DNA of 64,000 nucleotides, from contig NZ_JAMCOS010000001.1 of NCBI RefSeq assembly GCF_028069655.1, forward strand, positions 1,766,001 to 1,830,000, written 5' to 3'. Of the stretch, positions 1 through 64,000 are shown in pieces. Position numbers and translations under genes: made by a program. Position 1 is the first letter of the stretch, and the number at the start of each line of letters is the position of its first letter. The DNA comes from Acidovorax sp. NCPPB 4044 (GTDB lineage Bacteria > Pseudomonadota > Gammaproteobacteria > Burkholderiales > Burkholderiaceae_C). Under the pieces are notes generated by a model. It was not told where the DNA came from and ran no database searches. It saw only the letters and a program-made list of their open reading frames with translations.

Positions 1-321
1 GACTTCCAGAAGGAATACGGACGCTTGCCCACGCTCTACGCGGCCCAGGGATATGACGCGGCACGCCTCATCGGAGGCGCAGTGCAGCGCGTCGGCGGCA
101 AGCTGGAAGACAAGGCTGGGCTGCGCAAGGCTCTGGAGGCCGCGCCTTTCGAGTCCGTCCGCGGCTCTTTCCGTTTCAATACCAACCATTACCCGATCCA
201 GAACTACTACCTGCGTGAAGTCGTGAAGGATGGCCAGGGCCGGGTAACGAACAAAACAGTCGGCCGCGTTTTCGAAGGGCATGCCGACGCCTATGCCGGT
301 GAATGCCGCATGCCCTCCTGA
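1..321 (+). CDS. Branched-chain amino acid-type ABC transporter substrate-binding protein (C-terminal part)
   Basis: Only the last 106 codons lie in the window; the frame is open from base 1, so the gene is cut by the window edge, not broken. The residues (YAAQGYDAARLI, then a FESVRGSFRFNTNHYPIQNYY stretch) match the end of type I periplasmic binding proteins of the Liv/HAAT family, which bind amino acids, amides or aromatic acids and hand them to LivHMGF. The permease gene follows after 18 bp, so it is the binding protein of that transporter. Substrate cannot be told from this fragment. Confidence 0.85.
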   Translation, partial: DFQKEYGRLPTLYAAQGYDAARLIGGAVQRVGGKLEDKAGLRKALEAAPFESVRGSFRFNTNHYPIQNYYLREVVKDGQGRVTNKTVGRVFEGHADAYAGECRMPS

Positions 322-339
322 CAACAGCCGCTCGAGCAC

Positions 340-1260
340 ATGACGGGGATTCTCTTTCTCGAGCAGTTGCTCAACGGCTTGCAGTTCGGACTGATGCTGT
401 TCCTGCTGGCGGCAGGCCTGACGCTGATCTTCGGCATCATGGACATGATCAACCTCGCCCACGGCTCGCTCTACATGGTCGGTGCCTACCTGATCGCCAC
501 CATTGCAGCGGCATCGGGATCGTTCTGGATCGGGCTCGCCGGGGGAACCCTGGCCACTGCGGCCGTGGGCGTGCTGCTGGAGATCAGCGTGCTGCGCCGC
601 CTCTACCGCCGCGACCATCTTTCGCAGGTCCTGGGGACATTCGCCATCCTGCTCATGGCGAACGAGGCCGTTCGCATGCTGTGGGGGTCTCAGCCGCTGG
701 CGTTGAACCCGCCGCATTCGCTCGCCGGGCCGGTGGAGCTGCTGCCCGGTTTCTACTATCCGGCCTACCGGCTATTCATCATCGGCGTGGGGCTGGGGGT
801 GGCGCTGCTGCTGTATGTGCTGGTCACCCGCACCCGGGTTGGCATGCAGGTGCGCGCGGGGGCCTCCAATCGGGAAATGGCGCTGGCCATGGGGACGAAT
901 GTCCGCCGCCTTTTCACCGCACTGTTCGCATTGGGGGCTGCACTGTGTGCCATTGCGGGAGGCATGCTCGGGCCCCTGCTGGCGGTGCAGGTGGGCATGG
1001 GCGAGAGCATCCTGATCCTTGCGTTTGTCGTGATCGTGATCGGCGGGATCGGGTCGATCCGAGGCGCTTTGCTGGGGGCAATGCTGGTCGGCCTAGTCGA
1101 CACAGCCGGCCGCACGCTGGTCCCGATGCTCATCGAGGGGTTGTTCGGGGCCGCCGCAGCAGCCGGTGCGGGCCCCGCAGTGGCCTCGATACTGATTTAC
1201 GTGCTGATGGCCGCGGTGCTTTTCTGGAAGCCGCGTGGCTTGTTCCCTTCCCATGGCTGA
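340..1260 (+). CDS. livH: Branched-chain amino acid-type ABC permease LivH
   Basis: 306-residue inner-membrane permease of the LivH family, one half of the translocation channel. It is almost wholly hydrophobic, with about eight predicted membrane spans, an early NLAHGSLYMVGAY segment typical of LivH, and a cytoplasmic loop NREMALAMG near residues 183-191 that corresponds to the coupling loop contacting the ATPases. It lies between the binding-protein gene and livM, and its stop overlaps the upstream part of the livM reading frame, so the genes are co-transcribed. Family assignment is firm; substrate is inferred only from neighbours. Confidence 0.93.
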   Translation: MTGILFLEQLLNGLQFGLMLFLLAAGLTLIFGIMDMINLAHGSLYMVGAYLIATIAAASGSFWIGLAGGTLATAAVGVLLEISVLRRLYRRDHLSQVLGTFAILLMANEAVRMLWGSQPLALNPPHSLAGPVELLPGFYYPAYRLFIIGVGLGVALLLYVLVTRTRVGMQVRAGASNREMALAMGTNVRRLFTALFALGAALCAIAGGMLGPLLAVQVGMGESILILAFVVIVIGGIGSIRGALLGAMLVGLVDTAGRTLVPMLIEGLFGAAAAAGAGPAVASILIYVLMAAVLFWKPRGLFPSHG

Positions 1261-1267
1261 GGTCACG

Positions 1268-2248
1268 ATGCCTACTTCCTCCGCGCCTGCATCCCCCAGC
1301 CTGCTGGATCATCCCCTGCATGCGCGCTGGAGCGTTCCCCTGCTGGTATCGCTCGCGTTGTTCCCTGTTCTCGCCCAGGCCCTGGGGGAGCCTTTCTACA
1401 TCGGCGTGGCGAGCCGCATCCTGATCTTCGCCCTGGCGGCGACGAGCCTGAACCTGATCCTAGGCTTTGGCGGAATGGTCAGCTTCGGCCATGCCGCGTT
1501 CGTCGGCGTGGGGGCCTATGCCGTGGGCATCCTCATGCAGGAAGGCGTCGCCTCTGCCTGGGTTGCCTGGCCGGCAGCCATGGTTGCGGGGGGGCTCTTC
1601 GCTCTGTTCATCGGGCTCATCAGCCTTCGCACCCAAGGGGTGTACTTCATCATGATCACCCTGGCCTTTGCGCAGATGCTGTTCTATCTGATGGTTTCGC
1701 TCAAGGCTTACGGAGGCGAGGACGGCCTTTCCTTGCCTTCGCGTTCGCAGATCGGCGCATGGCTCGATGTGTCGGACGATGCATGCTTCTACTACGTCGT
1801 TCTGGCGCTGTGCGTGCTGGTTTTCCTGCTGCTGGCCCGTTTGCTCAATGCACGATTCGGCCATGTGCTCCAGGGCATCCGCGAGAACGAGACGCGCATG
1901 GCGGCGCTGGGCTTTCCTGTCTACCGACACAAACTGGCGGCCTTCACGCTGGCTGGCGCGATCGGTGGCCTAGCCGGCGCGCTCCTGGCAAATCAGGCGA
2001 ATTTCGTCAGTCCCGCGCTGTTGCAATGGAACCAGTCGGGCATGCTCATGGTCATGGTGATCCTGGGCGGAGTGGGGCGTCTGTACGGCGGTTTCGTCGG
2101 AGCGGCGGTGTTCCTTTTGATCGAGGAGGTGCTGGCCGCACACACGATGCACTGGCAGTTCGGCCTGGGTGCCGTGCTGTTGTTGGTGGTGCTCGTGGCG
2201 CCCAATGGGCTGCTCAGCCTCTGGCGTGCAAAGGCGCGGCAGCCATGA
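1268..2248 (+). CDS. livM: Branched-chain amino acid-type ABC permease LivM
   Basis: 326-residue second permease subunit. The start at 1268 is preferred over in-frame upstream codons at 1235 and 1253 because GAGG at 1259-1262 sits five bases before it. Hydrophobic segments alternate with short loops; GFGGMVSFGHAAFVGVGAY in the N-terminal third and the IRENETRMAALG coupling loop near residue 200 are LivM hallmarks. The livG start overlaps its stop codon by four bases, indicating translational coupling. Would pair with LivH as a heterodimeric channel. Confidence 0.93.
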   Translation: MPTSSAPASPSLLDHPLHARWSVPLLVSLALFPVLAQALGEPFYIGVASRILIFALAATSLNLILGFGGMVSFGHAAFVGVGAYAVGILMQEGVASAWVAWPAAMVAGGLFALFIGLISLRTQGVYFIMITLAFAQMLFYLMVSLKAYGGEDGLSLPSRSQIGAWLDVSDDACFYYVVLALCVLVFLLLARLLNARFGHVLQGIRENETRMAALGFPVYRHKLAAFTLAGAIGGLAGALLANQANFVSPALLQWNQSGMLMVMVILGGVGRLYGGFVGAAVFLLIEEVLAAHTMHWQFGLGAVLLLVVLVAPNGLLSLWRAKARQP

Positions 2249-3012
2249 ACGGGCGCGTGATTTTGCGGACCGAGAAGCTGGTCCGGCGCTTCGGAGGCCT
2301 TCTCGCGACCGACCATGCGGACCTGGCGGTCCTGCAGGGCGAGGTCCACGCGCTGATCGGCCCCAACGGCGCCGGCAAGACCACCCTGATCCACCAGCTT
2401 TCGGGAACGCTGGCCCCGACGAGCGGGCACATCCATTTCGATGGTGGCGACATCACCCGCCTGCCGATCCACGCGCGCGTGCATCGCGGTCTGGTGCGCT
2501 CCTACCAGATCACCAGCGTGTTTCCGCGGCTCTCGGTGCTGGACAACCTCTCGCTCGCTGTGCAGGCGCGTGGCGCAAGCGGCTTCCAGGGACTCTTGCG
2601 GCCAGCACGTGCCGAGCGCGGCCGCTATGCCGCGGCGGAAGCAGTGGCCGACCGGGTCGGCCTGCTGGCCCAGGTCCAGCAGTTGGCCGGCGCACTCTCG
2701 CATGGGCAGCAGCGCCAGCTCGAAGTCGGGCTGGCGCTTGCGCTGCAACCCCGCCTGCTGCTGCTCGATGAACCCATGGCGGGTATGGGGCCGGAGGAGT
2801 CCGAGCGCATGGTCGGCCTGCTGCAGGGATTGCGCGGGCAGGTGACCCTCTTGCTGGTCGAGCACGACATGGATGCCGTTTTCCGTTTGGCAGATCGCAT
2901 TTCAGCCCTGGTATCGGGCAAGGTGATCGCCACCGGAACGCCGCAGGAAATCCGGCAGCACCCAGCGGTGCAGCGTGCCTACCTAGGCGACGAACTGGAG
3001 GATGCACCATGA
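2245..3012 (+). CDS. livG: ABC transporter ATP-binding protein LivG
   Basis: 255-residue cytoplasmic ATPase. Walker A GPNGAGKT is at about residues 39-46, the signature LSHGQQ at about 151-156 and Walker B LLLLDEP at about 171-177, followed by an H-loop region LLVEHDMDAVF. The signature has H in place of the second G of LSGGQ, a common LivG variant. The ATG at 2245 overlaps the livM stop (ATGA). A longer open frame extends upstream inside livM but has no support. It drives import together with LivF. Confidence 0.95.
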   Translation: MNGRVILRTEKLVRRFGGLLATDHADLAVLQGEVHALIGPNGAGKTTLIHQLSGTLAPTSGHIHFDGGDITRLPIHARVHRGLVRSYQITSVFPRLSVLDNLSLAVQARGASGFQGLLRPARAERGRYAAAEAVADRVGLLAQVQQLAGALSHGQQRQLEVGLALALQPRLLLLDEPMAGMGPEESERMVGLLQGLRGQVTLLLVEHDMDAVFRLADRISALVSGKVIATGTPQEIRQHPAVQRAYLGDELEDAP

Positions 3013-3719
3013 GTGCCTTGCTGGAAGCCGATGGGCTGGAGGCCGCATATGGAAGCAGCCAGGTGCTGTTCGGAATCGCCCTGGAGATCATGCCGGGCGA
3101 GGTGGCTACCTTGCTGGGGCGCAATGGCATGGGAAAGACGACCACGGTGCGGGCGTTGCTCGGGCTTGCGGGGTTGCGGAGCGGGACCGTGCGTTTCCGC
3201 GGCGAACGCATAGAAGGGAGGGCGCCAGACCGTATCGCCCGCATGGGTTTGGCGGTCGTACCCGAAGGACGGCAGATCTTTCCCAACCTGACAGTGCGGG
3301 AGAACCTGCTGGCCTTCGCCGCGCGCCGCAATGCCAGTGCGGAGCCGTGGACGCTGGAACGTGTCCATGCGCTGTTTCCTCGACTCGCAGAGCGCGCCTC
3401 GCACATGGGCAACCAGCTTTCAGGGGGCGAGCAACAGATGCTTGCGATCGGACGGGCCCTCATGACCAACCCGCATCTGCTGATTCTGGACGAAGCCACC
3501 GAGGGGCTGGCTCCGCTGATCCGCGAGGAGATCTGGCGCTGCCTGGACACGCTGCGTGCCCAGGGCCAGACGATCCTTGTCATCGATAAGTATGTGCGCC
3601 GGCTGGTCCGGCTGGCGGATCGCCACACCATCATCGAGCGCGGCCGTGTGGTCTGGCACGGCGATTCCGAATCGCTGGCCGCCGATCCTGCGCTCTGGCA
3701 ACGCTATATCGGAGTCTGA
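3009..3719 (+). CDS. livF: ABC transporter ATP-binding protein LivF
   Basis: 236-residue second ATPase of the importer. Walker A GRNGMGKT is at about residues 37-44, signature LSGGEQQ at about 137-143 and Walker B LLILDEATEGL near 158; the stretch VVPEGRQIFPNLTVREN is typical of LivF. Start overlaps the livG stop (ATGA at 3009-3012). A 3-bp gap separates it from the thioesterase, so the enzymes downstream probably belong to the same transcript. In the H-loop position DKYVRRL replaces the usual E-H/Q pair, a feature worth noting but seen in some LivF-like subunits. Confidence 0.95.
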   Translation: MSALLEADGLEAAYGSSQVLFGIALEIMPGEVATLLGRNGMGKTTTVRALLGLAGLRSGTVRFRGERIEGRAPDRIARMGLAVVPEGRQIFPNLTVRENLLAFAARRNASAEPWTLERVHALFPRLAERASHMGNQLSGGEQQMLAIGRALMTNPHLLILDEATEGLAPLIREEIWRCLDTLRAQGQTILVIDKYVRRLVRLADRHTIIERGRVVWHGDSESLAADPALWQRYIGV

Positions 3720-3722
3720 CCG

Positions 3723-4208
3723 ATGGATGCCCGCCTTCCCCCGCCCCGGTCAACCGATGAAGTAGCAGCACCGGATTTCGTGCGTCTGCGCCAGGTCCGC
3801 TTTTCCCATTGCGATCCCGCGGGCATCGTGTTCTTTCCGCAGTACCTGATTCTTTTTCACCAACTGGTGGAGGACTGGTTCAACGAAGGGCTGGGCATCT
3901 CCTACGCCGACATGCTGGGCCCGCGGGGAATCGGGCTTCCGATCGTCCGGCTGGAGTGCGACTTCCGTGCCGTGAGCCGCATGGGCGATCTTCTGTCGCT
4001 GGAGCTTTCCCTAGAGCGAATCGGGGGACGGTCGCTCACGCTGGCCTTTGCAGCCCGTACAGAAGATGAATTGCGCGTCGCGTCGCGGCAGGTGCTGGTC
4101 TTCACCAGCCTGCAGACGCACCGTGCCATGGATGTGCCTGCCGATGTGCGGGCCGTGCTGGGAGCGCCTCGCGCCACCACGGCACAAAGTCCCTTTTTGA
4201 CCGATTAG
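3723..4208 (+). CDS. 4-hydroxybenzoyl-CoA thioesterase family protein
   Basis: 161-residue single hot-dog-fold thioesterase (4HBT/YbgC type). The family motif HCDPAGIVFFPQY lies at residues 30-42; its Asp is the catalytic residue in characterised 4HBT enzymes. The rest (ECDFRAVSRMGD, then QVLVFTS) fits the beta strands of the fold. It would hydrolyse an aromatic or short acyl-CoA thioester. It follows livF by 3 bp and precedes a Rid protein by 9 bp, so it acts in the same pathway as the transporter. Exact acyl-CoA unknown. Confidence 0.85.
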   Translation: MDARLPPPRSTDEVAAPDFVRLRQVRFSHCDPAGIVFFPQYLILFHQLVEDWFNEGLGISYADMLGPRGIGLPIVRLECDFRAVSRMGDLLSLELSLERIGGRSLTLAFAARTEDELRVASRQVLVFTSLQTHRAMDVPADVRAVLGAPRATTAQSPFLTD

Positions 4209-4217
4209 GAGAATCGA

Positions 4218-4610
4218 ATGCAAGTCCTTCTTCCCCCCGGCTGGCCTCGGCCCAAGGGCTATTCCAACGGAGTCACGGCGCAGGGGCGGATGGTGTTCGT
4301 CGCAGGAATGATCGGCTGGGATACCCAAGGGATCTTCCATACCGATGACCTGGCTGGCCAGGTGAGGCAGGCGCTGCAGAACATCGTCGCAGTCCTGAAG
4401 GAGGGCGGCGCCCGTCCGGAGCACATCGTGCGCATGACCTGGTACGTGACGGACAAGAGAGACTACATCGCCTCGCTCCAGCAGATCGGCAAGGATTTCC
4501 GGGAAATCATCGGGAGCTTCAACGCCGCGATGACGGCGGTGGAAGTGTCGGCCCTGATCGAGGACCGTGCCAAGGTCGAGATCGAGGTCACAGCCGTCGT
4601 GCCGGATTGA
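4218..4610 (+). CDS. Rid (YjgF/YER057c/UK114) family protein, atypical
   Basis: 130 residues, the usual length for a trimeric Rid protein. RidA enzymes hydrolyse reactive enamine/imine intermediates to keto acids plus ammonia; 2-aminomuconate deaminases also belong here. The end of the fold is visible (FNAAMTAVEVSAL, then KVEIEVTAVV). Aligned by eye with archetypal RidA (xARSCVEVARL), the catalytic arginine position carries Met, so this is not a Rid1-3 type imine deaminase and may act differently. AGGAG at 4207-4211 precedes the ATG. Lies between the thioesterase and the formamidase-like hydrolase. Confidence 0.85.
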   Translation: MQVLLPPGWPRPKGYSNGVTAQGRMVFVAGMIGWDTQGIFHTDDLAGQVRQALQNIVAVLKEGGARPEHIVRMTWYVTDKRDYIASLQQIGKDFREIIGSFNAAMTAVEVSALIEDRAKVEIEVTAVVPD

Positions 4611-4620
4611 CAGGCCTGCC

Positions 4621-5496
4621 ATGGCATTGCGACTTCCCCATGGCTTTGCGAGCCTGCAAGAGATCGATGACGCCTATGACCCGCTCAAGCGGGCCATTGA
4701 CGCATCGGCGTCCAATCGACAGTTCTCGGAGCGCAGCGAAGCGGCACGGCGTGCGCTGCCTTATCTGCCGGCAATTTCTTATGGCCCGACGGTCGCGGAA
4801 ACCTTGGACATCTTTCCCGCGGCGGAATCTGGAGCCCCGGTTTTCCTCTTCATCCACGGAGGCTACTGGCGCGCGCGCAGCGCGCGTGATTTCAGCTGCG
4901 TGGCTGCGGGGCCGCACTCCCTGGGCTTCACCACCGTGGTCATCGACTATGCGCTGTGTCCGGCGGTATCGCTCGACGAGATCGTGCGGCAAGCCAGGGC
5001 TGCTGCGGCCTGGGTGCTGAGGCACATCGGTGGCCACGGCGGAGATCCGCAACGCGTGGTGATCGGAGGACACTCCGCAGGCGGGCACCTCGGAGCAATG
5101 CTGCTGGCAACGGATTGGGTGGGTGACTACGGCCTTCCCGCCGATCCGTTCGCGGGTGCTGTCCTGGTCAGCGGGCTCTATGACATCGCCCCTCTCCGAT
5201 ACAGCTATCTGCAGCCCGCGATTCAGCTCGATGAAGGCGCCGTGCAACGCAACTCCCCGATCAGCCACGTCCGCTCCTGTGCGACGCCATTGGTGCTGTC
5301 GTGGGGCGAGGCCGAGCAGGAAGCGTTCGCCCGGCAGTCGCTGGAATTCCGAGCCGCCTGGGAAGAGGCCGGCAACGCGGCCGAACTGGCGCCACAGCCT
5401 GGCGCCGACCACTTTTCGGCCGTGCAGGCCTTCGAGGATCCCGGCAGCACGCTGTGCCAGACGCTCCTTCAGATGGGTAAACCACCGACCCCGTGA
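4621..5496 (+). CDS. Alpha/beta hydrolase, kynurenine formamidase (Afmid)-like
   Basis: 291-residue cytoplasmic esterase/amidase. It has the HGGYWRA oxyanion motif near residue 79, the nucleophile motif GGHSAGGHL near 150 and a late ADHFSA histidine, in the order expected for the hormone-sensitive-lipase/arylformamidase group. The ATG at 4621 comes ten bases after the rid stop and is chosen over an earlier in-frame codon inside rid. Homologues hydrolyse N-formylkynurenine or related amides and esters. With the Liv transporter, thioesterase and Rid protein it suggests catabolism of an N-acylated or aromatic amino compound; the specific substrate is inference. Confidence 0.8.
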   Translation: MALRLPHGFASLQEIDDAYDPLKRAIDASASNRQFSERSEAARRALPYLPAISYGPTVAETLDIFPAAESGAPVFLFIHGGYWRARSARDFSCVAAGPHSLGFTTVVIDYALCPAVSLDEIVRQARAAAAWVLRHIGGHGGDPQRVVIGGHSAGGHLGAMLLATDWVGDYGLPADPFAGAVLVSGLYDIAPLRYSYLQPAIQLDEGAVQRNSPISHVRSCATPLVLSWGEAEQEAFARQSLEFRAAWEEAGNAAELAPQPGADHFSAVQAFEDPGSTLCQTLLQMGKPPTP

Positions 5497-5524
5497 CACT
5501 GAACTGCCGCGCTTGGTGCCCGGT

Positions 5525-6694
5525 TCACAACCGCCGCAGCCGCTGCAGCGCCTCACGCAGGGTGCTGTCCTGCTTGGCAAAGCAGAACCGCACCACCCGC
5601 TGGTCGAACCCATCCCCATAAAAAGCCGATAGCGGGATGGCCGCCACGCCGATTTCGCGAGTGAGCCACTGGCAGAAATCCGCGTCGCCCAAGTCGCTGA
5701 CCTCCGAGATGTCTACGCATTGGAAATAGCTGCCGGTACTGGGCAAAAGGCGGAGCCGGGAGCCTTCGAGGCCTTGCCGGAACAGGTCGCGCTTTGCCTG
5801 GTAAAACGCAGGCAACTGCAGGTAGTGCGCCGGCTCACCGAGGTAGCTTGCAAGCCCGTACTGCATGGGAGTGTTCACCGTGAACACGTTGAACTGATGG
5901 ACCTTGCGGAACTCGGCCGTGAGCGGCGCGGGCGCCGCCACGGTACCCACTTTCCACCCCGTCACATGGAAGGTCTTACCGAAGCTGGAGATGAGGAACG
6001 CACGGGCAGCAAGGCCAGGGAATCGCGCGACGCTCTGGTGCGCTGCACCATCGAACACCATGTGTTCGTAGACCTCGTCGCTGATCACCAGCACATCCGT
6101 GGGGGCCAGCAAGGCTTCCAGGGCCTGCATATCGTCTGCGTTCCAGACCGTGGCGCTCGGGTTGTGCGGCGTGTTCAGGATGATCGCGCGTGTCCGGGGC
6201 GTGATGGCTGCCGCGATCCGTGCGAAGTCGGGGCGGAACGTGCCGGGCACGAGCGGCACACGCACGGCCCTGCCTCCGGCCAGCTCCACGTTGGGCACAT
6301 AGCTGTCGTAGCACGGATCCAGGACGATGACCTCGTCACCCGCGTGCACGATGGCCAGGATCGCTGTGAGAATGGCCTGCGTTGCCCCCGCCGTGACGGT
6401 GATCTCTCCGTCGGGAGAATAGGCGCGGCCGTGCAAAGCCTCAATCTTCCGCGCCACGGCATGCCGCAGCGCGGCGACGCCAGGCATCGGTGGATACTGG
6501 TTGTGGCCGGCACGCATGGCATCGTTCACCGCATCGACCAGCGCCGGGTCGCAGTTGAAATCCGGGAAGCCCTGGCCCAGATTGACGGCGCCATGCTCTG
6601 CAGCCAGTGCGGACATCACGGAGAAAATCGTGGTACCCACATGGGGTAGCTTGCTGGGAAAGGCGGGCGTGCGCGCAGCGGCTGGAGTCGTCAT
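5525..6694 (-). CDS. PLP-dependent class I/II aminotransferase, methionine aminotransferase-like
   Basis: 389-residue fold-type I aminotransferase. Visible are NLGQGFPDFNCD at the N-terminus, the LNTPHNPSATVW motif, VISDEVYEHMVF (PLP-contacting Asp and Tyr) and the Schiff-base lysine in SSFGKTFHVTGWKVG; the C-terminal RVVRFCFAKQ carries the carboxylate-binding Arg. The sequence resembles YbdL/KATIII-type enzymes that transaminate methionine and aromatic amino acids. ATG at 6694 is preferred over a GTG at 6730. It lies 50 bp downstream of cysB on the same strand, consistent with a sulfur amino-acid role. Confidence 0.88.
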   Translation of the reverse strand: MTTPAAARTPAFPSKLPHVGTTIFSVMSALAAEHGAVNLGQGFPDFNCDPALVDAVNDAMRAGHNQYPPMPGVAALRHAVARKIEALHGRAYSPDGEITVTAGATQAILTAILAIVHAGDEVIVLDPCYDSYVPNVELAGGRAVRVPLVPGTFRPDFARIAAAITPRTRAIILNTPHNPSATVWNADDMQALEALLAPTDVLVISDEVYEHMVFDGAAHQSVARFPGLAARAFLISSFGKTFHVTGWKVGTVAAPAPLTAEFRKVHQFNVFTVNTPMQYGLASYLGEPAHYLQLPAFYQAKRDLFRQGLEGSRLRLLPSTGSYFQCVDISEVSDLGDADFCQWLTREIGVAAIPLSAFYGDGFDQRVVRFCFAKQDSTLREALQRLRRL

Positions 6695-6744
6695 GGAAGC
6701 GTCGAAGAATGGGGAAAAATGCGCCGGCACGGCCAGCGGACGGA

Positions 6745-7686
6745 TCAGAGTTCGTAATCGTTCACGTGGCCGGACATGGCGCGTGCGATCAGTTCCCGGT
6801 TCAGCCTGTCGCTCAGCAGTTCCGCAAACCGGTAGACGAAGTTGCGCAGGTAGGCGCCGCGCTTGAAGGCCACGCGCGCCACGCTCTGCCCGAAAAGATG
6901 GCCCACGGGCCGCACCACCAAATCGCCCAGAGGGTCGTCCCGCATGGCCATTTCGGCCACGATGCCCACGCCCAGGCCCAGGCGCACATAGGTCTTGATC
7001 ACGTCGGAATCGATGGCTTCCAGCACGATGCGTGGTTGCAGCTTGCGCGCTGCGAACGCCTGGTCGATCTTGCCGCGACCAGTAAACGAAGGGTGGTACG
7101 TGATGAGCGATTCATGCGCGATGTCGTCCACGCTGACCCGCTCTTTTTGGGCCAGGGGGTGGCCGGTGGGCATCACCAGAACGTGCTGCCATTCATAGCA
7201 GGGCAGGGTCACGAGATCTGGATAGTCCGCGAGAGATTCGGTCGCCATGCCGATTTCAGCCACTTCGTCGATCACCATCCGCGCCACCTCGTGCGGGGTG
7301 GCCTGGTGCAGGCTGACGTTCACCTTGGGGTACGCGTCGCGGAGCTTGGCAACGGGAACGGGCAGGACGTAACGGGCCTGCGTATGGGTGGTGGCAATGC
7401 TCAGGGTGCCGCTGTCCTGCGCACTGAACTGCTCGCCGATGCGCTTGAGATTGCCCACTTCGCGCATGATCAGCTCGATGCTTTTGAGCACATGCTGGCC
7501 TGGTTCGGTGATGCGCTTGAGCCGCTTGCCGTGTCGCGCAAAGATGTCGACCCCCAGTTCCTCCTCCAGCTCGATGATGGCTTTGGACACGCCTGGCTGA
7601 GAGGTGTGGAGTGCCTTGGCGGCCTCGGTGAGGTTGAGATTGCGGCGCGCGGCTTCCTGGACGAAGCGGAACTGGTGCAGGTTCAT
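6745..7686 (-). CDS. cysB: CysB-type LysR transcriptional regulator
   Basis: 313 residues, the normal length for CysB/Cbl. The N-terminal winged helix contains the helix-turn-helix LTEAAKALHTSQPGVSKAI (about 19-37) followed by the linker LEEELGVDIFARHGKRLKRIT; the effector domain has THTQARYVLP and YHPSFTGRGKID, hallmarks of the CysB branch that binds N-acetylserine or sulfate/thiosulfate. It activates cysteine and sulfur-assimilation genes. The adjacent cbiX, which makes siroheme precursors for sulfite reductase, supports this. The 87 bp upstream gap is AT-rich and probably holds its promoter. Confidence 0.93.
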   Translation of the reverse strand: MNLHQFRFVQEAARRNLNLTEAAKALHTSQPGVSKAIIELEEELGVDIFARHGKRLKRITEPGQHVLKSIELIMREVGNLKRIGEQFSAQDSGTLSIATTHTQARYVLPVPVAKLRDAYPKVNVSLHQATPHEVARMVIDEVAEIGMATESLADYPDLVTLPCYEWQHVLVMPTGHPLAQKERVSVDDIAHESLITYHPSFTGRGKIDQAFAARKLQPRIVLEAIDSDVIKTYVRLGLGVGIVAEMAMRDDPLGDLVVRPVGHLFGQSVARVAFKRGAYLRNFVYRFAELLSDRLNRELIARAMSGHVNDYEL

Positions 7687-7773
7687 ATCTGATTGCTGCT
7701 AAAGATTATTCTCATTATGCTGCAATCGTCTAAAGCTTTTGCGCCACTGTCCTCGGCAGCGAAAAGCGAATCT

Positions 7774-8187
7774 TCAACTTTCGCTGGCGATGGCTGCCAT
7801 GAGCGCCGTCATGCGGGGATCTTCGCCAATGGCGCCCTGGACCGTGATGCTCAGGTGGGGATGCTCGGCGCGCAATGCATGCACCAGGAGTGGGAGGTCC
7901 TCCCGCGCATGCTTGCCCGTTCCGAGGAACATCGGCACCACCGAGAGCTGTCGGACCCCGCGGGCCGCCATTTCGCGAGCCACTGCCAGCAGGTCTGGCT
8001 CGATCAGTTCCAGATAGGCGCAGCGGACCTCGACATCGGGGTTCTGCAGCCGCAGGCGCGTTTCCACCGCCTCGATCGGAGCACGCCAGAGCGGGTCCCG
8101 CGAGCCGTGGGCAAACAGAACCACTCCGCGCCGCGTGCCATTGGCGCCAGTCGGCGAATCGGCTGGGGTCGTCTCGGTGCCGACCAT
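7774..8187 (-). CDS. cbiX: Sirohydrochlorin chelatase, CbiX family
   Basis: 137-residue single-domain CbiX/SirB-like chelatase. The N-terminal FAHGSRDPLW motif carries the metal-binding His, and VVPMFLGTGKHAREDLP carries the second His. It would insert iron or cobalt into sirohydrochlorin for siroheme or cobalamin. The start codon is one base past the lptG stop, and cysB follows on the same strand, so the gene probably supplies siroheme for sulfite reductase. Half-size relative to class II CbiX fusions, as normal for CbiX-S. Confidence 0.85.
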   Translation of the reverse strand: MVGTETTPADSPTGANGTRRGVVLFAHGSRDPLWRAPIEAVETRLRLQNPDVEVRCAYLELIEPDLLAVAREMAARGVRQLSVVPMFLGTGKHAREDLPLLVHALRAEHPHLSITVQGAIGEDPRMTALMAAIASES

Positions 8188-8188
8188 G

Positions 8189-9292
8189 TCAACGCCTCAG
8201 GACCAGCCAGCCGAAGGCCGCCAACGACAGCAGGGAATAGATGATGCCTGGCGCGGCGGCCGTGAGCCACGGCGACCAGTTCTGCAGATTGCCGGCGTAC
8301 CCGAACACGTTGTTGAGCAGGAAGAAACTGATGCCCGCCATCACGCCGCCGAAGACATAGCCTGCAATGCCGCCTGAGCGGAAATGCAGATAGGCGAAGG
8401 GCAGTGAGAGCACCACCATCACCAGGCAGCTCAGCGGGTAGAAGACCTTGCGCCAGAACTCGATTTCGTACTTCTGCGCGGACTGCCCGTTCGACTCCAG
8501 ATGCCGGATGTACTGGAAGAGATCGATGGTGGCCATGCGGTCGGGTTTCAGCAGCGAGGCTGAAACCATGTCACTGCTGATGTGGGTCGGCCAGTGGAAA
8601 CTGGCTTCCTGCAGGCGCTCGACACTCGCTTGCGCTTCACCGCGGCGCAGAAAGACGCTGCGTTTCACATCGCGCAGTTCCCAGCCCTTTGGGCCGAATT
8701 CGCCCGAGGCGGCCTGGATGGTGGACGCCACGCGGCCGTCGCCGTCGAATTCGAAAACGCGCACGTTGCGCATGCCGCCGTCGGGGCTCAAGGCCCGCAC
8801 GTTCACGGCCACGGAATGCTCGCCTTGGCGCTCCTTGAGCCATGCCCCGGTGGCACCCGACGTCAACTGGCCCAGGTGCCGGGCCTTGACGAGCTGGGCC
8901 AGGCGGTCTGTTGCCGGGGCCATGTAGTCGCCCACCGCGAAGGTCAACAGCACGAAGGCGCAGCCGAGCACCAGCAGCGTGCGCAAAGCGCGCCACGGTC
9001 CCAGGCCACTGGTGCGCATGATGGTGAACTCCGAGCTTTGGGCAAACCGCGCCATCACGAAAATGGTGCCGATGAGCACGGTGATCGGCAGCAATTCGTA
9101 CAGATGGCTCGGGATGCTGAGCGCGACAAACAGGAGCGCGTGCGATACCTGGTAGCCGTCCACGCCAGTCCGCCCGACCCAGCGCAATTCATCCACCATG
9201 TCGAAGAAGAAGAACAGTGCCAGGAACCCGAGCGTGACGAAAGCCACGGCCGCCACAGCCTCGCGATAGATGAGCCGCCGGATCGTTTTCAT
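8189..9292 (-). CDS. lptG: LPS export ABC transporter permease LptG
   Basis: 367-residue YjgP/YjgQ-family inner-membrane protein that, with LptF and LptB2, extracts lipopolysaccharide and passes it to LptC. N-terminal MKTIRRLIYREAVAAV precedes the first membrane span; two spans flank a large periplasmic beta-jellyroll domain and three spans close the protein (FPLSCLVMVVLSLPFAYLHF, IAGYVFGGVMAGISFFLLNN, then a final helix). The start at 9292 overlaps the lptF stop (ATGA), so the pair is translationally coupled. An open frame extends upstream but lacks a start with support. Confidence 0.93.
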   Translation of the reverse strand: MKTIRRLIYREAVAAVAFVTLGFLALFFFFDMVDELRWVGRTGVDGYQVSHALLFVALSIPSHLYELLPITVLIGTIFVMARFAQSSEFTIMRTSGLGPWRALRTLLVLGCAFVLLTFAVGDYMAPATDRLAQLVKARHLGQLTSGATGAWLKERQGEHSVAVNVRALSPDGGMRNVRVFEFDGDGRVASTIQAASGEFGPKGWELRDVKRSVFLRRGEAQASVERLQEASFHWPTHISSDMVSASLLKPDRMATIDLFQYIRHLESNGQSAQKYEIEFWRKVFYPLSCLVMVVLSLPFAYLHFRSGGIAGYVFGGVMAGISFFLLNNVFGYAGNLQNWSPWLTAAAPGIIYSLLSLAAFGWLVLRR

Positions 9293-10386
9293 GCCTGCGC
9301 CCTCGTACGCTGCCACAGCATCTGTGGCGACCATCGGTTGTGCCGCGCGGCCAGCAGCAGCAGGCCCAGCACCAGCGTGCCGCCATGCAGCAGCAGCATG
9401 AAGGTTCCAAGGCCCAGACGGCCCGAGCCGACCCAACTCTGCCCGAGCGTCATCAGGTTGTAGTAGACGACGAACGAGAACAGTGCGAACACCAGGCTCG
9501 TGCTGCGCGCGGCCCGCGGATTGGCGCTGGCCACCGCCAGGCCCATGATGACGAAATTCAAGGCGGCGAATGCCAGGCCGAATCGCCAGCCGATCTCCGC
9601 ACGGAAGGCGGGATCGCTGGAGGCGAACAGTTCCCGCGTGGAGCGGGTCTTGACGGCCACGTCATCGGAGGGGCCGAGCCCTGCGGAGCCGACACGCGTG
9701 CCGTACTCGGAGAATTCGCTGACTTTGAGCCCGGGCTTGTCCACCGTGGTTTCCAGCCGCTGGCCGTCGCTGAGCAGGGCCATGCGCTGTTCGCCCCGGG
9801 TTTCCAGTCTCGCGCTGCGGGCGGACGTGACGATCTCGCGGCCCCGTTCCGTGGACGCGATGAATACGTTGGTGGCCTGCTGCTGGTCGGGTGTTTCCCG
9901 GTCGATGAAGAACACGCGGCTGCCATTGGCCGATTCCTGGAATTCACCGGGCGCGATGCGGTCGACATCGCCGCGCTGCTCGTACTGCACCTTGAGTTCC
10001 TGGATCTGCTGATTGGCCCAGGGCCAGATCAACAGGGCGAGCGTGGCGATGGCCAGCATCACCGGCCAGGCGAACCGCAGCAGCGGCGCCAGCAGATGAA
10101 GCATCCCGCGCCCGCTTGCGAACCAGATGACCATCTCGCTGTCGCGGTACATGCGCGAAAGCGTGCCGACCACGGCAACGAACAGGCTCAGGGTGAGGAT
10201 GGTGGGCAATTGGCCGAGCACGGTGAAGCCCATGACGAGCATCACGTCGGACGGATTGACACTGCCGCGCGATGCCTGGCCAAGCGTGCGGATCAGCATC
10301 ATGGTCATGACCACGGTGACCAGTACCACCAGGGTCGCGCCGAAGCTGCGCGCCAGCTCCTTGCGAATGGATGAATCGAATAACAT
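9289..10386 (-). CDS. lptF: LPS export ABC transporter permease LptF
   Basis: 365-residue partner of LptG. It opens with MLFDSSIRKELARSF, has membrane spans at about 15-35, 55-80 and 100-120, a periplasmic jellyroll, and three C-terminal spans including FALAFAALNFVIMGLAVA-like sequence and VVYYNLMTLGQSWV. The gene is transcribed divergently from pepA; the two starts are only 23 bp apart when pepA starts at 10410, so both promoters must overlap the opposite coding region or share this gap. Same order is common in betaproteobacteria. Confidence 0.93.
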   Translation of the reverse strand: MLFDSSIRKELARSFGATLVVLVTVVMTMMLIRTLGQASRGSVNPSDVMLVMGFTVLGQLPTILTLSLFVAVVGTLSRMYRDSEMVIWFASGRGMLHLLAPLLRFAWPVMLAIATLALLIWPWANQQIQELKVQYEQRGDVDRIAPGEFQESANGSRVFFIDRETPDQQQATNVFIASTERGREIVTSARSARLETRGEQRMALLSDGQRLETTVDKPGLKVSEFSEYGTRVGSAGLGPSDDVAVKTRSTRELFASSDPAFRAEIGWRFGLAFAALNFVIMGLAVASANPRAARSTSLVFALFSFVVYYNLMTLGQSWVGSGRLGLGTFMLLLHGGTLVLGLLLLAARHNRWSPQMLWQRTRAQA

Positions 10387-10409
10387 TGGCTCGAAGGAAA
10401 ACGCCGATT

Positions 10410-11927
10410 ATGAACTTCGATCTGAAGACCCTGGCCCTGGCGGCCGCCACCACCGAGAAATGCGATCTGCTCGCCGTGCTGGTGCCCGATGGCTTCAAAC
10501 CCTCGGGCGATGCGCTCTCTGCCATCGTGGCCCATGCCACCCGTCAGGGGGACTTCGAGTCCAAGCCGGGCAAGAGCCTGTCGCTCTACCAGGCCCCGGC
10601 CGTGGCAGCGCGCCGCGTGGTGCTGCTGGGCGCCGGCGATGGCAGTCCGCGGGCGGTCCGGCAGGCGTTGCTGGGCGCCGCGGCGGTCTGGAAAGCCCCG
10701 CAGGTCAAACGGGCCACCGTGTGCCTGAGCGCCTTGGCGGATGCGGATGCGGCCGCTTGTGCCGCCGTGCAGGCCGTGTCGGAGGCGAGCTATCTGTACA
10801 CGGCAACCAAATCCAAGGCCGAGCCCCGTGCGCTCTCGCGCGTGGTGATCGGTGTGCAGGACGCCACTGCGGCGAAAGCAGGCTTCGCCCGCGGCGTGGC
10901 ATTGGCCCTGGGTATCGAGTACGCCCGCGAATGGGCCAATCGCCCTGGCAACCATGCGACGCCCACGCTGCTGGCAGGCGCGGCCAAGGCGCTGGCAAAG
11001 CATGCGTCCATACAGGTCAAGGTCCATGGCCCGGCCGAAGTGGCCAAGCTGGGAATGGGCGCTTTTCTCGCGGTCGCGAAGGGGTCCGAGGAGCCGTTGC
11101 GGTTCATCGAATTGCGGTACCAGGGCGCGGGCCGCGCCGACGCTCCCGTGGCGCTGATCGGCAAGGGCATCACATTCGACACCGGCGGCATTTCGATCAA
11201 GCCGGCGGCCGAAATGGACGAGATGAAGTTCGACATGGGAGGCGCCGCCAGCGTGCTGGGCGTGTTCCGTGCCCTGGCCGAACTCAAGCCGGCGATCAAT
11301 GTCGTGGGCCTCATCCCTGCCTGCGAGAACATGCCTGACGGCCGTGCCGTGAAGCCCGGCGACGTGGTGACGAGCCTGAGTGGCCAGACCATCGAAGTGC
11401 TCAATACCGATGCGGAAGGCCGTCTGGTGCTTTGCGATGCGCTGGCCTATGCCGCGCGGTTCAAGCCCGTGGCGATGGTGGATATCGCCACGCTGACCGG
11501 TGCGTGTGTCGTGGCCCTTGGCGGCGTTCGCAGCGGCCTTTTCGCCAACGACGAGGCCTTGGCCGGCCGCCTGCAGGCTGCCGGCGAGTCGGCGCTGGAT
11601 CCCTGCTGGCGCCTGCCCCTCGACGACGAATACGCCGATGGGCTCAAGAGCCATTTCGCCGACATGGGCAACGTGGCCGGGCGGGCAGGGGGGGCGATCA
11701 CCGCAGCCAAGTTCCTGCAGAAGTTCGTTGGCAACCAGCCGTGGGCCCATCTGGACATTGCAGGTACGGCCTGGAAAGGCGGCGCCGCCAAAGGTGCAAC
11801 AGGGCGGCCGGTGGGGTTGCTCGTGCAGTTCCTGCTCGATTCCATCCCTGCGGCGCCTGCGGTGCGTGCCCGCTCGGGTAGCGGTGCTGCGGCTGCCAAA
11901 CCCCGGCGCGTGCAGCGTGCGGCCTGA
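10410..11927 (+). CDS. pepA: Leucyl aminopeptidase (cytosol aminopeptidase)
   Basis: 505-residue M17 dizinc aminopeptidase, a cytoplasmic hexamer that removes N-terminal residues, particularly leucine. The metal-binding region KGITFDTGGISIKP begins near residue 250 and the family signature NTDAEGRL is at about 332-339. The ATG at 10410 (MNFDLKT) is chosen over one at 10371 because the earlier one lies inside lptF and AAGGA precedes the later one at 10395-10399. The C-terminal tail after the core ends in a basic, alanine-rich stretch. Divergent from lptFG and followed by holC, a well-known conserved neighbourhood. Confidence 0.95.
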   Translation: MNFDLKTLALAAATTEKCDLLAVLVPDGFKPSGDALSAIVAHATRQGDFESKPGKSLSLYQAPAVAARRVVLLGAGDGSPRAVRQALLGAAAVWKAPQVKRATVCLSALADADAAACAAVQAVSEASYLYTATKSKAEPRALSRVVIGVQDATAAKAGFARGVALALGIEYAREWANRPGNHATPTLLAGAAKALAKHASIQVKVHGPAEVAKLGMGAFLAVAKGSEEPLRFIELRYQGAGRADAPVALIGKGITFDTGGISIKPAAEMDEMKFDMGGAASVLGVFRALAELKPAINVVGLIPACENMPDGRAVKPGDVVTSLSGQTIEVLNTDAEGRLVLCDALAYAARFKPVAMVDIATLTGACVVALGGVRSGLFANDEALAGRLQAAGESALDPCWRLPLDDEYADGLKSHFADMGNVAGRAGGAITAAKFLQKFVGNQPWAHLDIAGTAWKGGAAKGATGRPVGLLVQFLLDSIPAAPAVRARSGSGAAAAKPRRVQRAA

Positions 11928-11963
11928 CACCCGGGCAATGCGCTTGATGGCCTGCTGCACGGC

Positions 11964-12398
11964 ATGACCGAGATCGCCTTCCATTTCAATGCGCCGGACA
12001 AGCTGGCCTACGCGTGCCGGTTCGCACGCAAGGCATTGCGCAGCGAAGCGTCGTTGGTGATCACCGCCCCCGCTGCGGTACTGGAAGCGCTCGATCGCGC
12101 GCTTTGGGCGATGGGCCCCCAGGACTTTGTGGCGCACTGCCGTCAGGAAGACGACGCGGAGTTGCGCGAGGCATCGCCGGTGGTTCTGGCGCAGGACCCG
12201 AGGGCCGCAGGCCCGGCGGACGTGCTGCTGAACCTGGGGGCTTCGGTGCCTGCGGGTTTCGAGCGTTTCGGTCGGTTGGTGGAGGTGGTCAGCTCCGTGG
12301 ACGAAGCCGATCGGGCGGGTGCCCGCGATCGGTGGCGGCACTACACGCAGCGCGGCTACGCCATCGTGCGGCACGACCTCGTGCTGAAAGGGGGCTGA
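11964..12398 (+). CDS. holC: DNA polymerase III chi subunit HolC
   Basis: 144 residues, matching the chi subunit of the clamp loader, which links the replisome to SSB. The N-terminal TEIAFHFNAPDKLAYACRFARKAL and the later VLLNLGASVPAGFERFGRLVEVVS are typical of HolC. It lies 36 bp after pepA, the usual arrangement in proteobacteria, and is followed two bases later by a small alanine/proline-rich gene. Confidence 0.92.
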   Translation: MTEIAFHFNAPDKLAYACRFARKALRSEASLVITAPAAVLEALDRALWAMGPQDFVAHCRQEDDAELREASPVVLAQDPRAAGPADVLLNLGASVPAGFERFGRLVEVVSSVDEADRAGARDRWRHYTQRGYAIVRHDLVLKGG

Positions 12399-12400
12399 CC

Positions 12401-12895
12401 GTGGCGACCCCACCTCCCAAGGCGCCTCCCAGATTCGTGCCTACGCTCACCGATGTGGTGCAGATTCCTGCGGGGCCCGAGCCGGCAGACGCGGCGGTCG
12501 TCCCCGAACGGGGAGCCGCGCCGGCTGCTTCGCCGGTGCCCGTGCCTGCGCCTGCGCCTGCGCAGGCAGCGCCCCTGCCGCATCCTTCCGTCGGGGTGCC
12601 GGGTGCCCTGCAACCCGTGCCTCCTCCTGCGGCACCCGCGCCGACAGGGCCGGCGATGGCGGTCGCTCCGGCCGATTTCTCGGGCATCGAGGAAGTCGTC
12701 ATCCACCGCATCATCCAGCGCGTGGACGTGGTGCTCGACCAGCGCCTGAGAGAGGCCATCGCCACCGTGGTGCAGGAACAGACCCGTTCCATGGTGCCGC
12801 GGCTGCGCGAAGAGGTGGAGTCCGTCGTGCGCCACGCGGTGTATGAGGCTGTGGCCGAAGAGCTGGCGACCTTGCCCGGCAGTGCTTCGCGCTGA
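12401..12895 (+). CDS. Hypothetical low-complexity protein downstream of holC (DUF2486-like)
   Basis: 164 residues from a GTG two bases after the holC stop. The first two-thirds is a disordered Ala/Pro/Val-rich region; the last about 65 residues form a likely amphipathic helical segment (IEEVVIHRIIQRVDVVLDQR, then LREEVESVVRHAVYEAVAEE), suggesting oligomerisation. Proteins of this layout follow holC in many Burkholderiales and are often labelled DUF2486; that name is from memory of context and not verified here. Function unknown. Confidence 0.7.
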   Translation: MATPPPKAPPRFVPTLTDVVQIPAGPEPADAAVVPERGAAPAASPVPVPAPAPAQAAPLPHPSVGVPGALQPVPPPAAPAPTGPAMAVAPADFSGIEEVVIHRIIQRVDVVLDQRLREAIATVVQEQTRSMVPRLREEVESVVRHAVYEAVAEELATLPGSASR

Positions 12896-13039
12896 GGGTT
12901 GGGGGTCTACAGGGTATTCCCCTGTGGTTTTCGGTCACATGTACTCGCAACTCCCGGTGCCCTGGCCCACAAATTGCGATATGTTTCCGGCGCTGAGGGA
13001 AAAGAAGGTACTCAGCGATCACCCTTATTGGAGATTCAT

Positions 13040-14170
13040 ATGCAATTGAAGTTGAAACTGACCGTGGTTGCCGCTATCGCGGCTGTTGCCGGTGTCGCCT
13101 CTGCACAAGAACAGGTGGTGAAGATCGGCCACGTGGGACCGGTTTCTGGCCCCCAGGCTCACTACGGCAAGGACAACGAAAATGGTGCGCGCATGGCCAT
13201 CGAGGAGTTGAATGCCCAAGGGGTCACGATCGCCGGCAAGAAGATCAAGTTCGAACTGCAGGCTGAAGACGATGCCGCCGATCCCAAGCAGGGCACGGCT
13301 GCTGCGCAGAAGCTGTGCGACGCCAAGGTCGCCGGCGTGGTGGGCCACCTGAACTCCGGCACCACGATCCCTGCATCGAAGGTGTACAACGACTGCGGCA
13401 TTCCGCACGTCACCGGCGCCGCCACCAACCCCAACCTGACCAAGCCCGGCTACAAGACGACGTTCCGCATCATCGCGAACGACAACGCGCTGGGTGCGGG
13501 CCTGGCGGCCTATGCGTCCGACACGCTGAAGCTCAAGTCCGTCGCCATCATCGACGACCGTACGGCCTATGGCCAGGGCGTGGCCGACGTCTTCAAGAAG
13601 ACGGCCGCCACGAAGGGCATCAAGGTGGTGGACGAGCAGTTCACGACCGACAAGGCCACCGACTTCATGGCCATCCTGACGTCGATCAAGGCCAAGAATC
13701 CTGACGCCATCTTCTTCGGCGGCATGGATCCCCAGGCCGGCCCGATGCTGCGCCAGATGGAACAGCTCGGCCTGGCCAACGTGAAGTACTTTGGTGGCGA
13801 CGGCATCTGTACCGCCGAAGTGGCCAAGCTGGCTGCCGGCGCCAAGACGCTGGCCAACGTGGTCTGCGCAGAAGGCGGCGCTTCGCTGGCCAAGATGCCC
13901 GGCGGCACGGCCTGGAGAGCCAAGTACGACGCCAAGTACCCCGGCCAGTTCCAGGTGTACAGCCCCTACACCTACGACGCCACCATGCTGCTGGTCGATG
14001 CCATGAAGCGTGCCAATTCGTGGGATCCCAAGGTGTACATCCCCGAACTGCAGAAGTCCAACTACAAGGGCGTGACGGCCAACATCGCCTTCGAATCCAA
14101 CGGCGAACTGAAGAACCCCGCCATCACGCTGTACGTGTACAAGGACGGCAAGAAGACGCCTCTGAACTGA
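13040..14170 (+). CDS. Branched-chain amino acid ABC transporter substrate-binding protein (LivK-like)
   Basis: 376-residue periplasmic protein. Residues 1-23 form a signal peptide ending VASAQ; the mature protein begins QEQVVKIGHVGPVSG, standard for the Liv/HAAT type I fold, with two Cys that may form the usual disulfide (KLCDAK and NDCGIP). GGAG at 13030-13033 precedes the ATG. No permease or ATPase genes follow; a terminator ends the transcript, so this is a stand-alone, probably highly expressed, binding protein that serves a transporter encoded elsewhere. The 144 bp before it shows no convincing sigma-70 pair. Confidence 0.93.
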   Translation: MQLKLKLTVVAAIAAVAGVASAQEQVVKIGHVGPVSGPQAHYGKDNENGARMAIEELNAQGVTIAGKKIKFELQAEDDAADPKQGTAAAQKLCDAKVAGVVGHLNSGTTIPASKVYNDCGIPHVTGAATNPNLTKPGYKTTFRIIANDNALGAGLAAYASDTLKLKSVAIIDDRTAYGQGVADVFKKTAATKGIKVVDEQFTTDKATDFMAILTSIKAKNPDAIFFGGMDPQAGPMLRQMEQLGLANVKYFGGDGICTAEVAKLAAGAKTLANVVCAEGGASLAKMPGGTAWRAKYDAKYPGQFQVYSPYTYDATMLLVDAMKRANSWDPKVYIPELQKSNYKGVTANIAFESNGELKNPAITLYVYKDGKKTPLN

Positions 14171-14190
14171 GATCGTCTTTCCCTGAACCA

Positions 14191-14220
14191 GAAGGCCTTT
14201 GCATGCGGAGGCCTTTTTTC
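14191..14220 (+). terminator. Rho-independent terminator after the LivK-like gene
   Basis: Arms AAGGCC (14192-14197) and GGCCTT (14210-14215) enclose a 12-base loop and run into a T-tract ending at 14219. It lies 20 bp after the stop codon. Confidence 0.75.
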
Positions 14221-14288
14221 ATGGGAGGAAAGAACGGACAACGACGACGGCAGGGCACTCGCTCCTCGACCTGCCGGCGCTGCTCCGC

Positions 14289-15296
14289 TCAGCGGCGCAC
14301 CTGCAGCGCGCCCGGGTTGACGATGTTCGTCGGCGTGCCGCGGATGTAGTTCACCACGTTGTCGAAGGCCGCCCCGAAGTACAGCTCGTAGCTATCCTGT
14401 TCCACGTAGCCGATGTGCGGTGTGCAGATGCAGTTCTCCAGACGGAGCAGCGCGTGCCCCTGGAGGATGGGCTCGCTTTCGAAGACATCCACCGCCGCCA
14501 TGCCGGGGCGCCCGCGGTTCAATGCCGCGATCAGCGCGTCGGGCTCGATGAGTTCGGCGCGCGAGGTGTTCACCAGCAGCGCGTTGGGTTTCATGGTGGA
14601 GAGGTCTTCCAGCCGCACGATCCCGCGGGTCTCGTCGTTCAAGCGCAGGTGGAGCGAGACCACGTCGCATTGCGAGAAGAATTCCTCCCGCGTGGTGGCA
14701 ACCTGCAGGCCGTCGCTCAGCGCCTGCGCGCGCGAGGCTTCCCGGCCCCACACGCGCACGTTCATGCCGAAGGCACGGCCGTAGCCCGCGACGATCTGGC
14801 CGATCCGCCCATAGCCCCAGATGCCGAGCGTCTTGCCGCGCAGCACGGTGCCAACCCCGAAATTCGGCGGCATCGAGGCGGAGCGCAGCCCCGATTGCTG
14901 CCAGGCGCCGTGCTTCAGGTTGGCGATGTACTGCGGCAGCCGCCGCATGGCCGCCATGATGAGCGCCCAGGTGAGTTCTGCCGGCGCCACGGGCGAGCCC
15001 ACGCCCTCGGCCACCGCGATGCCGCGCTCGGTGCAGGCCGCCACGTCCACGTGCGGGCCCACCTTGCCGGTCTGCGCGATCATTTTCAGCCGGGGGAGCT
15101 TTTCGACCAGCTGGCGCGTCAGCTGGGTGCGCTCACGGATGAGCACGATGATGTCGGCGTCCTTGAGCCGGACCGACAGCTGGCCCAGGCCTTTGACGGT
15201 GTTCGTGTAGACCTTGGCGGAGTAGGGATCGAGCCGCGCGGCGCAATGGAGCTTGCGCACGGCGTCCTGGTAGTCGTCGAGGATGACAATGTTCAT
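14289..15296 (-). CDS. D-2-hydroxyacid dehydrogenase family protein
   Basis: 335-residue NAD-dependent dehydrogenase of the phosphoglycerate/glyoxylate dehydrogenase superfamily. The Rossmann motif GIWGYGRIG is near residues 154-162; the catalytic Arg is in NTSRAELIEPD, the Glu in DVFESEPI and the His in TPHIGYVEQDSYE. Substrate could be 3-phosphoglycerate, hydroxypyruvate, or another 2-hydroxyacid. ATG at 15296 is chosen because the protein then begins MNIVILDDYQD, as in related enzymes. Faces the LivK-like gene tail to tail. Confidence 0.88.
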   Translation of the reverse strand: MNIVILDDYQDAVRKLHCAARLDPYSAKVYTNTVKGLGQLSVRLKDADIIVLIRERTQLTRQLVEKLPRLKMIAQTGKVGPHVDVAACTERGIAVAEGVGSPVAPAELTWALIMAAMRRLPQYIANLKHGAWQQSGLRSASMPPNFGVGTVLRGKTLGIWGYGRIGQIVAGYGRAFGMNVRVWGREASRAQALSDGLQVATTREEFFSQCDVVSLHLRLNDETRGIVRLEDLSTMKPNALLVNTSRAELIEPDALIAALNRGRPGMAAVDVFESEPILQGHALLRLENCICTPHIGYVEQDSYELYFGAAFDNVVNYIRGTPTNIVNPGALQVRR

Positions 15297-15700
15297 GGGA
15301 TCCAGGGCCGCAGTCCGCACCGCGTGCGCATGCATCGGGTGGGGCCTGCGATAAAAGCGATGGGTGTGCAAGGGCGTGCGCCGCGCCGTCCGGTCGTGCG
15401 GATGGCGGTGGGCGCACGCCGGCGAAGCCGCCATTGTCGTTCATGGTGGAGCTGCATGGCGGCATGGTTGCCGTGGAAGCGGTCCTCGGGGGACATGCCG
15501 TTACAAAAACACCGTGCTTCGATACCTGGGGCCTGCAGGCGAGGCGCCCTGGGGGCCGGCAGAGCCGCAGCCGCGCCGCTGGGGCCGGCACAGCGTCGCG
15601 TGGGCGACCGGCGATTGGGGCCATCCCCAATACGGGGACGCCGCACGCGCCGCAGGATGTACGTTTCGCACCGTTGCGCGGAACTCCGCCGCTATCCCCC
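15297..15700. other. Intergenic divergent gap without a gene
   Basis: 404 bp between the divergent 2-hydroxyacid dehydrogenase and acyl-CoA synthetase genes. No frame shows credible protein features. It should hold both promoters. One inverted repeat is visible, ATTGGGG-CCAT-CCCCAAT at 15614-15631, a candidate operator 70 bp before the synthetase start. Confidence 0.5.
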
Positions 15701-17392
15701 ATGCCTGCACACCACGCCCACTGGCCCCGGCGCCTGCCGCACTCCCTCACGCCTCCGTCGACTTCCCTCTGGAACAACCTGGCCGTCAGTGCCCAGCGTT
15801 ATCCGCACAAGCCGGCGGTCGTGTTCTTCGGCGAGGTGCTGACCTACCGTGCGCTCGCCGAGGCCGCAGAGCGGCTGGCGGGCCGGCTGTACGCGCTGGG
15901 CGTGCGCAAGGGCGACCGCGTGCTGCTGTGCATGCAGAACTGCCCGCAGCTCGTGATCGCGCATTTCGCCATCCTGCGGGCCAACGCGGTGGTGGTGCCG
16001 GTCAATCCGATGAACCGGGCCGAAGAACTCAAGCACTACATCACCGACCCCGATGCACGGGTGGCGATCACGACGGCCGACCTCGCGCCCGAACTGGCCT
16101 CGGCCAGCAACGCCCTGCCGCCCGCGCAGCGCCTGGCGCACCTCGTGGCTTCGCAGTTCTCGGACACCTTTGATCCCCGGTCGCCGGAGGCCCGCGCCAT
16201 GCCGGCAGCGTGGCAGGACTGGCTTTGCACCGAACGGACGCTGCCCGCGCTGGACGGTGGCGAGGTGCATTCCTGGCGCAGCGCACTCGGCGGCGAACCG
16301 ACGCCGCCCGCGCTCGACGTGGGCCCCGAGGACCTGGCCGTGCTGCCCTACACGAGCGGCACCACCGGCTTGCCCAAGGGGTGCATGCACCCGCACCGCA
16401 GCGTGATGCACAACGCCGTCGCCAGCAGCCTCTGGGGCACCGCCACGTCCGAGAGCGTGACCCTGGCGGTGGTGCCGATGTTCCACATCACCGGGATGGT
16501 GAGCATGATGCATTCGTCGATCTACGCGGGTGCCACGCTGGTCATGATGCCGCGCTGGGACCGCGATCTGGCCGGCCGCCTCATCTCGCAGTACCGCGTC
16601 ACCAACTGGACCAACATTCCCACGATGGTGATCGATCTGCTCGCGAGCCCGCATTTCGGCGAGTACGACCTCTCCAGCCTGGTCTATATCGGCGGGGGCG
16701 GGGCCGCCATGCCGCAGGCGGTCGCGCAGCGGCTGCTGGAACAGTTCGGACTGCGCTACACCGAGGGGTACGGCCTCACCGAGACGGCCGCGCCCTCGCA
16801 TACCAACCCTCCGGACCGGCCCAAGCAGCAGTGCCTGGGCGTTCCGTTCATCAGCACCGAATCCCGTGTGATCGACCCGGACACACTGCAGGAGGTGCCC
16901 GTGGGCGAGCAGGGCGAGATCGTGATCCACGGCCCGGGCGTGTTCAGTGGCTACTGGAAACTGCCCAACCCGACGGCGTACGCCTTCATCGAGCTGGACG
17001 GCAAGCGCTTCTTCCGCTCCGGCGACCTGGGGCGCATGGACGAAGAGGGCTACTTCTTCCTCACCGACCGGCTCAAGCGCATGATCAACGCGAGCGGCTT
17101 CAAGGTCTGGCCGGCCGAGGTCGAGGCGCTCATGTTCCGCCATCCGGCCATCCAGGAGGCCTGCGTCATCGCCGCGCGCGACAGCTACCGCGGGGAGACC
17201 GTGAAGGCCGTGGTGGTGCTGCGGCCCGCGGAGCGCGGCCATGTGTCGCAGGAGGACATCATCGCGTGGTGCCGGGAGAACATGGCCGTGTACAAGGCGC
17301 CGCGGGTGGTGCAGTTCGCGGACGCGCTGCCCAAGAGCGGCAGCGGCAAGGTGATGTGGCGCCAGCTGCAGGAGGCCGAGCCCGCCGCCTGA
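15701..17392 (+). CDS. AMP-dependent acyl-CoA synthetase (fatty acid-CoA ligase family)
   Basis: 563-residue ANL-superfamily enzyme that activates a carboxylic acid as acyl-AMP and then forms the CoA thioester. The P-loop-like motif YTSGTTGLPKG is at about residues 217-227, YGLTETAAPS near 360, the hinge FRSGDLGRMDEEGYFFLTDR near 440 and the catalytic Lys in LPKSGSGKVMWR close to the C-terminus. Length fits medium/long-chain ligases. Start at 15701 is the first ATG giving a compact N-terminus; the open frame continues upstream without family similarity. Confidence 0.9.
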   Translation: MPAHHAHWPRRLPHSLTPPSTSLWNNLAVSAQRYPHKPAVVFFGEVLTYRALAEAAERLAGRLYALGVRKGDRVLLCMQNCPQLVIAHFAILRANAVVVPVNPMNRAEELKHYITDPDARVAITTADLAPELASASNALPPAQRLAHLVASQFSDTFDPRSPEARAMPAAWQDWLCTERTLPALDGGEVHSWRSALGGEPTPPALDVGPEDLAVLPYTSGTTGLPKGCMHPHRSVMHNAVASSLWGTATSESVTLAVVPMFHITGMVSMMHSSIYAGATLVMMPRWDRDLAGRLISQYRVTNWTNIPTMVIDLLASPHFGEYDLSSLVYIGGGGAAMPQAVAQRLLEQFGLRYTEGYGLTETAAPSHTNPPDRPKQQCLGVPFISTESRVIDPDTLQEVPVGEQGEIVIHGPGVFSGYWKLPNPTAYAFIELDGKRFFRSGDLGRMDEEGYFFLTDRLKRMINASGFKVWPAEVEALMFRHPAIQEACVIAARDSYRGETVKAVVVLRPAERGHVSQEDIIAWCRENMAVYKAPRVVQFADALPKSGSGKVMWRQLQEAEPAA

Positions 17393-17447
17393 CCACCGCC
17401 GCAGCGCACCGGCGCAGGCGGCCCCTCGCAGGGCCGCGCTGTCCGTG

Positions 17448-17855
17448 TCAGTGGCCCATGGCCGGCTGCACCGGCACGCTGCGCCCGCGGTGGGCCGATA
17501 CCAGCGTCTGCAGGTCGCGTTCGAGCAGTGCCGGGTCTCCCAGTTGCAGCTCGATCACGCGGCGCAGGTGGGTGACGCTGTCGAGATCGATCGTGTGGCC
17601 TTGCAGGCCCGCGCAGGCGCCGTCCAGGTGTGCGAGTTCTCCGGACATCGCGATCTGCTCCGGTCCCGTCATGAGCGGGATGGACAGTGCGCATGGCGTG
17701 CCCTGCGGCAGGGCAAGGTCCGGCGGCAGCTCCAGCAGGGCCCCCTGCAGGGAGACGTCCAGCACGCGCACCTCGAAGGTGCCGTGGCCGCTCACGGCCA
17801 GGCGGGCCGGCGCATCGAAGGCAACGCGGACGTAGTGGCGGCGTTCATGGGACAT
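17448..17855 (-). CDS. PilZ domain protein
   Basis: 135 residues forming a single PilZ domain, a cyclic-di-GMP receptor. The N-terminal RRHYVRVAFDAPARL carries the RxxxR motif, and VLDVSLQGALLELP is the second conserved motif (D/NxSxxG, here DVSLQG). Such proteins control motility, type IV pili or exopolysaccharide. It faces the acyl-CoA synthetase tail to tail and has no operon partner. Confidence 0.88.
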   Translation of the reverse strand: MSHERRHYVRVAFDAPARLAVSGHGTFEVRVLDVSLQGALLELPPDLALPQGTPCALSIPLMTGPEQIAMSGELAHLDGACAGLQGHTIDLDSVTHLRRVIELQLGDPALLERDLQTLVSAHRGRSVPVQPAMGH

Positions 17856-18007
17856 GGATTCTCCTGGGTGGCTGCGGCCCGGATGCTACTGCAGGTGCCG
17901 GGGGGGGCTGCAAAAGCGGAACCTGGCGACAAAACCCGGCCGCTGCGCGTGTTTCCTTGATGCCGGTGAAATGCGGGCGCGGCCGGCGGAGTTAAGCTCC
18001 CGGGCCT

Positions 18008-18781
18008 ATGGCGCACATCACCTTTCCTCCTCCCTACCTGCCGCCCGATCAGGTCGCCGCGCACCTGCGCAGCACGGGCTACGCCGTGCTGCGTCCCGAG
18101 GACACGGCGGCCTGGATCGGCTGCCCGGCCGCCGACCTCGAAGCCCTGCATGCCGACTGGCAGGCGCTGCCGCCCGACGAGTTCCTCAAGGACGGGGGCC
18201 GCTACCGCCGGCGGCGGCATGCCTGCTTCGTGTCCGACGGGCAGGGCAGCGACGTGCACCCGGTGCCGCACCGCGCGCACTGGCAGCCGCTGGAGTACAA
18301 CGCGCTGCACGGCGGCATGGAGCGGTGGTTCGCGCCCATGCAGGAGTCCACCACGGCGCGGCCTGCGTGGCGCAGCTTGCTGGCGGCGCTGGCGCGCGTT
18401 TCGCAGGAGGCGCTGGCCCAGCGCCCCGAGCGCTGGTTCCTGGAGGCGCACCAGTTCCGCATCGACACCACGGACGGCATCGGCCGCCCGACGCCCGAGG
18501 GCGCGCACCGCGATGGCGTGGACCTCGTGGCCGTGTTCCTGGTGGGCCGGCAGGGCATCAAGGGTGGCGAGACCCGCATCTTCGAGGCGGCCGGGCCGAG
18601 CGGACACCGCTTCACGCTCAGCGAGCCCTGGTCGCTCATGCTGCTGGACGACGCGCGCATGATCCACGAGACCACGCCGATCCAGCCGCTGGGCGACGGC
18701 CCCGGCTTCCGCGACACGCTGGTGGTCACCTGCCGGCGCGGCGGTTTCCAGCAGGAAGCCGCAGCAACCCCAGCCGCTTGA
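18008..18781 (+). CDS. 2OG-Fe(II) dioxygenase family protein (PF10014-like)
   Basis: 257 residues. The metal facial triad can be read as HRDGVD (His-x-Asp near residue 168-170) and the distal His in MIHETTP near 219, with the 2-oxoglutarate Arg following in FRDTLVVTCRR. This layout matches the family that includes bacterial L-isoleucine/leucine hydroxylases and BsmA. It would hydroxylate a free amino acid or similar small molecule using 2-oxoglutarate and O2. It stands alone between the PilZ gene and a universal stress protein. Substrate unknown. Confidence 0.82.
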   Translation: MAHITFPPPYLPPDQVAAHLRSTGYAVLRPEDTAAWIGCPAADLEALHADWQALPPDEFLKDGGRYRRRRHACFVSDGQGSDVHPVPHRAHWQPLEYNALHGGMERWFAPMQESTTARPAWRSLLAALARVSQEALAQRPERWFLEAHQFRIDTTDGIGRPTPEGAHRDGVDLVAVFLVGRQGIKGGETRIFEAAGPSGHRFTLSEPWSLMLLDDARMIHETTPIQPLGDGPGFRDTLVVTCRRGGFQQEAAATPAA

Positions 18782-18893
18782 TGCGAATCAACCCGGCCCC
18801 GCCGGGTTGCGGCACACTGGTTCCATCCGGGCACGGCACGCCGAGTCGCCCGGGTGCGCTCTCGTTCCCATAACCAACGAAAGGAGAAGTTCC

Positions 18894-19331
18894 ATGTTCA
18901 AGCACATCCTGATTCCGGTGGACGGCTCGCCGACTTCCATGACCGCCGTGACCAAGGCCGCGGGGCTGGCGAAGGCCTTCGGGGCCCAGGTGACCGCCGT
19001 CTACGTGGTGGACCCCTATCCGTTCACCGGGGTGGGCGCGGATTTCGCCTACGGCCAGTCGCAGTACATGAACGCCGCCACGTCGGAAGCCAACACCGCG
19101 CTGGACGCGACCCGCAAGGCCCTCGAGGAAGCCGGCGTGGCCGTGACCACCGTGATCGGTGAAGGCCATGCCGTGCACGACGGCATCCTGCGCGCGCTGG
19201 AGACCACCGGCGCCGACCTGATCGTGATGGGATCGCACGGCCGGCGCGGCCTGGAAAAGCTGGTGCTGGGCAGCGTCACGCAGCGCGTGCTGGGCGTGGT
19301 GCACATCCCGGTGCTGGTGGTGCGCGACTGA
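18894..19331 (+). CDS. Universal stress protein (UspA family, ATP-binding type)
   Basis: 145 residues, one Usp domain. FKHILIPVDGSP at the N-terminus and the G-x2-G-x9-G-S nucleotide motif (GSHGRRGLEKLVLGS, about residues 112-126) mark the ATP-binding class. AAGGAG at 18881-18886 precedes the ATG by seven bases. A strong bidirectional terminator follows. Role in stress survival is a family-level inference. Confidence 0.93.
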   Translation: MFKHILIPVDGSPTSMTAVTKAAGLAKAFGAQVTAVYVVDPYPFTGVGADFAYGQSQYMNAATSEANTALDATRKALEEAGVAVTTVIGEGHAVHDGILRALETTGADLIVMGSHGRRGLEKLVLGSVTQRVLGVVHIPVLVVRD

Positions 19332-19356
19332 CGCGGCCGCAGCGACCTTCGCCACG

Positions 19357-19387
19357 AAAAAGCGGCTCCGAAGGAGCCGCTTTTTTT
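19357..19387. terminator. Bidirectional intrinsic terminator
   Basis: A 13-bp perfect stem (AAAAAGCGGCTCC / GGAGCCGCTTTTT) with a 3-base loop and T-tract on both strands, between the convergent universal stress and Bug genes. Confidence 0.92.
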
Positions 19388-19410
19388 CTGTCAGCCGATG
19401 GGCACCGGCC

Positions 19411-20406
19411 TCACTCGATCTTGGCGCCCGAGGCTTCCACGATGCCTTTCCACTTGGCGTAGTCGGTCTTGAGCAGCGTGGAGAACTGTGCAGTGCCCAT
19501 GGTTTCGGGTTCGGCACCCTGGGCCTGGATGGCGGCGCGCATCTCGGGTTGGGCGATGAGCTTGTTGACCTCGGTATTGACCGTCGCCACCACGTTCGCA
19601 GGCGTGCCGGCCGGGGCGAAGATGCCGTACCAGGAACTCACGTCGAAGCCCTTGTAGCCCGACTCCGCCACCGTGGGCACGTCCGGCAAAGAGGACGAGC
19701 GCTTGATCGACGTGACGGCCAGCGGGCGCAGCTTGCCGGACTTGATCTGGCCCATGGCCGAGGGCACGGAGGACACCAGCAGGTCCACGTTGCCGGCCAG
19801 CGCGTCCATGAGCGCAGGGTTGGAGCCCTTGTAGGGAATGTGGCTCAGCTTGATGCCGGCAGCCTTCTCGAACAAATCGCCGGCCAGGTGGATGGTGGTG
19901 CCGTTGCCGGGCGAGCCGTAGGTGATCTTGCCGGGTTCCGCGCGGGCGGCGGCGACCACGTCGGCCAGGGTCTTGAAGCGCGAGTTGGCGCCGGTGGCGA
20001 TGATCACCGGCGTGTAGGCCACGTGGGCGATGGCCACGAGGTCCTTCGTGGGATCCCACGGCAGGTTCTTGTAGAGGTAGGGCGCCACCACGAGGTTGTC
20101 CTTCTGGCCCATCACGAGGTCGTAGCCCGTGGGCGCGGCCTTGACGGCCTCGGTGATGCCGATGGTGCCGCCCGCGCCTGCGCGGTTGTCGGGCACGACG
20201 GTCCAGTGCAGGGTCTCGGTGAGTTTGGTCGCGACGAGGCGAGAGAGGATGTCGGTGCCGCCTCCGGGCGGGAAGGGCACGATCAGGCGCACGGGCTTGG
20301 TGGGGTAGGCACCGGCCGGCGCGGGGGCAGCGGCGGGAGCGGTCTGGGCCGTGGCGGCGCCCAAGGAGAGCGCGAGGGCGGTGAACGAGATCAGTGAGCG
20401 GATCAT
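19411..20406 (-). CDS. Tripartite tricarboxylate transporter substrate-binding protein (Bug family)
   Basis: 331-residue periplasmic binding protein. Residues 1-20 are a signal peptide (ISFTALALSLGAATAQ); the mature protein has RLIVPFPPGGGTDILSR, VVPDNRAGAGGTIG and HIPYKGSNPALMD, the Bug ligand loops that coordinate a carboxylate through water. No TctA/TctB membrane genes are nearby, as is usual for the expanded Bug families of Bordetella and Comamonadaceae. Ligand unknown. Confidence 0.92.
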   Translation of the reverse strand: MIRSLISFTALALSLGAATAQTAPAAAPAPAGAYPTKPVRLIVPFPPGGGTDILSRLVATKLTETLHWTVVPDNRAGAGGTIGITEAVKAAPTGYDLVMGQKDNLVVAPYLYKNLPWDPTKDLVAIAHVAYTPVIIATGANSRFKTLADVVAAARAEPGKITYGSPGNGTTIHLAGDLFEKAAGIKLSHIPYKGSNPALMDALAGNVDLLVSSVPSAMGQIKSGKLRPLAVTSIKRSSSLPDVPTVAESGYKGFDVSSWYGIFAPAGTPANVVATVNTEVNKLIAQPEMRAAIQAQGAEPETMGTAQFSTLLKTDYAKWKGIVEASGAKIE

Positions 20407-20553
20407 GGGATGGGTGTCTCCGAAAGGGAAATGCGCGCGATGGCGGCCATTCTTGGTGCGGCGGCGGGGTGCGCGCAACCGGGCAAGCGCTAGGCGCGGT
20501 GGAATCTGCACGATTGCCGCCCGGGATGGCGGTCGTGCCGCCCAGTCAGTGCA

Positions 20554-21339
20554 TCAGGGCTGGCGCACGTCGGCCACGGGCAGGTCGCCGAAGTCGGCGC
20601 GCGCGAGCCAGGCGAGCACGCGCGCGGCGGCGTCGTCGGGCGAGGTCAATGCGCCATCCGTTTTGAGGCTGGCGAAGTTCTGCAGGTCGGGGAAGGCGGC
20701 CGGGTCGGCGGCGCGCAGATGGACCTGCATGTCGGTGTCGATCACACCGGGAGCCAGCGAGCATACCCTGGCGCCGCCGGGCTGCTGCGCCTCGTCCAGC
20801 GCCACGCAGCGCGTGAAATGGTCCATGCCCGCCTTCGCGGCGCAATAGGCCGATTGCGAGGCCATCGCGCGGCGCCCCAGGCCCGAGGAAATGTTGAGCA
20901 CCTTGCGCGGCACGGCCCAGCCGCGGGTGGCGGACAGGAAGGCGCCGGTGAGCTGCATGGGGGCCTCCAGTCCGACCCGCAGGGCATGCGCGAGGTCTTC
21001 CGGGTCGCTGTCGGCGAGCGGCGCGATGTGCGGCACCACGCCCGCGTTGTTGATGAGCGTGGCGCTGGCATAGCGGCCTGCCGGCTGGGCCGCAAGCCAG
21101 GCGCGGAGCCGGCCGGCGGCCTGCGCGCCTTCGGCCAGGTCCTGCTCCCACTGCTCCAGCGGGGAGCCGGTGCGCTGCGCGATGGCGGCCAGCGCATCGC
21201 TCGGGCGGCGCGACAGCGTGACCAGCGCGTGGCCGCTCTCCAGCAGTTGCTGCGCCATGGCGAAGCCCATACCGCGCGAGGCGCCGGTGAGCAGGGTGAG
21301 GGGGCGGGCCGGGGTGGGGGAGGGGGAAGTGCCTTGCAT
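20554..21339 (-). CDS. SDR family oxidoreductase
   Basis: 261-residue classical short-chain dehydrogenase/reductase. TGASRGMGFAMA is the NADP-binding loop, NNAG appears after the fourth strand, a Ser (NISSGLG) and YCAAK form the catalytic Ser-Tyr-Lys. The ATG at 21339 gives a short N-terminus before the first strand; an earlier start at 21366 is less likely. It resembles sepiapterin-reductase-like SDRs that act on pterins or carbonyls. Ends near the repeat that separates it from the pseudouridine synthase gene. Confidence 0.85.
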   Translation of the reverse strand: MQGTSPSPTPARPLTLLTGASRGMGFAMAQQLLESGHALVTLSRRPSDALAAIAQRTGSPLEQWEQDLAEGAQAAGRLRAWLAAQPAGRYASATLINNAGVVPHIAPLADSDPEDLAHALRVGLEAPMQLTGAFLSATRGWAVPRKVLNISSGLGRRAMASQSAYCAAKAGMDHFTRCVALDEAQQPGGARVCSLAPGVIDTDMQVHLRAADPAAFPDLQNFASLKTDGALTSPDDAAARVLAWLARADFGDLPVADVRQP

Positions 21340-21390
21340 GGTGCCGGCGATGGTAATGCGGCGCACCGTGCCCTAGCGCGCCGATCACCT

Positions 21391-21440
21391 GTTTGCTATT
21401 GAATTAATAGCAAACTATTGAAGGAATCCGGCGGCATGGA
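21391..21440 (+). repeat. Dispersed intergenic repeat, copy 1
   Basis: A perfect hairpin TTTGCTATT-GAATT-AATAGCAAA (21392-21414) followed by CTATTGAAGGAATCCGGCGGCAT. Near copies occur at 30781, 35330 and 37882. It sits between the divergent SDR start and the pseudouridine synthase stop. Confidence 0.8.
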
Positions 21441-21472
21441 GGGCCTTTGGCTTGAAGTCGGGTGCCCGGCCC

Positions 21473-22198
21473 TCAGAACGGGGGCGGCGAATCGAATTGC
21501 AGGGGTGCGCCCGTGCGCGGGTGGGCGAAGGCGAGGTGCGCGGCGTGCAGCAGCAGCCGGGGAGCGCGGGCCTGCACGGCAGCGGGCGCATAGAGAGCGT
21601 CGCCCAGGATGGGATGGCCGATGGCAGCCATGTGCACGCGCAGCTGGTGCGTGCGGCCGGTGACGGGCTCCAGCAGCACCCGCGCGCCGCTGCCCGGATC
21701 GGCCGGCAGCGGCGCGCCGCCTTCCGGTGGCGCGGCGCGCCAGCGCGTGAGGCTGGGCTTGCCCAGGGCGGCATCCACGATGCGCAGCGGCCGGCGCTCC
21801 CAGTCGGCCGCGATGGGCAGGTCGATCTCCTGCCAGGGCGCGTCCGGGTCGGCCTCCGGCAGGCCGCTGCCGGCATCCACCACGGCCACGTACCGCTTGT
21901 GCACCTGCCGCGCGGCGAACGCATTGCCGAGCGCGCGCTGGGCCCCGGCGTGCAGCGCCATCACCACGAGGCCCGAGGTGGCCTGGTCGAGCCGGTGCAC
22001 CACGCAGGCGCCGGGCCAGTGCTGCGCCGCCCGTGCGCTCAGGCAATCCTGCTTGCCGGGGCCGCGGCCGGGCACGCAGAGCAGGCCGGAGGGCTTGGCC
22101 AGCACGATCAGGTCATCGTCGGCAAAAAGGCATTCGGGCGCCGGCGCGGTCGGCGGGCTCCCGGGCGCGGCCGGGTCTGCGTGCAAGGACGGGTTCAC
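21473..22198 (-). CDS. RluA-family pseudouridine synthase
   Basis: 241-residue RNA pseudouridine synthase with the catalytic motif [14 protein letters not shown]; no S4 domain precedes it, so it is an RluA-subtype modifying rRNA or tRNA uridines. [21 protein letters not shown] is the second family signature. The GTG at 22198 overlaps the stop of the histidine kinase (GTGA), so the two are co-translated, an uncommon pairing. The target base cannot be told from sequence alone. Confidence 0.9.
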
Positions 22199-24456
22199 GC
22201 CTGCTCGCCGTGCACTAGCCGGTGCACGGTGGCGCACAGTTCGTCCACGTCGTTGGGCTTGTGGATCAGCGCGCTGGCACCTTCGGCCAGCGCCTCGCGT
22301 TCGATCTCGGTGGTGACGTGGCCCGAGGCCAGCGCCACGGGCAGGTCCGCGCGGATGCGCTTGGATTCGCGCACCAGGTCCACGCCGCAGTAGCCGGGCA
22401 TGTTGTAGTCGGTCACCACGAGGTCGTAGGCCTGCGGGTCGGCGCGCAGCGCCTCGGTGGCCTCGTGCGGATCGGTGAAGCCGCTCACCCGGTAGCCACG
22501 GCGCTTGAGCAGCCGCTGCACCAGGAAGACCAGCGCCTGGTCGTCGTCCACGTACATCACGTGGCGCTGCCGCTCGGTGGGGGCGTCCGCGGGAGGCGGG
22601 GCCACGGCGGCACCGGGCGCCGCGGCCGCCTGGGGCGGTGCCCCGGCGGGCGCCTGCGGCGGATCGGCCTCCTCGGCGACCGGGAAATACAGCGTGAACC
22701 GGCTGCCTTCGCCCGGTGTGCTCTGCACGTCCACCGCGCCGCCGTGCGTGCGCATCACGCCGTGCACCACGGCCAGGCCCAGGCCGGTGCCCTGGCCCAC
22801 GGGTTTGGTGGTGAAGAACGGCTCGAAGATGCGCTGCTGCGTGGCCGCGTCCATGCCGGGGCCGTTGTCGATCACGCTGATCACCACATACTGGCCCGCC
22901 GGCAGCGCCAGGCGTTCGCACAGCCGTTGTTCCGGCTGCAGGGCCGACGCCTGCACGTGCACGGTGCCGCGGGATTCACCGATGGCGTGGATGGCGTTGG
23001 TGCAGAGGTTGAGCAGCGCCTGCTCGACCTGCGTGGCATCGGCCAGCATCGCAGGCAGGGGCGCGTCGATCTGCAGCCGCAGCTCGATGGCGGGCGGCAG
23101 CGTCACGCGCAGCAGGCGCTCGGTGTCGTGCACGGCCTCGGAGACCGGCACGGCGGTGCGCTTGGGGGGCTCGTTGCGGCTGAAGGTGAGGATCTGGCGC
23201 ACGAGGTCGCGCGCGCGCCGGCCGGCCTTCTCGATCTCGTGCAGGCTCTCCAGCGCGGGCGCCCCGGCCGGGCAGTCGGCCTTGGCCAGCTCGACATTGC
23301 CCAGGATGGCGCCCAGGATGTTGTTGAAGTCGTGGGCGATGCCGCCCGCCATGGTGCCCACGGCCTGCATCTTGTGCGATTCGCGCAGCTGCGCTTCCAG
23401 CTCGGTGCGGTGCGCCTCGGCCTTCTTGCGGCCCGTGAGGTCGCGCGCGAACACCGTGGTGGTTTCGCCCTCGGCATGGCGTTCGAACGACACGCTCACC
23501 TCGACGGCCAGTTCCTTGCCGCCGGCGGTGAGGGCGAGCATCTCGCCCAGCACGGCCTGCGTGGCCAGCTGCGCGAAGGCCAGCGCCTGCGCCGCGTCGG
23601 GCAGGAAGCGGTCGAGCGGGCTGCCCAGCGCGTCGGCCGCCGGGCACTGGAAGAGCGCCGCCGCGGTGGGGTTGAAGACGGTGATGCGCTGGTGCTGGTC
23701 CACGCAGATGATGGCGTCCAGCGCGGAGTTGATGACGGCCTCCAGCCGCCGTTCGCTGTCGTAGAGCTGCGCATTGCGCTGCTGCAGCGCCTCGGCGCTC
23801 TGCTGCAGTGCGCGGCGCTCGGCCACCAGCGGGCCCTGGTCCACCACCGCGCAGAGGAACTGCAGCTGCGGCGGGCCCCCGCCTTCCTGGGGTGCCTCGA
23901 TGCGCGCGATGTAGAGGTCGCCCGTGATGGACGAGCCTGCGGAGCCGATGGGGAACACCACCTCGCTGGCCTCGCCGTGGCCGTGCTCCTGCGCCTCGGC
24001 GAAGGTGGCGCGCACGCGGTCGGCGTCGGCCGCGCTCACGAACGGCATGAGCGAGGTGAGCGGCCGGTCGGCCTCGCCGGGCTGGAACCAGCGGTGGGCC
24101 ATCGAGTTGGCCTGCACCACCATGTCGTGCTGGTCGAGCACCATGAGGGCCAGCGGCACGCTGGCGAAGAGGGTTTCGAAGCGCTCGGACGCGCTTTCGG
24201 CGGCGGCCTGGCTGTAGCGCAGGACCTTGTTCTGCACTTCCAGCTCGGCCTGGTAGGCGCGCAGCTCGGCGATGAGTGCCGCCACGGGGCCCTGCGGGCC
24301 GGCGGGCCGCTCGGGAGGCCGGCCCGCCGCCCCGGCCGGGGCCGGGGGCAGCGCCGCGGCGGGCGCGGTGCCGTCGGCCGCGGTGCCGTCGGCTGCGGGG
24401 CGGGGCGGTCCGTCCGGGTCGGGCGGCAGGAGAAACGACAGATCGGGGCGGCTCAT
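22195..24456 (-). CDS. PAS-containing hybrid sensor histidine kinase with C-terminal receiver
   Basis: 753 residues, no membrane spans, so it should be cytoplasmic. Order: proline/alanine-rich N-terminus (to about 60), short coiled coil, PAS (about 88-210), PAS (about 240-350), phosphoacceptor region with [13 protein letters not shown] near 372, HATPase_c with [18 protein letters not shown] and [11 protein letters not shown], a proline/alanine linker, and a receiver with MYVDDDQAL, phosphoacceptor Asp in VTDYNMPG and Lys in IHKPND. The class resembles HWE-free NtrB/hybrid kinases that signal through a partner phosphotransfer. No separate response regulator gene is adjacent. Confidence 0.92.
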
Positions 24457-24610
24457 GGGCGGCTCGGGCGGCTCGGACGGTTCACGCCACGGCGGCGCAC
24501 GGTGCGGCGGCGCCGCGGGAGTGTGGGCCAGTGTACGCCGCGGCCCACTGTGGCCGCCGTGCCCCCGCCTTCGCCGGTCGCAGGGGCATTTGGCGCCCGG
24601 CGCCGGGCGA

Positions 24611-25015
24611 TCAGCGGCGCACGGAAACCAGTTCGACTTCGAACTGGAGCGTGGCGTTGGGCGGGATCACGCCGCCCGCGCCCGCCGCGCCGTAGGCGAT
24701 GGACGGAGGGCAGGTCAGCTTGGCCTTGCCGCCCGGCTTCATGCGCTGCACGCCTTCGGTCCAGCAGGGGATCACGCGGTTCAGCGGGAACTCGGTGGGT
24801 TCGCCGCGCTTGTACGAGCTGTCGAATTCCTTGCCGTCGGCCAGGGTGCCGCGGTAATGCACCTTCACGGTGTCGGTCGCCTTGGGCGATTCGCCGCTGC
24901 CTTCCTTGAGCGATTCGTAGACGAGGCCGCTGGACGTGGTGACGGCAGGGGTCTGGGCGTAGGCGGCGCCGGCCAGGACGGCGCCGGCGAGCAGGGTGGT
25001 GATCAGGGCTTTCAA
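24611..25015 (-). CDS. FKBP-type peptidyl-prolyl cis-trans isomerase, exported
   Basis: 134 residues with a signal peptide (KALITTLLAGAVLAGAAYAQ) and one FKBP domain: VHYRGTLADGKEFDSSYKRG, then FPLNRVIPCWTEGVQRMKPGGKAKLTCPPSIAYG and VELVSV. It would assist folding in the periplasm. No ATG lies at the right place; the TTG at 25015 gives a standard signal peptide and has GGAG upstream. The VIxGW position has Cys instead of Gly. Downstream lies a 16-bp perfect palindrome (24594-24609) without a T-tract. Situated after gcvP on the same strand. Confidence 0.85.
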   Translation of the reverse strand: MKALITTLLAGAVLAGAAYAQTPAVTTSSGLVYESLKEGSGESPKATDTVKVHYRGTLADGKEFDSSYKRGEPTEFPLNRVIPCWTEGVQRMKPGGKAKLTCPPSIAYGAAGAGGVIPPNATLQFEVELVSVRR

Positions 25016-25098
25016 GATGCGGTGCTCCGGGAAAGAAAAGACGCGATGGTAGCCGCCTGCAGGGACGGGCGGTGGCCGGCCGGCCACCGCCGCTTTCG

Positions 25099-27993
<2,895 letters not shown>

Positions 27994-28102
27994 GGGCAGG
28001 TCCCGGTCAGCGGGCGGGGAGGAAAAGGGGGAAACGGAAATGCAGGGCGGGCCGGCGGCACGCGGCGCCTGGCCGGGGCCGCGCGCCGCGCCGCCCGATC
28101 GC

Positions 28103-28477
28103 TCAGGCGTTCTTGGCGAAATCGGAGTAGGCGGTCTCGTCCATGAGCGCATCCAGCTGCGACGCATCGGACAGGCGCACCTTGAAGAACCAGCCGGCAT
28201 CCAGCGGATCGGAGTTGGCCAGCGACGGATCGGCGCGCAGCGCCTCGTTCACTTCCACGATCTCGCCGGACACGGGCATGTACACGTCGGCGGCGGCCTT
28301 CACGGACTCGACCACGCCGGCCACTTCGCCCTGCGCGAAGGCCTTGCCCACTTCGGGCAGATCGACGAAGACCACGTCGCCCAGCGCATCCTGCGCATGG
28401 ACGGTGATGCCGACGACGGCGGCGCCGGCATCGGCGGCGTTGATCCACTCGTGGTCACGGGAATACTGGACGGTCAT
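28103..28477 (-). CDS. gcvH: Glycine cleavage system H protein
   Basis: 124 residues. YSRDHEWI opens the protein and the lipoyl-lysine sits in [11 protein letters not shown] near residue 60. It carries the aminomethyl group between the P and T proteins. AGGAG lies about eight bases before the ATG. Between gcvT and gcvH there is 114 bp containing a perfect 16-bp palindrome at 28503-28518. Confidence 0.96.
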
Positions 28478-28502
28478 GGGGATGGCTCCTGGAGAAAAGG
28501 GT

Positions 28503-28518
28503 GTCCGCCGCGGCGGAC
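28503..28518. repeat. Perfect 16-bp palindrome between gcvT and gcvH
   Basis: GTCCGCCG-CGGCGGAC in the gap between gcvT and gcvH. It could fold in the mRNA; no T-tract follows, so it is not a standard terminator. Confidence 0.55.
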
Positions 28519-28591
28519 GGGACAGGGGGGACGAAACGGAAAACGAGATCCCTCGGAGGGACAGGCGACTTTAGCCGGGCGCCGCGGGCGG

Positions 28592-29725
28592 TCAGCCGCG
28601 GTGGTAGCGCGGCGGCAGGAAGGGCAGGGCGCAGACCTCCATCGGCACGGCCTTGCCGCGCACGATGGCATGCACCACGGTGCCGATCTCCGCGAACGCC
28701 GGGGCCACGTAGCCCATGGCGACGGGCTGGTTCACGCTGGGGCCCAGCAGGCCGCTGGTCACCTCGCCGATGGCCGCGCCCTCGGGGCTCTGCAGGGCGG
28801 TGTGCTCGCGCACCGGCACGCGCTCGCGGGCGACCAGGCCCACGCGGCGGCGTGCGAGGAGCGACGGCGTGTCGATCTGCGCCAGCACCTTCTCGGCGCC
28901 CGGAAAGCCCCCCGCGCGCGCGCCGCCCGTGCGGCGCACCTTCTGGATGGCCCAGTTCAGCCCGGCTTCGGGCGGCGTGGTGGTGGTGTCGATGTCGTTG
29001 CCGTAGAGGCACAGGCCCGCTTCGAGTCGGAGGGAATTGCGTGCGCCCAGGCCGATGGGCTTCACCTCGGGCTGCGCCAGCAGGGCGCGGGCCAGCGCCT
29101 CGGCCTGCGGGGCGGGCACGGAGATCTCGAAGCCGTCCTCGCCGGTGTAGCCGCTGCGCGTCACGAAGCAGTCGCAGCCGGCGATCTGGAAATGGCCGCC
29201 CGTCATGAACACCAGCGACGCGGTGTCCGGGGCCAGGCGGGCGAGCGCCGCCGCGGCCTGCGGGCCCTGCAGCGCCAGCAGCGCCTGGTCGGGCAGCGGG
29301 ATCACCTCGCAGCGGTGCCCGATGCGCGCCTCGATGTGGGCGATGTCGCCCACCTTGCAGGCGCCGTTGACGATCACGAACAGGTCGTCGCCGCGGTTCA
29401 CGAACATCAGGTCGTCGATGATGCCGCCGTCGTCGTTCAGCAGCAGGCCGTAGCGCTGCTTGCCCACGCCGAGGCCGATCGCATCCACCGGCACGATGGT
29501 CTCGAAGGCGGCTGCGGCCTCCGGGCCGACCAGGCGCAACTGGCCCATGTGGGAGACATCGAACAGCCCGGCGGCCTGGCGCGTGTGCAGGTGCTCGGCC
29601 ATCAGGCCCGCGGGGTACTGCACCGGCATCGAATAGCCCGCGAAGGGCACCATGCGGGCGCCGAGTTCGAGGTGCAGCGCGTGGAGCGGCGTGGTGTGCA
29701 GGGCGGAGGAAGCTTCGGCGGACAT
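28592..29725 (-). CDS. gcvT: Glycine cleavage system T protein (aminomethyltransferase)
   Basis: 377-residue tetrahydrofolate-dependent aminomethyltransferase. FDVSHMGQLRLVGPEA, the folate-site NDDGGIIDDLMFVN and the TGYTGEDGFEIS motif are clear, and the chain ends VCALPFLPPRYHRG. It is the first gene of the operon, directly under the glycine riboswitch, so glycine induces the whole set. Confidence 0.96.
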   Translation of the reverse strand: MSAEASSALHTTPLHALHLELGARMVPFAGYSMPVQYPAGLMAEHLHTRQAAGLFDVSHMGQLRLVGPEAAAAFETIVPVDAIGLGVGKQRYGLLLNDDGGIIDDLMFVNRGDDLFVIVNGACKVGDIAHIEARIGHRCEVIPLPDQALLALQGPQAAAALARLAPDTASLVFMTGGHFQIAGCDCFVTRSGYTGEDGFEISVPAPQAEALARALLAQPEVKPIGLGARNSLRLEAGLCLYGNDIDTTTTPPEAGLNWAIQKVRRTGGARAGGFPGAEKVLAQIDTPSLLARRRVGLVARERVPVREHTALQSPEGAAIGEVTSGLLGPSVNQPVAMGYVAPAFAEIGTVVHAIVRGKAVPMEVCALPFLPPRYHRG

Positions 29726-29758
29726 GGGCGGGGCCTTTCAGGCAAGGGCAAACGACGC

Positions 29759-29783
29759 GCGCGGCGCCATGGTTGCGCCGCGC
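29759..29783 (-). promoter_or_regulatory. GC-rich hairpin in the expression platform of the glycine riboswitch
   Basis: Perfect 9-bp stem GCGCGGCGC / GCGCCGCGC with a 7-base loop, between the second aptamer and gcvT. Without a U-tract it is more likely to affect translation or anti-structure formation than to act as an intrinsic terminator. Confidence 0.5.
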
Positions 29784-29796
29784 TGGGGTTGCCCGC

Positions 29797-30030
29797 TGTC
29801 CGCTTTACCTGAGAGATTCACACCGCCTGGCGCCATCACGTCGTGGCGGCGCAGCACGGGCTTGCTCCTTCGGTGGACCCGCACGGGGCGGGCCTCTCTC
29901 CAGCCGGGGAAACGCCCGCATCCCTGCGGGCGCCTTGCCAGTCCTTTTGCCTGAGCGTTCGGGGTGTCCCTGCGCCTTCGGCGGCGCCGGCGGCCCGTTG
30001 CGGGTGCGGCGCTCTCTCCTGACCGGGCGG
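29797..30030 (-). promoter_or_regulatory. Tandem glycine riboswitch (two aptamers) upstream of gcvT
   Basis: Read on the minus strand, aptamer I (about 30030-29935) starts CAGGAGAGAGC and ends GAACGCTCAGGCAAAAGGACTG; aptamer II (about 29905-29797) starts CTGGAGAGAGG, contains CCACCGAAGGAGCAAG and ends GAATCTCTCAGGTAAAGCGGACAG. The paired GGAGAG...CTCTCAGG or GCTCAGG elements and the CCGAAGG core are the hallmarks of class I glycine aptamers (gcvT motif). The tandem form turns gcvTHP on when glycine is high. Confidence 0.93.
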
Positions 30031-30223
30031 ATTCTAACGGCAGCGCGCGGCGCGCCAGCCGGCCGGGGCCAGGATTTCTGCCCGGTGCCAAGCGCCCCGG
30101 GCCGGCGGTAACCGGCCGGGGCCTTGTCATCTTCATGCGCCCCGGTGGGGGCGCCCTGTGGCAGAAAGTATGCCGGCCCACCGCCCGATGGATTTTTCGA
30201 ATTTCCGAGCAATCAGTGCTTTT

Positions 30224-30237
30224 GAAGAAAATTCTTC
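30224..30237. promoter_or_regulatory. Candidate Lrp/AsnC-type operator
   Basis: GAAGAA-AA-TTCTTC, a perfect inverted repeat in an AT-rich tract 34 bp upstream of the Lrp-type gene. Autorepression is common for this family; assignment is inference. Confidence 0.5.
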
Positions 30238-30270
30238 TGCCGAAGCGGCTGATGCGTACAAAATCTTTCC

Positions 30271-30729
30271 ATGGACCGCATCGACCGAAAAATCCTCTCC
30301 GTGCTGCAGGCCGACGCGCGCGCGAGCCTGCAGGAGATCGGCAACGCCGTGGGACTGAGCCCGTCGCCGTGCTGGGGCCGCATCCGCAAGATGGAGGAAT
30401 CGGGTGTGATCGAGGGCTACACCGTGCGCCTCAATGCCCAGGCCCTGGACCTGGCCGACACCGTGCTCGTGCAGGTCACGCTCGACAGCCATTCCGACAA
30501 CACGCTGGAGAAGTTCGGCGAGACGCTCGCGAGCATTCCGGAGGTGATCGAGGCGCACCTGGTTTCCGGCGACTACGACTACCTGCTGCGCGTGGTGGTG
30601 AAGGACACGCGCGACTACGAGCGCCTGCTGCGCGAGAAGCTCTACCGCATCAAGGGCATCCGCCACAGCCGATCGAGCTTCGTGCTGCGCACGCTGAAGA
30701 AAGCCGACCTGCCGCTGCGGACGGACTGA
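30271..30729 (+). CDS. Lrp/AsnC family transcriptional regulator
   Basis: 152 residues: N-terminal winged helix (DRKILSVLQADARASLQEIGNAVGLSPSPCWGRIRKME) and a C-terminal RAM effector domain (LVSGDYDYLLRVVVKDTRDYERLL). Members of this branch sense amino acids and form octamers. Divergent from the gcv operon, and Lrp regulates gcvTHP in E. coli, so a role in glycine metabolism is plausible. The AT-rich upstream dyad suggests autoregulation. Confidence 0.92.
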   Translation: MDRIDRKILSVLQADARASLQEIGNAVGLSPSPCWGRIRKMEESGVIEGYTVRLNAQALDLADTVLVQVTLDSHSDNTLEKFGETLASIPEVIEAHLVSGDYDYLLRVVVKDTRDYERLLREKLYRIKGIRHSRSSFVLRTLKKADLPLRTD

Positions 30730-30780
30730 AGGCGCCGGCCTGCCCGGGGCGGTGGATCTGTGCAGGCATTGAGCAAAATA

Positions 30781-30830
30781 TGCTCCATGCCGCCGGATTC
30801 ATTCAATAGTTTGCTATGTAATCAATAGCA
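30781..30830 (-). repeat. Dispersed intergenic repeat, copy 2
   Basis: On the minus strand: TGCTATTGATTACATAGCAAACTATTGAATGAATCCGGCGGCATGGAGCA-like sequence, nearly identical to copy 1. It lies between the convergent Lrp-type and lipocalin genes. Confidence 0.8.
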
Positions 30831-30865
30831 TGCAGACCCTGGCGGCGGCCTGCCGTGGGGCGCCC

Positions 30866-31483
30866 TCAGCGCGGCGCAGGGTCCGGCGCGGAGGCGTCCG
30901 CCTGGGCCACCCACAGGATGCGGCGCACATCCACGCCCAGCGACCGGGCACGCGCCAGCAGGCGTTCACGCACCGCGCCGGGCAGCATGGGTGTGCGCGA
31001 CAGGATCCAGAACGCATCCAGCCGGGGGCCGACCACCATGGCCCAGCGGTAGTCCTCGTCCAGGGCTTCCACGAAGTAGCCCGCATAGAAGGGCCCGAAG
31101 AAGGACACCTTGAGCGCGCCCGTGTCCGTGTCGCCCAGGAACCGGGCCCGCCCTTCCACCTCGTGCCAGCGCCGCTGCTCGGGGTCATAGCCCCGGTTCA
31201 CCACGCGGATCGACCCGTCGCCACGGCGGCTGTAGTGCGCGCTGGTGCGTATCAGGCCGCGCTCGAAGCGCTGGTCGATGCGTGCCACCTCGTACCAGTG
31301 GCCCGCATAGCGGTCGACGTTGAAACCCTTCACCGGCCGCACGCCGGGCGGGGGCTGCACGTTGCTGCGCAGATACAGCGCCACGGCCGCTCCGGCAGCG
31401 GCAGCGGCCACGCCGACGGCCAGCGGGCCGGTGGCGGACATGCGGCGGTGGGTGGTGTAGCGCTGCAGTTCGGGACGGGGCAT
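30866..31483 (-). CDS. Lipocalin family protein with N-terminal membrane anchor
   Basis: 205 residues. A short cytoplasmic N-terminus is followed by a hydrophobic segment (about residues 16-38, AVGVAAAAAGAAVALYL) with no lipobox cysteine, then a lipocalin barrel: FNVDRYAGHWYEVARID carries the GxW motif, and YDPEQRRWHEVEGRA and WAMVVGPRLDAFWILSRTP are typical of bacterial Blc. Blc proteins are normally lipoproteins of the outer membrane; this one should be anchored in the inner membrane or cleaved by another peptidase. Ligands of the family are fatty acids and lysophospholipids. Confidence 0.87.
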   Translation of the reverse strand: MPRPELQRYTTHRRMSATGPLAVGVAAAAAGAAVALYLRSNVQPPPGVRPVKGFNVDRYAGHWYEVARIDQRFERGLIRTSAHYSRRGDGSIRVVNRGYDPEQRRWHEVEGRARFLGDTDTGALKVSFFGPFYAGYFVEALDEDYRWAMVVGPRLDAFWILSRTPMLPGAVRERLLARARSLGVDVRRILWVAQADASAPDPAPR

Positions 31484-31675
31484 GGGACGGGGCTCCTGCT
31501 GAAGGCGAGTTACGCACAAAGACAGCAAGTCTGGCGAAGGCCCATGGCGTGGCCTGTAGGTGGCGAGCGCACAAGGCCGTGAGAACGCACGCGTTGCGGC
31601 GCGGCCAGCCGGTCGGAAGCCCGCCTGTACCGCGGGAGACTGGGGTGCCGGCGTGTCCACGCCGCAGCGGGCACA

Positions 31676-31701
31676 CCGCATGCATTCATGTATGCATGCG
31701 G
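31676..31701. repeat. Perfect 10-bp hairpin after the ETF-QO gene
   Basis: CCGCATGCAT-TCATGT-ATGCATGCGG, ten bases beyond the stop of the ETF oxidoreductase gene. Possible transcript-end structure, though no T-tract follows. Confidence 0.6.
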
Positions 31702-31711
31702 CGGGTTCCCG

Positions 31712-33418
31712 TCACATGCCCGAGTAGTTCGGCCCGCCGCCGCCTTCGGGCGTCACCCACACGATGTTCTGCGTGGGGTCCTTGATGTCGCAGGTCTTGC
31801 AGTGCACGCAGTTCTGCGCGTTGATCTGCAGCCGCTGCGCATTGCCGCCCTGGGTTTCGTCCGGCACGAACTCGTACACCGCCGCGGGGCAGTAGCGGGC
31901 CTCGGGGCCTGCGTATTTGGCCAGGTTGATGTTCACCGGCACGCTCGCGTCCTTGAGCGTCAGGTGCGCGGGCTGGTTCTCGGCGTGGTTGGTGTTGCTG
32001 ATGAACACGCTGGAGAGCCGGTCGAAGGTGAGCTTGCCGTCGGGCTTCGGGTAGACGATGGGCTCGCATTCCGCGGCGGGCTTCAGGTAGGCGTGGTCGG
32101 GCTTGTCGCGGTGCAGCGTCCAGGGAATGTTGCCCTTGAGCACGAACTGCTCGATGCCGTTCATGAGCGTGGCCGTGGCCAGGCCCTTCTTGAACCAGGC
32201 CTTGAAGTTGCGCGCCTTGTTCAGCTCCGCATGCAGCCAGCTGTTCTCGAAGGCCTGCGGATAGGCCGTGAGTTCGTCGTGCTGGCGGCCGGCGCAGATG
32301 GCGTCGTAGGCGGCTTCGGCGGCGAGCATGCCGGTCTTGATGGCGGCATGGCTGCCCTTGATGCGACTCACGTTCAGGAAGCCCGCTTCGCAGCCCACCA
32401 GCGCACCGCCCGGGAACACGAACTTGGGCAGCGAGAGCAGGCCGCCGGCCGTGATGGCACGCGCGCCGTAGCCAATGCGCTTGGCGGGCTTGATGCCCTT
32501 GGCTTCGTCGCCTTCGAGGTAGTAGCGGATGTTGGGGTGGGTCTTCCAGCGCTGGAATTCCTCGAACGGGCTCAGGTAGGGGTTGGAGTAGTCCAGCCCC
32601 GTGATGAAGCCGAGCGTGACCTTGTTGTCGTCGGCGTGGTAGAGAAAAGAGCCGCCGTAGGTGTCGCTCTTCATGGGCCAGCCGGCCGTGTGCATCACGA
32701 AGCCGGGCTGGTGCCGCTGCGGGTCGATTTCCCACAGCTCCTTGATGCCGATGCCGTAGCTCTGCGGGTCGCGCCCTTCGTCGAGCTTGAAACGTGCGAT
32801 GAGCTGCTTGCCCAGGTGGCCGCGCGAGCCTTCCGCGAAGACGGTGTACTTGGCGTGCAGCTCCATGCCGAGCTGAAAGTCGCCCGTGGGCTCGCCGTCC
32901 TTGCCCACGCCCATGTTGCCGGTGGCCACGCCCTTGACGGAGCCGTCCTCGTTGTAGAGCACTTCGGCCGCGGGAAAGCCGGGGAAGATCTCCACGCCGA
33001 GTTCTTCGGCCTGCGCGCTCAGCCAGCGCACCACGTTGCCGAGGCTGACGATGTAGTTGCCGTGGTTCTGGAAGCACGCGGGCAGCACGAAGTTGGGCGT
33101 GCGCCAGGAGGATTTCTCGCCCAGGAAGATCATCGCGTCTTCGGTGACGGGCTGGTGCAGCGGCGCGCCGCGTTCCTTCCAGTCGGGGAAGAGTTCGGTC
33201 AGCGCGCGCGGGTCCATGATGGCGCCCGACAGGATGTGCGCGCCGGGCTCGGAGCCCTTTTCCAGCACCACGACCGACACGTCCTGCCCGTTCTCGGCCG
33301 CCATCTGCTTGAGCCGGATGGCGGTGGAGAGGCCGCCCGGGCCGCCGCCGACCACGACCACGTCGTATTCCATGGCCTCTCGGGGGCCGTATTGGGCAAG
33401 GATTTCTTCTTTCGTCAT
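31712..33418 (-). CDS. Electron transfer flavoprotein-ubiquinone oxidoreductase
   Basis: 568-residue membrane-associated flavoprotein passing electrons from ETF (fatty-acid and amino-acid oxidation) to ubiquinone. VVVVGGGPGGLSTAIRL binds FAD; the C-terminal [4Fe-4S] ligands are the Cys in ARYCPAAVYEF and the CVHCKTC cluster. Length matches the family. ATG at 33418 is chosen (MTKEEILAQYG); the open frame runs further upstream across the divergent promoter region. Gene is divergent from an SDR gene, 152 bp apart. Confidence 0.95.
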   Translation of the reverse strand: MTKEEILAQYGPREAMEYDVVVVGGGPGGLSTAIRLKQMAAENGQDVSVVVLEKGSEPGAHILSGAIMDPRALTELFPDWKERGAPLHQPVTEDAMIFLGEKSSWRTPNFVLPACFQNHGNYIVSLGNVVRWLSAQAEELGVEIFPGFPAAEVLYNEDGSVKGVATGNMGVGKDGEPTGDFQLGMELHAKYTVFAEGSRGHLGKQLIARFKLDEGRDPQSYGIGIKELWEIDPQRHQPGFVMHTAGWPMKSDTYGGSFLYHADDNKVTLGFITGLDYSNPYLSPFEEFQRWKTHPNIRYYLEGDEAKGIKPAKRIGYGARAITAGGLLSLPKFVFPGGALVGCEAGFLNVSRIKGSHAAIKTGMLAAEAAYDAICAGRQHDELTAYPQAFENSWLHAELNKARNFKAWFKKGLATATLMNGIEQFVLKGNIPWTLHRDKPDHAYLKPAAECEPIVYPKPDGKLTFDRLSSVFISNTNHAENQPAHLTLKDASVPVNINLAKYAGPEARYCPAAVYEFVPDETQGGNAQRLQINAQNCVHCKTCDIKDPTQNIVWVTPEGGGGPNYSGM

Positions 33419-33570
33419 GGGTTGTCTCGTCTCGGCGTTTGATAATCGAAAAGAGCGCAGCCGGGCCGTGGGGGGCCCGTGCGGGCGGTGTGCGCGGCCC
33501 ATTGTATGCATCGGCCACGCCACAATCGAACGATCGTTCTTTTTTCTTTCCCCCCGGGAGACAGCTTCCA

Positions 33571-34353
33571 ATGGCATACAGCATCGATTTGTCGGGCCGC
33601 GTGGCCCTGGTGACCGGCGCCTCCAGCGGCCTGGGCGAGCAGTTCGCCCGCACGCTGGCGCAGGCGGGTGCGGGCGTGGTGCTCGCCAGCCGGCGCCTGG
33701 AGAAACTCAAGGCGCTGCGCGCGCGCATCGAGGGCGAGGGGGGCGACGCGCTGGTGGTCGAGCTGGACGTGACCGACATCGGCTCCATCCGCGCCGCGGT
33801 GGCGCATGCGGAAACCAAGATGGGCTCCATCGACATCCTGGTGAACAACTCGGGCATCTCCACCACGCAGCGCCTGCAGGACGTGACGCCCGAGGATTTC
33901 GACGACATGTTCGGCACCAATGTGCGCGGCGCGTTCTTCGTGGCGCAGGAGGTCGGCAAGCGCATGCTGGCGCGCTCGCGTGGCGCGGCGCCGGGCACCT
34001 TCACGGGCGGGCGCATCATCAACATCGCCTCGGTCGCGGGCCTCAAGGTGCTGCCGCAGATCGGCGCCTACAGCATGACCAAGGCGGCCGTGGTGCACAT
34101 GACCCGCGCCATGGCGCTCGAATGGGGCCGGTTCGGCATCAACGTGAACGCGCTCTGCCCGGGCTACATCGACACCGAGATCAACCACGACCACTGGCAG
34201 ACCGACCAGGGCCGCAAGCTGCTGGACATGCTGCCGCGCAAGCGCGTGGGCCAGCCGCGCGATCTGGACGCGCTGATCGTGATGCTCGCCAGCGACCAGA
34301 GCCATTTCGTGAACGGTGCGGTGATCGCTGCCGACGACGGCTTCGCCATCTGA
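33571..34353 (+). CDS. SDR family oxidoreductase
   Basis: 260-residue classical SDR. TGASSGLGEQFA binds the cofactor, VNNSG replaces NNAG, IINIASVAGL gives the catalytic Ser and YSMTKAAVVH the Tyr-x3-Lys; D in VVELDVTD supports NAD/NADP handling. GGGAG precedes the ATG by about nine bases. Sequence resembles 3-oxoacyl-ACP/hydroxyacyl-CoA dehydrogenases. Its stop overlaps the start of the EamA exporter gene (TGATG), so the two are coupled. Divergent from ETF-QO, hinting at fatty-acid or branched-chain oxidation. Confidence 0.9.
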   Translation: MAYSIDLSGRVALVTGASSGLGEQFARTLAQAGAGVVLASRRLEKLKALRARIEGEGGDALVVELDVTDIGSIRAAVAHAETKMGSIDILVNNSGISTTQRLQDVTPEDFDDMFGTNVRGAFFVAQEVGKRMLARSRGAAPGTFTGGRIINIASVAGLKVLPQIGAYSMTKAAVVHMTRAMALEWGRFGINVNALCPGYIDTEINHDHWQTDQGRKLLDMLPRKRVGQPRDLDALIVMLASDQSHFVNGAVIAADDGFAI

Positions 34354-35273
34354 TGCTCGCCGGCATCCTGGCAGGGCTCGCCGCGGGCGCGCTCTGGGGG
34401 CTGGTGTTCGTGGCGCCGCGCATCGCGGCGGGCTTCGCCTCGGTGGACCTCACCGCCGGGCGCTTCGTGGCCTATGGCGCGGTGGCCGTGGGCATGCTGC
34501 TCTGGGGCGCGTTGCGCAGCCGGGCGGGGATGCCGCAGCGCCTGCCCACGGCGCGGCAGGCCGGCGCGGCGCTGTGGCTGAGCGTGCTCGGCTTCACGGG
34601 CTACTACCTGCTGCTGGTGCTCGCGATCCGCGATGCGGGCGCGCCGCTGCCGGCGCTCATCATCGGCACCATTCCCGTGTGGGTGATGGTGCTCGGCAAG
34701 CCGCACGGGCTGCGGTGGGGGGCACTGGCGCCGGGGCTGCTGCTCACCGTGGCGGGCATCGTGCTCATGGCCTGGGCACCCCATGGCGAGGGTGCAGGGC
34801 AGGGGGCGGCGGGCTCGCCGCACTTCTGGCGGGGCGTCGGCATCGCCGGGGTGGCGCTGGTGTTCTGGACGGCATTCGCCATCTTCAACGCGCGCTGGCT
34901 GCAGCGCCATCCGGAAGTGCGTGCCACCGAATGGGCCAACTGGCTGGGCGTGGCGACGGGCCTGGGCGGCGTGCTGCTGTGGCTCGCGGCCGGCAGCCCG
35001 CTCGCGGAGATCGCGGCGCGGCCGGGCATCGGGGCCTTCATCGGCGTGTGCGTGGCCATCGGCTTCGGGTCGAGCTGGCTCGCCACCATCCTCTGGAACA
35101 TCGCCAGCCAGCGGTTGCCCGCCAGCCTCTGCGGCCAGCTCATCGTGAGCGAGACGCTGTTCGCCATCGTGTATTCGTTCGCGCTCGAAGGGTTGTGGCC
35201 GGCGCCGCTGCAGTGGGGCGCGTGCGCGCTGTTCACGCTCGGCATCCTGGCGTCCATCAACGCCCACCGGTGA
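34353..35273 (+). CDS. DMT superfamily (EamA) transporter
   Basis: 306 residues, about ten predicted membrane helices in two repeated EamA halves, starting LAGILAGLAAGALWGLVFVAPRI. Family members export amino acids, metabolites or drugs. The ATG overlaps the stop of the upstream SDR gene, indicating co-expression. Substrate unknown. Confidence 0.88.
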   Translation: MLAGILAGLAAGALWGLVFVAPRIAAGFASVDLTAGRFVAYGAVAVGMLLWGALRSRAGMPQRLPTARQAGAALWLSVLGFTGYYLLLVLAIRDAGAPLPALIIGTIPVWVMVLGKPHGLRWGALAPGLLLTVAGIVLMAWAPHGEGAGQGAAGSPHFWRGVGIAGVALVFWTAFAIFNARWLQRHPEVRATEWANWLGVATGLGGVLLWLAAGSPLAEIAARPGIGAFIGVCVAIGFGSSWLATILWNIASQRLPASLCGQLIVSETLFAIVYSFALEGLWPAPLQWGACALFTLGILASINAHR

Positions 35274-35290
35274 CCGGACAAGCGTAATAA

Positions 35291-35308
35291 GTTGCACGGG
35301 CGTGCAAC
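35291..35308. promoter_or_regulatory. 18-bp palindrome between the EamA and catalase genes
   Basis: GTTGCACG-GG-CGTGCAAC. It is 18 bp after the EamA stop and 207 bp before the catalase start; a T-run follows about 15 bases later, so it may be a terminator or an operator. Confidence 0.45.
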
Positions 35309-35329
35309 CAATTCCCGATCTTTCCATTT

Positions 35330-35376
35330 TTTTTGCTCCTGAAAAGATAGCTAAAAATTCAATGGATACGGCGGCA
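35330..35376 (+). repeat. Dispersed intergenic repeat, copy 3 (diverged)
   Basis: TTTTGCTCCTGAAAAGATAGCTAAAAATTCAATGGATACGGCGGCAT-type sequence aligned with copy 1 but with a degraded hairpin. Same orientation as copy 1. Confidence 0.6.
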
Positions 35377-35514
35377 TCTGGCGGATCGGCTCAAAGGTTG
35401 CAAATTCCACCCATCGGAAAATTTGATTGACGCCATAGCCGCAGCCCTCTTGCTGTCGAGTTGCCGCCGCCCGGATGATTCGCTCCGTTTTCAACCCCGG
35501 AGTGGAGCCGTCCC

Positions 35515-37038
35515 ATGAAATTCCAGAACCTTTTCACCGCAGCCATCGTGCTGCAGGGCGCGATCGCGCCCGCGGCGTTCGCGCAGTCGGCGCTGACCCG
35601 CGACAACGGCGCGCCCGTTGGCGACAACCAGAACTCGCAGACGGCAGGGCCCGGCGGCCCGGCCCTGTTGCAGGACGTGCAGCTGATCCAGAAGCTGCAG
35701 CGCTTCGACCGCGAGCGCATCCCCGAGCGCGTGGTGCACGCGCGCGGCACGGGCGTGAAGGGCGAGTTCACGGCCTCGGAAGACATCTCGGCCCTCACCA
35801 AGGCCAAGCTGTTCCGGCCCGGCGAGCGCACCCCGGTGTTCGTGCGCTTCTCGTCCGTGGTCCACGGCAACCATTCGCCCGAGACGCTGCGCGACCCGCG
35901 CGGCTTCGCCACCAAGTTCTACACGAGCGAGGGCAACTGGGATCTGGTGGGCAACAACTTCCCCACCTTCTTCATCCGCGACGCGATCAAGTTCCCCGAC
36001 ATGGTCCACGCGTTCAAGCCCGATCCGCGCAGCAACCTCGACGACGACTCCCGCCGCTTCGACTTCTTCTCGCACGTGCCCGAGGCCACGCGCACGCTCA
36101 CGCTGCTGTACTCGAACGAGGGCACGCCCACGGGCTACCGCTTCATGGACGGCAACGGCGTGCATGCGTACAAGTTCGTGAACGCGCAGAACCAGGTGCA
36201 TTACGTCAAGTTCCACTGGAAGAGCCTGCAGGGCCTGAAGAACCTCGATCCCAAGCAGGTCGAGCAGGTCCAGGGCAAGGACTACAGCCACATGACCAAC
36301 GACCTTGTCGGCGCCATCAAGAAGGGCGACTTCCCGAAGTGGGACCTGTACATCCAGGTGCTCAAGCCCGAAGACCTGGCCAAATTCGAGTTCGATCCGC
36401 TGGATGCCACCAAGATCTGGCCCGACGTGCCGGAGCGCAAGATCGGCCAGATGGTGCTGAACAAGAACGTGGACAACTTCTTCCAGGAGACCGAGCAGGT
36501 GGCAATGGCCCCCGCCAACCTCGTGCCCGGCATCGAGCCCTCCGAAGACCGCCTGCTGCAGGGCCGTGTCTTCTCGTACGCCGACACGCAGCTCTACCGC
36601 GTGGGCACCAACGTCCTGAGCCTGCCGGTGAACCGCCCCCGCGTGGCCGTGAACAACGGCAACCAGGACGGCTCGCTGAACTTCGGGCAGACGACGAGCG
36701 GCGTGAACTACGAGCCCAGCCGCCTGGAGCCGCGCCCGCAGGACGCCACGGCGCGCTACAGCCAGCTGCCGCTCGCGGGCACGACCCAGCAGGCGAAGAT
36801 CGCGCGGGAGCAGAACTTCAAGCAGGCCGGTGACCTGTACCGCAGCTACGGCAAGAAAGAGCAGCAGGACCTGATCCAGAGCTTCGGCGAGTCGCTCGCG
36901 GGCGCGGATGCCGAGAGCAAGCACATCATCCTGTCGTTCCTCTACAAGGCGGACCCGGCCTACGGCACGGGCGTGGCCCGCGTGGCCAAGGGCGACATCG
37001 AGCGCGTGAAGCAGCTCGCGGCCGCGCTCAAGGACTGA
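35515..37038 (+). CDS. Catalase with signal peptide (KatB-like)
   Basis: 507-residue small-subunit haem catalase with a cleavable signal peptide (residues 1-23, ending AAFAQ), so it should be periplasmic. The catalytic His is in RVVHARGTGVKG near residue 79, the Asn in VGNNFPTFFIRD, and the haem-ligand Tyr in GRVFSYADTQLYRVG. It destroys H2O2 before it reaches the cytoplasm. An ankyrin protein gene follows 128 bp downstream, as for katB-ankB of Pseudomonas. Upstream gap of 241 bp contains a palindrome and a repeat copy. OxyR control is likely but no site was identified. Confidence 0.94.
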   Translation: MKFQNLFTAAIVLQGAIAPAAFAQSALTRDNGAPVGDNQNSQTAGPGGPALLQDVQLIQKLQRFDRERIPERVVHARGTGVKGEFTASEDISALTKAKLFRPGERTPVFVRFSSVVHGNHSPETLRDPRGFATKFYTSEGNWDLVGNNFPTFFIRDAIKFPDMVHAFKPDPRSNLDDDSRRFDFFSHVPEATRTLTLLYSNEGTPTGYRFMDGNGVHAYKFVNAQNQVHYVKFHWKSLQGLKNLDPKQVEQVQGKDYSHMTNDLVGAIKKGDFPKWDLYIQVLKPEDLAKFEFDPLDATKIWPDVPERKIGQMVLNKNVDNFFQETEQVAMAPANLVPGIEPSEDRLLQGRVFSYADTQLYRVGTNVLSLPVNRPRVAVNNGNQDGSLNFGQTTSGVNYEPSRLEPRPQDATARYSQLPLAGTTQQAKIAREQNFKQAGDLYRSYGKKEQQDLIQSFGESLAGADAESKHIILSFLYKADPAYGTGVARVAKGDIERVKQLAAALKD

Positions 37039-37166
37039 GTTCGCGCCACGGCGCGGTGCAGCGGCAGGGCCGGGGCACCGCGCTTTTTCTTTCATGGCCT
37101 GCTGGCTACCGATGCCGGCGCGCGCGATGGTCCATCCGTCGGCGCGGCTCCTGGAGAACCCATCCC

Positions 37167-37847
37167 ATGCGCAGCCCTTCATTGATTTCCCTGACTTGCC
37201 TGGGCCTTGCCGCCGCGCTGGCCGCGGGCAGCGTGGGCGCGGCGCCCCCTGCGGCCCCGGTGCGTGGTGCATCCGCTCCTGCAGAGGCCACCTCTTCCTA
37301 TGCCGCTCCGCAGGCATCCGCATCCGCATCCGCATCCGCATCCGCATCCGCATCCGCGCCGGCGCCCGCGGATGCGTCCCGCCTGCAGTCGCAACTGCGC
37401 CAGTACCTCTTCGATGCCGCGCGGCAGGGGCGCGGCGACATGGTGGCGGAGTTCATCGCGGCGCGCTACGACCTGAACGTGCGCGACGCGCAGGGCTACA
37501 CCGCGCTGATCCTGGCCGCCTACCACGGCCAGCGCGCGGTGGTGGACCAGTTGCTCGCCGCCGGTGCCGACCCCTGCGCGCAGGACCGGCGCGGCAACAC
37601 GGCGCTGATGGGCGCCATCTTCAAGGGCGAGCTGGCGATCGCCCGGCGCCTGGTGCAGGCCGACTGCGCCCCCGACCAGCGCAACAACGCCGGCCAGACC
37701 GCCGCCATGTACGCCGCGCTGTTCCAGCGCACCGAGCTGCTGCAGGCCCTGGCCGCGCGGGGCGCCGACCTGAACGCGCGGGACGCGCGCGGCAATGGCG
37801 TCACGCAACTGCAGCGCGGTGAGTTCGCACCCACGCCTGCCCGGTGA
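37167..37847 (+). CDS. Exported ankyrin-repeat protein (AnkB-like)
   Basis: 226 residues: signal peptide (about 1-25), a linker of alternating Ala-Ser (about residues 49-65) encoded by seven CATCCG hexamers at 37315-37356, and four or five ankyrin repeats (DAQGYTALILAAYHGQ, DRRGNTALMGAIFKGE, NNAGQTAAMYAALFQR, DARGNGVTQLQ). In Pseudomonas AnkB is an inner-membrane/periplasmic partner that KatB needs for full activity. Lying behind the catalase, it probably plays the same part. Confidence 0.9.
   Translation: MRSPSLISLTCLGLAAALAAGSVGAAPPAAPVRGASAPAEATSSYAAPQASASASASASASASAPAPADASRLQSQLRQYLFDAARQGRGDMVAEFIAARYDLNVRDAQGYTALILAAYHGQRAVVDQLLAAGADPCAQDRRGNTALMGAIFKGELAIARRLVQADCAPDQRNNAGQTAAMYAALFQRTELLQALAARGADLNARDARGNGVTQLQRGEFAPTPAR
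37315..37356 (+). repeat. CATCCG hexanucleotide microsatellite (7 copies)
   Basis: Seven perfect tandem CATCCG units inside the ankyrin gene, encoding an Ala-Ser repeat in the linker. Changes in copy number stay in frame. Confidence 0.95.
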
Positions 37848-37881
37848 GACGCCAGGCCGTCGGTAGAAGCGTTACAGGCAG

Positions 37882-37930
37882 GATGTCGCCGATTCCATTG
37901 AATAGTTTGCTATCAAAGTAATAGTGAGCT
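37882..37930 (-). repeat. Dispersed intergenic repeat, copy 4
   Basis: Minus strand ACTATTACTTTGATAGCAAACTATTCAATGGAATCGGCGACAT-like, matching copies 1 and 2 over the core and the tail. It lies between the convergent ankyrin and PF10118 genes. Confidence 0.75.
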
Positions 37931-37948
37931 GGATGGCGGCCCAGCCGT

Positions 37949-38863
37949 TCACGGTGCGTTGCCGCCCACCACCCGCAGCCGGTCGGCGTTTGCCGCCAGC
38001 CAGTCGCCGGCCAGTGTGGCGGCGGCGGGCGCGGTGTGTTCCTGGTCCGGGTGGAAGTCCCGGCGCAGGTAGCGCAGCACCGCGGGCAGGCTGCGCCGGG
38101 CCACGCCGTCGCGGCCCCAGAAGAAGCCCAGGGCGCTCAGCCAGGTGCCGGGGCGCCACAGGCTGCCCTCGCTGCGCAGGTTGGTCGCGGTCTGCCGCAG
38201 GGCGTCCACCATGAACACGGCGCCCACGTACAGGTACCAGCGCACGCGCCAGGCGTTGCTGCCGCCCAGCGCGCGGTAGAGGTCGAAGGCCACGGCGCGG
38301 TGCTCGGTTTCCTCGGCGGCGTGCCAGCGCCACACGGTCTGCATCTGTGCATCCGCACCCTCCAGCCAGCGGGCATGGCGCAGGGTGCCGTCGGCCAGCA
38401 GCGCCGTGAAGTGCTCGTAGGCGCAGGTGATGGCCAGCGCGTGCAGGGGGTTGGCGGTGCGCCGGTGCAGCCGCGCGATGCGGGCGCGTGCCCGGTGCTG
38501 CCAGCGGTTGTCGAGCCCCTGCCGCTCCAGTTCGGCGTTGTAGAGCCCGTGGATGTGCCGGTGCGTGGCCTCTTGGCCGATGAATCCGCGCACGAGGGTC
38601 CGCAGCGCCGCATGGCCGGGCCGCTGGGGATCGAGCCGCTTCTGCGCGGCGCGCACGGAGTCGATGAAGAACTGTTCGCCCACGGGGAAGCTCATCGAGA
38701 GGGCATTGAAGAACTGCGTGCGGAAGGCGTCGCCGCCGTGCCAGCGGCGCGGGAAGCCGTTCGCCAGATCGACGGCGAGCTTGCGTACGGGGAGCGTGGC
38801 GTGGGCCTGTGCATGGGCCTGTGCATTGGCTTGGAAAAGGCCGTTGGCGTCGTGCAGGGGCAT
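37949..38863 (-). CDS. Metal-dependent hydrolase family protein (PF10118-like)
   Basis: 304 residues. Histidine/glutamate motifs typical of this helical, probably di-metal family are visible: FIGQEATHRHIH, CAYEHFTALLAD and AAEETEHRAVAFDLY. It begins after a Gln/Ala/His-rich leader (ANAQAHAQAHA). Members are annotated as predicted metal-dependent hydrolases; biochemistry is poorly known. A TetR regulator diverges 131 bp away and is the likely controller. Confidence 0.82.
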   Translation of the reverse strand: MPLHDANGLFQANAQAHAQAHATLPVRKLAVDLANGFPRRWHGGDAFRTQFFNALSMSFPVGEQFFIDSVRAAQKRLDPQRPGHAALRTLVRGFIGQEATHRHIHGLYNAELERQGLDNRWQHRARARIARLHRRTANPLHALAITCAYEHFTALLADGTLRHARWLEGADAQMQTVWRWHAAEETEHRAVAFDLYRALGGSNAWRVRWYLYVGAVFMVDALRQTATNLRSEGSLWRPGTWLSALGFFWGRDGVARRSLPAVLRYLRRDFHPDQEHTAPAAATLAGDWLAANADRLRVVGGNAP

Positions 38864-38994
38864 GGGGGTCTCCAGTAGGCCGGTAGCGCCGGGCGGCGGT
38901 GCGCCGCGGTTGCGGGGTACCGGGTTTCTGAGCATTATTCAGTTTTGGCCGCGGGGCGCTACTCGCCTCGGGCTCAGGTTTAGACCCCTCCGCC

Positions 38995-39651
38995 ATGAAG
39001 CCCTCCAGACCCTCGGCCACCCCCGCCGGCATGCGGCGTCAGCCCACGCAGGAGCGCGCCCGCCAGACCATCGAGGCGATTTTCGGCGCCACTGCTCAGA
39101 TTGTGGACAACGAAGGCGAGACGGCCCTCACCACCAACCGCGTGGCCCAGGTGGCGGGGGTGTCCATCGGCACGCTCTACCAGTATTTCCCGTCCAAGGA
39201 GGCCGTGCTGCTGGCCATGGTGGAGCGCGAGCGCAACCGCGTGCAGCAGGAGTTGCAGGGGATGCTCGACGACGGTGTGGCACGGCAGCGGCCCGTGCGC
39301 GAGGTGCTGGCCGAGGTGGTGCGGCTGCTGGTGTCGGCCTTCGGCACGGGCGGGCAGTCGCGCGTGCGGCGCAATCTGGTGCGCATGGGGTGGCGCGTGG
39401 ACCAGCACGACCGCTTCACCGCGGCGCTGCGCGAGGGCGCGGAGCGCAACGCGATGGCGCTCGCGCGGCTGGTGGAGGCGGGCGACGGCTCGATCCGTCC
39501 GCCCACGCCCGCGATGATGTTCGTTGCCACGCGCGCCGTGATGGGCGCGATCCGCAGCGCCTCGCTGGAGAATTCGCCGCTGCTGGGCCAGCCGGCCTTC
39601 GAGGACGAACTGGTGCGAATGCTCTGGGGCGTGCTGCGCTCCGGCGATTGA
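38995..39651 (+). CDS. TetR family transcriptional regulator
   Basis: 218 residues with the N-terminal TetR helix-turn-helix (ALTTNRVAQVAGVSIGTLYQYFPSKEAVLLAM, about 41-72) and a ligand-binding domain. Divergent from the PF10118 hydrolase gene, which it probably represses. Confidence 0.92.
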   Translation: MKPSRPSATPAGMRRQPTQERARQTIEAIFGATAQIVDNEGETALTTNRVAQVAGVSIGTLYQYFPSKEAVLLAMVERERNRVQQELQGMLDDGVARQRPVREVLAEVVRLLVSAFGTGGQSRVRRNLVRMGWRVDQHDRFTAALREGAERNAMALARLVEAGDGSIRPPTPAMMFVATRAVMGAIRSASLENSPLLGQPAFEDELVRMLWGVLRSGD

Positions 39652-39714
39652 GACGCATCGCGCAAGCGCCGGCGGCCTGGCGCGCAGGCCGCGGAGGCCC
39701 GTCCCGGCCCGGTG

Positions 39715-41286
39715 TCAGGTCACCGGCGCGGGGTTGAACAGCACGAGGGCGTTGGCGAGCTTCCACTGCTCGGCCCAGGTCTTCTTGCGGCCGCTGGCCA
39801 CGTCCAGCATGAGGTGGAACAGCTCCCAGCCCGTGTCCTCGATGGTGGCCTCGCCGTCGGCGATGCGGCCGGCGTTCACGTCCATGAGGTCGTGCCAGCG
39901 CCGTGCGAGGTCGCTGCGCGTGGCCACCTTGATCACGGGCACTTCCGCCAGGCCGTAGGGCGTGCCCCGGCCGGTGGTGAACACGTGCAGGTTCATGCCC
40001 GCGGCCAGCTGCAGCGTGCCGCAGATGAAGTCGCTCGCGGGCGTGGCCGCATAGATCAGGCCCTTGCCCGTGAGCTTGTCGCCGGGCGAGAGCACGCCGG
40101 TGATCGGCGCGCTGCCGCTCTTGACGATCGAGCCCATGGCCTTCTCCACGATGTTGGAGAGCCCGCCTTTCTTGTTGCCCGGCGTGGTGTTGGCGCTGCG
40201 GTCCACGCGGCCCTGGTTCAGGTAGGCGTCGTACCAGGCCATCTCGCGGATCATGGCCTCGGCCACTTCGGGCGTGGCCGCGCGGGAGGTGAGCTGGTCG
40301 ATGCCGTCGCGCACCTCGGTCACCTCCGAGAACATGACGGTGGCGCCCGCGCGCACCAGCAGGTCGGTGCAAAAGCCCACGGCCGGGTTGGCGGTGACGC
40401 CGCTGAAGGCGTCGCTGCCGCCGCACTGCACGCCCACCACCAGTTCGCTGGCGGGAACGGTCTCGCGGCGGCGCCGGTTCAGGCGCTGGAGGTGCTGCTC
40501 GGCCTGCCGCATGACCGACTCGACCATCGACATGAAGCCCACGTGCGCCTCGTCCTGCAGGCAGACCACGTCGAGCGGCGCCTCCTGCAGCGTGCGCTCG
40601 TCCACCAGCGGGATGCTGCCCGGCGGCAGCAGGCGCTCGGGCTGCAGCTTCTCGCAGCCCAGGCTGACCACCATCACCTCGCCGCCGAAGTTGGGGTTCA
40701 GGCTGATGTTGCGCAGCGTGCGGATGGGGATGACGGCGGCCGGCGCATCGATGGCGACGCCGCAGCCGTAGGTGTGGGCGAGCGCCACCACGTCGTCCAC
40801 GTGGGGGTACTTGGGCAGCAATTCGGCCTTGATGCGCTGCACCGCGAAGTCGGTCACGCCGGCCACGCACTGCACGGTCTCGGTGATCGCCAGGATGTTG
40901 CGGGTGCCCACGGAGCCGTCGGCATTGCGGTAGCCCTCGAAGGTGTAGCCCGTGAGCGGCGCCGCCGGGGGCGGGCGCACGGTGGCGATCGGCAGGCCGT
41001 CCAGCTCGGGGGCGGTGGGCATGCGCATGACCTTCTCGTGCACCCAGCTGCCGCGCGGCAGGGCCTTGAGCGCATAGCCGATCACCACGTCGTAGCGGCG
41101 GATGGCCTCGCCCTCGGCCAGGTCGGCCAGCGCGACCTTGTGGCCCTGGGGCACGGTATCGACCAGGCGCAGGCCGTCGGCGAAGGTGGTGCCGGCGGGC
41201 AGGCCGCCGTCGTTGGCGACGATGGCCACGTTGTCGGCCGCGTGGATCCGGATGTAGAGCGGTGGGCGGGAGAGGGGCGGGTTCAT
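39715..41286 (-). CDS. garD: Galactarate dehydratase (UxaA/GarD family)
   Basis: 523 residues: N-terminal SAF domain (about 1-95) followed by the altronate/galactarate dehydratase domain, with conserved Cys/His metal-binding stretches [31 protein letters not shown] and [12 protein letters not shown]. GarD removes water from galactarate to give 5-keto-4-deoxyglucarate. It is the last gene of a minus-strand set with an MFS permease, a second dehydratase and a Bug protein. No aldolase (GarL) or KDG dehydratase follows here. Confidence 0.92.
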
Positions 41287-41399
41287 GGTGGGGCGTTTTT
41301 CTGTGGGCGGATTCTCAGGGCGCGGTCACGGTCTCGCGCCGTTGGTGCATGCCAGGGTGTACGGCCCCGCCGTGGAGCGCCACAGGGGGTGTCGTTCCA

Positions 41400-42773
41400 T
41401 CATGGTTTCAGTTCGATGCGCTCGATGTCCTGGACGATGAAGAGGTAGGCGAACACGGTCACGAGGGCGTTCAGCCCGACGAAGACCAGCGCGCCGCCGA
41501 AGGAATGCGTCGCCGCCAGGATGTACCCGATGACGATGGGCGTGACGATACCGGCAATGGCGCCGAAGGTGTTGAAGATGCTGCCGGCCAGGCCCATGAC
41601 TTCCTTGGGCGCCACGTCGGCCATCACGGCCCAGCCGAAAGCGCCGAAGCCCTTGCCGAAGAAGGCCAGCGCCATGATCGCGACGATCATCCAGTCGGCG
41701 TTCACGTAGTTGCACAGGATCATGCTGACCGACATCAGCATGCCGATCACGATGGGGGTCTTGCGGGCCACGGTGAGCGAGACGCCGCGCCGCAGCAGCC
41801 AGTCGGAGAACAGGCCGCCCAGCACGCCGCCGGCAAAGCCGCAGATGGCCGGCAGCGAGACCATGAAGCCCGCCTTCAGGATGGACATGTGCCGCTCCTG
41901 CACCAGGTACACCGGGAACCAGGTGAGGAAGAAGTACGTGAGCACGTTGATCGAGAACTGCCCCAGGTAGATGCCCACGAGCATGCGGTGGGTGAGCAGC
42001 TGCCGGATGTGCGAGGCCGTGCGGCCGCGGGTCGCGGCGCCCGCCGCACGCACGGGCTGCTCGCCTTCGTGGATCAGGCCGCCGCCGGCCGCGATGTGGG
42101 CCAGCTCGGCCCGGTTCACGGCCGGGTGCCGCGCCGGGCTGCGCACGGTGCCCCACCAGGCGACCGCCAGCAGCATGCCCACGGCGCCCATCGACAAGTA
42201 CACCCAGTGCCAGCCGAACCAGTGCGTCATGGCGGCCATGAGCGGCGTGAAGACGACCGCCGCGAAGTACTGGGCCGCGTTGAAGATGGCCGATGCGGTG
42301 CCGCGCTCCTGCGTGGGGAACCAGCTCGCCACCACCTTGGCGTTGGCCGGGAAGGCCGGTGCCTCGGCGATGCCCACGCAAAAGCGCATGGCGAACAGCG
42401 CCACCATGGCCGTGGCGGCGGTGGTCAGGACGCCGACGGTGGCCTGCAGCAGCGTGAACGCCGACCAGAAGAAGATGCTGGCCGCATACACCTTGCGCGC
42501 GCCGAAGCGGTCCAGCAGCCAGCCGCCGGGCACCTGCGCGAGCACGTACGCCCAGCTGAACGCCGAGAAGATGTAGCCCATCTGGATGGTGTCGAACCCG
42601 AACTCCCGGCCCATGGTGGGGCCGGTGATCGAGAGCGTGGCGCGGTCCGCGTAATTGAAGGTGGTGACGATGAAGACCATCGCCAGCACCCAGTAGCGCA
42701 CGTGGGTGCGCGAGGCGTCGGGGATGGCCGCGGTGTCGGGGCCGGAGGCGGTGGCGGTGAGGGCTGAAGACAT
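41400..42773 (-). CDS. MFS transporter, aldarate (galactarate/glucarate) symporter type
   Basis: 457 residues with about twelve membrane helices, beginning RYWVLAMVFIVTTFNYADRATLSITGP, the opening typical of the GudP/GarP anion:cation symporter group. ATG at 42773 is used; the frame is open into the neighbouring gene but that is not a fusion. Lies between the two dehydratase genes, so galactarate, glucarate or talarate is the likely cargo. Confidence 0.9.
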   Translation of the reverse strand: MSSALTATASGPDTAAIPDASRTHVRYWVLAMVFIVTTFNYADRATLSITGPTMGREFGFDTIQMGYIFSAFSWAYVLAQVPGGWLLDRFGARKVYAASIFFWSAFTLLQATVGVLTTAATAMVALFAMRFCVGIAEAPAFPANAKVVASWFPTQERGTASAIFNAAQYFAAVVFTPLMAAMTHWFGWHWVYLSMGAVGMLLAVAWWGTVRSPARHPAVNRAELAHIAAGGGLIHEGEQPVRAAGAATRGRTASHIRQLLTHRMLVGIYLGQFSINVLTYFFLTWFPVYLVQERHMSILKAGFMVSLPAICGFAGGVLGGLFSDWLLRRGVSLTVARKTPIVIGMLMSVSMILCNYVNADWMIVAIMALAFFGKGFGAFGWAVMADVAPKEVMGLAGSIFNTFGAIAGIVTPIVIGYILAATHSFGGALVFVGLNALVTVFAYLFIVQDIERIELKP

Positions 42774-42829
42774 GGCGTAGGGGCGGAAATCAGGGGGCGG
42801 GGGCTCTGGCGTGGAGATGGGCGCGTGCG

Positions 42830-43987
42830 TCAGGCACGCTGCCCGAACTCGACCGATGCGCGCGTCCAGGCGCGCGCCTGGTCGCTCAGGCTCAGGCCCA
42901 GGCCGGGCCGCGCGGGCACGAGCATGCGGCCGCCCTGGATCTCCAGGCGCTCGTTGAACAGGGGCTCCAGCCAGTCGAAATGCTCCACCCAGGGCTCGGT
43001 GGCGTACACGGCACCCAGGTGCACGTGCAGTTCCATCGCGAAGTGCGGGCCGAGGCTGATGCCGGCCTGCTCGGCCTGCGCGGCGATCTTGAGGAACGGC
43101 GTGATGCCGCCCACGCGTGGCGCGTCGGGCATGAGGTAGTCGGCGGCGCGGTGGCGGATCAGCTCGCCGTGCTCGGCCGCGCTGGTCAGCATCTCGCCCG
43201 TGGCGATGGGGGTGTCGAACTGCGTGGCGAGCGCGGCGTGGCCCTCGAAGTCGTACGCATCGAGCGGCTCTTCGATCCACACGAGGTTGTACTGCTCGAA
43301 GATGCGGCACATGCGCTGCGCGGTGGGGCGGTCCCACTGCTGGTTGGCATCGACCATGATCGGCGCCGCATCGCCCAGGTGCCTGCGCACCGCCTCCACG
43401 CGCTGCACGTCGATCGTGCCGTCGGGCTGGCCCACCTTGAGCTTGATGCCGCCGATGCCGCGCCCGATCGACGCGCTGGCGTTGCGCAGCAACTGGTCCA
43501 GCGGCGTGTGCAGGAAGCCGCCCGAGGTGTTGTAGCAGCGCACCGAGTCGCGCTGCGAGCCCAGCAGCTTGGACAGCGACAGGCCCGCGCGGCGCGCCTT
43601 GAGGTCGTAGAGCGCAACATCGAACGCGCCGAGGGCCTGCACCGCCATGCCGCTGCGCCCCACCGAGGCGCCGGCCCAGCAGAGCTTGGTCCACAGGCGC
43701 GAGATGTCGCTCGGGTCTTCGCCGAGCAGCGCGGGCGCGACCTCCTGGGCATGGGCGTACTGGCCGGGGCCGCCCGCGCGCTTGGAATAGCTGAAGCCCA
43801 GCCCGCGGTGCCCGTCCTTCGACTCGATCTCCGCGAACAGCATGGCGATCTCGGTCATCGGCTTCTGGCGGCCGGTGAGCACCTTGGCATCGCTGATGGG
43901 GTTGGCCAGCGGCAGGTAGCAGGACGAGAGGCGGATCCAGGCGATGCTGTCGCTGGAGGTGGAAGCTGCGGCGGAAGAAGATGTCAT
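42830..43987 (-). CDS. Enolase-superfamily sugar acid dehydratase (L-talarate/galactarate dehydratase-like)
   Basis: 385 residues of the mandelate racemase subgroup. Catalytic and metal residues are visible in order: KLK (GIKLKVGQPDG), Asp in MVDANQQW, Glu in IEEPLDA, Glu in ATGEMLTS, Asp in DAPRVGGI and His in GPHFAMELHVH. Characterised relatives dehydrate talarate/galactarate to 5-keto-4-deoxyglucarate. A serine/alanine N-terminal extension precedes the fold. The neighbouring permease and Bug protein support an aldaric acid substrate. Confidence 0.88.
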   Translation of the reverse strand: MTSSSAAASTSSDSIAWIRLSSCYLPLANPISDAKVLTGRQKPMTEIAMLFAEIESKDGHRGLGFSYSKRAGGPGQYAHAQEVAPALLGEDPSDISRLWTKLCWAGASVGRSGMAVQALGAFDVALYDLKARRAGLSLSKLLGSQRDSVRCYNTSGGFLHTPLDQLLRNASASIGRGIGGIKLKVGQPDGTIDVQRVEAVRRHLGDAAPIMVDANQQWDRPTAQRMCRIFEQYNLVWIEEPLDAYDFEGHAALATQFDTPIATGEMLTSAAEHGELIRHRAADYLMPDAPRVGGITPFLKIAAQAEQAGISLGPHFAMELHVHLGAVYATEPWVEHFDWLEPLFNERLEIQGGRMLVPARPGLGLSLSDQARAWTRASVEFGQRA

Positions 43988-44048
43988 GGGCGGTCGAGGG
44001 TGGGAGAAAGCTGGGCGGATGGGCCGGTGGGGCCGGGCCGGGGGGCGG

Positions 44049-45008
44049 TCAGTCGATCGTGATCTTTCCGGTCTCGATCACCTTCTTCCAGCGGGCGTAT
44101 TCCTGCCGCTGGAAGGCCGCGAACTGCTCGGGCGTGTTGGCGACGATCTCGAAGCCGATCGACACGAAGGGCTCGCGCACCTTGGGGTCGTTCAGCGCTT
44201 CGGTGAACGCGGCATGGGCCTTCTCGCGCACGGCGGCGGGCAGGCCCTTGGGCGCGACGATGGCCTGCCACGAGGCGACCTCGACGTTCTTCACGCCCAC
44301 CTCGGCCAGCGTGGGCACGTCGGGCAGCACGGGCGAGCGGCGCGGGCTGGTGACGGCCAGTGCCCGCATCTTTCCGCCCTTGATGTACTGCATCACCGCG
44401 TTGATGTTCTGGAACGACGCATCCACCTGCCCGCCGATCAGGTCGGTGTGCGCGGGCGCGCCGCCCTTATAGGGGATGTGCACGCCGCGCGTGCCCGTCT
44501 GCTGCCAGAACAGCTCGGCCGTCAGGTGGTCGCTGGAGCCGTTGCCGGCCGAGGCGAAGCTCATCGTGCCGGGGTGGGCCTTCTGGTGGGCAATGATGTC
44601 GGCCACGCTCTTGTGCGGGGAATTCGCCGGCACCACCAGCACGTTGGGCGACTGCACGGCCACGGTGATGAGGTCGAAATCCTTCAGCGGGTCGTAGGGC
44701 AGGCTCTTGAGCAGGTGCGGCACGATCACCAGCGGGCCGAGCGAGGTGACGAGGAACGTGGCGCCGTCGGGTGCGGCGCGCTGGGCGAAGGTGGCGCCGA
44801 TCGTGCCGGTGGCGCCGGGCCGGTTGTCCACGAGGAACGACTGCTTGAATTTTTCCGTCAGGCGCGGCCCCACGGCCCGGGCCACCTGGTCGGTCGAGCC
44901 CCCGGGCGGGAAGGGCACCACCAGGGTGACGGTTTTCTCGGGCCAGTTCTGGGCGCAGGCCGCCAGGGCGGCGAGGCCGAACGAAAGCGCAGTCAGCATC
45001 TTCTTCAT
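44049..45008 (-). CDS. Tripartite tricarboxylate transporter substrate-binding protein (Bug family)
   Basis: 319-residue exported binding protein; signal peptide MKKMLTALSFGLAALAACAQ, then VTLVVPFPPGGSTDQVAR, VDNRPGATGTIG and HIPYKGGAPAHTD. First gene of the aldarate set, starting 27 bp from a LacI-type operator, so the sugar acid or a derivative is its likely ligand. No TctAB genes are near. Confidence 0.92.
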   Translation of the reverse strand: MKKMLTALSFGLAALAACAQNWPEKTVTLVVPFPPGGSTDQVARAVGPRLTEKFKQSFLVDNRPGATGTIGATFAQRAAPDGATFLVTSLGPLVIVPHLLKSLPYDPLKDFDLITVAVQSPNVLVVPANSPHKSVADIIAHQKAHPGTMSFASAGNGSSDHLTAELFWQQTGTRGVHIPYKGGAPAHTDLIGGQVDASFQNINAVMQYIKGGKMRALAVTSPRRSPVLPDVPTLAEVGVKNVEVASWQAIVAPKGLPAAVREKAHAAFTEALNDPKVREPFVSIGFEIVANTPEQFAAFQRQEYARWKKVIETGKITID

Positions 45009-45034
45009 GGTTGTCTCCGTGTCGTTGTCTCGAT

Positions 45035-45048
45035 TGATAACGTTGTCA
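45035..45048. promoter_or_regulatory. Candidate LacI-type operator O1
   Basis: TGATAACGTTGTCA, a near-perfect dyad with the central CG usual for LacI-family sites, 27 bp before the Bug start codon. It matches the site at 45142 in 13 of 14 bases. Confidence 0.75.
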
Positions 45049-45141
45049 TTTTTCGGCGAAGCGCCACGAAGAAGCAAACTGTACGGCAGTGAAACCGCCA
45101 AAGCATCGCGCAAGGGCGCCCGCTGCTCCGTGTGGGTGGAA

Positions 45142-45155
45142 TGATATCGTTGTCA
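45142..45155. promoter_or_regulatory. Candidate LacI-type operator O2
   Basis: TGATATCGTTGTCA, 107 bp from the first site (centre to centre) and 170 bp ahead of the LacI start. Position suggests repression of both the divergent operon and the regulator. Confidence 0.75.
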
Positions 45156-45324
45156 TTTCCAATGGCAATGGCGCGGGCATCAGGGATTACCCCAGGCCGG
45201 GCGCAGGCTGGAAGAACAGCGCCTGCGGGTTCTGCTACCGTCGCCCGGTGGCGGCGCACGGGGCGCCAGGGCGGCGCGGCTTCCCCGGCACGGCGCCCTC
45301 GACCGCGACGCGACCACTGCATCC

Positions 45325-46338
45325 ATGACTGCTCCTTCTTCCTCATCCTTCTTCAAGGCGGCCACGCTGCACGACGTCGCGCGTGCCGCGGGCGTGTCGC
45401 CGATCACCGCGTCGCGCGCGCTGAGCAACCCCGGCATCGTCTCGGACCGGACCAAGGCGCGCGTGCAGGCCGCGGTCGAGGCGACGGGCTACATCCCCAA
45501 CCTGCTGGCAGGGGGGCTCAAGTCCAAGCGCAGCCTCATGGTGGCGGGCATCGTGCCGGCGCTGTCGGTGTCGCAGTTCCTGCCCACGGTGCAGACGCTC
45601 ACGACCGAACTGGCGGCCGGGGGCTACCAGTTGATCCTGGGCCAGACGGCCTACGACGCCGCGCGCGAGGAGGCCGTGCTGAACACCATGATCAGCCGCC
45701 AGCCCGACGGCATCGTGATGATGGGCCTCGTGCAATCCGAGAGGGCCCGCGAGCGCCTGCGCCGCTCGGGCATTCCGGTGATCGAGACGTGGGACCTGAG
45801 CGACCGCCCCGTCGATACGGTGATCGGCTTTTCGCACCTCAAGGTGGGCAGCGCCGTGGCGGGCTACTTCCTGGCGAAGGGGTGGCAGCGCGTCGGCATC
45901 GCCACCGGCAGCGACCACCGGGCCCTGCTGCGGCGCGAAGGCTTCGTGGCGGCCATGGGGCGCGAGATTCCCACGGCGGTGGTGCCCGCGCCCAGCAGCC
46001 TGGCGCTGGGCCGCAGTGCCCTTGCGGAACTGCTGCTCAAGGAGCCCGAGCTGCAGGCCGTGGCCTGCAGTTCCGACACGCTGGCGCACGGCGTGCTGGT
46101 GGAGGCGCGGGCACGGGGCCTGCGGGTGCCGGGCGACCTGGCGGTGTTCGGCTTCGGCAATGCCGAGTTCAGTGCCCACATGGAGCCATCGATCACCACC
46201 GTGCACGTCGATGGCCCCGAGATCGGCCGGCTGGCCGCCCGCATGATCCTCGACCGGCGCCAGGGCGCGGTGCCCGAGCGCACCATCCTGGACCTGGGTT
46301 TTCGGCTGATCGAACGGGGATCCACCGGCACGCAGTGA
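45325..46338 (+). CDS. LacI family transcriptional regulator
   Basis: 337 residues. N-terminal HTH ATLHDVARAAGVSPITASRALSNPG (about 10-34) and hinge YIPNLLAGGLKSKRS, then a sugar-binding domain. It resembles GntR/IdnR-type repressors of sugar-acid genes. Divergent from the aldarate operon, with two matching operators in the gap, so it is the likely repressor released by an aldarate or its dehydration product. Confidence 0.93.
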   Translation: MTAPSSSSFFKAATLHDVARAAGVSPITASRALSNPGIVSDRTKARVQAAVEATGYIPNLLAGGLKSKRSLMVAGIVPALSVSQFLPTVQTLTTELAAGGYQLILGQTAYDAAREEAVLNTMISRQPDGIVMMGLVQSERARERLRRSGIPVIETWDLSDRPVDTVIGFSHLKVGSAVAGYFLAKGWQRVGIATGSDHRALLRREGFVAAMGREIPTAVVPAPSSLALGRSALAELLLKEPELQAVACSSDTLAHGVLVEARARGLRVPGDLAVFGFGNAEFSAHMEPSITTVHVDGPEIGRLAARMILDRRQGAVPERTILDLGFRLIERGSTGTQ

Positions 46339-46460
46339 CGCAGCGGCAGCGCGGCGCCGAAGGCCGTGCACGAGGCGCTGTGGCGCATGCCGCCGGAGGC
46401 TGCAGTGCCTGCTGCCCCGCCTCGGGCGACGGCCTGCACCCCCGCCCGGGGGCTGCGGGT

Positions 46461-47201
46461 TCAGCTCCCCGAAGGCACGGCCGCCTGCTGTGGATAGAAG
46501 ATCGGCTGGCTCGGATCGCGGTGCCAGTCGTACTCGGCGGCCAGCGCTGCGGTCTCGGCCACTGCGCGGCCGGCAAGCCGCGAGACCAGGTGCCAGGCCA
46601 TGTCGGTGCCCGCGGACACGCCGGCCGAGGTGACATGGCGGCCCGCATCCACCCAGCGCGAGGTGTTGTCCCAGAGCACCTTCGGGCCGAAGCCGGTGAC
46701 CCAGCCGAACGCCTGGTGGTTCGTGGCGGCCGGCTGGCCATCCAGCACGCCCGATCGCGCCAGCAGGGCCGCGCCGGTGCAGACCGAGGTGAGCAGCGAC
46801 ACGTGCCCGTCCATCGCGCGCAGCCAGTCGAGCAGCGCGGGCAGTCGGCCCTCGTCCTCCATCAGCAGGTTCACGCCCTGGCCGCCGGGCACCATCAGCA
46901 GATCCAGCGGCTGCTCCAGCGCCTCGTCGCGGTACAGGTCGGGTGCCACGCGCGGGCCGTTGAAGCTCCGCACGGGCCCGGGTCCCGCACCTTCCTTGTG
47001 GCTTTTGCCTGCCGGCCTGCACTCGTTGGAAATCAGCACGATCTCGAAGGGGCAGGGGCCGGGCGGCTGGGTGTAGGAGGTCCCGATGAAGCGGGCGATG
47101 GAGAACGCCTCGATGAAGCCCCAGACATCGAGCGGCTCGAAGTCCGGAAACACCAGGATGCCGATGCGTTGCGTGCGTGGGAAGAGCGGTTCGGTGGCCA
47201 T
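46461..47201 (-). CDS. DJ-1/PfpI family protein
   Basis: 246 residues, class I glutamine-amidotransferase-like fold. The nucleophile elbow is LTSVCTGAALLARSG near residue 101-115 and VPGGQGVNLLM precedes it; AGVSAGTDMAWHLV follows. There is no AraC domain, so it is an enzyme-type or chaperone-type member, similar to isonitrile hydratases (InhA). No partner gene is obvious. Confidence 0.87.
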   Translation of the reverse strand: MATEPLFPRTQRIGILVFPDFEPLDVWGFIEAFSIARFIGTSYTQPPGPCPFEIVLISNECRPAGKSHKEGAGPGPVRSFNGPRVAPDLYRDEALEQPLDLLMVPGGQGVNLLMEDEGRLPALLDWLRAMDGHVSLLTSVCTGAALLARSGVLDGQPAATNHQAFGWVTGFGPKVLWDNTSRWVDAGRHVTSAGVSAGTDMAWHLVSRLAGRAVAETAALAAEYDWHRDPSQPIFYPQQAAVPSGS

Positions 47202-47513
47202 GGAGGGAATGCCTTGTAAAGGTGCGCTGGGCGCAGTGGAATGGGGATGCCGTCACGGACGTTCCCGGGCGGGAGCCGATCCGTGCAGGGGTTCGGTGGG
47301 AGCCGCGGTGCGGGCGGTGCTTGCGCGTCAGGGGCGGCGGACCGGCATCCGCTCGATGCCGAACTCGGCCCATTGCGCCTTGCGGCGCCGGTGCCTCTCC
47401 GCCATCGGGGCGCACGTCCAGGCACACGGGCTGCCCGGCCTTGAGCAGATGGCCGAAGCCCGCGACCGAAGCGGTTCGCTTCTTTTCTTCGCTCTGGATC
47501 CGCCCGCGCGGCT
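47202..47513. other. Gap with no convincing gene
   Basis: 312 bp between the DJ-1/PfpI start and the multicopper oxidase stop. The only compact frame is a 25-codon minus-strand ORF (47328-47405) with a basic product (MAERHRRRKAQW...); it is unsupported. A T-rich tract near 47480-47492 may help end transcription. Confidence 0.5.
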
Positions 47514-49604
47514 TCAGTGGTGGTGGCCCTTGCTCGCGCCGCCCGCGCCATCGGGCAGGGCCACGCGCACGAGCTGCATCATTCCCTGGTCCTCGTGGTC
47601 GAGGATGTGGCAATGCAGCACGTAGTCGCCGATGTAGCGCTGGTAGCGCGTGCGCACGATGAGCGTGTACTTGCCGTCCAGGTTCTTGTCGTTCTTGCTG
47701 TTCTTCACCCAGAGCGTGTCTTTCCAGACGCCCTTGAGCCCGGGGTACTGCGGGTCGGCCGTGTCGGTCGAGGGGTCGATGTCGGTGGCCCCGGGCAACG
47801 ACACGTCCTTGCCGTTCGGGTCCAGGATCCGGACCACCTGGAACGGATTGACGTGGATGTGGAACGGGTGGCTCACGAAGTCCGACTGCAGCGTCCATTC
47901 ATCGACACCGCCCAGGGTCAGCACGCGGTCGATGCGCCCGGGCTCGAACGGCCGGCCGTTCACCTGGAACTGGATCGGCTGCTGGCTCAGGTCGATGTTG
48001 AAGGCCAGCACCTGGGTGCCCGTGACCTCGCCGTCCTCGACGGTGGGGTGCGGCACGAAGCGGGTCAGCTTGAGGCCGTTGCGCAGGTCGGCGGCCACTT
48101 GCGACCGCACGTCCGCAGGCAGGTTGGTGGCCGCTGCGGCCGCCAGTTCCTGGGCGAGGTAGGCGGAGATGTCCTGCGGCACGGGGCCTCCAGGCGCGAC
48201 GCCCTTCACCGTGGCGAGCAGCTGGCGCGACGGAGCACGCTGGCTTACGGTGGCGGACGCCGGTGCCGCGGCGTTGATCACGCAGTAGTCGCCCGCCTCC
48301 GGGAAGACCATGAGCGTGTCCCAGCGGTAGCCGGGCTGGTAGACGGTCTGCTTCGACGGCATGGCCGCCGCGGTCGTCAGGCCGTCCGCGGCGACGAGAT
48401 GCTGGGGCAGCGGCGCACCCGTGCAGTTCTGTGCGATGTAGGCGTCCTGGTCTGCAGGCTTGAGCCCTTCGGCGGTCGGCGCGCCGGCGCGCATCTTGCG
48501 AAACTGCAGGTTGATGGTGTCGCGCACGCCGCCGTGGATCGCACGCCACCGCTCGATCTGGCCCGCCCGCGCATTCCGGAAGACGGGCAGCACTTCGCCG
48601 TTGATGCTGGTGTAGCGCCCCGACTTTTCCCAGGTGAGGGGGCCGAACTGGTCTACGTCGTTCGGGCTGACCGCCGCGTAGTGCTCGATGCCGCCCACGT
48701 CGCCCGGGTCGCACCGGTAGGTGCCGTCCGGATTGCGCTTGATGTTGTTGTTCTTGTCGCGGCAGGCGTACTGGATCTGCTGGAAGACCAGCACCCGTTC
48801 CTGGAACGACTGCCGTGGCGTCGAGCGCAGCAGCGTGTCCAGGTCGCCGTTCCTGTCGGGGGTGGGGGGGCGGTTGCCGCGGATGACGAGCGCGCCCGCC
48901 ATGCCGCTGGCCACCTGCAGTGCCGTCGATCCGTGCCGGTGGGTGTGGTACCAGTAGGTGCCCGAGGGATGGTCGGACGGGATGTTGTACTCGTACTCGA
49001 AGCTCACGCCCGGGTTGATCGAGATGAGCACGTTGTCGCCGTTGCCCGCCGGGTTCACCCACAGCCCGTGGGTGTGCAGGTTGGTGCCGTTGAAGCAGTG
49101 TGGCGTGTTGACGCCCGCGGGCGCCTGGATGCAGCCGGGGTCGGGGGGCAGCTGGTTGTTGAGCCGCATGCGGATGGTGTCCCCGGGCCGCACTTCCAGC
49201 ATGGGGGAGACGAACGGCGTCTTGGGGTTCACGCGCGAGCCCTGGTAGCTGCGCAGCCGGACCTTGTCGTTGCGCTGCGTGGCCGGGTTCCAGAGCGTGC
49301 CATCGGTGTAGACGACGTTCAGGTCGAGCGATGCCTCGTGCGAGGGCGACAGCGTGGCCGGGCCCAGGACGTTGGAGAACTGCCTGAGGCGCAACGTCTG
49401 GGCGCCGGGGCCGCCGGCCGCCTCCTGCAGCAGCACGGGCGGCGGGGCCTTGCGCCGGAGTTCCAGCAGCGGGGGGTTGTCGACTTCCCTGGGGTTGTCC
49501 GCCTGGGCTCGCGCAGGCGGTGCGGTGGTGCCGGCGAAGACGGCGGCGATGGCGACGGCGAGCGACGGCAGCGCCGCCCAGGTGCTGCGGAGCACGGGTT
49601 CCAT
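47514..49604 (-). CDS. Exported multicopper oxidase
   Basis: 696 residues with signal peptide (1-33, ending PARAQ). Copper motifs are in the expected places: NLHTHGLWVN and WYHTHRHG in the first cupredoxin domain, HPFHIHVNPFQV and HCHILDHEDQGMM near the end, giving one type 1 and a trinuclear site. The long middle region carries the substrate pocket. Related enzymes oxidise Cu(I), Mn(II) or phenols, or act in spore-coat-like bilirubin oxidase roles. The C-terminus is HHH. Confidence 0.93.
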   Translation of the reverse strand: MEPVLRSTWAALPSLAVAIAAVFAGTTAPPARAQADNPREVDNPPLLELRRKAPPPVLLQEAAGGPGAQTLRLRQFSNVLGPATLSPSHEASLDLNVVYTDGTLWNPATQRNDKVRLRSYQGSRVNPKTPFVSPMLEVRPGDTIRMRLNNQLPPDPGCIQAPAGVNTPHCFNGTNLHTHGLWVNPAGNGDNVLISINPGVSFEYEYNIPSDHPSGTYWYHTHRHGSTALQVASGMAGALVIRGNRPPTPDRNGDLDTLLRSTPRQSFQERVLVFQQIQYACRDKNNNIKRNPDGTYRCDPGDVGGIEHYAAVSPNDVDQFGPLTWEKSGRYTSINGEVLPVFRNARAGQIERWRAIHGGVRDTINLQFRKMRAGAPTAEGLKPADQDAYIAQNCTGAPLPQHLVAADGLTTAAAMPSKQTVYQPGYRWDTLMVFPEAGDYCVINAAAPASATVSQRAPSRQLLATVKGVAPGGPVPQDISAYLAQELAAAAATNLPADVRSQVAADLRNGLKLTRFVPHPTVEDGEVTGTQVLAFNIDLSQQPIQFQVNGRPFEPGRIDRVLTLGGVDEWTLQSDFVSHPFHIHVNPFQVVRILDPNGKDVSLPGATDIDPSTDTADPQYPGLKGVWKDTLWVKNSKNDKNLDGKYTLIVRTRYQRYIGDYVLHCHILDHEDQGMMQLVRVALPDGAGGASKGHHH

Positions 49605-49710
49605 GGATTTCCTCCCTCGATGTATGCGGTGTCTTGCGCCGGGCCTTCTGGGGGCCCTGTCGCGCGGCGTGAGTATGGATGAGCCGTGCCCATCCGGTCA
49701 ACGGTCGTGG

Positions 49711-50283
49711 TCAGCGTTCGCGCGGCACCCGGCCCATCAGGTAGAACTCGGGGTTGGGTTGCATGCCCGCGAAACTCGCCATGCGGTTGGAGAGGCCGAA
49801 GAACGCCGTGATGGCCGCGATGTCCCAGATGTCCTCGTCGTCGAAGCCGTGCGCGTGCAGCGCGGTGAAGTCGGCGTCGTCGATCTCGTGCGAGCGCTGG
49901 CAGACCTTCATCGCGAAGTCCAGCATGGCGCGCTGGCGCGGGCTGATGTCGGCCTTGCGGTGGTTCACGGCCACCTGGTCGGCCACGAAGGGCTTCTTCT
50001 CGTAGATGCGCAGGATCGCGCCGTGCGCCACCACGCAGTAGAGGCACTGGTTGGCCGCGCTGGTGGCGGTCACGATCATCTCGCGCTCGCCCTTGGTGAG
50101 GGAGCCTTCCTCCTTGAGCATGAGCGCGTCGTGGTAGGCGAAGAAGGCGCGCCATTCGGCAGGGCGGCGCGCGAAGGCGACGAAGACATTGGGCACGAAG
50201 CCGGCCTTTTCCTGCACTTCGCGGATGCGGGCCTGGATGTCTTCGGGCAGCGTGTGGATTTCGGGGAGGGGGTAGCGGCTCAC
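49711..50283 (-). CDS. Peroxidase-related enzyme (AhpD/carboxymuconolactone decarboxylase fold)
   Basis: 190 residues. The redox centre CLYCVVAHG (CxxC...H) near residue 91 marks the AhpD/CMD family of alkylhydroperoxidase-like proteins. GTG at 50283 has GGAG eight bases upstream. A conserved EVQEKAGFVPNVF opening fits the uncharacterised peroxidase-related subgroup. It lies between the multicopper oxidase and the IclR gene, on the same strand as both. Confidence 0.88.
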   Translation of the reverse strand: MSRYPLPEIHTLPEDIQARIREVQEKAGFVPNVFVAFARRPAEWRAFFAYHDALMLKEEGSLTKGEREMIVTATSAANQCLYCVVAHGAILRIYEKKPFVADQVAVNHRKADISPRQRAMLDFAMKVCQRSHEIDDADFTALHAHGFDDEDIWDIAAITAFFGLSNRMASFAGMQPNPEFYLMGRVPRER

Positions 50284-50333
50284 GGGCGTTGTCTCCTTTC
50301 GTCGTTGGAATGGGCGGTGCCGGAAAAACGGTA

Positions 50334-51164
50334 TCACGGATGCCAGTGGCTCGCGCGCGTGGCCAGCGGCGCCGGCGTGGCGGCGCTGCCCGCGAGGGCA
50401 TACGAGAGCTGGGTGGCTGCCGAGACCACGGTCTGCGCCAGGGACTCGAGCTTGTCCGGCGGCAGCCGCGAGGCGGGCCCCGAAATACACACCGAGCCGA
50501 GCAGCCGCCAGTGCAGCCCGAACACGGGGGCGGACACGGTGGCCACGCCCTGTTCGCGCTCGCCGATGGACCAGTGGTAGCCGCGCTGGCGGATCTGCTC
50601 GTAGTCCGCGCCGGGCGCGCCCGAGAACGCGAGGATCACGCGGCCCGGGGAGCCTTTGTCCAGCGGCAGCCCTTCGCCCATCCGCGCATGGTGGCGCAGC
50701 GCCTGCGGGCCCTCCACGCGCACGAGGCAGGTGCGGACGTCCCCTTCGCGCACATAGAAGGCCGCGCTCTCGCCGCTGGCCTGGGTGAGCGCGCGCAGGG
50801 CGGGCTCCAGCACGTTCTGCACGTCGAAGCCTGCCTGGTAGCGCGCACCCAGCCAGCCTGCCGCGGGGCCCAGCCGCCAGTCGCCGTCCTCCCGCTGCAC
50901 CAGGTAGCCGGACTGCGCCAGCGTGCGCGCCAGCCGCAGCACGGTGGTCTTGTGCAGCGCGCAGCGGCGGCTCAGCTCGGCCAGCGACAGGTGCGATTCG
51001 CCCAGCGCGAAGGCGGCCAGCACCTGCAGGGCCCGCGTGACGGCGGTCACGCCACCATCGCGCCCTGCAACCGGCGGGTCGGGCGGCCGCGCCGGTGGCG
51101 GCGCGGATCGGCCGGTGGCGTCCACCGTGGAGGGCGGGGCTGGCGGAGGGCGGCGGTTGCTCAT
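50334..51164 (-). CDS. IclR family transcriptional regulator
   Basis: 276 residues. After a proline-rich leader (about 1-40), the winged helix (VTRALQVLAAFALGESHLSLAELSRRCALHKTTVLRLARTL) and the IclR effector domain follow (SGESAAFYVREGDVRTCLVRVEG, GSPGRVILAFSG). Divergent from a Bug-amidohydrolase gene cluster that it very likely controls; two direct repeats lie in the shared gap. Confidence 0.92.
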   Translation of the reverse strand: MSNRRPPPAPPSTVDATGRSAPPPARPPDPPVAGRDGGVTAVTRALQVLAAFALGESHLSLAELSRRCALHKTTVLRLARTLAQSGYLVQREDGDWRLGPAAGWLGARYQAGFDVQNVLEPALRALTQASGESAAFYVREGDVRTCLVRVEGPQALRHHARMGEGLPLDKGSPGRVILAFSGAPGADYEQIRQRGYHWSIGEREQGVATVSAPVFGLHWRLLGSVCISGPASRLPPDKLESLAQTVVSAATQLSYALAGSAATPAPLATRASHWHP

Positions 51165-51184
51165 GGTGGTATGCGTTGTGTTGT

Positions 51185-51212
51185 GCGAAACGGCATTGTA
51201 TGGAGCGAAACG
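51185..51212. promoter_or_regulatory. GCGAAACG direct repeats in the IclR/Bug divergent gap
   Basis: GCGAAACG at 51185-51192 and 51205-51212, 20 bp apart (two helical turns). Candidate IclR-family binding sites; the second overlaps an AAACGTTT palindrome. Confidence 0.45.
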
Positions 51213-51282
51213 TTTTTCTACAGTGCGTTCCAGGCCGGGCTGCACGCCACGGCGGCAAGAACACAACGACGGAGACAACGAC

Positions 51283-52287
51283 ATGCCTTTCCTGACGCAC
51301 ACGCGTTCCGCCCTTCCGCGCCTCGGCGCGCTGCTGATCGGCTGCGTGGCCGCAGCCACTTTTGCCACCGGCGCCGCCGCGCAGGCCGCATGGCCGGCCA
51401 AGCCGATCCGGCTCATCGTGCCCTTCCCGCCGGGCGGCGGCACCGACATGATCGCCCGCACCGTGGCGCAGAAACTGGCCGACCAGAACCGCTGGAACGT
51501 GGTGGTGGACAACCGCCCCGGCGCTGGCGGCAACCTGGGCGTGGACGCGGCCGCGAAGTCGGCGCCCGACGGCTATACCCTCGTGATGGGCCAGACGAGC
51601 AACCTCGCGATCAATCCTTCGCTCTATGCCAAGCTTCCGTACGACCCGCTGAAGGACCTCGTGCCCGTGGCGCTGGTGTCCTCTGCGCCGATCGTGATGG
51701 CCGCGCCCGCCAATTCGCCCTACAAGACCTTCGCCGACGTGGTGGCCGCCGCCAAGGCCAGGCCCGACGGCATTACGCTGGGCTATTCGGGCAACGGCAC
51801 GGTGGCCCACCTGGCGGGCGAGCTGGCCGAGAACGCCGCCGGCATCAAGCTGCGCCACGTGCCCTACAAGGGCGCATCGCAGGCCATGACCGACCTGGTG
51901 GGCGGTCAGATCGATCTCTACATGTCGGCCGTGCCGACGCTGCTCGGCCAGGTGCGCAACGGCAAGCTGCGCGCGGTCATGATCACCTCGCTCAAGCGCT
52001 CCGACCAACTGCCGCAGACGCCCACGCTGGCCGAGTCCGGCTACAAGGATTTCGAGGCCGCTTCGTGGTTCGGCGTGCTGGCCCCTGCGGGCACGCCGGC
52101 ACCCATCGTGCAACAGCTCAACAAGGCCATCAACCAGGCGCTGGCCCAGCCCGATGTGGCCGAGAAGCTGCGCTCCGAGGGCGGCGACGTGCTGGGCGGC
52201 ACGCCCGAGAAGTTCGGCGCGCTGCTCAAGGCCGAAGTGCCCCGCTGGGCCAGGATCGTCAAGGACTCCGGCGCCAGCCTGGACTGA
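51283..52287 (+). CDS. Tripartite tricarboxylate transporter substrate-binding protein (Bug family)
   Basis: 334 residues with a signal peptide (about 1-34, ending GAAAQAAW) and the Bug loops RLIVPFPPGGGTDMIART, VDNRPGAGGNLG and HVPYKGASQAMTD. First gene of the IclR-controlled cluster. ATG at 51283 follows GGAG at 51271-51274. Ligand presumably the cluster's substrate. Confidence 0.92.
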   Translation: MPFLTHTRSALPRLGALLIGCVAAATFATGAAAQAAWPAKPIRLIVPFPPGGGTDMIARTVAQKLADQNRWNVVVDNRPGAGGNLGVDAAAKSAPDGYTLVMGQTSNLAINPSLYAKLPYDPLKDLVPVALVSSAPIVMAAPANSPYKTFADVVAAAKARPDGITLGYSGNGTVAHLAGELAENAAGIKLRHVPYKGASQAMTDLVGGQIDLYMSAVPTLLGQVRNGKLRAVMITSLKRSDQLPQTPTLAESGYKDFEAASWFGVLAPAGTPAPIVQQLNKAINQALAQPDVAEKLRSEGGDVLGGTPEKFGALLKAEVPRWARIVKDSGASLD

Positions 52288-52324
52288 CGGCAGCCCCCCC
52301 GCCATCCCTCGCTGCTCTCCGACG

Positions 52325-53239
52325 ATGTCCGCTCTGCCACGCGACAGCTCCGCCGTGCCCGTGCGCTTTTCCGCCGGCACCGCCGCGCCGCGCACGCCGC
52401 TGCCGGCAGGGGCCTGCGACTGCCATGCGCACGTCTATGACGGCCGCTTCCCGGCCGCGCCGGGCGCCCGGCTGCGGCCGCCCGACGCCTCGGCGCAGGA
52501 TCTGCGCGCGCTGCAGCGGCGCATCGGCACCGCGCGCACGGTGTTGGTCACGCCGTCCACCTACGGCACCGACAACCGCTGCATGCTCGAAGGGCTGGCC
52601 GCGCTCGGCGCAGCGGCGCGCGGCGTGGCCGTGATCGACGGCAGCGAGGGCGACGCCGAACTGCAGCGCCTGCACGCGGCCGGTGTGCGCGGCGTGCGGC
52701 TGAACCTCTCGCTCGGCGTCTCGGGCACGGCGCAGTCGCTGGCCCCGCTGGCCGAGCGCATCGCGCCGCTCGGCTGGCACCTGCAGTTGCTGATGGCGCC
52801 CGACCTGCTGGCCGCGCAGGCCGGCGTGCTGCGCGCGCTGCCGGTGCCGCTGGTGTTCGACCATTTCGGCCGCATCCCGCCCGCGCTCGCGGGGCGCCAC
52901 CCAGCCCACGCCGTGTTGCTCGGCCTGCTGGAGCGCGGGCAGGCGTGGGTCAAGCTGTCCGGTGGCTACCTCGTGAGCGAGCACCGCTCCGTGGAAGACC
53001 CGGCACTCGACGCGCTGGCCGCCAGTTATCTGCGCTGCGCGCCCGGGCGCGTGCTGTGGGGCAGCGACTGGCCCCACGCCACGGCCACGGCCGGCGAGCA
53101 GCCCCTTCCGGACGACGCACGGCAGGTGGACCGCCTCGCCGACTGGGCGGCTGTCGCGGGCGGTGCCGCAACGCTGCGGCGCGTGCTGGTGGACAACCCG
53201 GCCGCGCTCTACGGCTTCGCGCCGCTTTCCCTTTCCTGA
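52325..53239 (+). CDS. LigI-like amidohydrolase family protein (first paralog)
   Basis: 304 residues of the TIM-barrel amidohydrolase-2 family (COG3618), which hydrolyses lactones such as 2-pyrone-4,6-dicarboxylate, galactarolactone or rhamnonolactone. Visible motifs: CDCHAHVYD near the start, VTPSTYGTDNRC, FDHFGR, WVKLSGGY and GSDWPHAT with the catalytic Asp. ATG at 52325 comes soon after the Bug stop. Paralogous to the gene at 58057; both carry VTPSTYGTDN and WGSDWPH. Confidence 0.88.
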   Translation: MSALPRDSSAVPVRFSAGTAAPRTPLPAGACDCHAHVYDGRFPAAPGARLRPPDASAQDLRALQRRIGTARTVLVTPSTYGTDNRCMLEGLAALGAAARGVAVIDGSEGDAELQRLHAAGVRGVRLNLSLGVSGTAQSLAPLAERIAPLGWHLQLLMAPDLLAAQAGVLRALPVPLVFDHFGRIPPALAGRHPAHAVLLGLLERGQAWVKLSGGYLVSEHRSVEDPALDALAASYLRCAPGRVLWGSDWPHATATAGEQPLPDDARQVDRLADWAAVAGGAATLRRVLVDNPAALYGFAPLSLS

Positions 53240-53264
53240 ACCCTCTTCACCGAGAGACGAGACC

Positions 53265-54284
53265 ATGGCTGCACCTGCCGCTTCCCCTTCTGCTTCCGGG
53301 CTCTCCCGCCGCGGGCTGATTGCCGCTGCCGGCGCCGCGCTGCTGGGCGCGGCGCCCACCGCTCCGGCGATGGCCCAGGGCGAGTGGCCCGCCGGCAAGG
53401 TCATCACCTGGGTGGTGCCGTACCCGCCGGGCGGCAGCACCGACGTGCTGGGCCGCAACATCGCGCAGCGCGTGGGCGCGGCCCTGGGCACCACGGTGAT
53501 CGTGGACAACAAGGCCGGCGCCACGGGCACCATCGGCGCGGCCTTCGTGGCCAAGGCCGCGCCGGACGGCACCACGCTGCTGGGCACGTCCATCGGCCCG
53601 CAGGCGATCGCGCCGCACCTCATGGGCAAGCTGCCGTACGACCCCATCGCGGGCTTCGAGCCGGTGGCGATCCTCGGCACGATCCCGCACATCCTGGTCG
53701 TGGGCGCGAACCAGCCTTTCAGGGCGGTGGCCGACCTGCTGGCCGCGGCCAAGGCCGACCCGGGCAAGCTGGCTTTCGCCTCGGGCGGCAACGGCACGAT
53801 CCTGCAGATGCAGGGCGCGCTGCTGCAGCAGAAGACCGGCGCCCGGTTCATCCACATCCCCTACAAGGGCGACACCCCGGCGCTGCAGGACACGCTGGCC
53901 GAGCAGGTGCAGTTCATGTTCGCGCCCGCCGCCGCCGCGCTGCCGCACGTGCAGTCGGGCAAGCTGCGCGCGCTCGCCGTCACCTCCGCGCAGCGCCTGA
54001 ACGCGCTGCCCGCGGTGCCCACGATGGCCGAGGCGGGCGTGGCCGATTTCGTGGTCGAGCAGTGGCAGGCGGTCTTCGCGCCCGCCAGGACGCCGGCGCC
54101 CGTCGTGCAGCGCCTGAACCAGGAGATCAACCAGGCACTGAAGGACCCGGCCGTGGCCGCGCTGGCCGGCAAGCTCGGCATCACGCTGGTCGGCGGCACA
54201 CCGCGGCAACTGGGCGACCTGCAGAAGGCCGATTCCGCCCAGTGGGCCCGGGTGATCCAGGCCGGAAACATCAAGGCCGACTGA
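53265..54284 (+). CDS. Tripartite tricarboxylate transporter substrate-binding protein (Bug family)
   Basis: 339 residues with a twin-Arg-like leader (SRRGLIAAAGAALLG, cleavage near MAQ), then VTWVVPYPPGGSTDVLGR, VDNKAGATGTIG and HIPYKGDTPALQD. The RR pair with a long hydrophobic run suggests possible Tat export. Second Bug protein in the cluster, 25 bp after the amidohydrolase stop. Confidence 0.92.
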   Translation: MAAPAASPSASGLSRRGLIAAAGAALLGAAPTAPAMAQGEWPAGKVITWVVPYPPGGSTDVLGRNIAQRVGAALGTTVIVDNKAGATGTIGAAFVAKAAPDGTTLLGTSIGPQAIAPHLMGKLPYDPIAGFEPVAILGTIPHILVVGANQPFRAVADLLAAAKADPGKLAFASGGNGTILQMQGALLQQKTGARFIHIPYKGDTPALQDTLAEQVQFMFAPAAAALPHVQSGKLRALAVTSAQRLNALPAVPTMAEAGVADFVVEQWQAVFAPARTPAPVVQRLNQEINQALKDPAVAALAGKLGITLVGGTPRQLGDLQKADSAQWARVIQAGNIKAD

Positions 54285-54353
54285 CGGCCCCGCCAATCCC
54301 TCCTGCCGGCACCGCAGGGATTCCCTTTTCCACCCGCAACGCAACGCACCACC

Positions 54354-55040
54354 ATGAACGCACTTCCCGAAATCATCCGTGACATCGAGCGCGTGAGCGC
54401 CGACGTCGTCGCCCGGGCCGCTACCTTCCAGGCAGCCATCCTCGCCGACGTGGCCGGCCGCCGCGGCACCCTGCATGGCCGGGTCTCGCCCGTGCACCAG
54501 AGCATGAAGGTGGCGGGCCCGGCCTTCACCGTCGAGGTGCGCCCCGGCGACAACCTCATGGTCCACGCCGCCATCGCGCTCGCCCAGCCCGGCGACGTGC
54601 TGGTGATCGACGGCAAGGGCGACCGGACCGCGGCGCTCATGGGCACGCTGATGCTGAGCGCCTGCAAGAAGCGCGGGCTCGCCGGCGTGATCGTGGACGC
54701 GGCCATCCGCGACAAGCTGGAGATCCTGGAGCTGGACTTCCCGGTGTTCAGCGCCGGCTTCAATCCCGCCGGGCCCACCAAGTACGTGCCCGGCCGCATC
54801 AACCACCCGATCTCGGCCGGTGGCGCCGTGGTGAACCCGGGCGACCTGGTGGTGGGCGATGCCGACGGCGTGGTCGTGATCGAGCGTGCGAAGGCCCCGG
54901 CCATGCTGGCCCTGGCCGACCGGAAGGTGGCCGACGAGGCCGCCCGCATCGAGGCCATCGCCCGCGGCGACACGGCGTCCAAGTGGCTGCCCGCCGCGCT
55001 GCGCGCCGCCGGCATGCTCAAGGAAGGAGAGTCGCTGTGA
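54354..55040 (+). CDS. RraA/HMG-CHA aldolase family protein
   Basis: 228 residues. The aldolase-type active-site motif is present: GVIVDAAIRDKLEI carries the Arg-Asp pair used by class II pyruvate aldolases (HMG/CHA aldolase), and VIDGKGDRTAALMGTLM precedes it. These enzymes cleave 4-hydroxy-4-methyl- or 4-carboxy-4-hydroxy-2-oxoadipate to pyruvate plus oxaloacetate; E. coli RraA itself inhibits RNase E. The pathway setting favours the aldolase reading. Stop overlaps the next start (GTGA). Confidence 0.87.
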   Translation: MNALPEIIRDIERVSADVVARAATFQAAILADVAGRRGTLHGRVSPVHQSMKVAGPAFTVEVRPGDNLMVHAAIALAQPGDVLVIDGKGDRTAALMGTLMLSACKKRGLAGVIVDAAIRDKLEILELDFPVFSAGFNPAGPTKYVPGRINHPISAGGAVVNPGDLVVGDADGVVVIERAKAPAMLALADRKVADEAARIEAIARGDTASKWLPAALRAAGMLKEGESL

Positions 55041-55978
55041 GCGCCCCCGCCATCCTCGTGACCGGCGCCGACCTGGCCCGGCAGGCGCTGGACCTGCTCC
55101 AGGATTTCGAGGTCGTGTATGCCGGCAAGGCACCCACCGAGGCGGACCTCGTGGCGCTGTGCCGCCAGCACGACCCGGTGGCCATCATCGTGCGCTACGG
55201 CAAGGTGGGCGCGGCCACCATGGATGCCGCGCCGTCGCTCAAGGTGATCTCCAAGCACGGCAGCGGCACCGACACCATCGACAAGGCGGCCGCGAAGGCG
55301 CGGGGCATCGAAGTGGTGGCGGCGGTGGGAGCGAATGCCGCCGCCGTGGCCGAGCAGGCGCTGGCGCTGCTGCTGGCCTGCGCCAAGTCGGTAGTGGAAC
55401 TGGACGCGCGCATGCACGCCGGCCACTGGGACAAGGCCACGCACAAGAGCCTGGAGCTGGGCGGGCGCACCGTGGGGCTGGTGGGCCTGGGCGCCATCGG
55501 CCTGCGCTTCGCGAAGATGGCCGATGCGCTCGGCATGCGCGTGATCGGCTTCGATCCTTTTGCGAAGAACCTGCCGGACTCCGTGCAGAGCGTGGACCTG
55601 GCCACGATCTGGCGCGAATCGGATGCGATCTCGCTGCACTGTCCGCTCACCGACGAGAACCGCGGCATGCTGAACGCCGGCACGCTGGCGCAGTGCAGGC
55701 GCGGCGTGATCGTGGTCAACACGGCGCGCGGCGGGCTGATCGACGAAGCCGCGCTGCTGGCGGCGGTGCGCTCGGGCCAGGTGATGGCGGCGGGCCTGGA
55801 CAGTTTCGCGGTCGAGCCCATGGTCGCGGGCCACCCGTTCCAGGGCGAGAAACGCTTCATCCTGAGCCCCCACATCGGCGGCGTGACGGGCGATGCCTAC
55901 GTGAACATGGGCGTGGGCGCCGCGAAGAACCTGCTCGACGTGCTCGGCCGCAGCCGCGCGGCCCTGCCCACGGCATGA
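55037..55978 (+). CDS. D-isomer 2-hydroxyacid dehydrogenase
   Basis: 313 residues. VGLVGLGAIGLRFAKM is the NAD-binding loop; catalytic Arg in NTARGGLIDEAAL, Glu in SFAVEPM and His in PHIGGVTGDAY. It begins with GTG at 55037 overlapping the aldolase stop, with AGGAGA upstream. It probably oxidises or reduces a 2-hydroxy or 2-oxo acid in the same pathway. Confidence 0.9.
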   Translation: MSAPAILVTGADLARQALDLLQDFEVVYAGKAPTEADLVALCRQHDPVAIIVRYGKVGAATMDAAPSLKVISKHGSGTDTIDKAAAKARGIEVVAAVGANAAAVAEQALALLLACAKSVVELDARMHAGHWDKATHKSLELGGRTVGLVGLGAIGLRFAKMADALGMRVIGFDPFAKNLPDSVQSVDLATIWRESDAISLHCPLTDENRGMLNAGTLAQCRRGVIVVNTARGGLIDEAALLAAVRSGQVMAAGLDSFAVEPMVAGHPFQGEKRFILSPHIGGVTGDAYVNMGVGAAKNLLDVLGRSRAALPTA

Positions 55979-56027
55979 GCCAGGCGCCGCGGGCTGCCCG
56001 ATACAAGAAAAAAGGAGACACACAGAA

Positions 56028-57020
56028 ATGTTCAAGCCATATCGCCTCCATGTCGCCGGAAAATGGACCTCGATAGCTATTGTTTTGATAGCAAGTGGCG
56101 CGGCTTTCGCACAGGCGGACGGCTATCCGGCCCGGCCCGTGCGCCTGGTGGTGGGCTTTGCCGCGGGCGGGCCGACCGACGTGGTGGCCCGCGCGTTCGC
56201 GGAGCAGGCCGGCCGCACGCTCGGCCAGCCCTTCGTGGTGGACAACAAGCCCGGCGCCAACACCATCCTCGCGGCGCAGGCCGTGGCCGGCGCACCGGCC
56301 GACGGCTACACGCTGCTGTTCGGCGCCATCAACCACACGATGATCCCGGCGCTCTACAGCACGCGCGTGAAGTTCGATGCCGTCAAATCCTTCCTGCCGC
56401 TGTGCACGGTGGCCACCAGCCCGACGGTGCTGGTCGTGGGGCCGTCGTTGCCCGTGCGTTCGCTGCCCGAATTCCTGGACCGGGCGCGCCAGGCGCCGGG
56501 GCGCACCACCGCCGGATCGGCCGGCGTGGGCAGCTCGGGCCATTTCGCCACCGAGATGTTCGCCCGGGCCAACGGGCTGCGGCTCAACCACGTGCCCTAC
56601 AAGGGCGCCGCGCCCGTGGTCACCGACCTGATGGGCGGGCAGGTGGACAGCTCCTTCGCCACGTTGGGCTCGGTGCTGCCGCAGGTCCAGGGCGGCAAGC
56701 TCACGGCGCTGGCCGTGGCGTCGCCGCGGCGCTCGGCCCTGCTGCCCGGCGTGCCCACCTTCGCGCAGGCGGGCGGCAAGGATTTCTCCGCCGATGCGTG
56801 GTACGGCGTGCTGGCCCCTGCGGGCACGCCGCCCGCCATCGTGCAGACGCTGGAGCGCGCCGCCACGGCGTTCGCGCGCAGCGAAGCCACCGCCGAGAAG
56901 CTGCGCGGCCTGGGGATGGAAGCATCGCTGCGCTGCGGCGAGCCTTTCGTCCGGCAGGTGCGCGAAGAGACCGAGGCCCATACCCGCATCGCACGGGAAC
57001 TCGGCCTGCAGGCCGACTGA
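56028..57020 (+). CDS. Bug family binding protein with repeat-derived signal peptide
   Basis: 330 residues. Signal peptide KWTSIAIVLIASGAAFAQ, then RLVVGFAAGGPTDVVAR, VDNKPGANTILA and HVPYKGAAPVVTD. The first loop has GFAAGG in place of PFPPGG, a variant Bug loop. The hydrophobic core of the leader (codons around 56073-56098) is the dispersed repeat core in sense, with AT-rich codons unlike the rest of the gene. AAAGGAG precedes the ATG. Confidence 0.9.
   Translation: MFKPYRLHVAGKWTSIAIVLIASGAAFAQADGYPARPVRLVVGFAAGGPTDVVARAFAEQAGRTLGQPFVVDNKPGANTILAAQAVAGAPADGYTLLFGAINHTMIPALYSTRVKFDAVKSFLPLCTVATSPTVLVVGPSLPVRSLPEFLDRARQAPGRTTAGSAGVGSSGHFATEMFARANGLRLNHVPYKGAAPVVTDLMGGQVDSSFATLGSVLPQVQGGKLTALAVASPRRSALLPGVPTFAQAGGKDFSADAWYGVLAPAGTPPAIVQTLERAATAFARSEATAEKLRGLGMEASLRCGEPFVRQVREETEAHTRIARELGLQAD
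56071..56098 (+). repeat. Dispersed repeat core inside a Bug signal peptide (copy 5)
   Basis: GATAGCTATTGTTTTGATAGCAAGT, matching TTTGATAGCAA of copy 4 and the ATAGCTATT side of the hairpin. It is in frame and encodes SIAIVLIAS. Confidence 0.65.
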
Positions 57021-57074
57021 ACGACCGGGGCCCGCCCCGCATCGCCGAACCTTTTTTCCTGGAGACAGACAACC

Positions 57075-58049
57075 ATGCGCACCCACCCCTTCAAGACCTT
57101 CGCCCGCGGACTGCTGGCCGCCGCCTGCGTACTGGCCGGCGCCGCGGCACACGCCGCGTTCCCCGAGCGCACGATCACCATCGTCGTGCCCTACGCGCCC
57201 GGCGGCGCGGCCGATGCGGTGGCGCGCGTGCTGGCGAGCGGCATGGGCACGAAGCTTGGCACCTCGGTGATCGTGGACAACAAACCCGGCGCGAGCGGCA
57301 CGATCGGGGCGGCCTTCGTGGCCAAGGCGCCGGCGGACGGCTACACCATGCTCTACGACGCCACGCCGTATTCCATCAATCCGCACCTGTTCGCGAAGAT
57401 GCCGTATGCGGCCAACGCCCTGCAGCCGCTGTCGCTGGTGCTGCTGGCGCCCAATGTGCTGATCGTCAAGGCCGATTCGCCCTTCAAGACGGTGAACGAC
57501 CTCGTGGCGCGCGCCAAGGCGCAGCCCGGCAAGCTCAACTTCGCTTCCGGCGGCAGCGGCACGGTGCAGCGGCTGGCGGCCGAGCTGTTCCGCCAGCGCC
57601 TGCAGCTCGACATGGTGCACGTGCCCTACAAGAGCGGCGGCCCGGCAATCGCCGACGTGATGGGCGGGCAGGTGGATTTCATGTTCGGCACCATCGCGGC
57701 CACGTACCCGCTGGTGTCCGGCGGCAAGTTGCGGGCGCTGGCGATCTCCTCGCCCGAGCGCTCTGCGCGCCTGCCCGACGTGCCCACCGTGGCCGAGGCG
57801 GCCGTGCCCGGCTACGAGGCGTACGAATGGAACGGCGTGCTGCTGCCGGCCGGCACGCCCGCGCCCGTGGCGGCGCAGCTGCACAAGGCGCTGGCCGAAG
57901 TGCTGAACGAAGACGAGGTGAAGCAGCGCCTCTCCGACCTGGGCGCCCGGCCCATCGGGTCCACGCCCGCCGAGTTTGCCGAATTCCTCAAGAAGGAAGA
58001 CGCCAAGTGGGGCGCCGTGGTGCGCCAGGGCGGCATCCAGCTCGACTGA
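57075..58049 (+). CDS. Tripartite tricarboxylate transporter substrate-binding protein (Bug family)
   Basis: 324 residues with a signal peptide (about 1-27, ending AAHAA) and Bug loops ITIVVPYAPGGAADAVAR, VDNKPGASGTIG and HVPYKSGGPAIAD. Fourth Bug protein of the cluster. GGAG at 57060-57063 lies eleven bases before the ATG. Followed by the second amidohydrolase after 7 bp. Confidence 0.92.
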   Translation: MRTHPFKTFARGLLAAACVLAGAAAHAAFPERTITIVVPYAPGGAADAVARVLASGMGTKLGTSVIVDNKPGASGTIGAAFVAKAPADGYTMLYDATPYSINPHLFAKMPYAANALQPLSLVLLAPNVLIVKADSPFKTVNDLVARAKAQPGKLNFASGGSGTVQRLAAELFRQRLQLDMVHVPYKSGGPAIADVMGGQVDFMFGTIAATYPLVSGGKLRALAISSPERSARLPDVPTVAEAAVPGYEAYEWNGVLLPAGTPAPVAAQLHKALAEVLNEDEVKQRLSDLGARPIGSTPAEFAEFLKKEDAKWGAVVRQGGIQLD

Positions 58050-58056
58050 CCGCGGC

Positions 58057-58968
58057 ATGGCTCCCGATCCGACCCGGGCACCGGTGCCGCATTCAGCGGG
58101 GATGAACCGGCCGGCGCGCGCGCTGCCGCCGCTGGCCTGCGACAGCCACATGCACGCCTTCGACGCGCGCTTCGCGCCGTCGCCGCACTGGCCGCGCACA
58201 CCGCCCGACGCACCCGTGGCCGCCTACCGGCGGCTGCAGCGGCGACTGGGCACCGCGCGCGCGGTGGTCGTCACGCCGTCCACCTACGGCACCGACAACG
58301 CCTGCACCCTCGATGCGCTGGACCAGCTGGGCGACAGCGCGCGCGGCGTGGCCGTGGTGGGCGAGGGCGCCACCGATGCCGAGCTGGACCGCCTGCACGC
58401 CCGCCGCGTGCGGGGGCTGCGCGTGAATTTCGTTTCGCCCCAGTCCTGGGGCGAGACCACCCCGGCGATGCTGGCCACGCTGGCGCGCAAGGCGGCGCGG
58501 TTCGGCTGGCACCTCCAGGTCTTCGCCCACCCGGAGCAGATCGTGGCGCTCGCGCCCCTGCTGCGCACGCTGCCAGTGCCGCTCGTGATCGACCACCTGG
58601 GCCGCATCGATCCGGCCGGGGGCGCCTGCGGGCCCGCCTGGCGCGTGCTGCTCGGGCTGCTGGACGGCGGCAACACCTGGGTGAAGCTCTCGGGTGCCTA
58701 CATGCGGTCCACCGTGCACGGCGCGGGCCGCTATGCCGACACCCTGCCGTTGGGCCGCGCGCTGGTGCAGGCCGCGCCCGAGCGGCTGGTGTGGGGCAGC
58801 GACTGGCCCCACACCACCGAGGCGCCCGGCACGGTGAACGATGCCGATCTGCTCGACCTGCTGCGCGATTGGGCCGGCTCGGACGCGGCGATGGATGGCA
58901 TCCTCGTGCGCAACCCCGCGCGGCTCTACGGCTTCGATGCGCCCGACGCACCGCTGGGAGCCGCTTGA
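58057..58968 (+). CDS. LigI-like amidohydrolase family protein (second paralog)
   Basis: 303 residues from ATG 58057; an internal ATG at 58102 is an alternative. Motifs CDSHMHAFD, VTPSTYGTDNAC, IDHLGR, WVKLSGAYM and GSDWPHTT align with the paralog at 52325. It should hydrolyse a lactone or pyrone. The following gene encodes a further lactonase, so the pathway likely meets more than one lactone or the two paralogs act in series. Confidence 0.87.
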   Translation: MAPDPTRAPVPHSAGMNRPARALPPLACDSHMHAFDARFAPSPHWPRTPPDAPVAAYRRLQRRLGTARAVVVTPSTYGTDNACTLDALDQLGDSARGVAVVGEGATDAELDRLHARRVRGLRVNFVSPQSWGETTPAMLATLARKAARFGWHLQVFAHPEQIVALAPLLRTLPVPLVIDHLGRIDPAGGACGPAWRVLLGLLDGGNTWVKLSGAYMRSTVHGAGRYADTLPLGRALVQAAPERLVWGSDWPHTTEAPGTVNDADLLDLLRDWAGSDAAMDGILVRNPARLYGFDAPDAPLGAA

Positions 58969-59014
58969 CGCATCGCCCCGCAATCCCGCCCCAAGCAAAG
59001 AAAGCCGAGACTCC

Positions 59015-59941
59015 ATGTTCCTGCTCGAAGCCCCGCAGATCCGCCCGCTGGAGCCCTTCACCTCCCTGCCCGAAGCCTACCGCCGCCGCGAGCGCAGCGA
59101 GTGGGCCGACGCCAACCGCGGCGGCACGGTCACCGACTCGTTCCTGGAGGGCCCGGTGTTCGATGGCGCCGGCAACCTCTACGTCGCCGACATTCCCTGG
59201 GGCCGCATCTTCCGCATCGACCCGCAGGGCGCATGGAGCCTGGTGGCGGAGTACGGCGGCGAACCCAACGGCATGAAGTTCCTCGATGCCGACACGCTGC
59301 TCATCGCCGATTACAAGAACGGCCTCGTGCGGCTGCACGTGCCCAGCGGCACCGTTACCCCGTTCCTGGAGCGGCGCAACAGCGAGCGTTTCAAGGGCGT
59401 GAACGACCTGACCTTCGACGCCGAAGGCAACCTCTACTTCACCGACCAGGGCCAGAGCGGCCTGCACGACCCGAGCGGCCGGCTCTACCGGCTGCGGCCG
59501 AGCGGCCAGCTCGACCTGCTGCTGGCCAACGTGCCCAGCCCCAACGGCGTGGCGCTCTCGCCCGACGGCCGCGTGCTGTACCTGGCCGCCACGCGCGGCA
59601 ACTGCGTGTGGCGCGTGCCGCTGCTGCCGGACGGCAGCGTCGCCAAGGTGGGCCAGTTCTTCACCTCGTATGGCCCGAGCGGCCCGGACGGGCTGGCCGT
59701 GGACGCCGAGGGCCGCGTGCTCGTGGCCAACCCGGGCCTGGGCGTGGTGTGGGTGCTGAACGGCCGTGCCGAGCCGGTGGAGGTGCTGCGCGGCGTGCCC
59801 GGCAGCTCCACCACCAACCTGGCCTTCGGCGGCCCGGGACGGCGCGGGCTGTTCGTGACCGACTCCACCCACGGGCAGATCCTGCACGCCCCGATGTCCG
59901 CGGCGGGCCTGCCGGTCCACCGCGCCGCGCCGCTCTCCTGA
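59015..59941 (+). CDS. SMP-30/gluconolactonase family protein
   Basis: 308-residue six-bladed propeller hydrolase. Metal-ligand motifs are visible: EGPVFDGAGNLYVAD, GEPNGMKF, GVNDLTFDAEGNLYFTD, PSPNGVALSPDG and GPDGLAVDAEG. Family members open aldonolactones or related lactones using a divalent metal. Last gene of the cluster; no strong terminator is seen, but a GC-rich run and TTTTT at 59993-59997 follow. Confidence 0.9.
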   Translation: MFLLEAPQIRPLEPFTSLPEAYRRRERSEWADANRGGTVTDSFLEGPVFDGAGNLYVADIPWGRIFRIDPQGAWSLVAEYGGEPNGMKFLDADTLLIADYKNGLVRLHVPSGTVTPFLERRNSERFKGVNDLTFDAEGNLYFTDQGQSGLHDPSGRLYRLRPSGQLDLLLANVPSPNGVALSPDGRVLYLAATRGNCVWRVPLLPDGSVAKVGQFFTSYGPSGPDGLAVDAEGRVLVANPGLGVVWVLNGRAEPVEVLRGVPGSSTTNLAFGGPGRRGLFVTDSTHGQILHAPMSAAGLPVHRAAPLS

Positions 59942-60053
59942 GGTGCGGGCGGCGGCCGCGCCTGCCGCCATCGCCGGGGCGGAACTTCGGGTTTTTACCG
60001 AGCCGGAGGGCGCGCATGCATACACTTGACGCAACGCAAACGAAAGGTGACGC

Positions 60054-61334
60054 ATGCACTTCGATATCGTGATCGTAGGGGGCGGGGCCGGCGGCCTGGA
60101 ACTGGCGGCCCGGCTGGGGCGGGGCCTGGGCCAGCGCCTGGGCCGCGAGCGCATTCTGCTGGTGGACCGCAGCCCCTTCCACATCTGGAAGCCCACGCTG
60201 CACGAAGTGGCGGCCGGCACGCTCGATGCCCACCAGGAGGGCCTTTCGTACACGGTGCTCGCGCGGCGCAACCATTTCAGCTATTCGATGGGCGAGCTGG
60301 CAGCGCTGGACGGCGCCCGCAAGATGATCACGCTGTCGGAGATCCGCGATGCCGAGGGCGAGATCATCGTGCCGCAGCGCGTGGTCAGCTTCACGCGGCT
60401 GGTGCTGGCGATCGGCAGCGGCTCCAACTCCTTCGGCACGCCGGGCATCGAGCATGCCTACCTGCTGGAGAACGTGCGCGATGCGCAGCGCTTCCATGCC
60501 GACTGGCTGGCCGCCTGCGCGCGCGCCGCGTTCTCCGAGAGCCGCTCGCTGGGCGTGGCCATCGTGGGGGGCGGGGCCACCGGGGTGGAGCTGTCGGCGG
60601 AACTGCTGGAGGCCTACGCCGAGATCCAGGAGAGCCTGGGCAGCAGCCAGCGATTTCGCCTCGACATCACGCTGGTCGAAGGCGGCCCGCGCATCCTGGG
60701 CGGTTTGCCCGAGAAGATCTCCGCCCAGGCCGCCGTCGCCCTGCAGCGCAAGCAGGTGCAGGTCCGCACGGGCACGCGCGTGACAGAAATCCGCCGCGGC
60801 GAACTCGTCACGCCCGCAGGCAACGTGCCGGCCGAGATGATCGTCTGGGCGGCCGGCATCAAGGCCGCAGACACCAACGGCCGCATGGGACTGGCAGTGA
60901 ACGGCCTCAACCAGTTCGTCGTGGACGACCGGCTGCGCACCTCGGTGCCGGGCATCTACGCCTTCGGCGACTGCGCCGCGTGCCCCTGGGTGGACGGCAA
61001 GCTGGTGCCCGCGCGTGCGCAGGCCGCGCACCAGCAGGCCGAATACCTGGCGCGCGTGCTCTCCGCGATGCTGCGCGAGCACGAGATCGCCGAGCCCTTC
61101 GCCTACCGCGACTTCGGCTCGCTGGTCTCGCTGGGCGACAACAAGGGCGTGGGCAACCTCATGGGCGGCCTGGCAGGGCGCAACTTCTTCGTCGAGGGCC
61201 TGATCGCGAAGTGGATGTACATGTCGCTGCACCTGAACCACCACCGCGCCATCCTCGGCGTGGGCAAGACGGCGGTGCTGGCCCTGGCGCGGCTGCTGCA
61301 GCAGCGCGTGTCCGGGCGCCTCAAGCTGCACTGA
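60054..61334 (+). CDS. ndh: NAD(P)/FAD-dependent oxidoreductase, type II NADH dehydrogenase
   Basis: 426 residues. Two Rossmann nucleotide motifs (VGGGAGGLELAARLG near the start, VAIVGGGATGVELSAEL near 170) bind FAD and NADH, and PGIYAFGDCAA is the second FAD contact. The C-terminus has amphipathic helices (LMGGLAGRNFFVEGLIAKWMYMSLHL) that would attach it to the membrane. It would pass electrons from NADH to quinone without pumping. AAGGTGA precedes the ATG by four bases. Confidence 0.9.
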   Translation: MHFDIVIVGGGAGGLELAARLGRGLGQRLGRERILLVDRSPFHIWKPTLHEVAAGTLDAHQEGLSYTVLARRNHFSYSMGELAALDGARKMITLSEIRDAEGEIIVPQRVVSFTRLVLAIGSGSNSFGTPGIEHAYLLENVRDAQRFHADWLAACARAAFSESRSLGVAIVGGGATGVELSAELLEAYAEIQESLGSSQRFRLDITLVEGGPRILGGLPEKISAQAAVALQRKQVQVRTGTRVTEIRRGELVTPAGNVPAEMIVWAAGIKAADTNGRMGLAVNGLNQFVVDDRLRTSVPGIYAFGDCAACPWVDGKLVPARAQAAHQQAEYLARVLSAMLREHEIAEPFAYRDFGSLVSLGDNKGVGNLMGGLAGRNFFVEGLIAKWMYMSLHLNHHRAILGVGKTAVLALARLLQQRVSGRLKLH

Positions 61335-61376
61335 AGCGAAGGGGCGCGGGCGCTTGGGCCTGCCGCCCCGCGTGGC

Positions 61377-62231
61377 TCACTTGGGCGTATAGGTGATCCG
61401 CGTCACTTCGTACGTGGAAGGCTTGCCGTTGGAAGACGATGTTGCGATCTTGACGGTGCGCCCGCGGTACGGGCCATCGGCCACCACCCACAGCTGGAAG
61501 TTGGCCACGGCGTTGGCGACGGGGCCCACGGAGGTCACATCGTTGTTGAATTTGCAGACATTCAGCGTGCCCATCGCGGTCTGCAGCGTTTCGCGTCCGG
61601 TATAGGTGAACTGGTCGGTCACGGCCTCTCTGAAGGACGAGGCGGCGGTGCCGTTCTTGGGCGTGACGGTGGTCTGCCGGCTGTGGTCGCGGTTGACGGT
61701 CTGCCCGGGCTGCATGTCCAGCGGCGTGGACACCGGCGGATCGTAGACCTGGGTCAGCACCTGCGTGGACGTGTCGGAGACCACGCCGTAGGCCAGTTCA
61801 CGGCCGTTCACCAGATCGCGGAACTCCCGGTTCTCGCCCAGCGAACCGGTGGATTTGGGGATGAACATCACCGGCTTCGCACCGGCAAAATCCTGCCGGC
61901 CGCCGGTCGTCCTGGTGCTGACGGTGGCGAGGTCGGGCTGGCCTTCCATCTTCGTGATGCCTTCTTCGACCAACTCGGTGCCTTCGTTGTAGTCGGCGGC
62001 GTTGTAGCAGTCGGCCGAGCTGCCGGCGGACGGCGCGGGCGAAGGCGCCGGGCTGGGCGCAGGAGAGGGCGCGGGCGACGGCGCAGGAGAGGGTGCGGGA
62101 GTCGAGGGATTGCCCGGCGTGGCGACCGCGTCACCGCCACCACCTCCGCCGCAGGCGGTCAGGGAGGCAGCGGCGAACGCGGCGAATGCGGCGAATGCCG
62201 CCGTGCGAAGGGAGTGGTGGGGAGTGGGCAT
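61377..62231 (-). CDS. Proline/serine-rich lipoprotein of unknown function
   Basis: 284 residues. Signal peptide with repeated AAFAAF units ends in the lipobox LTAC, so it is a lipoprotein; a Gly run, then a PAPS linker (about six to seven 4-residue units) follows. The remainder is a soluble domain (DCYNAADYNEG, then VYDPPVSTP, YTGRETLQTAMGTLNVCKF, ITYTPK) with a Cys pair. I do not recognise the domain. The linker would hold it off the membrane. Confidence 0.8.
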   Translation of the reverse strand: MPTPHHSLRTAAFAAFAAFAAASLTACGGGGGGDAVATPGNPSTPAPSPAPSPAPSPAPSPAPSPAPSAGSSADCYNAADYNEGTELVEEGITKMEGQPDLATVSTRTTGGRQDFAGAKPVMFIPKSTGSLGENREFRDLVNGRELAYGVVSDTSTQVLTQVYDPPVSTPLDMQPGQTVNRDHSRQTTVTPKNGTAASSFREAVTDQFTYTGRETLQTAMGTLNVCKFNNDVTSVGPVANAVANFQLWVVADGPYRGRTVKIATSSSNGKPSTYEVTRITYTPK

Positions 62232-62357
62232 GGGAGGTGGATGTCGGAATCGAAGCCGCGAACGGTATCTGCCGACGTCGGGGTGGCGTAACCCCACCCA
62301 GGGAGCCCAGGTGCAAGCAAGTGTTAGCGTTTGCTGCGCCGGCCTTCGCCGCGGTAC

Positions 62358-62900
62358 CTACCCGGCCATGAGCTTCTGCACCAGGTCGGCCGCGGTCGAT
62401 GCAGCGTACTTGCGCATCAGCCGGGCGCGGTAGATCTCCACCGTGCGGTGGCTGATGTCGAGTGCCCGGCCGATCTCCTTGGAGGTCAGCCCCTCCAGCA
62501 GGCGCGCGGCCACCTCGCGCTCGCGGCCCGTGAGTTCGGCCTTCACGGGCCGCTGCGAGCTGAGGTCTTCGAAGCTCCAGATGCCCGACTCGTGCGGCGC
62601 CTCGCGGTTCAGCGCCCGGCCCGAGACGTGGCACCAGAACACCTCGCCGTTCGCGCGCTTCATGATGCGGTTGTCGGCATAGTGGCCGCGGGCGTTCAGG
62701 ATGGGTTCCATGCGCTTGCCCAGGCGCTCGTACTCGTCCGCGCTGGGGTACAGAATGCGGAACGACTGGCCGATCAGCAGTTCGCGCGATGCGCCGAACA
62801 TCTCGCAGACATGGCGGTTGCAATCCACCATGGTGCGGTTGCGCGACAGCACGAGGCCCACGGGGGCCATGTCGAAGGCGAGGCGGTAATCGATGTCCAT
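62358..62900 (-). CDS. PAS-LuxR transcriptional regulator
   Basis: 180 residues: N-terminal PAS domain (about 1-115; MAPVGLVLSRNRTMVDCNRHVCEMFG) and a LuxR/GerE helix-turn-helix (LTGREREVAARLLEGLTSKEIGRALDISHRTVEIYRARLMRKY). There is no receiver, so it should sense a ligand through PAS. Divergent from scoAB and separated by a nested dyad, so it probably regulates that operon. Confidence 0.9.
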   Translation of the reverse strand: MDIDYRLAFDMAPVGLVLSRNRTMVDCNRHVCEMFGASRELLIGQSFRILYPSADEYERLGKRMEPILNARGHYADNRIMKRANGEVFWCHVSGRALNREAPHESGIWSFEDLSSQRPVKAELTGREREVAARLLEGLTSKEIGRALDISHRTVEIYRARLMRKYAASTAADLVQKLMAG

Positions 62901-62913
62901 GCTCGGGGCAACT

Positions 62914-62955
62914 CTCTACGAAAAACTACCTATGAAGGTACGTAGTATCGTAGAG
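62914..62955. promoter_or_regulatory. Nested dyad between the PAS-LuxR gene and scoA
   Basis: CTCTACGA (62914-62921) pairs with TCGTAGAG (62948-62955); inside lie ACTAC/GTAGT and TACCT-ATGA-AGGTA. Candidate operator for the PAS-LuxR regulator. Confidence 0.6.
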
Positions 62956-63059
62956 CGCGCCAGGCATCTGCGCGGTGGCCGGCCGGTGCGGCGCGAACGC
63001 CGTCACCGCCGGCCGCGATGGCCAGAAAATTCGTGAACCTTCCAACTGAGGAGACGGGT

Positions 63060-63872
63060 GTGAACAAGATATTTCCTTCCGCGGCTGCGGCGCTCAAGGG
63101 CGTCGTGGCGGACGGCCAGATGCTGGCCGTGGGCGGCTTCGGCCTGTGCGGCATTCCCGAGGCGCTCATCGATGCGTTGCGCGATTCCGGCGCCAGGGGG
63201 CTCACGGTGATCTCCAACAACGCCGGGGTCGACGGCTTCGGCCTGGGCAAGCTGCTGGAGACGCGGCAGATCCGGAAGATGATCTCGTCCTACGTGGGCG
63301 AGAACAAGGAATTCGAGCGCCAGTACCTCGCGGGCGAGCTGGAGCTGGAGTTCACGCCGCAGGGCACGCTGGCCGAGAAGCTGCGCGCCGGAGGCGCGGG
63401 CATCCCGGCCTTCTTCACCAAGACCGGCGTGGGCACCATGGTGGCCGAAGGCAAGGAACTGCGCGAGTTCGACGGCGAGACCTACGTGATGGAACGCTCG
63501 CTGGTGCCCGATGTGGCGCTGGTCAAGGCGCACCGCGCCGACAAGTCGGGCAACCTGCAGTTCCGCCTCACGGCGCGCAACTTCAACCCCGCGGCCGCCA
63601 CGGCCGGCAAGGTCTGCATCGTGGAGGTCGAGGAGATCGTCGAGACCGGCGAGATCGCCCCCGACGACGTGCACCTGCCGGGCATCTACGTGCACCGCAT
63701 CGTCCACAACCCGACCCCCGAAAAGCGCATCGAGAAGCGCACCGTGAGCGCCGCGGCGCCCGTGGACCCCGTCGCTGCCAAGGTGGAAGCGCAGGCCGTC
63801 ATCGCCCAGGCGGCCGCCAGCAGCGAAGTGCCCGTGCCCACGGTGCCGGCCAACAAACATCAAGGAGCCTGA
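63060..63872 (+). CDS. scoA: 3-oxoacid CoA-transferase subunit A
   Basis: 270 residues. The GGFGLCGIPE motif near residue 25 and ITVISNNAG-like sequence mark the alpha chain of succinyl-CoA:3-ketoacid CoA transferase, which moves CoA from succinyl-CoA to acetoacetate. GTG at 63060 has GAGGAG at 63048-63053 and gives the expected MNKIFPSAAAAL start; an upstream ATG at 63018 is less likely. The C-terminus is a longer Ala/Val-rich tail. scoB starts three bases after its stop. Confidence 0.9.
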   Translation: MNKIFPSAAAALKGVVADGQMLAVGGFGLCGIPEALIDALRDSGARGLTVISNNAGVDGFGLGKLLETRQIRKMISSYVGENKEFERQYLAGELELEFTPQGTLAEKLRAGGAGIPAFFTKTGVGTMVAEGKELREFDGETYVMERSLVPDVALVKAHRADKSGNLQFRLTARNFNPAAATAGKVCIVEVEEIVETGEIAPDDVHLPGIYVHRIVHNPTPEKRIEKRTVSAAAPVDPVAAKVEAQAVIAQAAASSEVPVPTVPANKHQGA

Positions 63873-63875
63873 GAC

Positions 63876-64000
63876 ATGCCCTGGACCCAAGACCAGATGG
63901 CCGCGCGCGCGGCGCAGGAGCTGGAAGACGGCTTCTATGTGAACCTCGGTATCGGCATCCCGACGCTCGTGGCCAACCACACGGGCGACAAGGAGGTGTG
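63876..64000 (+). CDS. scoB: 3-oxoacid CoA-transferase subunit B (N-terminal part)
   Basis: 41 codons before the window ends. [34 protein letters not shown] is the standard beta-chain opening; the catalytic Glu lies beyond the window. Follows scoA by 3 bp with AAGGAG upstream. Confidence 0.9.

What the first reader, a model, noticed from the sequence alone, without database searches (positions are those of the whole stretch)
50334..59941. Uncharacterised IclR-controlled lactone/carboxylate catabolic cluster
Seen: an IclR gene diverging from nine same-strand genes: four Bug binding proteins, two LigI-like amidohydrolases, an RraA-type aldolase with the Arg-Asp pair, a 2-hydroxyacid dehydrogenase and an SMP-30 lactonase, with tight or overlapping starts. 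Known: LigI-type enzymes open pyrone/aldonolactone rings, HMG/CHA aldolases cleave to pyruvate plus oxaloacetate or pyruvate, SMP-30 proteins are lactonases. Inference: the cluster imports a carboxylate/lactone and degrades it by lactone opening, oxidation or reduction and aldol cleavage. I know of no described pathway with this exact set.
Basis: partly seen in the sequence, partly recalled or inferred. Interest (0 to 1): 0.7.

Follow-up and report, generated by a model that had tools for sequence, protein, structure and literature searches.

The report
Modular lactone-to-pyruvate catabolic gene cluster
A conserved set of bacterial genes, of which no description was found, appears to open several lactones and break the resulting hydroxy acids down to pyruvate, with each ring-opening enzyme inherited together with its own scavenging protein.

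Summary
All ten recur together in 28 of 69 usable related loci, most of them Comamonadaceae. The core is RraA-HADH, adjacent at 22 of 24 high-scoring HADH places in 398 genomes; in 17 such stretches read, 8 also carry a lactonase-type hydrolase. In this family the hydrolases are accessory and each tracks one Bug (AH1-Bug2, AH2-Bug3, SMP-Bug4), also on a tree. Bug number equals one plus hydrolase number in 67 of 77 loci, 61 with a looser gap. The same operator precedes the operon where it is split from IclR. Most likely mechanism, inferred: gamma-lactones of 2,4-dihydroxy acids are opened, oxidised at C2 by HADH and cleaved by RraA to pyruvate plus a second oxo-compound. Substrate unknown. AH1/AH2 fail tests for LigI, galactarolactone isomerase and sulfomuconolactone hydrolase; RraA is LigK-like but below its cut-off. 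Import is half-supported: no permease in the cluster, 61 TctC hits against 2 TctA.

The parts
50334..51164 (-). IclR-family regulator, divergent from the operon
   Evidence: HTH_IclR and IclR_C above Pfam cut-offs; start codon chosen; an IclR of at least 50% identity in 67 of 69 loci
51165..51282 (.). Regulatory region. Conserved 20-bp site at 51173-51192 (window GCGTTGTGTTGTGCGAAACG; consensus of 76 regions TCGTTTCATTGTGTGAAACG) followed by conserved ATTGTAT and CTA-AGT blocks
   Evidence: alignment of 92 intergenic regions, some of them the same genome twice; a site of this kind upstream of the operon head in 16 of 16 loci in which operon and IclR-Bug1 are split. The consensus promoter scan calls nothing here
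51283..52287 (+). Bug1, TctC-type periplasmic binding protein; goes with the core
   Evidence: PF03401 255.7 bits; present in 67 of 69 loci
52325..53239 (+). AH1, PF04909 amidohydrolase of the LigI kind (COG3618 by recall), probable lactonase; accessory
   Evidence: PF04909 159.8 bits; hydrolytic residues kept, three LigI positions not
53265..54284 (+). Bug2, binding protein that tracks AH1
   Evidence: PF03401 238.2 bits; with AH1 in 45 loci, AH1 alone in 1, Bug2 alone in 0, neither in 23 of 69; 14 of 14 independent pairs
54354..55040 (+). RraA-type class II aldolase, core enzyme
   Evidence: PF03737 158.6 bits; 3NOJ R123, D124, G101, H75, N71, R40, K147 kept, T145 replaced by Pro, R195 and E199 in an ambiguous stretch
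55037..55978 (+). HADH, NAD-type D-2-hydroxyacid dehydrogenase, core enzyme; overlaps RraA by 4 bp
   Evidence: PF02826 180.8 bits; R231, E260, H279 and D173 invariant in 11 rows (their roles by general knowledge of the family)
56028..57020 (+). Bug3, binding protein that tracks AH2
   Evidence: PF03401 225.9 bits; with AH2 in 39 loci, AH2 alone in 8, Bug3 alone in 0, neither in 22 of 69
57075..58049 (+). Bug4, binding protein that tracks SMP-30; nearest solved relative is a terephthalate-binding protein
   Evidence: PF03401 242.8 bits; 8hka E=3.5e-73; with SMP in 45 loci, SMP alone in 11, Bug4 alone in 0, neither in 13 of 69
58102..58968 (+). AH2, second amidohydrolase of the same kind, 50% identical to AH1; accessory (start may be 58057)
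   Evidence: PF04909 169.2 bits; 49.6% to AH1; with SMP in 47 loci, AH2 alone in 0 of 69
59015..59941 (+). SMP-30/gluconolactonase-family protein, probable lactonase; accessory
   Evidence: PF08450 144.1 bits
59974..59990 (+). possible terminator hairpin after SMP-30
   Evidence: pattern scan only, 7 such sites in the region against 4.1 (sd 2.2) in shuffles
49711..50283 (-). CMD/AhpD-like gene behind IclR; neighbour in many Acidovorax and Paracidovorax loci, probably not part of the pathway
   Evidence: PF02627 47.2 bits; locus table

Best explanation
An IclR-controlled catabolic island with a two-enzyme core and plug-in feeder modules. Core: HADH oxidises the C2 hydroxyl of a 2,4-dihydroxy (di)carboxylic acid with NAD+, and RraA, a metal-dependent class II aldolase, cleaves the C3-C4 bond of the 4-hydroxy-2-oxo acid to pyruvate plus a second oxo-compound. 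Feeders: AH1, AH2 and SMP-30 hydrolyse different gamma-lactones of such acids, and each comes with a binding protein for its own compound (Bug2, Bug3, Bug4), while Bug1 serves the free acid. A TctAB permease coded elsewhere is presumed to do the import. Shown: gene content, conservation, core pairing, hydrolase-Bug co-inheritance, shared operator. Inferred: every reaction, the direction of HADH, the substrate, the ligands of the Bugs, import.
For: Homology: every gene passes its Pfam cut-off. Active sites: RraA keeps the catalytic Arg and metal Asp and most pocket residues of 3NOJ; HADH keeps Arg-Glu-His and the Asp expected for NAD; AH1/AH2 keep the hydrolytic set in 98 or 99 of 99 orthologues at each position. 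Core: RraA with HADH in 67 of 69 loci; within 300 bp at 22 of 24 HADH places of 375 bits or more, in 21 of 398 genomes. Hydrolases recur beside that pair elsewhere: SMP-30 and MFS in Pantoea dispersa; these plus porin and amidohydrolase in Caballeronia and Paraburkholderia; amidohydrolase with TctABC in Alloyangia; 8 of 17 fetched stretches with both genes. Other 2-hydroxyacid oxidases occur near it: FMN type in two Agrobacterium vitis plasmids and 3 of those 17 stretches; an FAD-linked oxidase in this genome's second cluster, with three Bugs, SMP-30, amidohydrolase, HADH and RraA. They argue for 2-hydroxy to 2-oxo before the aldolase. Modules. Regulation. The three reactions address one C1-C4 unit: 4-OH for the lactone, 2-OH for HADH, C3-C4 for the aldolase.
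Against: No assay or expression data. In 9 of the 17 fetched stretches with both core genes no hydrolase of my query list was hit, and none is annotated beside the pair in P. vagans, A. fabrum, A. vitis, Ketogulonicigenium, Pararhizobium and one OTU4NAUVB1 plasmid; 8 of 69 Comamonadaceae-type loci have only the core. So lactones are not essential to it. RraA-fold enzymes can do other chemistry: FlDet is a dehydratase/decarboxylase (passages of PMC8563752). RraA has Pro for T145 of 3NOJ and is unclear at R195 and E199. Not all relatives of SMP-30 and AH are lactonases (general knowledge) and the SMP metal ligands were not tested. No permease in the cluster. Co-inheritance may partly be linkage, mainly for the neighbours AH1-Bug2; two non-cognate pairs come near significance (AH2-Bug2 median p 0.07, SMP-Bug2 0.06), one (AH1-SMP) was lost in the cut output, and p values are not corrected for eight tests. 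The Bug-count rule has 10 exceptions of 77 with one gap setting and 16 of 77 with another.
Confidence: 0.55

Rival explanations
1. Oxidation then decarboxylation: HADH makes a beta-keto acid (from a tartrate- or isocitrate-like acid) and RraA acts as an oxaloacetate-type decarboxylase; the hydrolases open lactones of such acids.
For: HMG/CHA aldolase also decarboxylates oxaloacetate (introduction of PMC5065237). In A. fabrum the pair is followed by TctCBA, a second D-2-hydroxyacid dehydrogenase and a glycerate kinase, which would fit hydroxypyruvate; a 'tartrate dehydrogenase' lies near the cluster in one Comamonadaceae plasmid.
Against: The glycerate kinase was seen in A. fabrum only; a Sinorhizobium locus with the same TctCBA has no hit to it in the fetched stretch. 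Tartrate forms no ordinary gamma-lactone (general chemistry).
Confidence: 0.15
2. The core is a 3-deoxy-aldarate or 2-keto-3-deoxyglucarate route in which RraA is a dehydratase/decarboxylase like FlDet, or an aldolase giving pyruvate and tartronate semialdehyde.
For: FlDet, an RraA-family enzyme, acts on 2-keto-3-deoxyglucarate (passages of PMC8563752). MFS partners score best, below cut-off, with the galactonate and 4-hydroxyphenylacetate permease models. 4MUP, recalled as galactarolactone isomerase, is among the nearest solved relatives of AH1/AH2. Sugar-acid-type genes (DHDPS family, dihydroxy-acid dehydratase) lie near the cluster or HADH in two records.
Against: No semialdehyde dehydrogenase is listed in the annotated neighbourhoods that I read. 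By that paper FlDet is 20% identical to the P. putida aldolase, whose catalytic residues the window protein keeps; I did not compare it with FlDet itself.
Confidence: 0.12
3. A 2-pyrone-4,6-dicarboxylate (gallate/protocatechuate 4,5-cleavage) branch: LigI-type opening followed by CHA cleavage.
For: AH1/AH2 best match LigI in the PDB; RraA best matches the HMG/CHA aldolase.
Against: LigI R130, Y156, R217 absent in 99 of 99 orthologues (their roles are recalled). No LigK over the cut-off in the genome, 0 of 3 matches. HADH has no place in that pathway (recalled) and the cluster holds no gene of another kind that could be the hydratase.
Confidence: 0.05
4. A sulfolactate-type cluster: IclR, TTT transport, D-2-hydroxyacid and FMN dehydrogenases resemble the slc system (recalled), with the hydrolases unrelated.
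For: Recalled resemblance only; the one NCBIfam model that AH1/AH2 match is 4-sulfomuconolactone hydrolase.
Against: That model's cut-off is missed widely (122.6 and 169.6 of 500 bits). No sulfo-lyase gene is listed in the annotated neighbourhoods read; the genome was not searched for one. RraA would have no role.
Confidence: 0.04

Closest known systems
PDC / 4-oxalomesaconate / CHA route (LigI-LigJ-LigK; recalled)
   Same: a LigI-fold lactonase opens a ring and an RraA-fold aldolase makes pyruvate plus an oxo acid
   Different: no hydratase in the cluster, a 2-hydroxyacid dehydrogenase instead; three LigI positions absent; RraA under half of the LigK cut-off; two LigI-fold enzymes and an SMP-30 protein
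P. putida HMG/CHA aldolase (3NOJ)
   Same: catalytic Arg, metal Asp and most pocket residues conserved; nearest solved structure
   Different: below the cut-offs of the curated models (146.3 of 304.5, 167.8 of 179, 223.6 of 231 bits); coupled to HADH, not to aromatic ring cleavage
D-galactarolactone isomerase (4MUP; name recalled, the PDB entry says AMIDOHYDROLASE)
   Same: same fold family
   Different: it has Gln and Asn where LigI, AH1 and AH2 have His31 and Asp248, so AH1/AH2 look like hydrolases
FlDet/FlDeg oxidative DEHU pathway of alginate (PMC8563752, passages seen)
   Same: an RraA-family enzyme used in sugar-acid catabolism downstream of an oxidation
   Different: FlDet is a dehydratase/decarboxylase followed by a semialdehyde dehydrogenase, of which none is in the window's cluster
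Bug/TctC expansion in Rhodoplanes (PMC5994714, search listing with start of abstract seen)
   Same: very many TctC-type binding proteins in one genome
   Different: here individual Bugs are co-inherited with individual hydrolases

Membership tests
PDC hydrolase (LigI) | hydrolytic set D29, H31, H33, H180, D248, R124 (roles recalled) | tested here: met
   D29, H31, H33, H180 and R124 in 99 of 99 AH1/AH2 orthologues, D248 in 98 of 99
PDC hydrolase (LigI) | PDC-carboxylate contacts R130, Y156, R217 (roles recalled) | tested here: not met
   S; L or F; I, L or M in 99 of 99 orthologues
4-sulfomuconolactone hydrolase (NF042924) | 500-bit curated cut-off | tested here: not met
   122.6 and 169.6 bits
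D-galactarolactone isomerase | Gln/Asn at LigI positions 31/248, as in 4MUP | tested here: not met
   His in 99 of 99 and Asp in 98 of 99
HMG/CHA aldolase (LigK) | catalytic and pocket residues R123, D124, G101, H75, K147, N71, R40 | tested here: met
   all present in the alignment to 3NOJ (residue roles from passages of PMC5065237)
HMG/CHA aldolase (LigK) | further residues T145, R195, E199 | tested here: inconclusive
   T145 is Pro; R195 and E199 lie beside an indel where the alignment is ambiguous
HMG/CHA aldolase (LigK) | TIGR02798 cut-off 304.5 bits | tested here: not met
   146.3 bits; 0 of 3 matches in the genome pass
D-2-hydroxyacid dehydrogenase | both Pfam domains, Arg-Glu-His catalytic residues, Rossmann Asp for NAD | tested here: met
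phosphoglycerate dehydrogenase (TIGR01327) | 454-bit cut-off | tested here: not met
   234.7 bits
SMP-30 lactonase | PF08450 above cut-off | tested here: met
   144.1 against 26.3 bits
SMP-30 lactonase | metal ligands and lactonase activity | not tested
   -
Tripartite tricarboxylate transporter | TctC with TctA and TctB | tested here: not met
   four TctC in the cluster, TctA only at two distant places of the genome; TctB not searched
one IclR-controlled regulon | same operator before IclR-Bug1 and before the operon when they are split | tested here: met
   16 of 16 split loci have a site, 15 of them above the maximum of 3200 control segments; L112 and L113 are near-identical, and binding of IclR is not shown
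one operon | co-transcription | not testable with these tools
   -

The most novel reading that the evidence does not exclude
The island recycles aldol adducts of central 2-oxo acids and their lactones (pyruvate dimer: parapyruvate and zymonic acid; pyruvate-oxaloacetate: oxalocitramalate lactone; and their reduced forms). Several lactonases, each with a cognate binding protein, would feed one HMG/CHA-type aldolase that returns the parent 2-oxo acids, so that these bacteria live on what is thought of as metabolic waste and abiotic dissolved carbon. The compounds are named from recall; no call bears on them directly.
Probability: 0.12. Interest if true: 0.85.

Novelty: new variant of a known kind. 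Interest (0 to 1): 0.6.

Why it matters
If right, a catabolic pathway that many Comamonadaceae share, and whose RraA-HADH core sits side by side in 21 of 398 sampled genomes of the phylum, has no assigned substrate. The one-hydrolase-one-Bug pattern gives a rule for assigning ligands to Bug proteins, a large family of mostly unknown function, by the enzyme that each is inherited with. It also gives a metabolic home to RraA-family proteins that are named only for RNase regulation.

Tried and rejected
Literature: nine searches on these gene sets or on candidate pathways listed no description of this cluster; a tenth, for PDB code 4N4U, gave nothing relevant. Only PMC papers under CC0, CC BY and CC BY-SA were searched and I opened two of them, so the claim that it is not in print is limited to this.

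Regulon: the operator consensus at up to 3 mismatches finds this site and one other in the whole genome, fewer than the backward control (2 against 4), so no further targets can be claimed. Promoter: the consensus scan found none at 51165-51282, so I call the conserved blocks only blocks. TRAP partner: nearest solved protein is 4N4U, ligand not learnt. Glycerate kinase as a clue to the product: seen in A. fabrum only. Membership of LigI, LigK, 4-sulfomuconolactone hydrolase and galactarolactone isomerase rejected by test. Protein-database searches for named relatives timed out. Structure prediction was not used: solved relatives exist by sequence. A script that picked ORFs by codon bias in L041 was too strict and was repeated.

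Rows dropped: 11 of 80 loci from the co-occurrence count (10 with short flank, 1 without an RraA hit over the rule); 9 of 86 loci from the Bug counts (operon at an edge); from the tree, edge loci and loci without a HADH hit, leaving 75 rows. In one search letters of a CoA-transferase label in L026 were miscounted as hydrolases; I corrected that locus by hand (1 hydrolase, 2 Bugs). The identity cut-offs for calling orthologues differ, and the 375-bit line was drawn after seeing the scores. The output was cut, and the result of its AH1-SMP pair was lost.

Full report
OBSERVATION. IclR runs leftwards from 51164; nine genes run rightwards from 51283 to 59941 with gaps of at most 69 bp and one 4-bp overlap, RraA-HADH. 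All pass their Pfam cut-offs. The four Bugs are 35-45% identical to each other and AH1 and AH2 50%, so this is not a recent tandem duplication. The genome is taken to be a Paracidovorax: its genus mates include contigs named P. konjaci, P. oryzae, P. cattleyae, P. anthurii and P. valerianellae, nearest P. konjaci with RraA at 96%. It holds 61 TctC hits, a few of them pieces of one gene, but only 2 TctA, neither near the cluster.

CONSERVATION. Of 17 genomes of the genus, own included, 14 have an RraA of at least 90% identity. Of the 13 others with one (stretches), 6 show exactly these nine genes, 3 have extra or replaced Bugs, 1 lacks an intact Bug2, and 3 show only IclR, Bug1, RraA and HADH. 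The scan of named genomes kept the best 80 of 505 confirmed relatives; most of the named ones are Comamonadaceae. In the 69 of these 80 with enough flank, RraA and HADH occur together in 67 and all ten genes, by identity cut-offs, in 28. A Variovorax plasmid has the same order at 59-83% identity.

THE CORE IS OLDER THAN THE CLUSTER. In 398 genomes of the phylum, HADH hits of 375 bits or more occur at 24 places, with a gap to the next hit at 348 bits (line drawn after seeing the scores). Of these 24, 22, in 21 genomes, have RraA within 300 bp, one has it at 5.6 kb and one has none over the threshold. Around the pair in annotated records one finds TctCBA (Agrobacterium, Alloyangia, Ketogulonicigenium, Martelella), a TRAP system, an MFS permease with SMP-30 (Pantoea dispersa, Paraburkholderia, Caballeronia), PF04909 amidohydrolases, an FMN-type oxidase (A. 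vitis), and in Pararhizobium a CoA transferase and CoA lyase. I fetched 20 further stretches; 17 have hits to both core genes, and of these 8 have a hydrolase hit (SMP-30 or amidohydrolase), 15 a transporter hit and 3 an FMN-oxidase hit; L148's oxidase is FMN_dh by Pfam. Against: 9 of the 17 show no hydrolase of my query list, and none is annotated beside the pair in P. vagans, A. fabrum, A. vitis, Ketogulonicigenium, Pararhizobium and one OTU4NAUVB1 plasmid. In a Roseomonas plasmid HADH has no annotated RraA beside it. Comamonas antarctica and OTU4NAUVB1 have LysR in the place of IclR. This same genome has a second cluster at C1:1184000-1203000: LysR, Bug, SMP-30, Bug, LysR, Bug, HADH, an FAD-linked oxidase (its Fe-S domain match is below cut-off), amidohydrolase, RraA. 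These flavin oxidases are my reason for reading HADH as an oxidation step.

MODULES. Across the 69 loci AH1 and Bug2 occur together in 45, AH1 alone in 1, Bug2 alone in none. AH2 never occurs without SMP (47 both, 9 SMP alone). Bug3 never occurs without AH2 (39 both, 8 AH2 alone), Bug4 never without SMP (45 both, 11 SMP alone). The gene order is Bug3-Bug4-AH2-SMP, so Bug3/AH2 and Bug4/SMP are interleaved; 8 loci keep Bug4 and SMP while both Bug3 and AH2 are missing, which one simple deletion does not give. The single AH1 without Bug2 is P. cattleyae, where a Bug2 remnant is left. On a tree of 75 RraA+HADH rows independent pairs change together: AH1-Bug2 14 of 14 (median p 0.0001), AH2-Bug3 7.7 against 0 on average (0.008), SMP-Bug4 5.8 against 0 (0.03). 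Non-cognate pairs are weaker: AH1-Bug3 0.29, AH1-Bug4 0.125, AH2-Bug2 0.07, SMP-Bug2 0.06; AH1-SMP was lost in the cut output, and no correction for eight tests was made. Counting any Bug, the number of Bugs equals one plus the number of hydrolases in 67 of 77 loci, and the other 10 have one more. With a looser gap it is 61 of 77, 15 with one more and 1 with one fewer (L026 corrected by hand). Common descent and linkage explain part of this, above all for AH1-Bug2, which are neighbours.

REGULATION. In 16 loci (two of them near-identical) the operon is split from IclR-Bug1. A matrix made from the 76 other intergenic regions, some of them the same genome twice, finds a site within 300 bp upstream of the operon head in 16 of 16; 15 exceed the best of 3200 control segments (13.4 bits), the last (11.9 bits) is reached by 0.06% of them. 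The window's own copy is weak, 3 mismatches to the consensus used, and the genome-wide scan cannot show further targets (2 matches against 4 in the backward control).

ENZYMES. RraA keeps the enolate-stabilising Arg, the metal Asp and most pocket residues of the P. putida aldolase; T145 is Pro, and R195 and E199 are ambiguous. It scores below all the curated aldolase models. HADH keeps its catalytic triad and an Asp at the end of the second Rossmann strand, which by general rule favours NAD. In 99 AH1/AH2 orthologues the hydrolytic residues of LigI are kept (98 or 99 of 99 at each position) and R130, Y156, R217 are replaced in all. AH1 and AH2 differ from each other at positions that are at least 95% constant within each group, such as LigI positions 49, 131, 156 and 218, which suggests two different substrates. 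The roles of the LigI residues are recalled.

MECHANISM. A gamma-lactone needs a 4-OH, HADH needs a 2-OH, and the aldolase breaks C3-C4 of a 4-hydroxy-2-oxo acid. All three fit one molecule, a 2,4-dihydroxy acid presented as its lactone. The HMG/CHA-like pocket would favour a second carboxyl group at C4 and hence a second oxo acid as product; that step is inference. No call shows a reaction. Rivals are oxidation plus decarboxylation, a 3-deoxyaldarate route, a PDC branch and a sulfolactate-type cluster, scored separately.

NOVELTY. The parts are known families. The assembly, its core and the cognate hydrolase-Bug modules were not described in the papers that my searches listed. I rate it a new variant of a known kind (catabolic cluster), with real interest because its logic makes Bug ligand assignment testable.

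Noticed in passing
own genome C1:1184000-1203000 (locus L041): A second cluster with the same enzyme kinds: three Bugs, SMP-30, HADH, FAD-linked oxidase, PF04909 amidohydrolase, RraA (55% to the window's).
   Followed up: partly
own genome: 61 TctC hits against 2 TctA: far more binding proteins than permeases.
   Followed up: no
L116:11672-12691 and L111:11613-12701; similar gaps in L088, L101, L112: In Pseudacidovorax/Xenophilus-type loci a metallo-beta-lactamase-fold protein (Pfam tested in L116 only) with a signal-like N-terminus lies between HADH and Bug3: perhaps one more feeder hydrolase.
   Followed up: partly
L025:11622-12692, L023:11612-12676: A 'cyclase family' gene (PF04199 tested in L025) follows HADH in some loci, perhaps as a further hydrolase.
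   Followed up: partly
L130:12738-14986 (A. fabrum pAt): D-2-hydroxyacid dehydrogenase and glycerate kinase follow HADH-RraA-TctCBA, a possible clue to a C3 product.
   Followed up: partly
L066:9618-9953 (P. cattleyae): Bug2 is reduced to a remnant of about 112 residues beside AH1.
   Followed up: no
window 49711-50283, minus strand: CMD/AhpD-like gene directly behind IclR, found at the same place in many Acidovorax and Paracidovorax loci.
   Followed up: no
window 60054-61334, plus strand: A gene that looks like a type II NADH dehydrogenase starts 113 bp after SMP-30 on the same strand; judged by eye, no family search.
   Followed up: no
L137:4765-6815 and L144: CoA transferase and HpcH/HpaI-type CoA lyase directly before HADH-RraA; in L137 an ABC importer stands in the place of TTT genes.
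   Followed up: no
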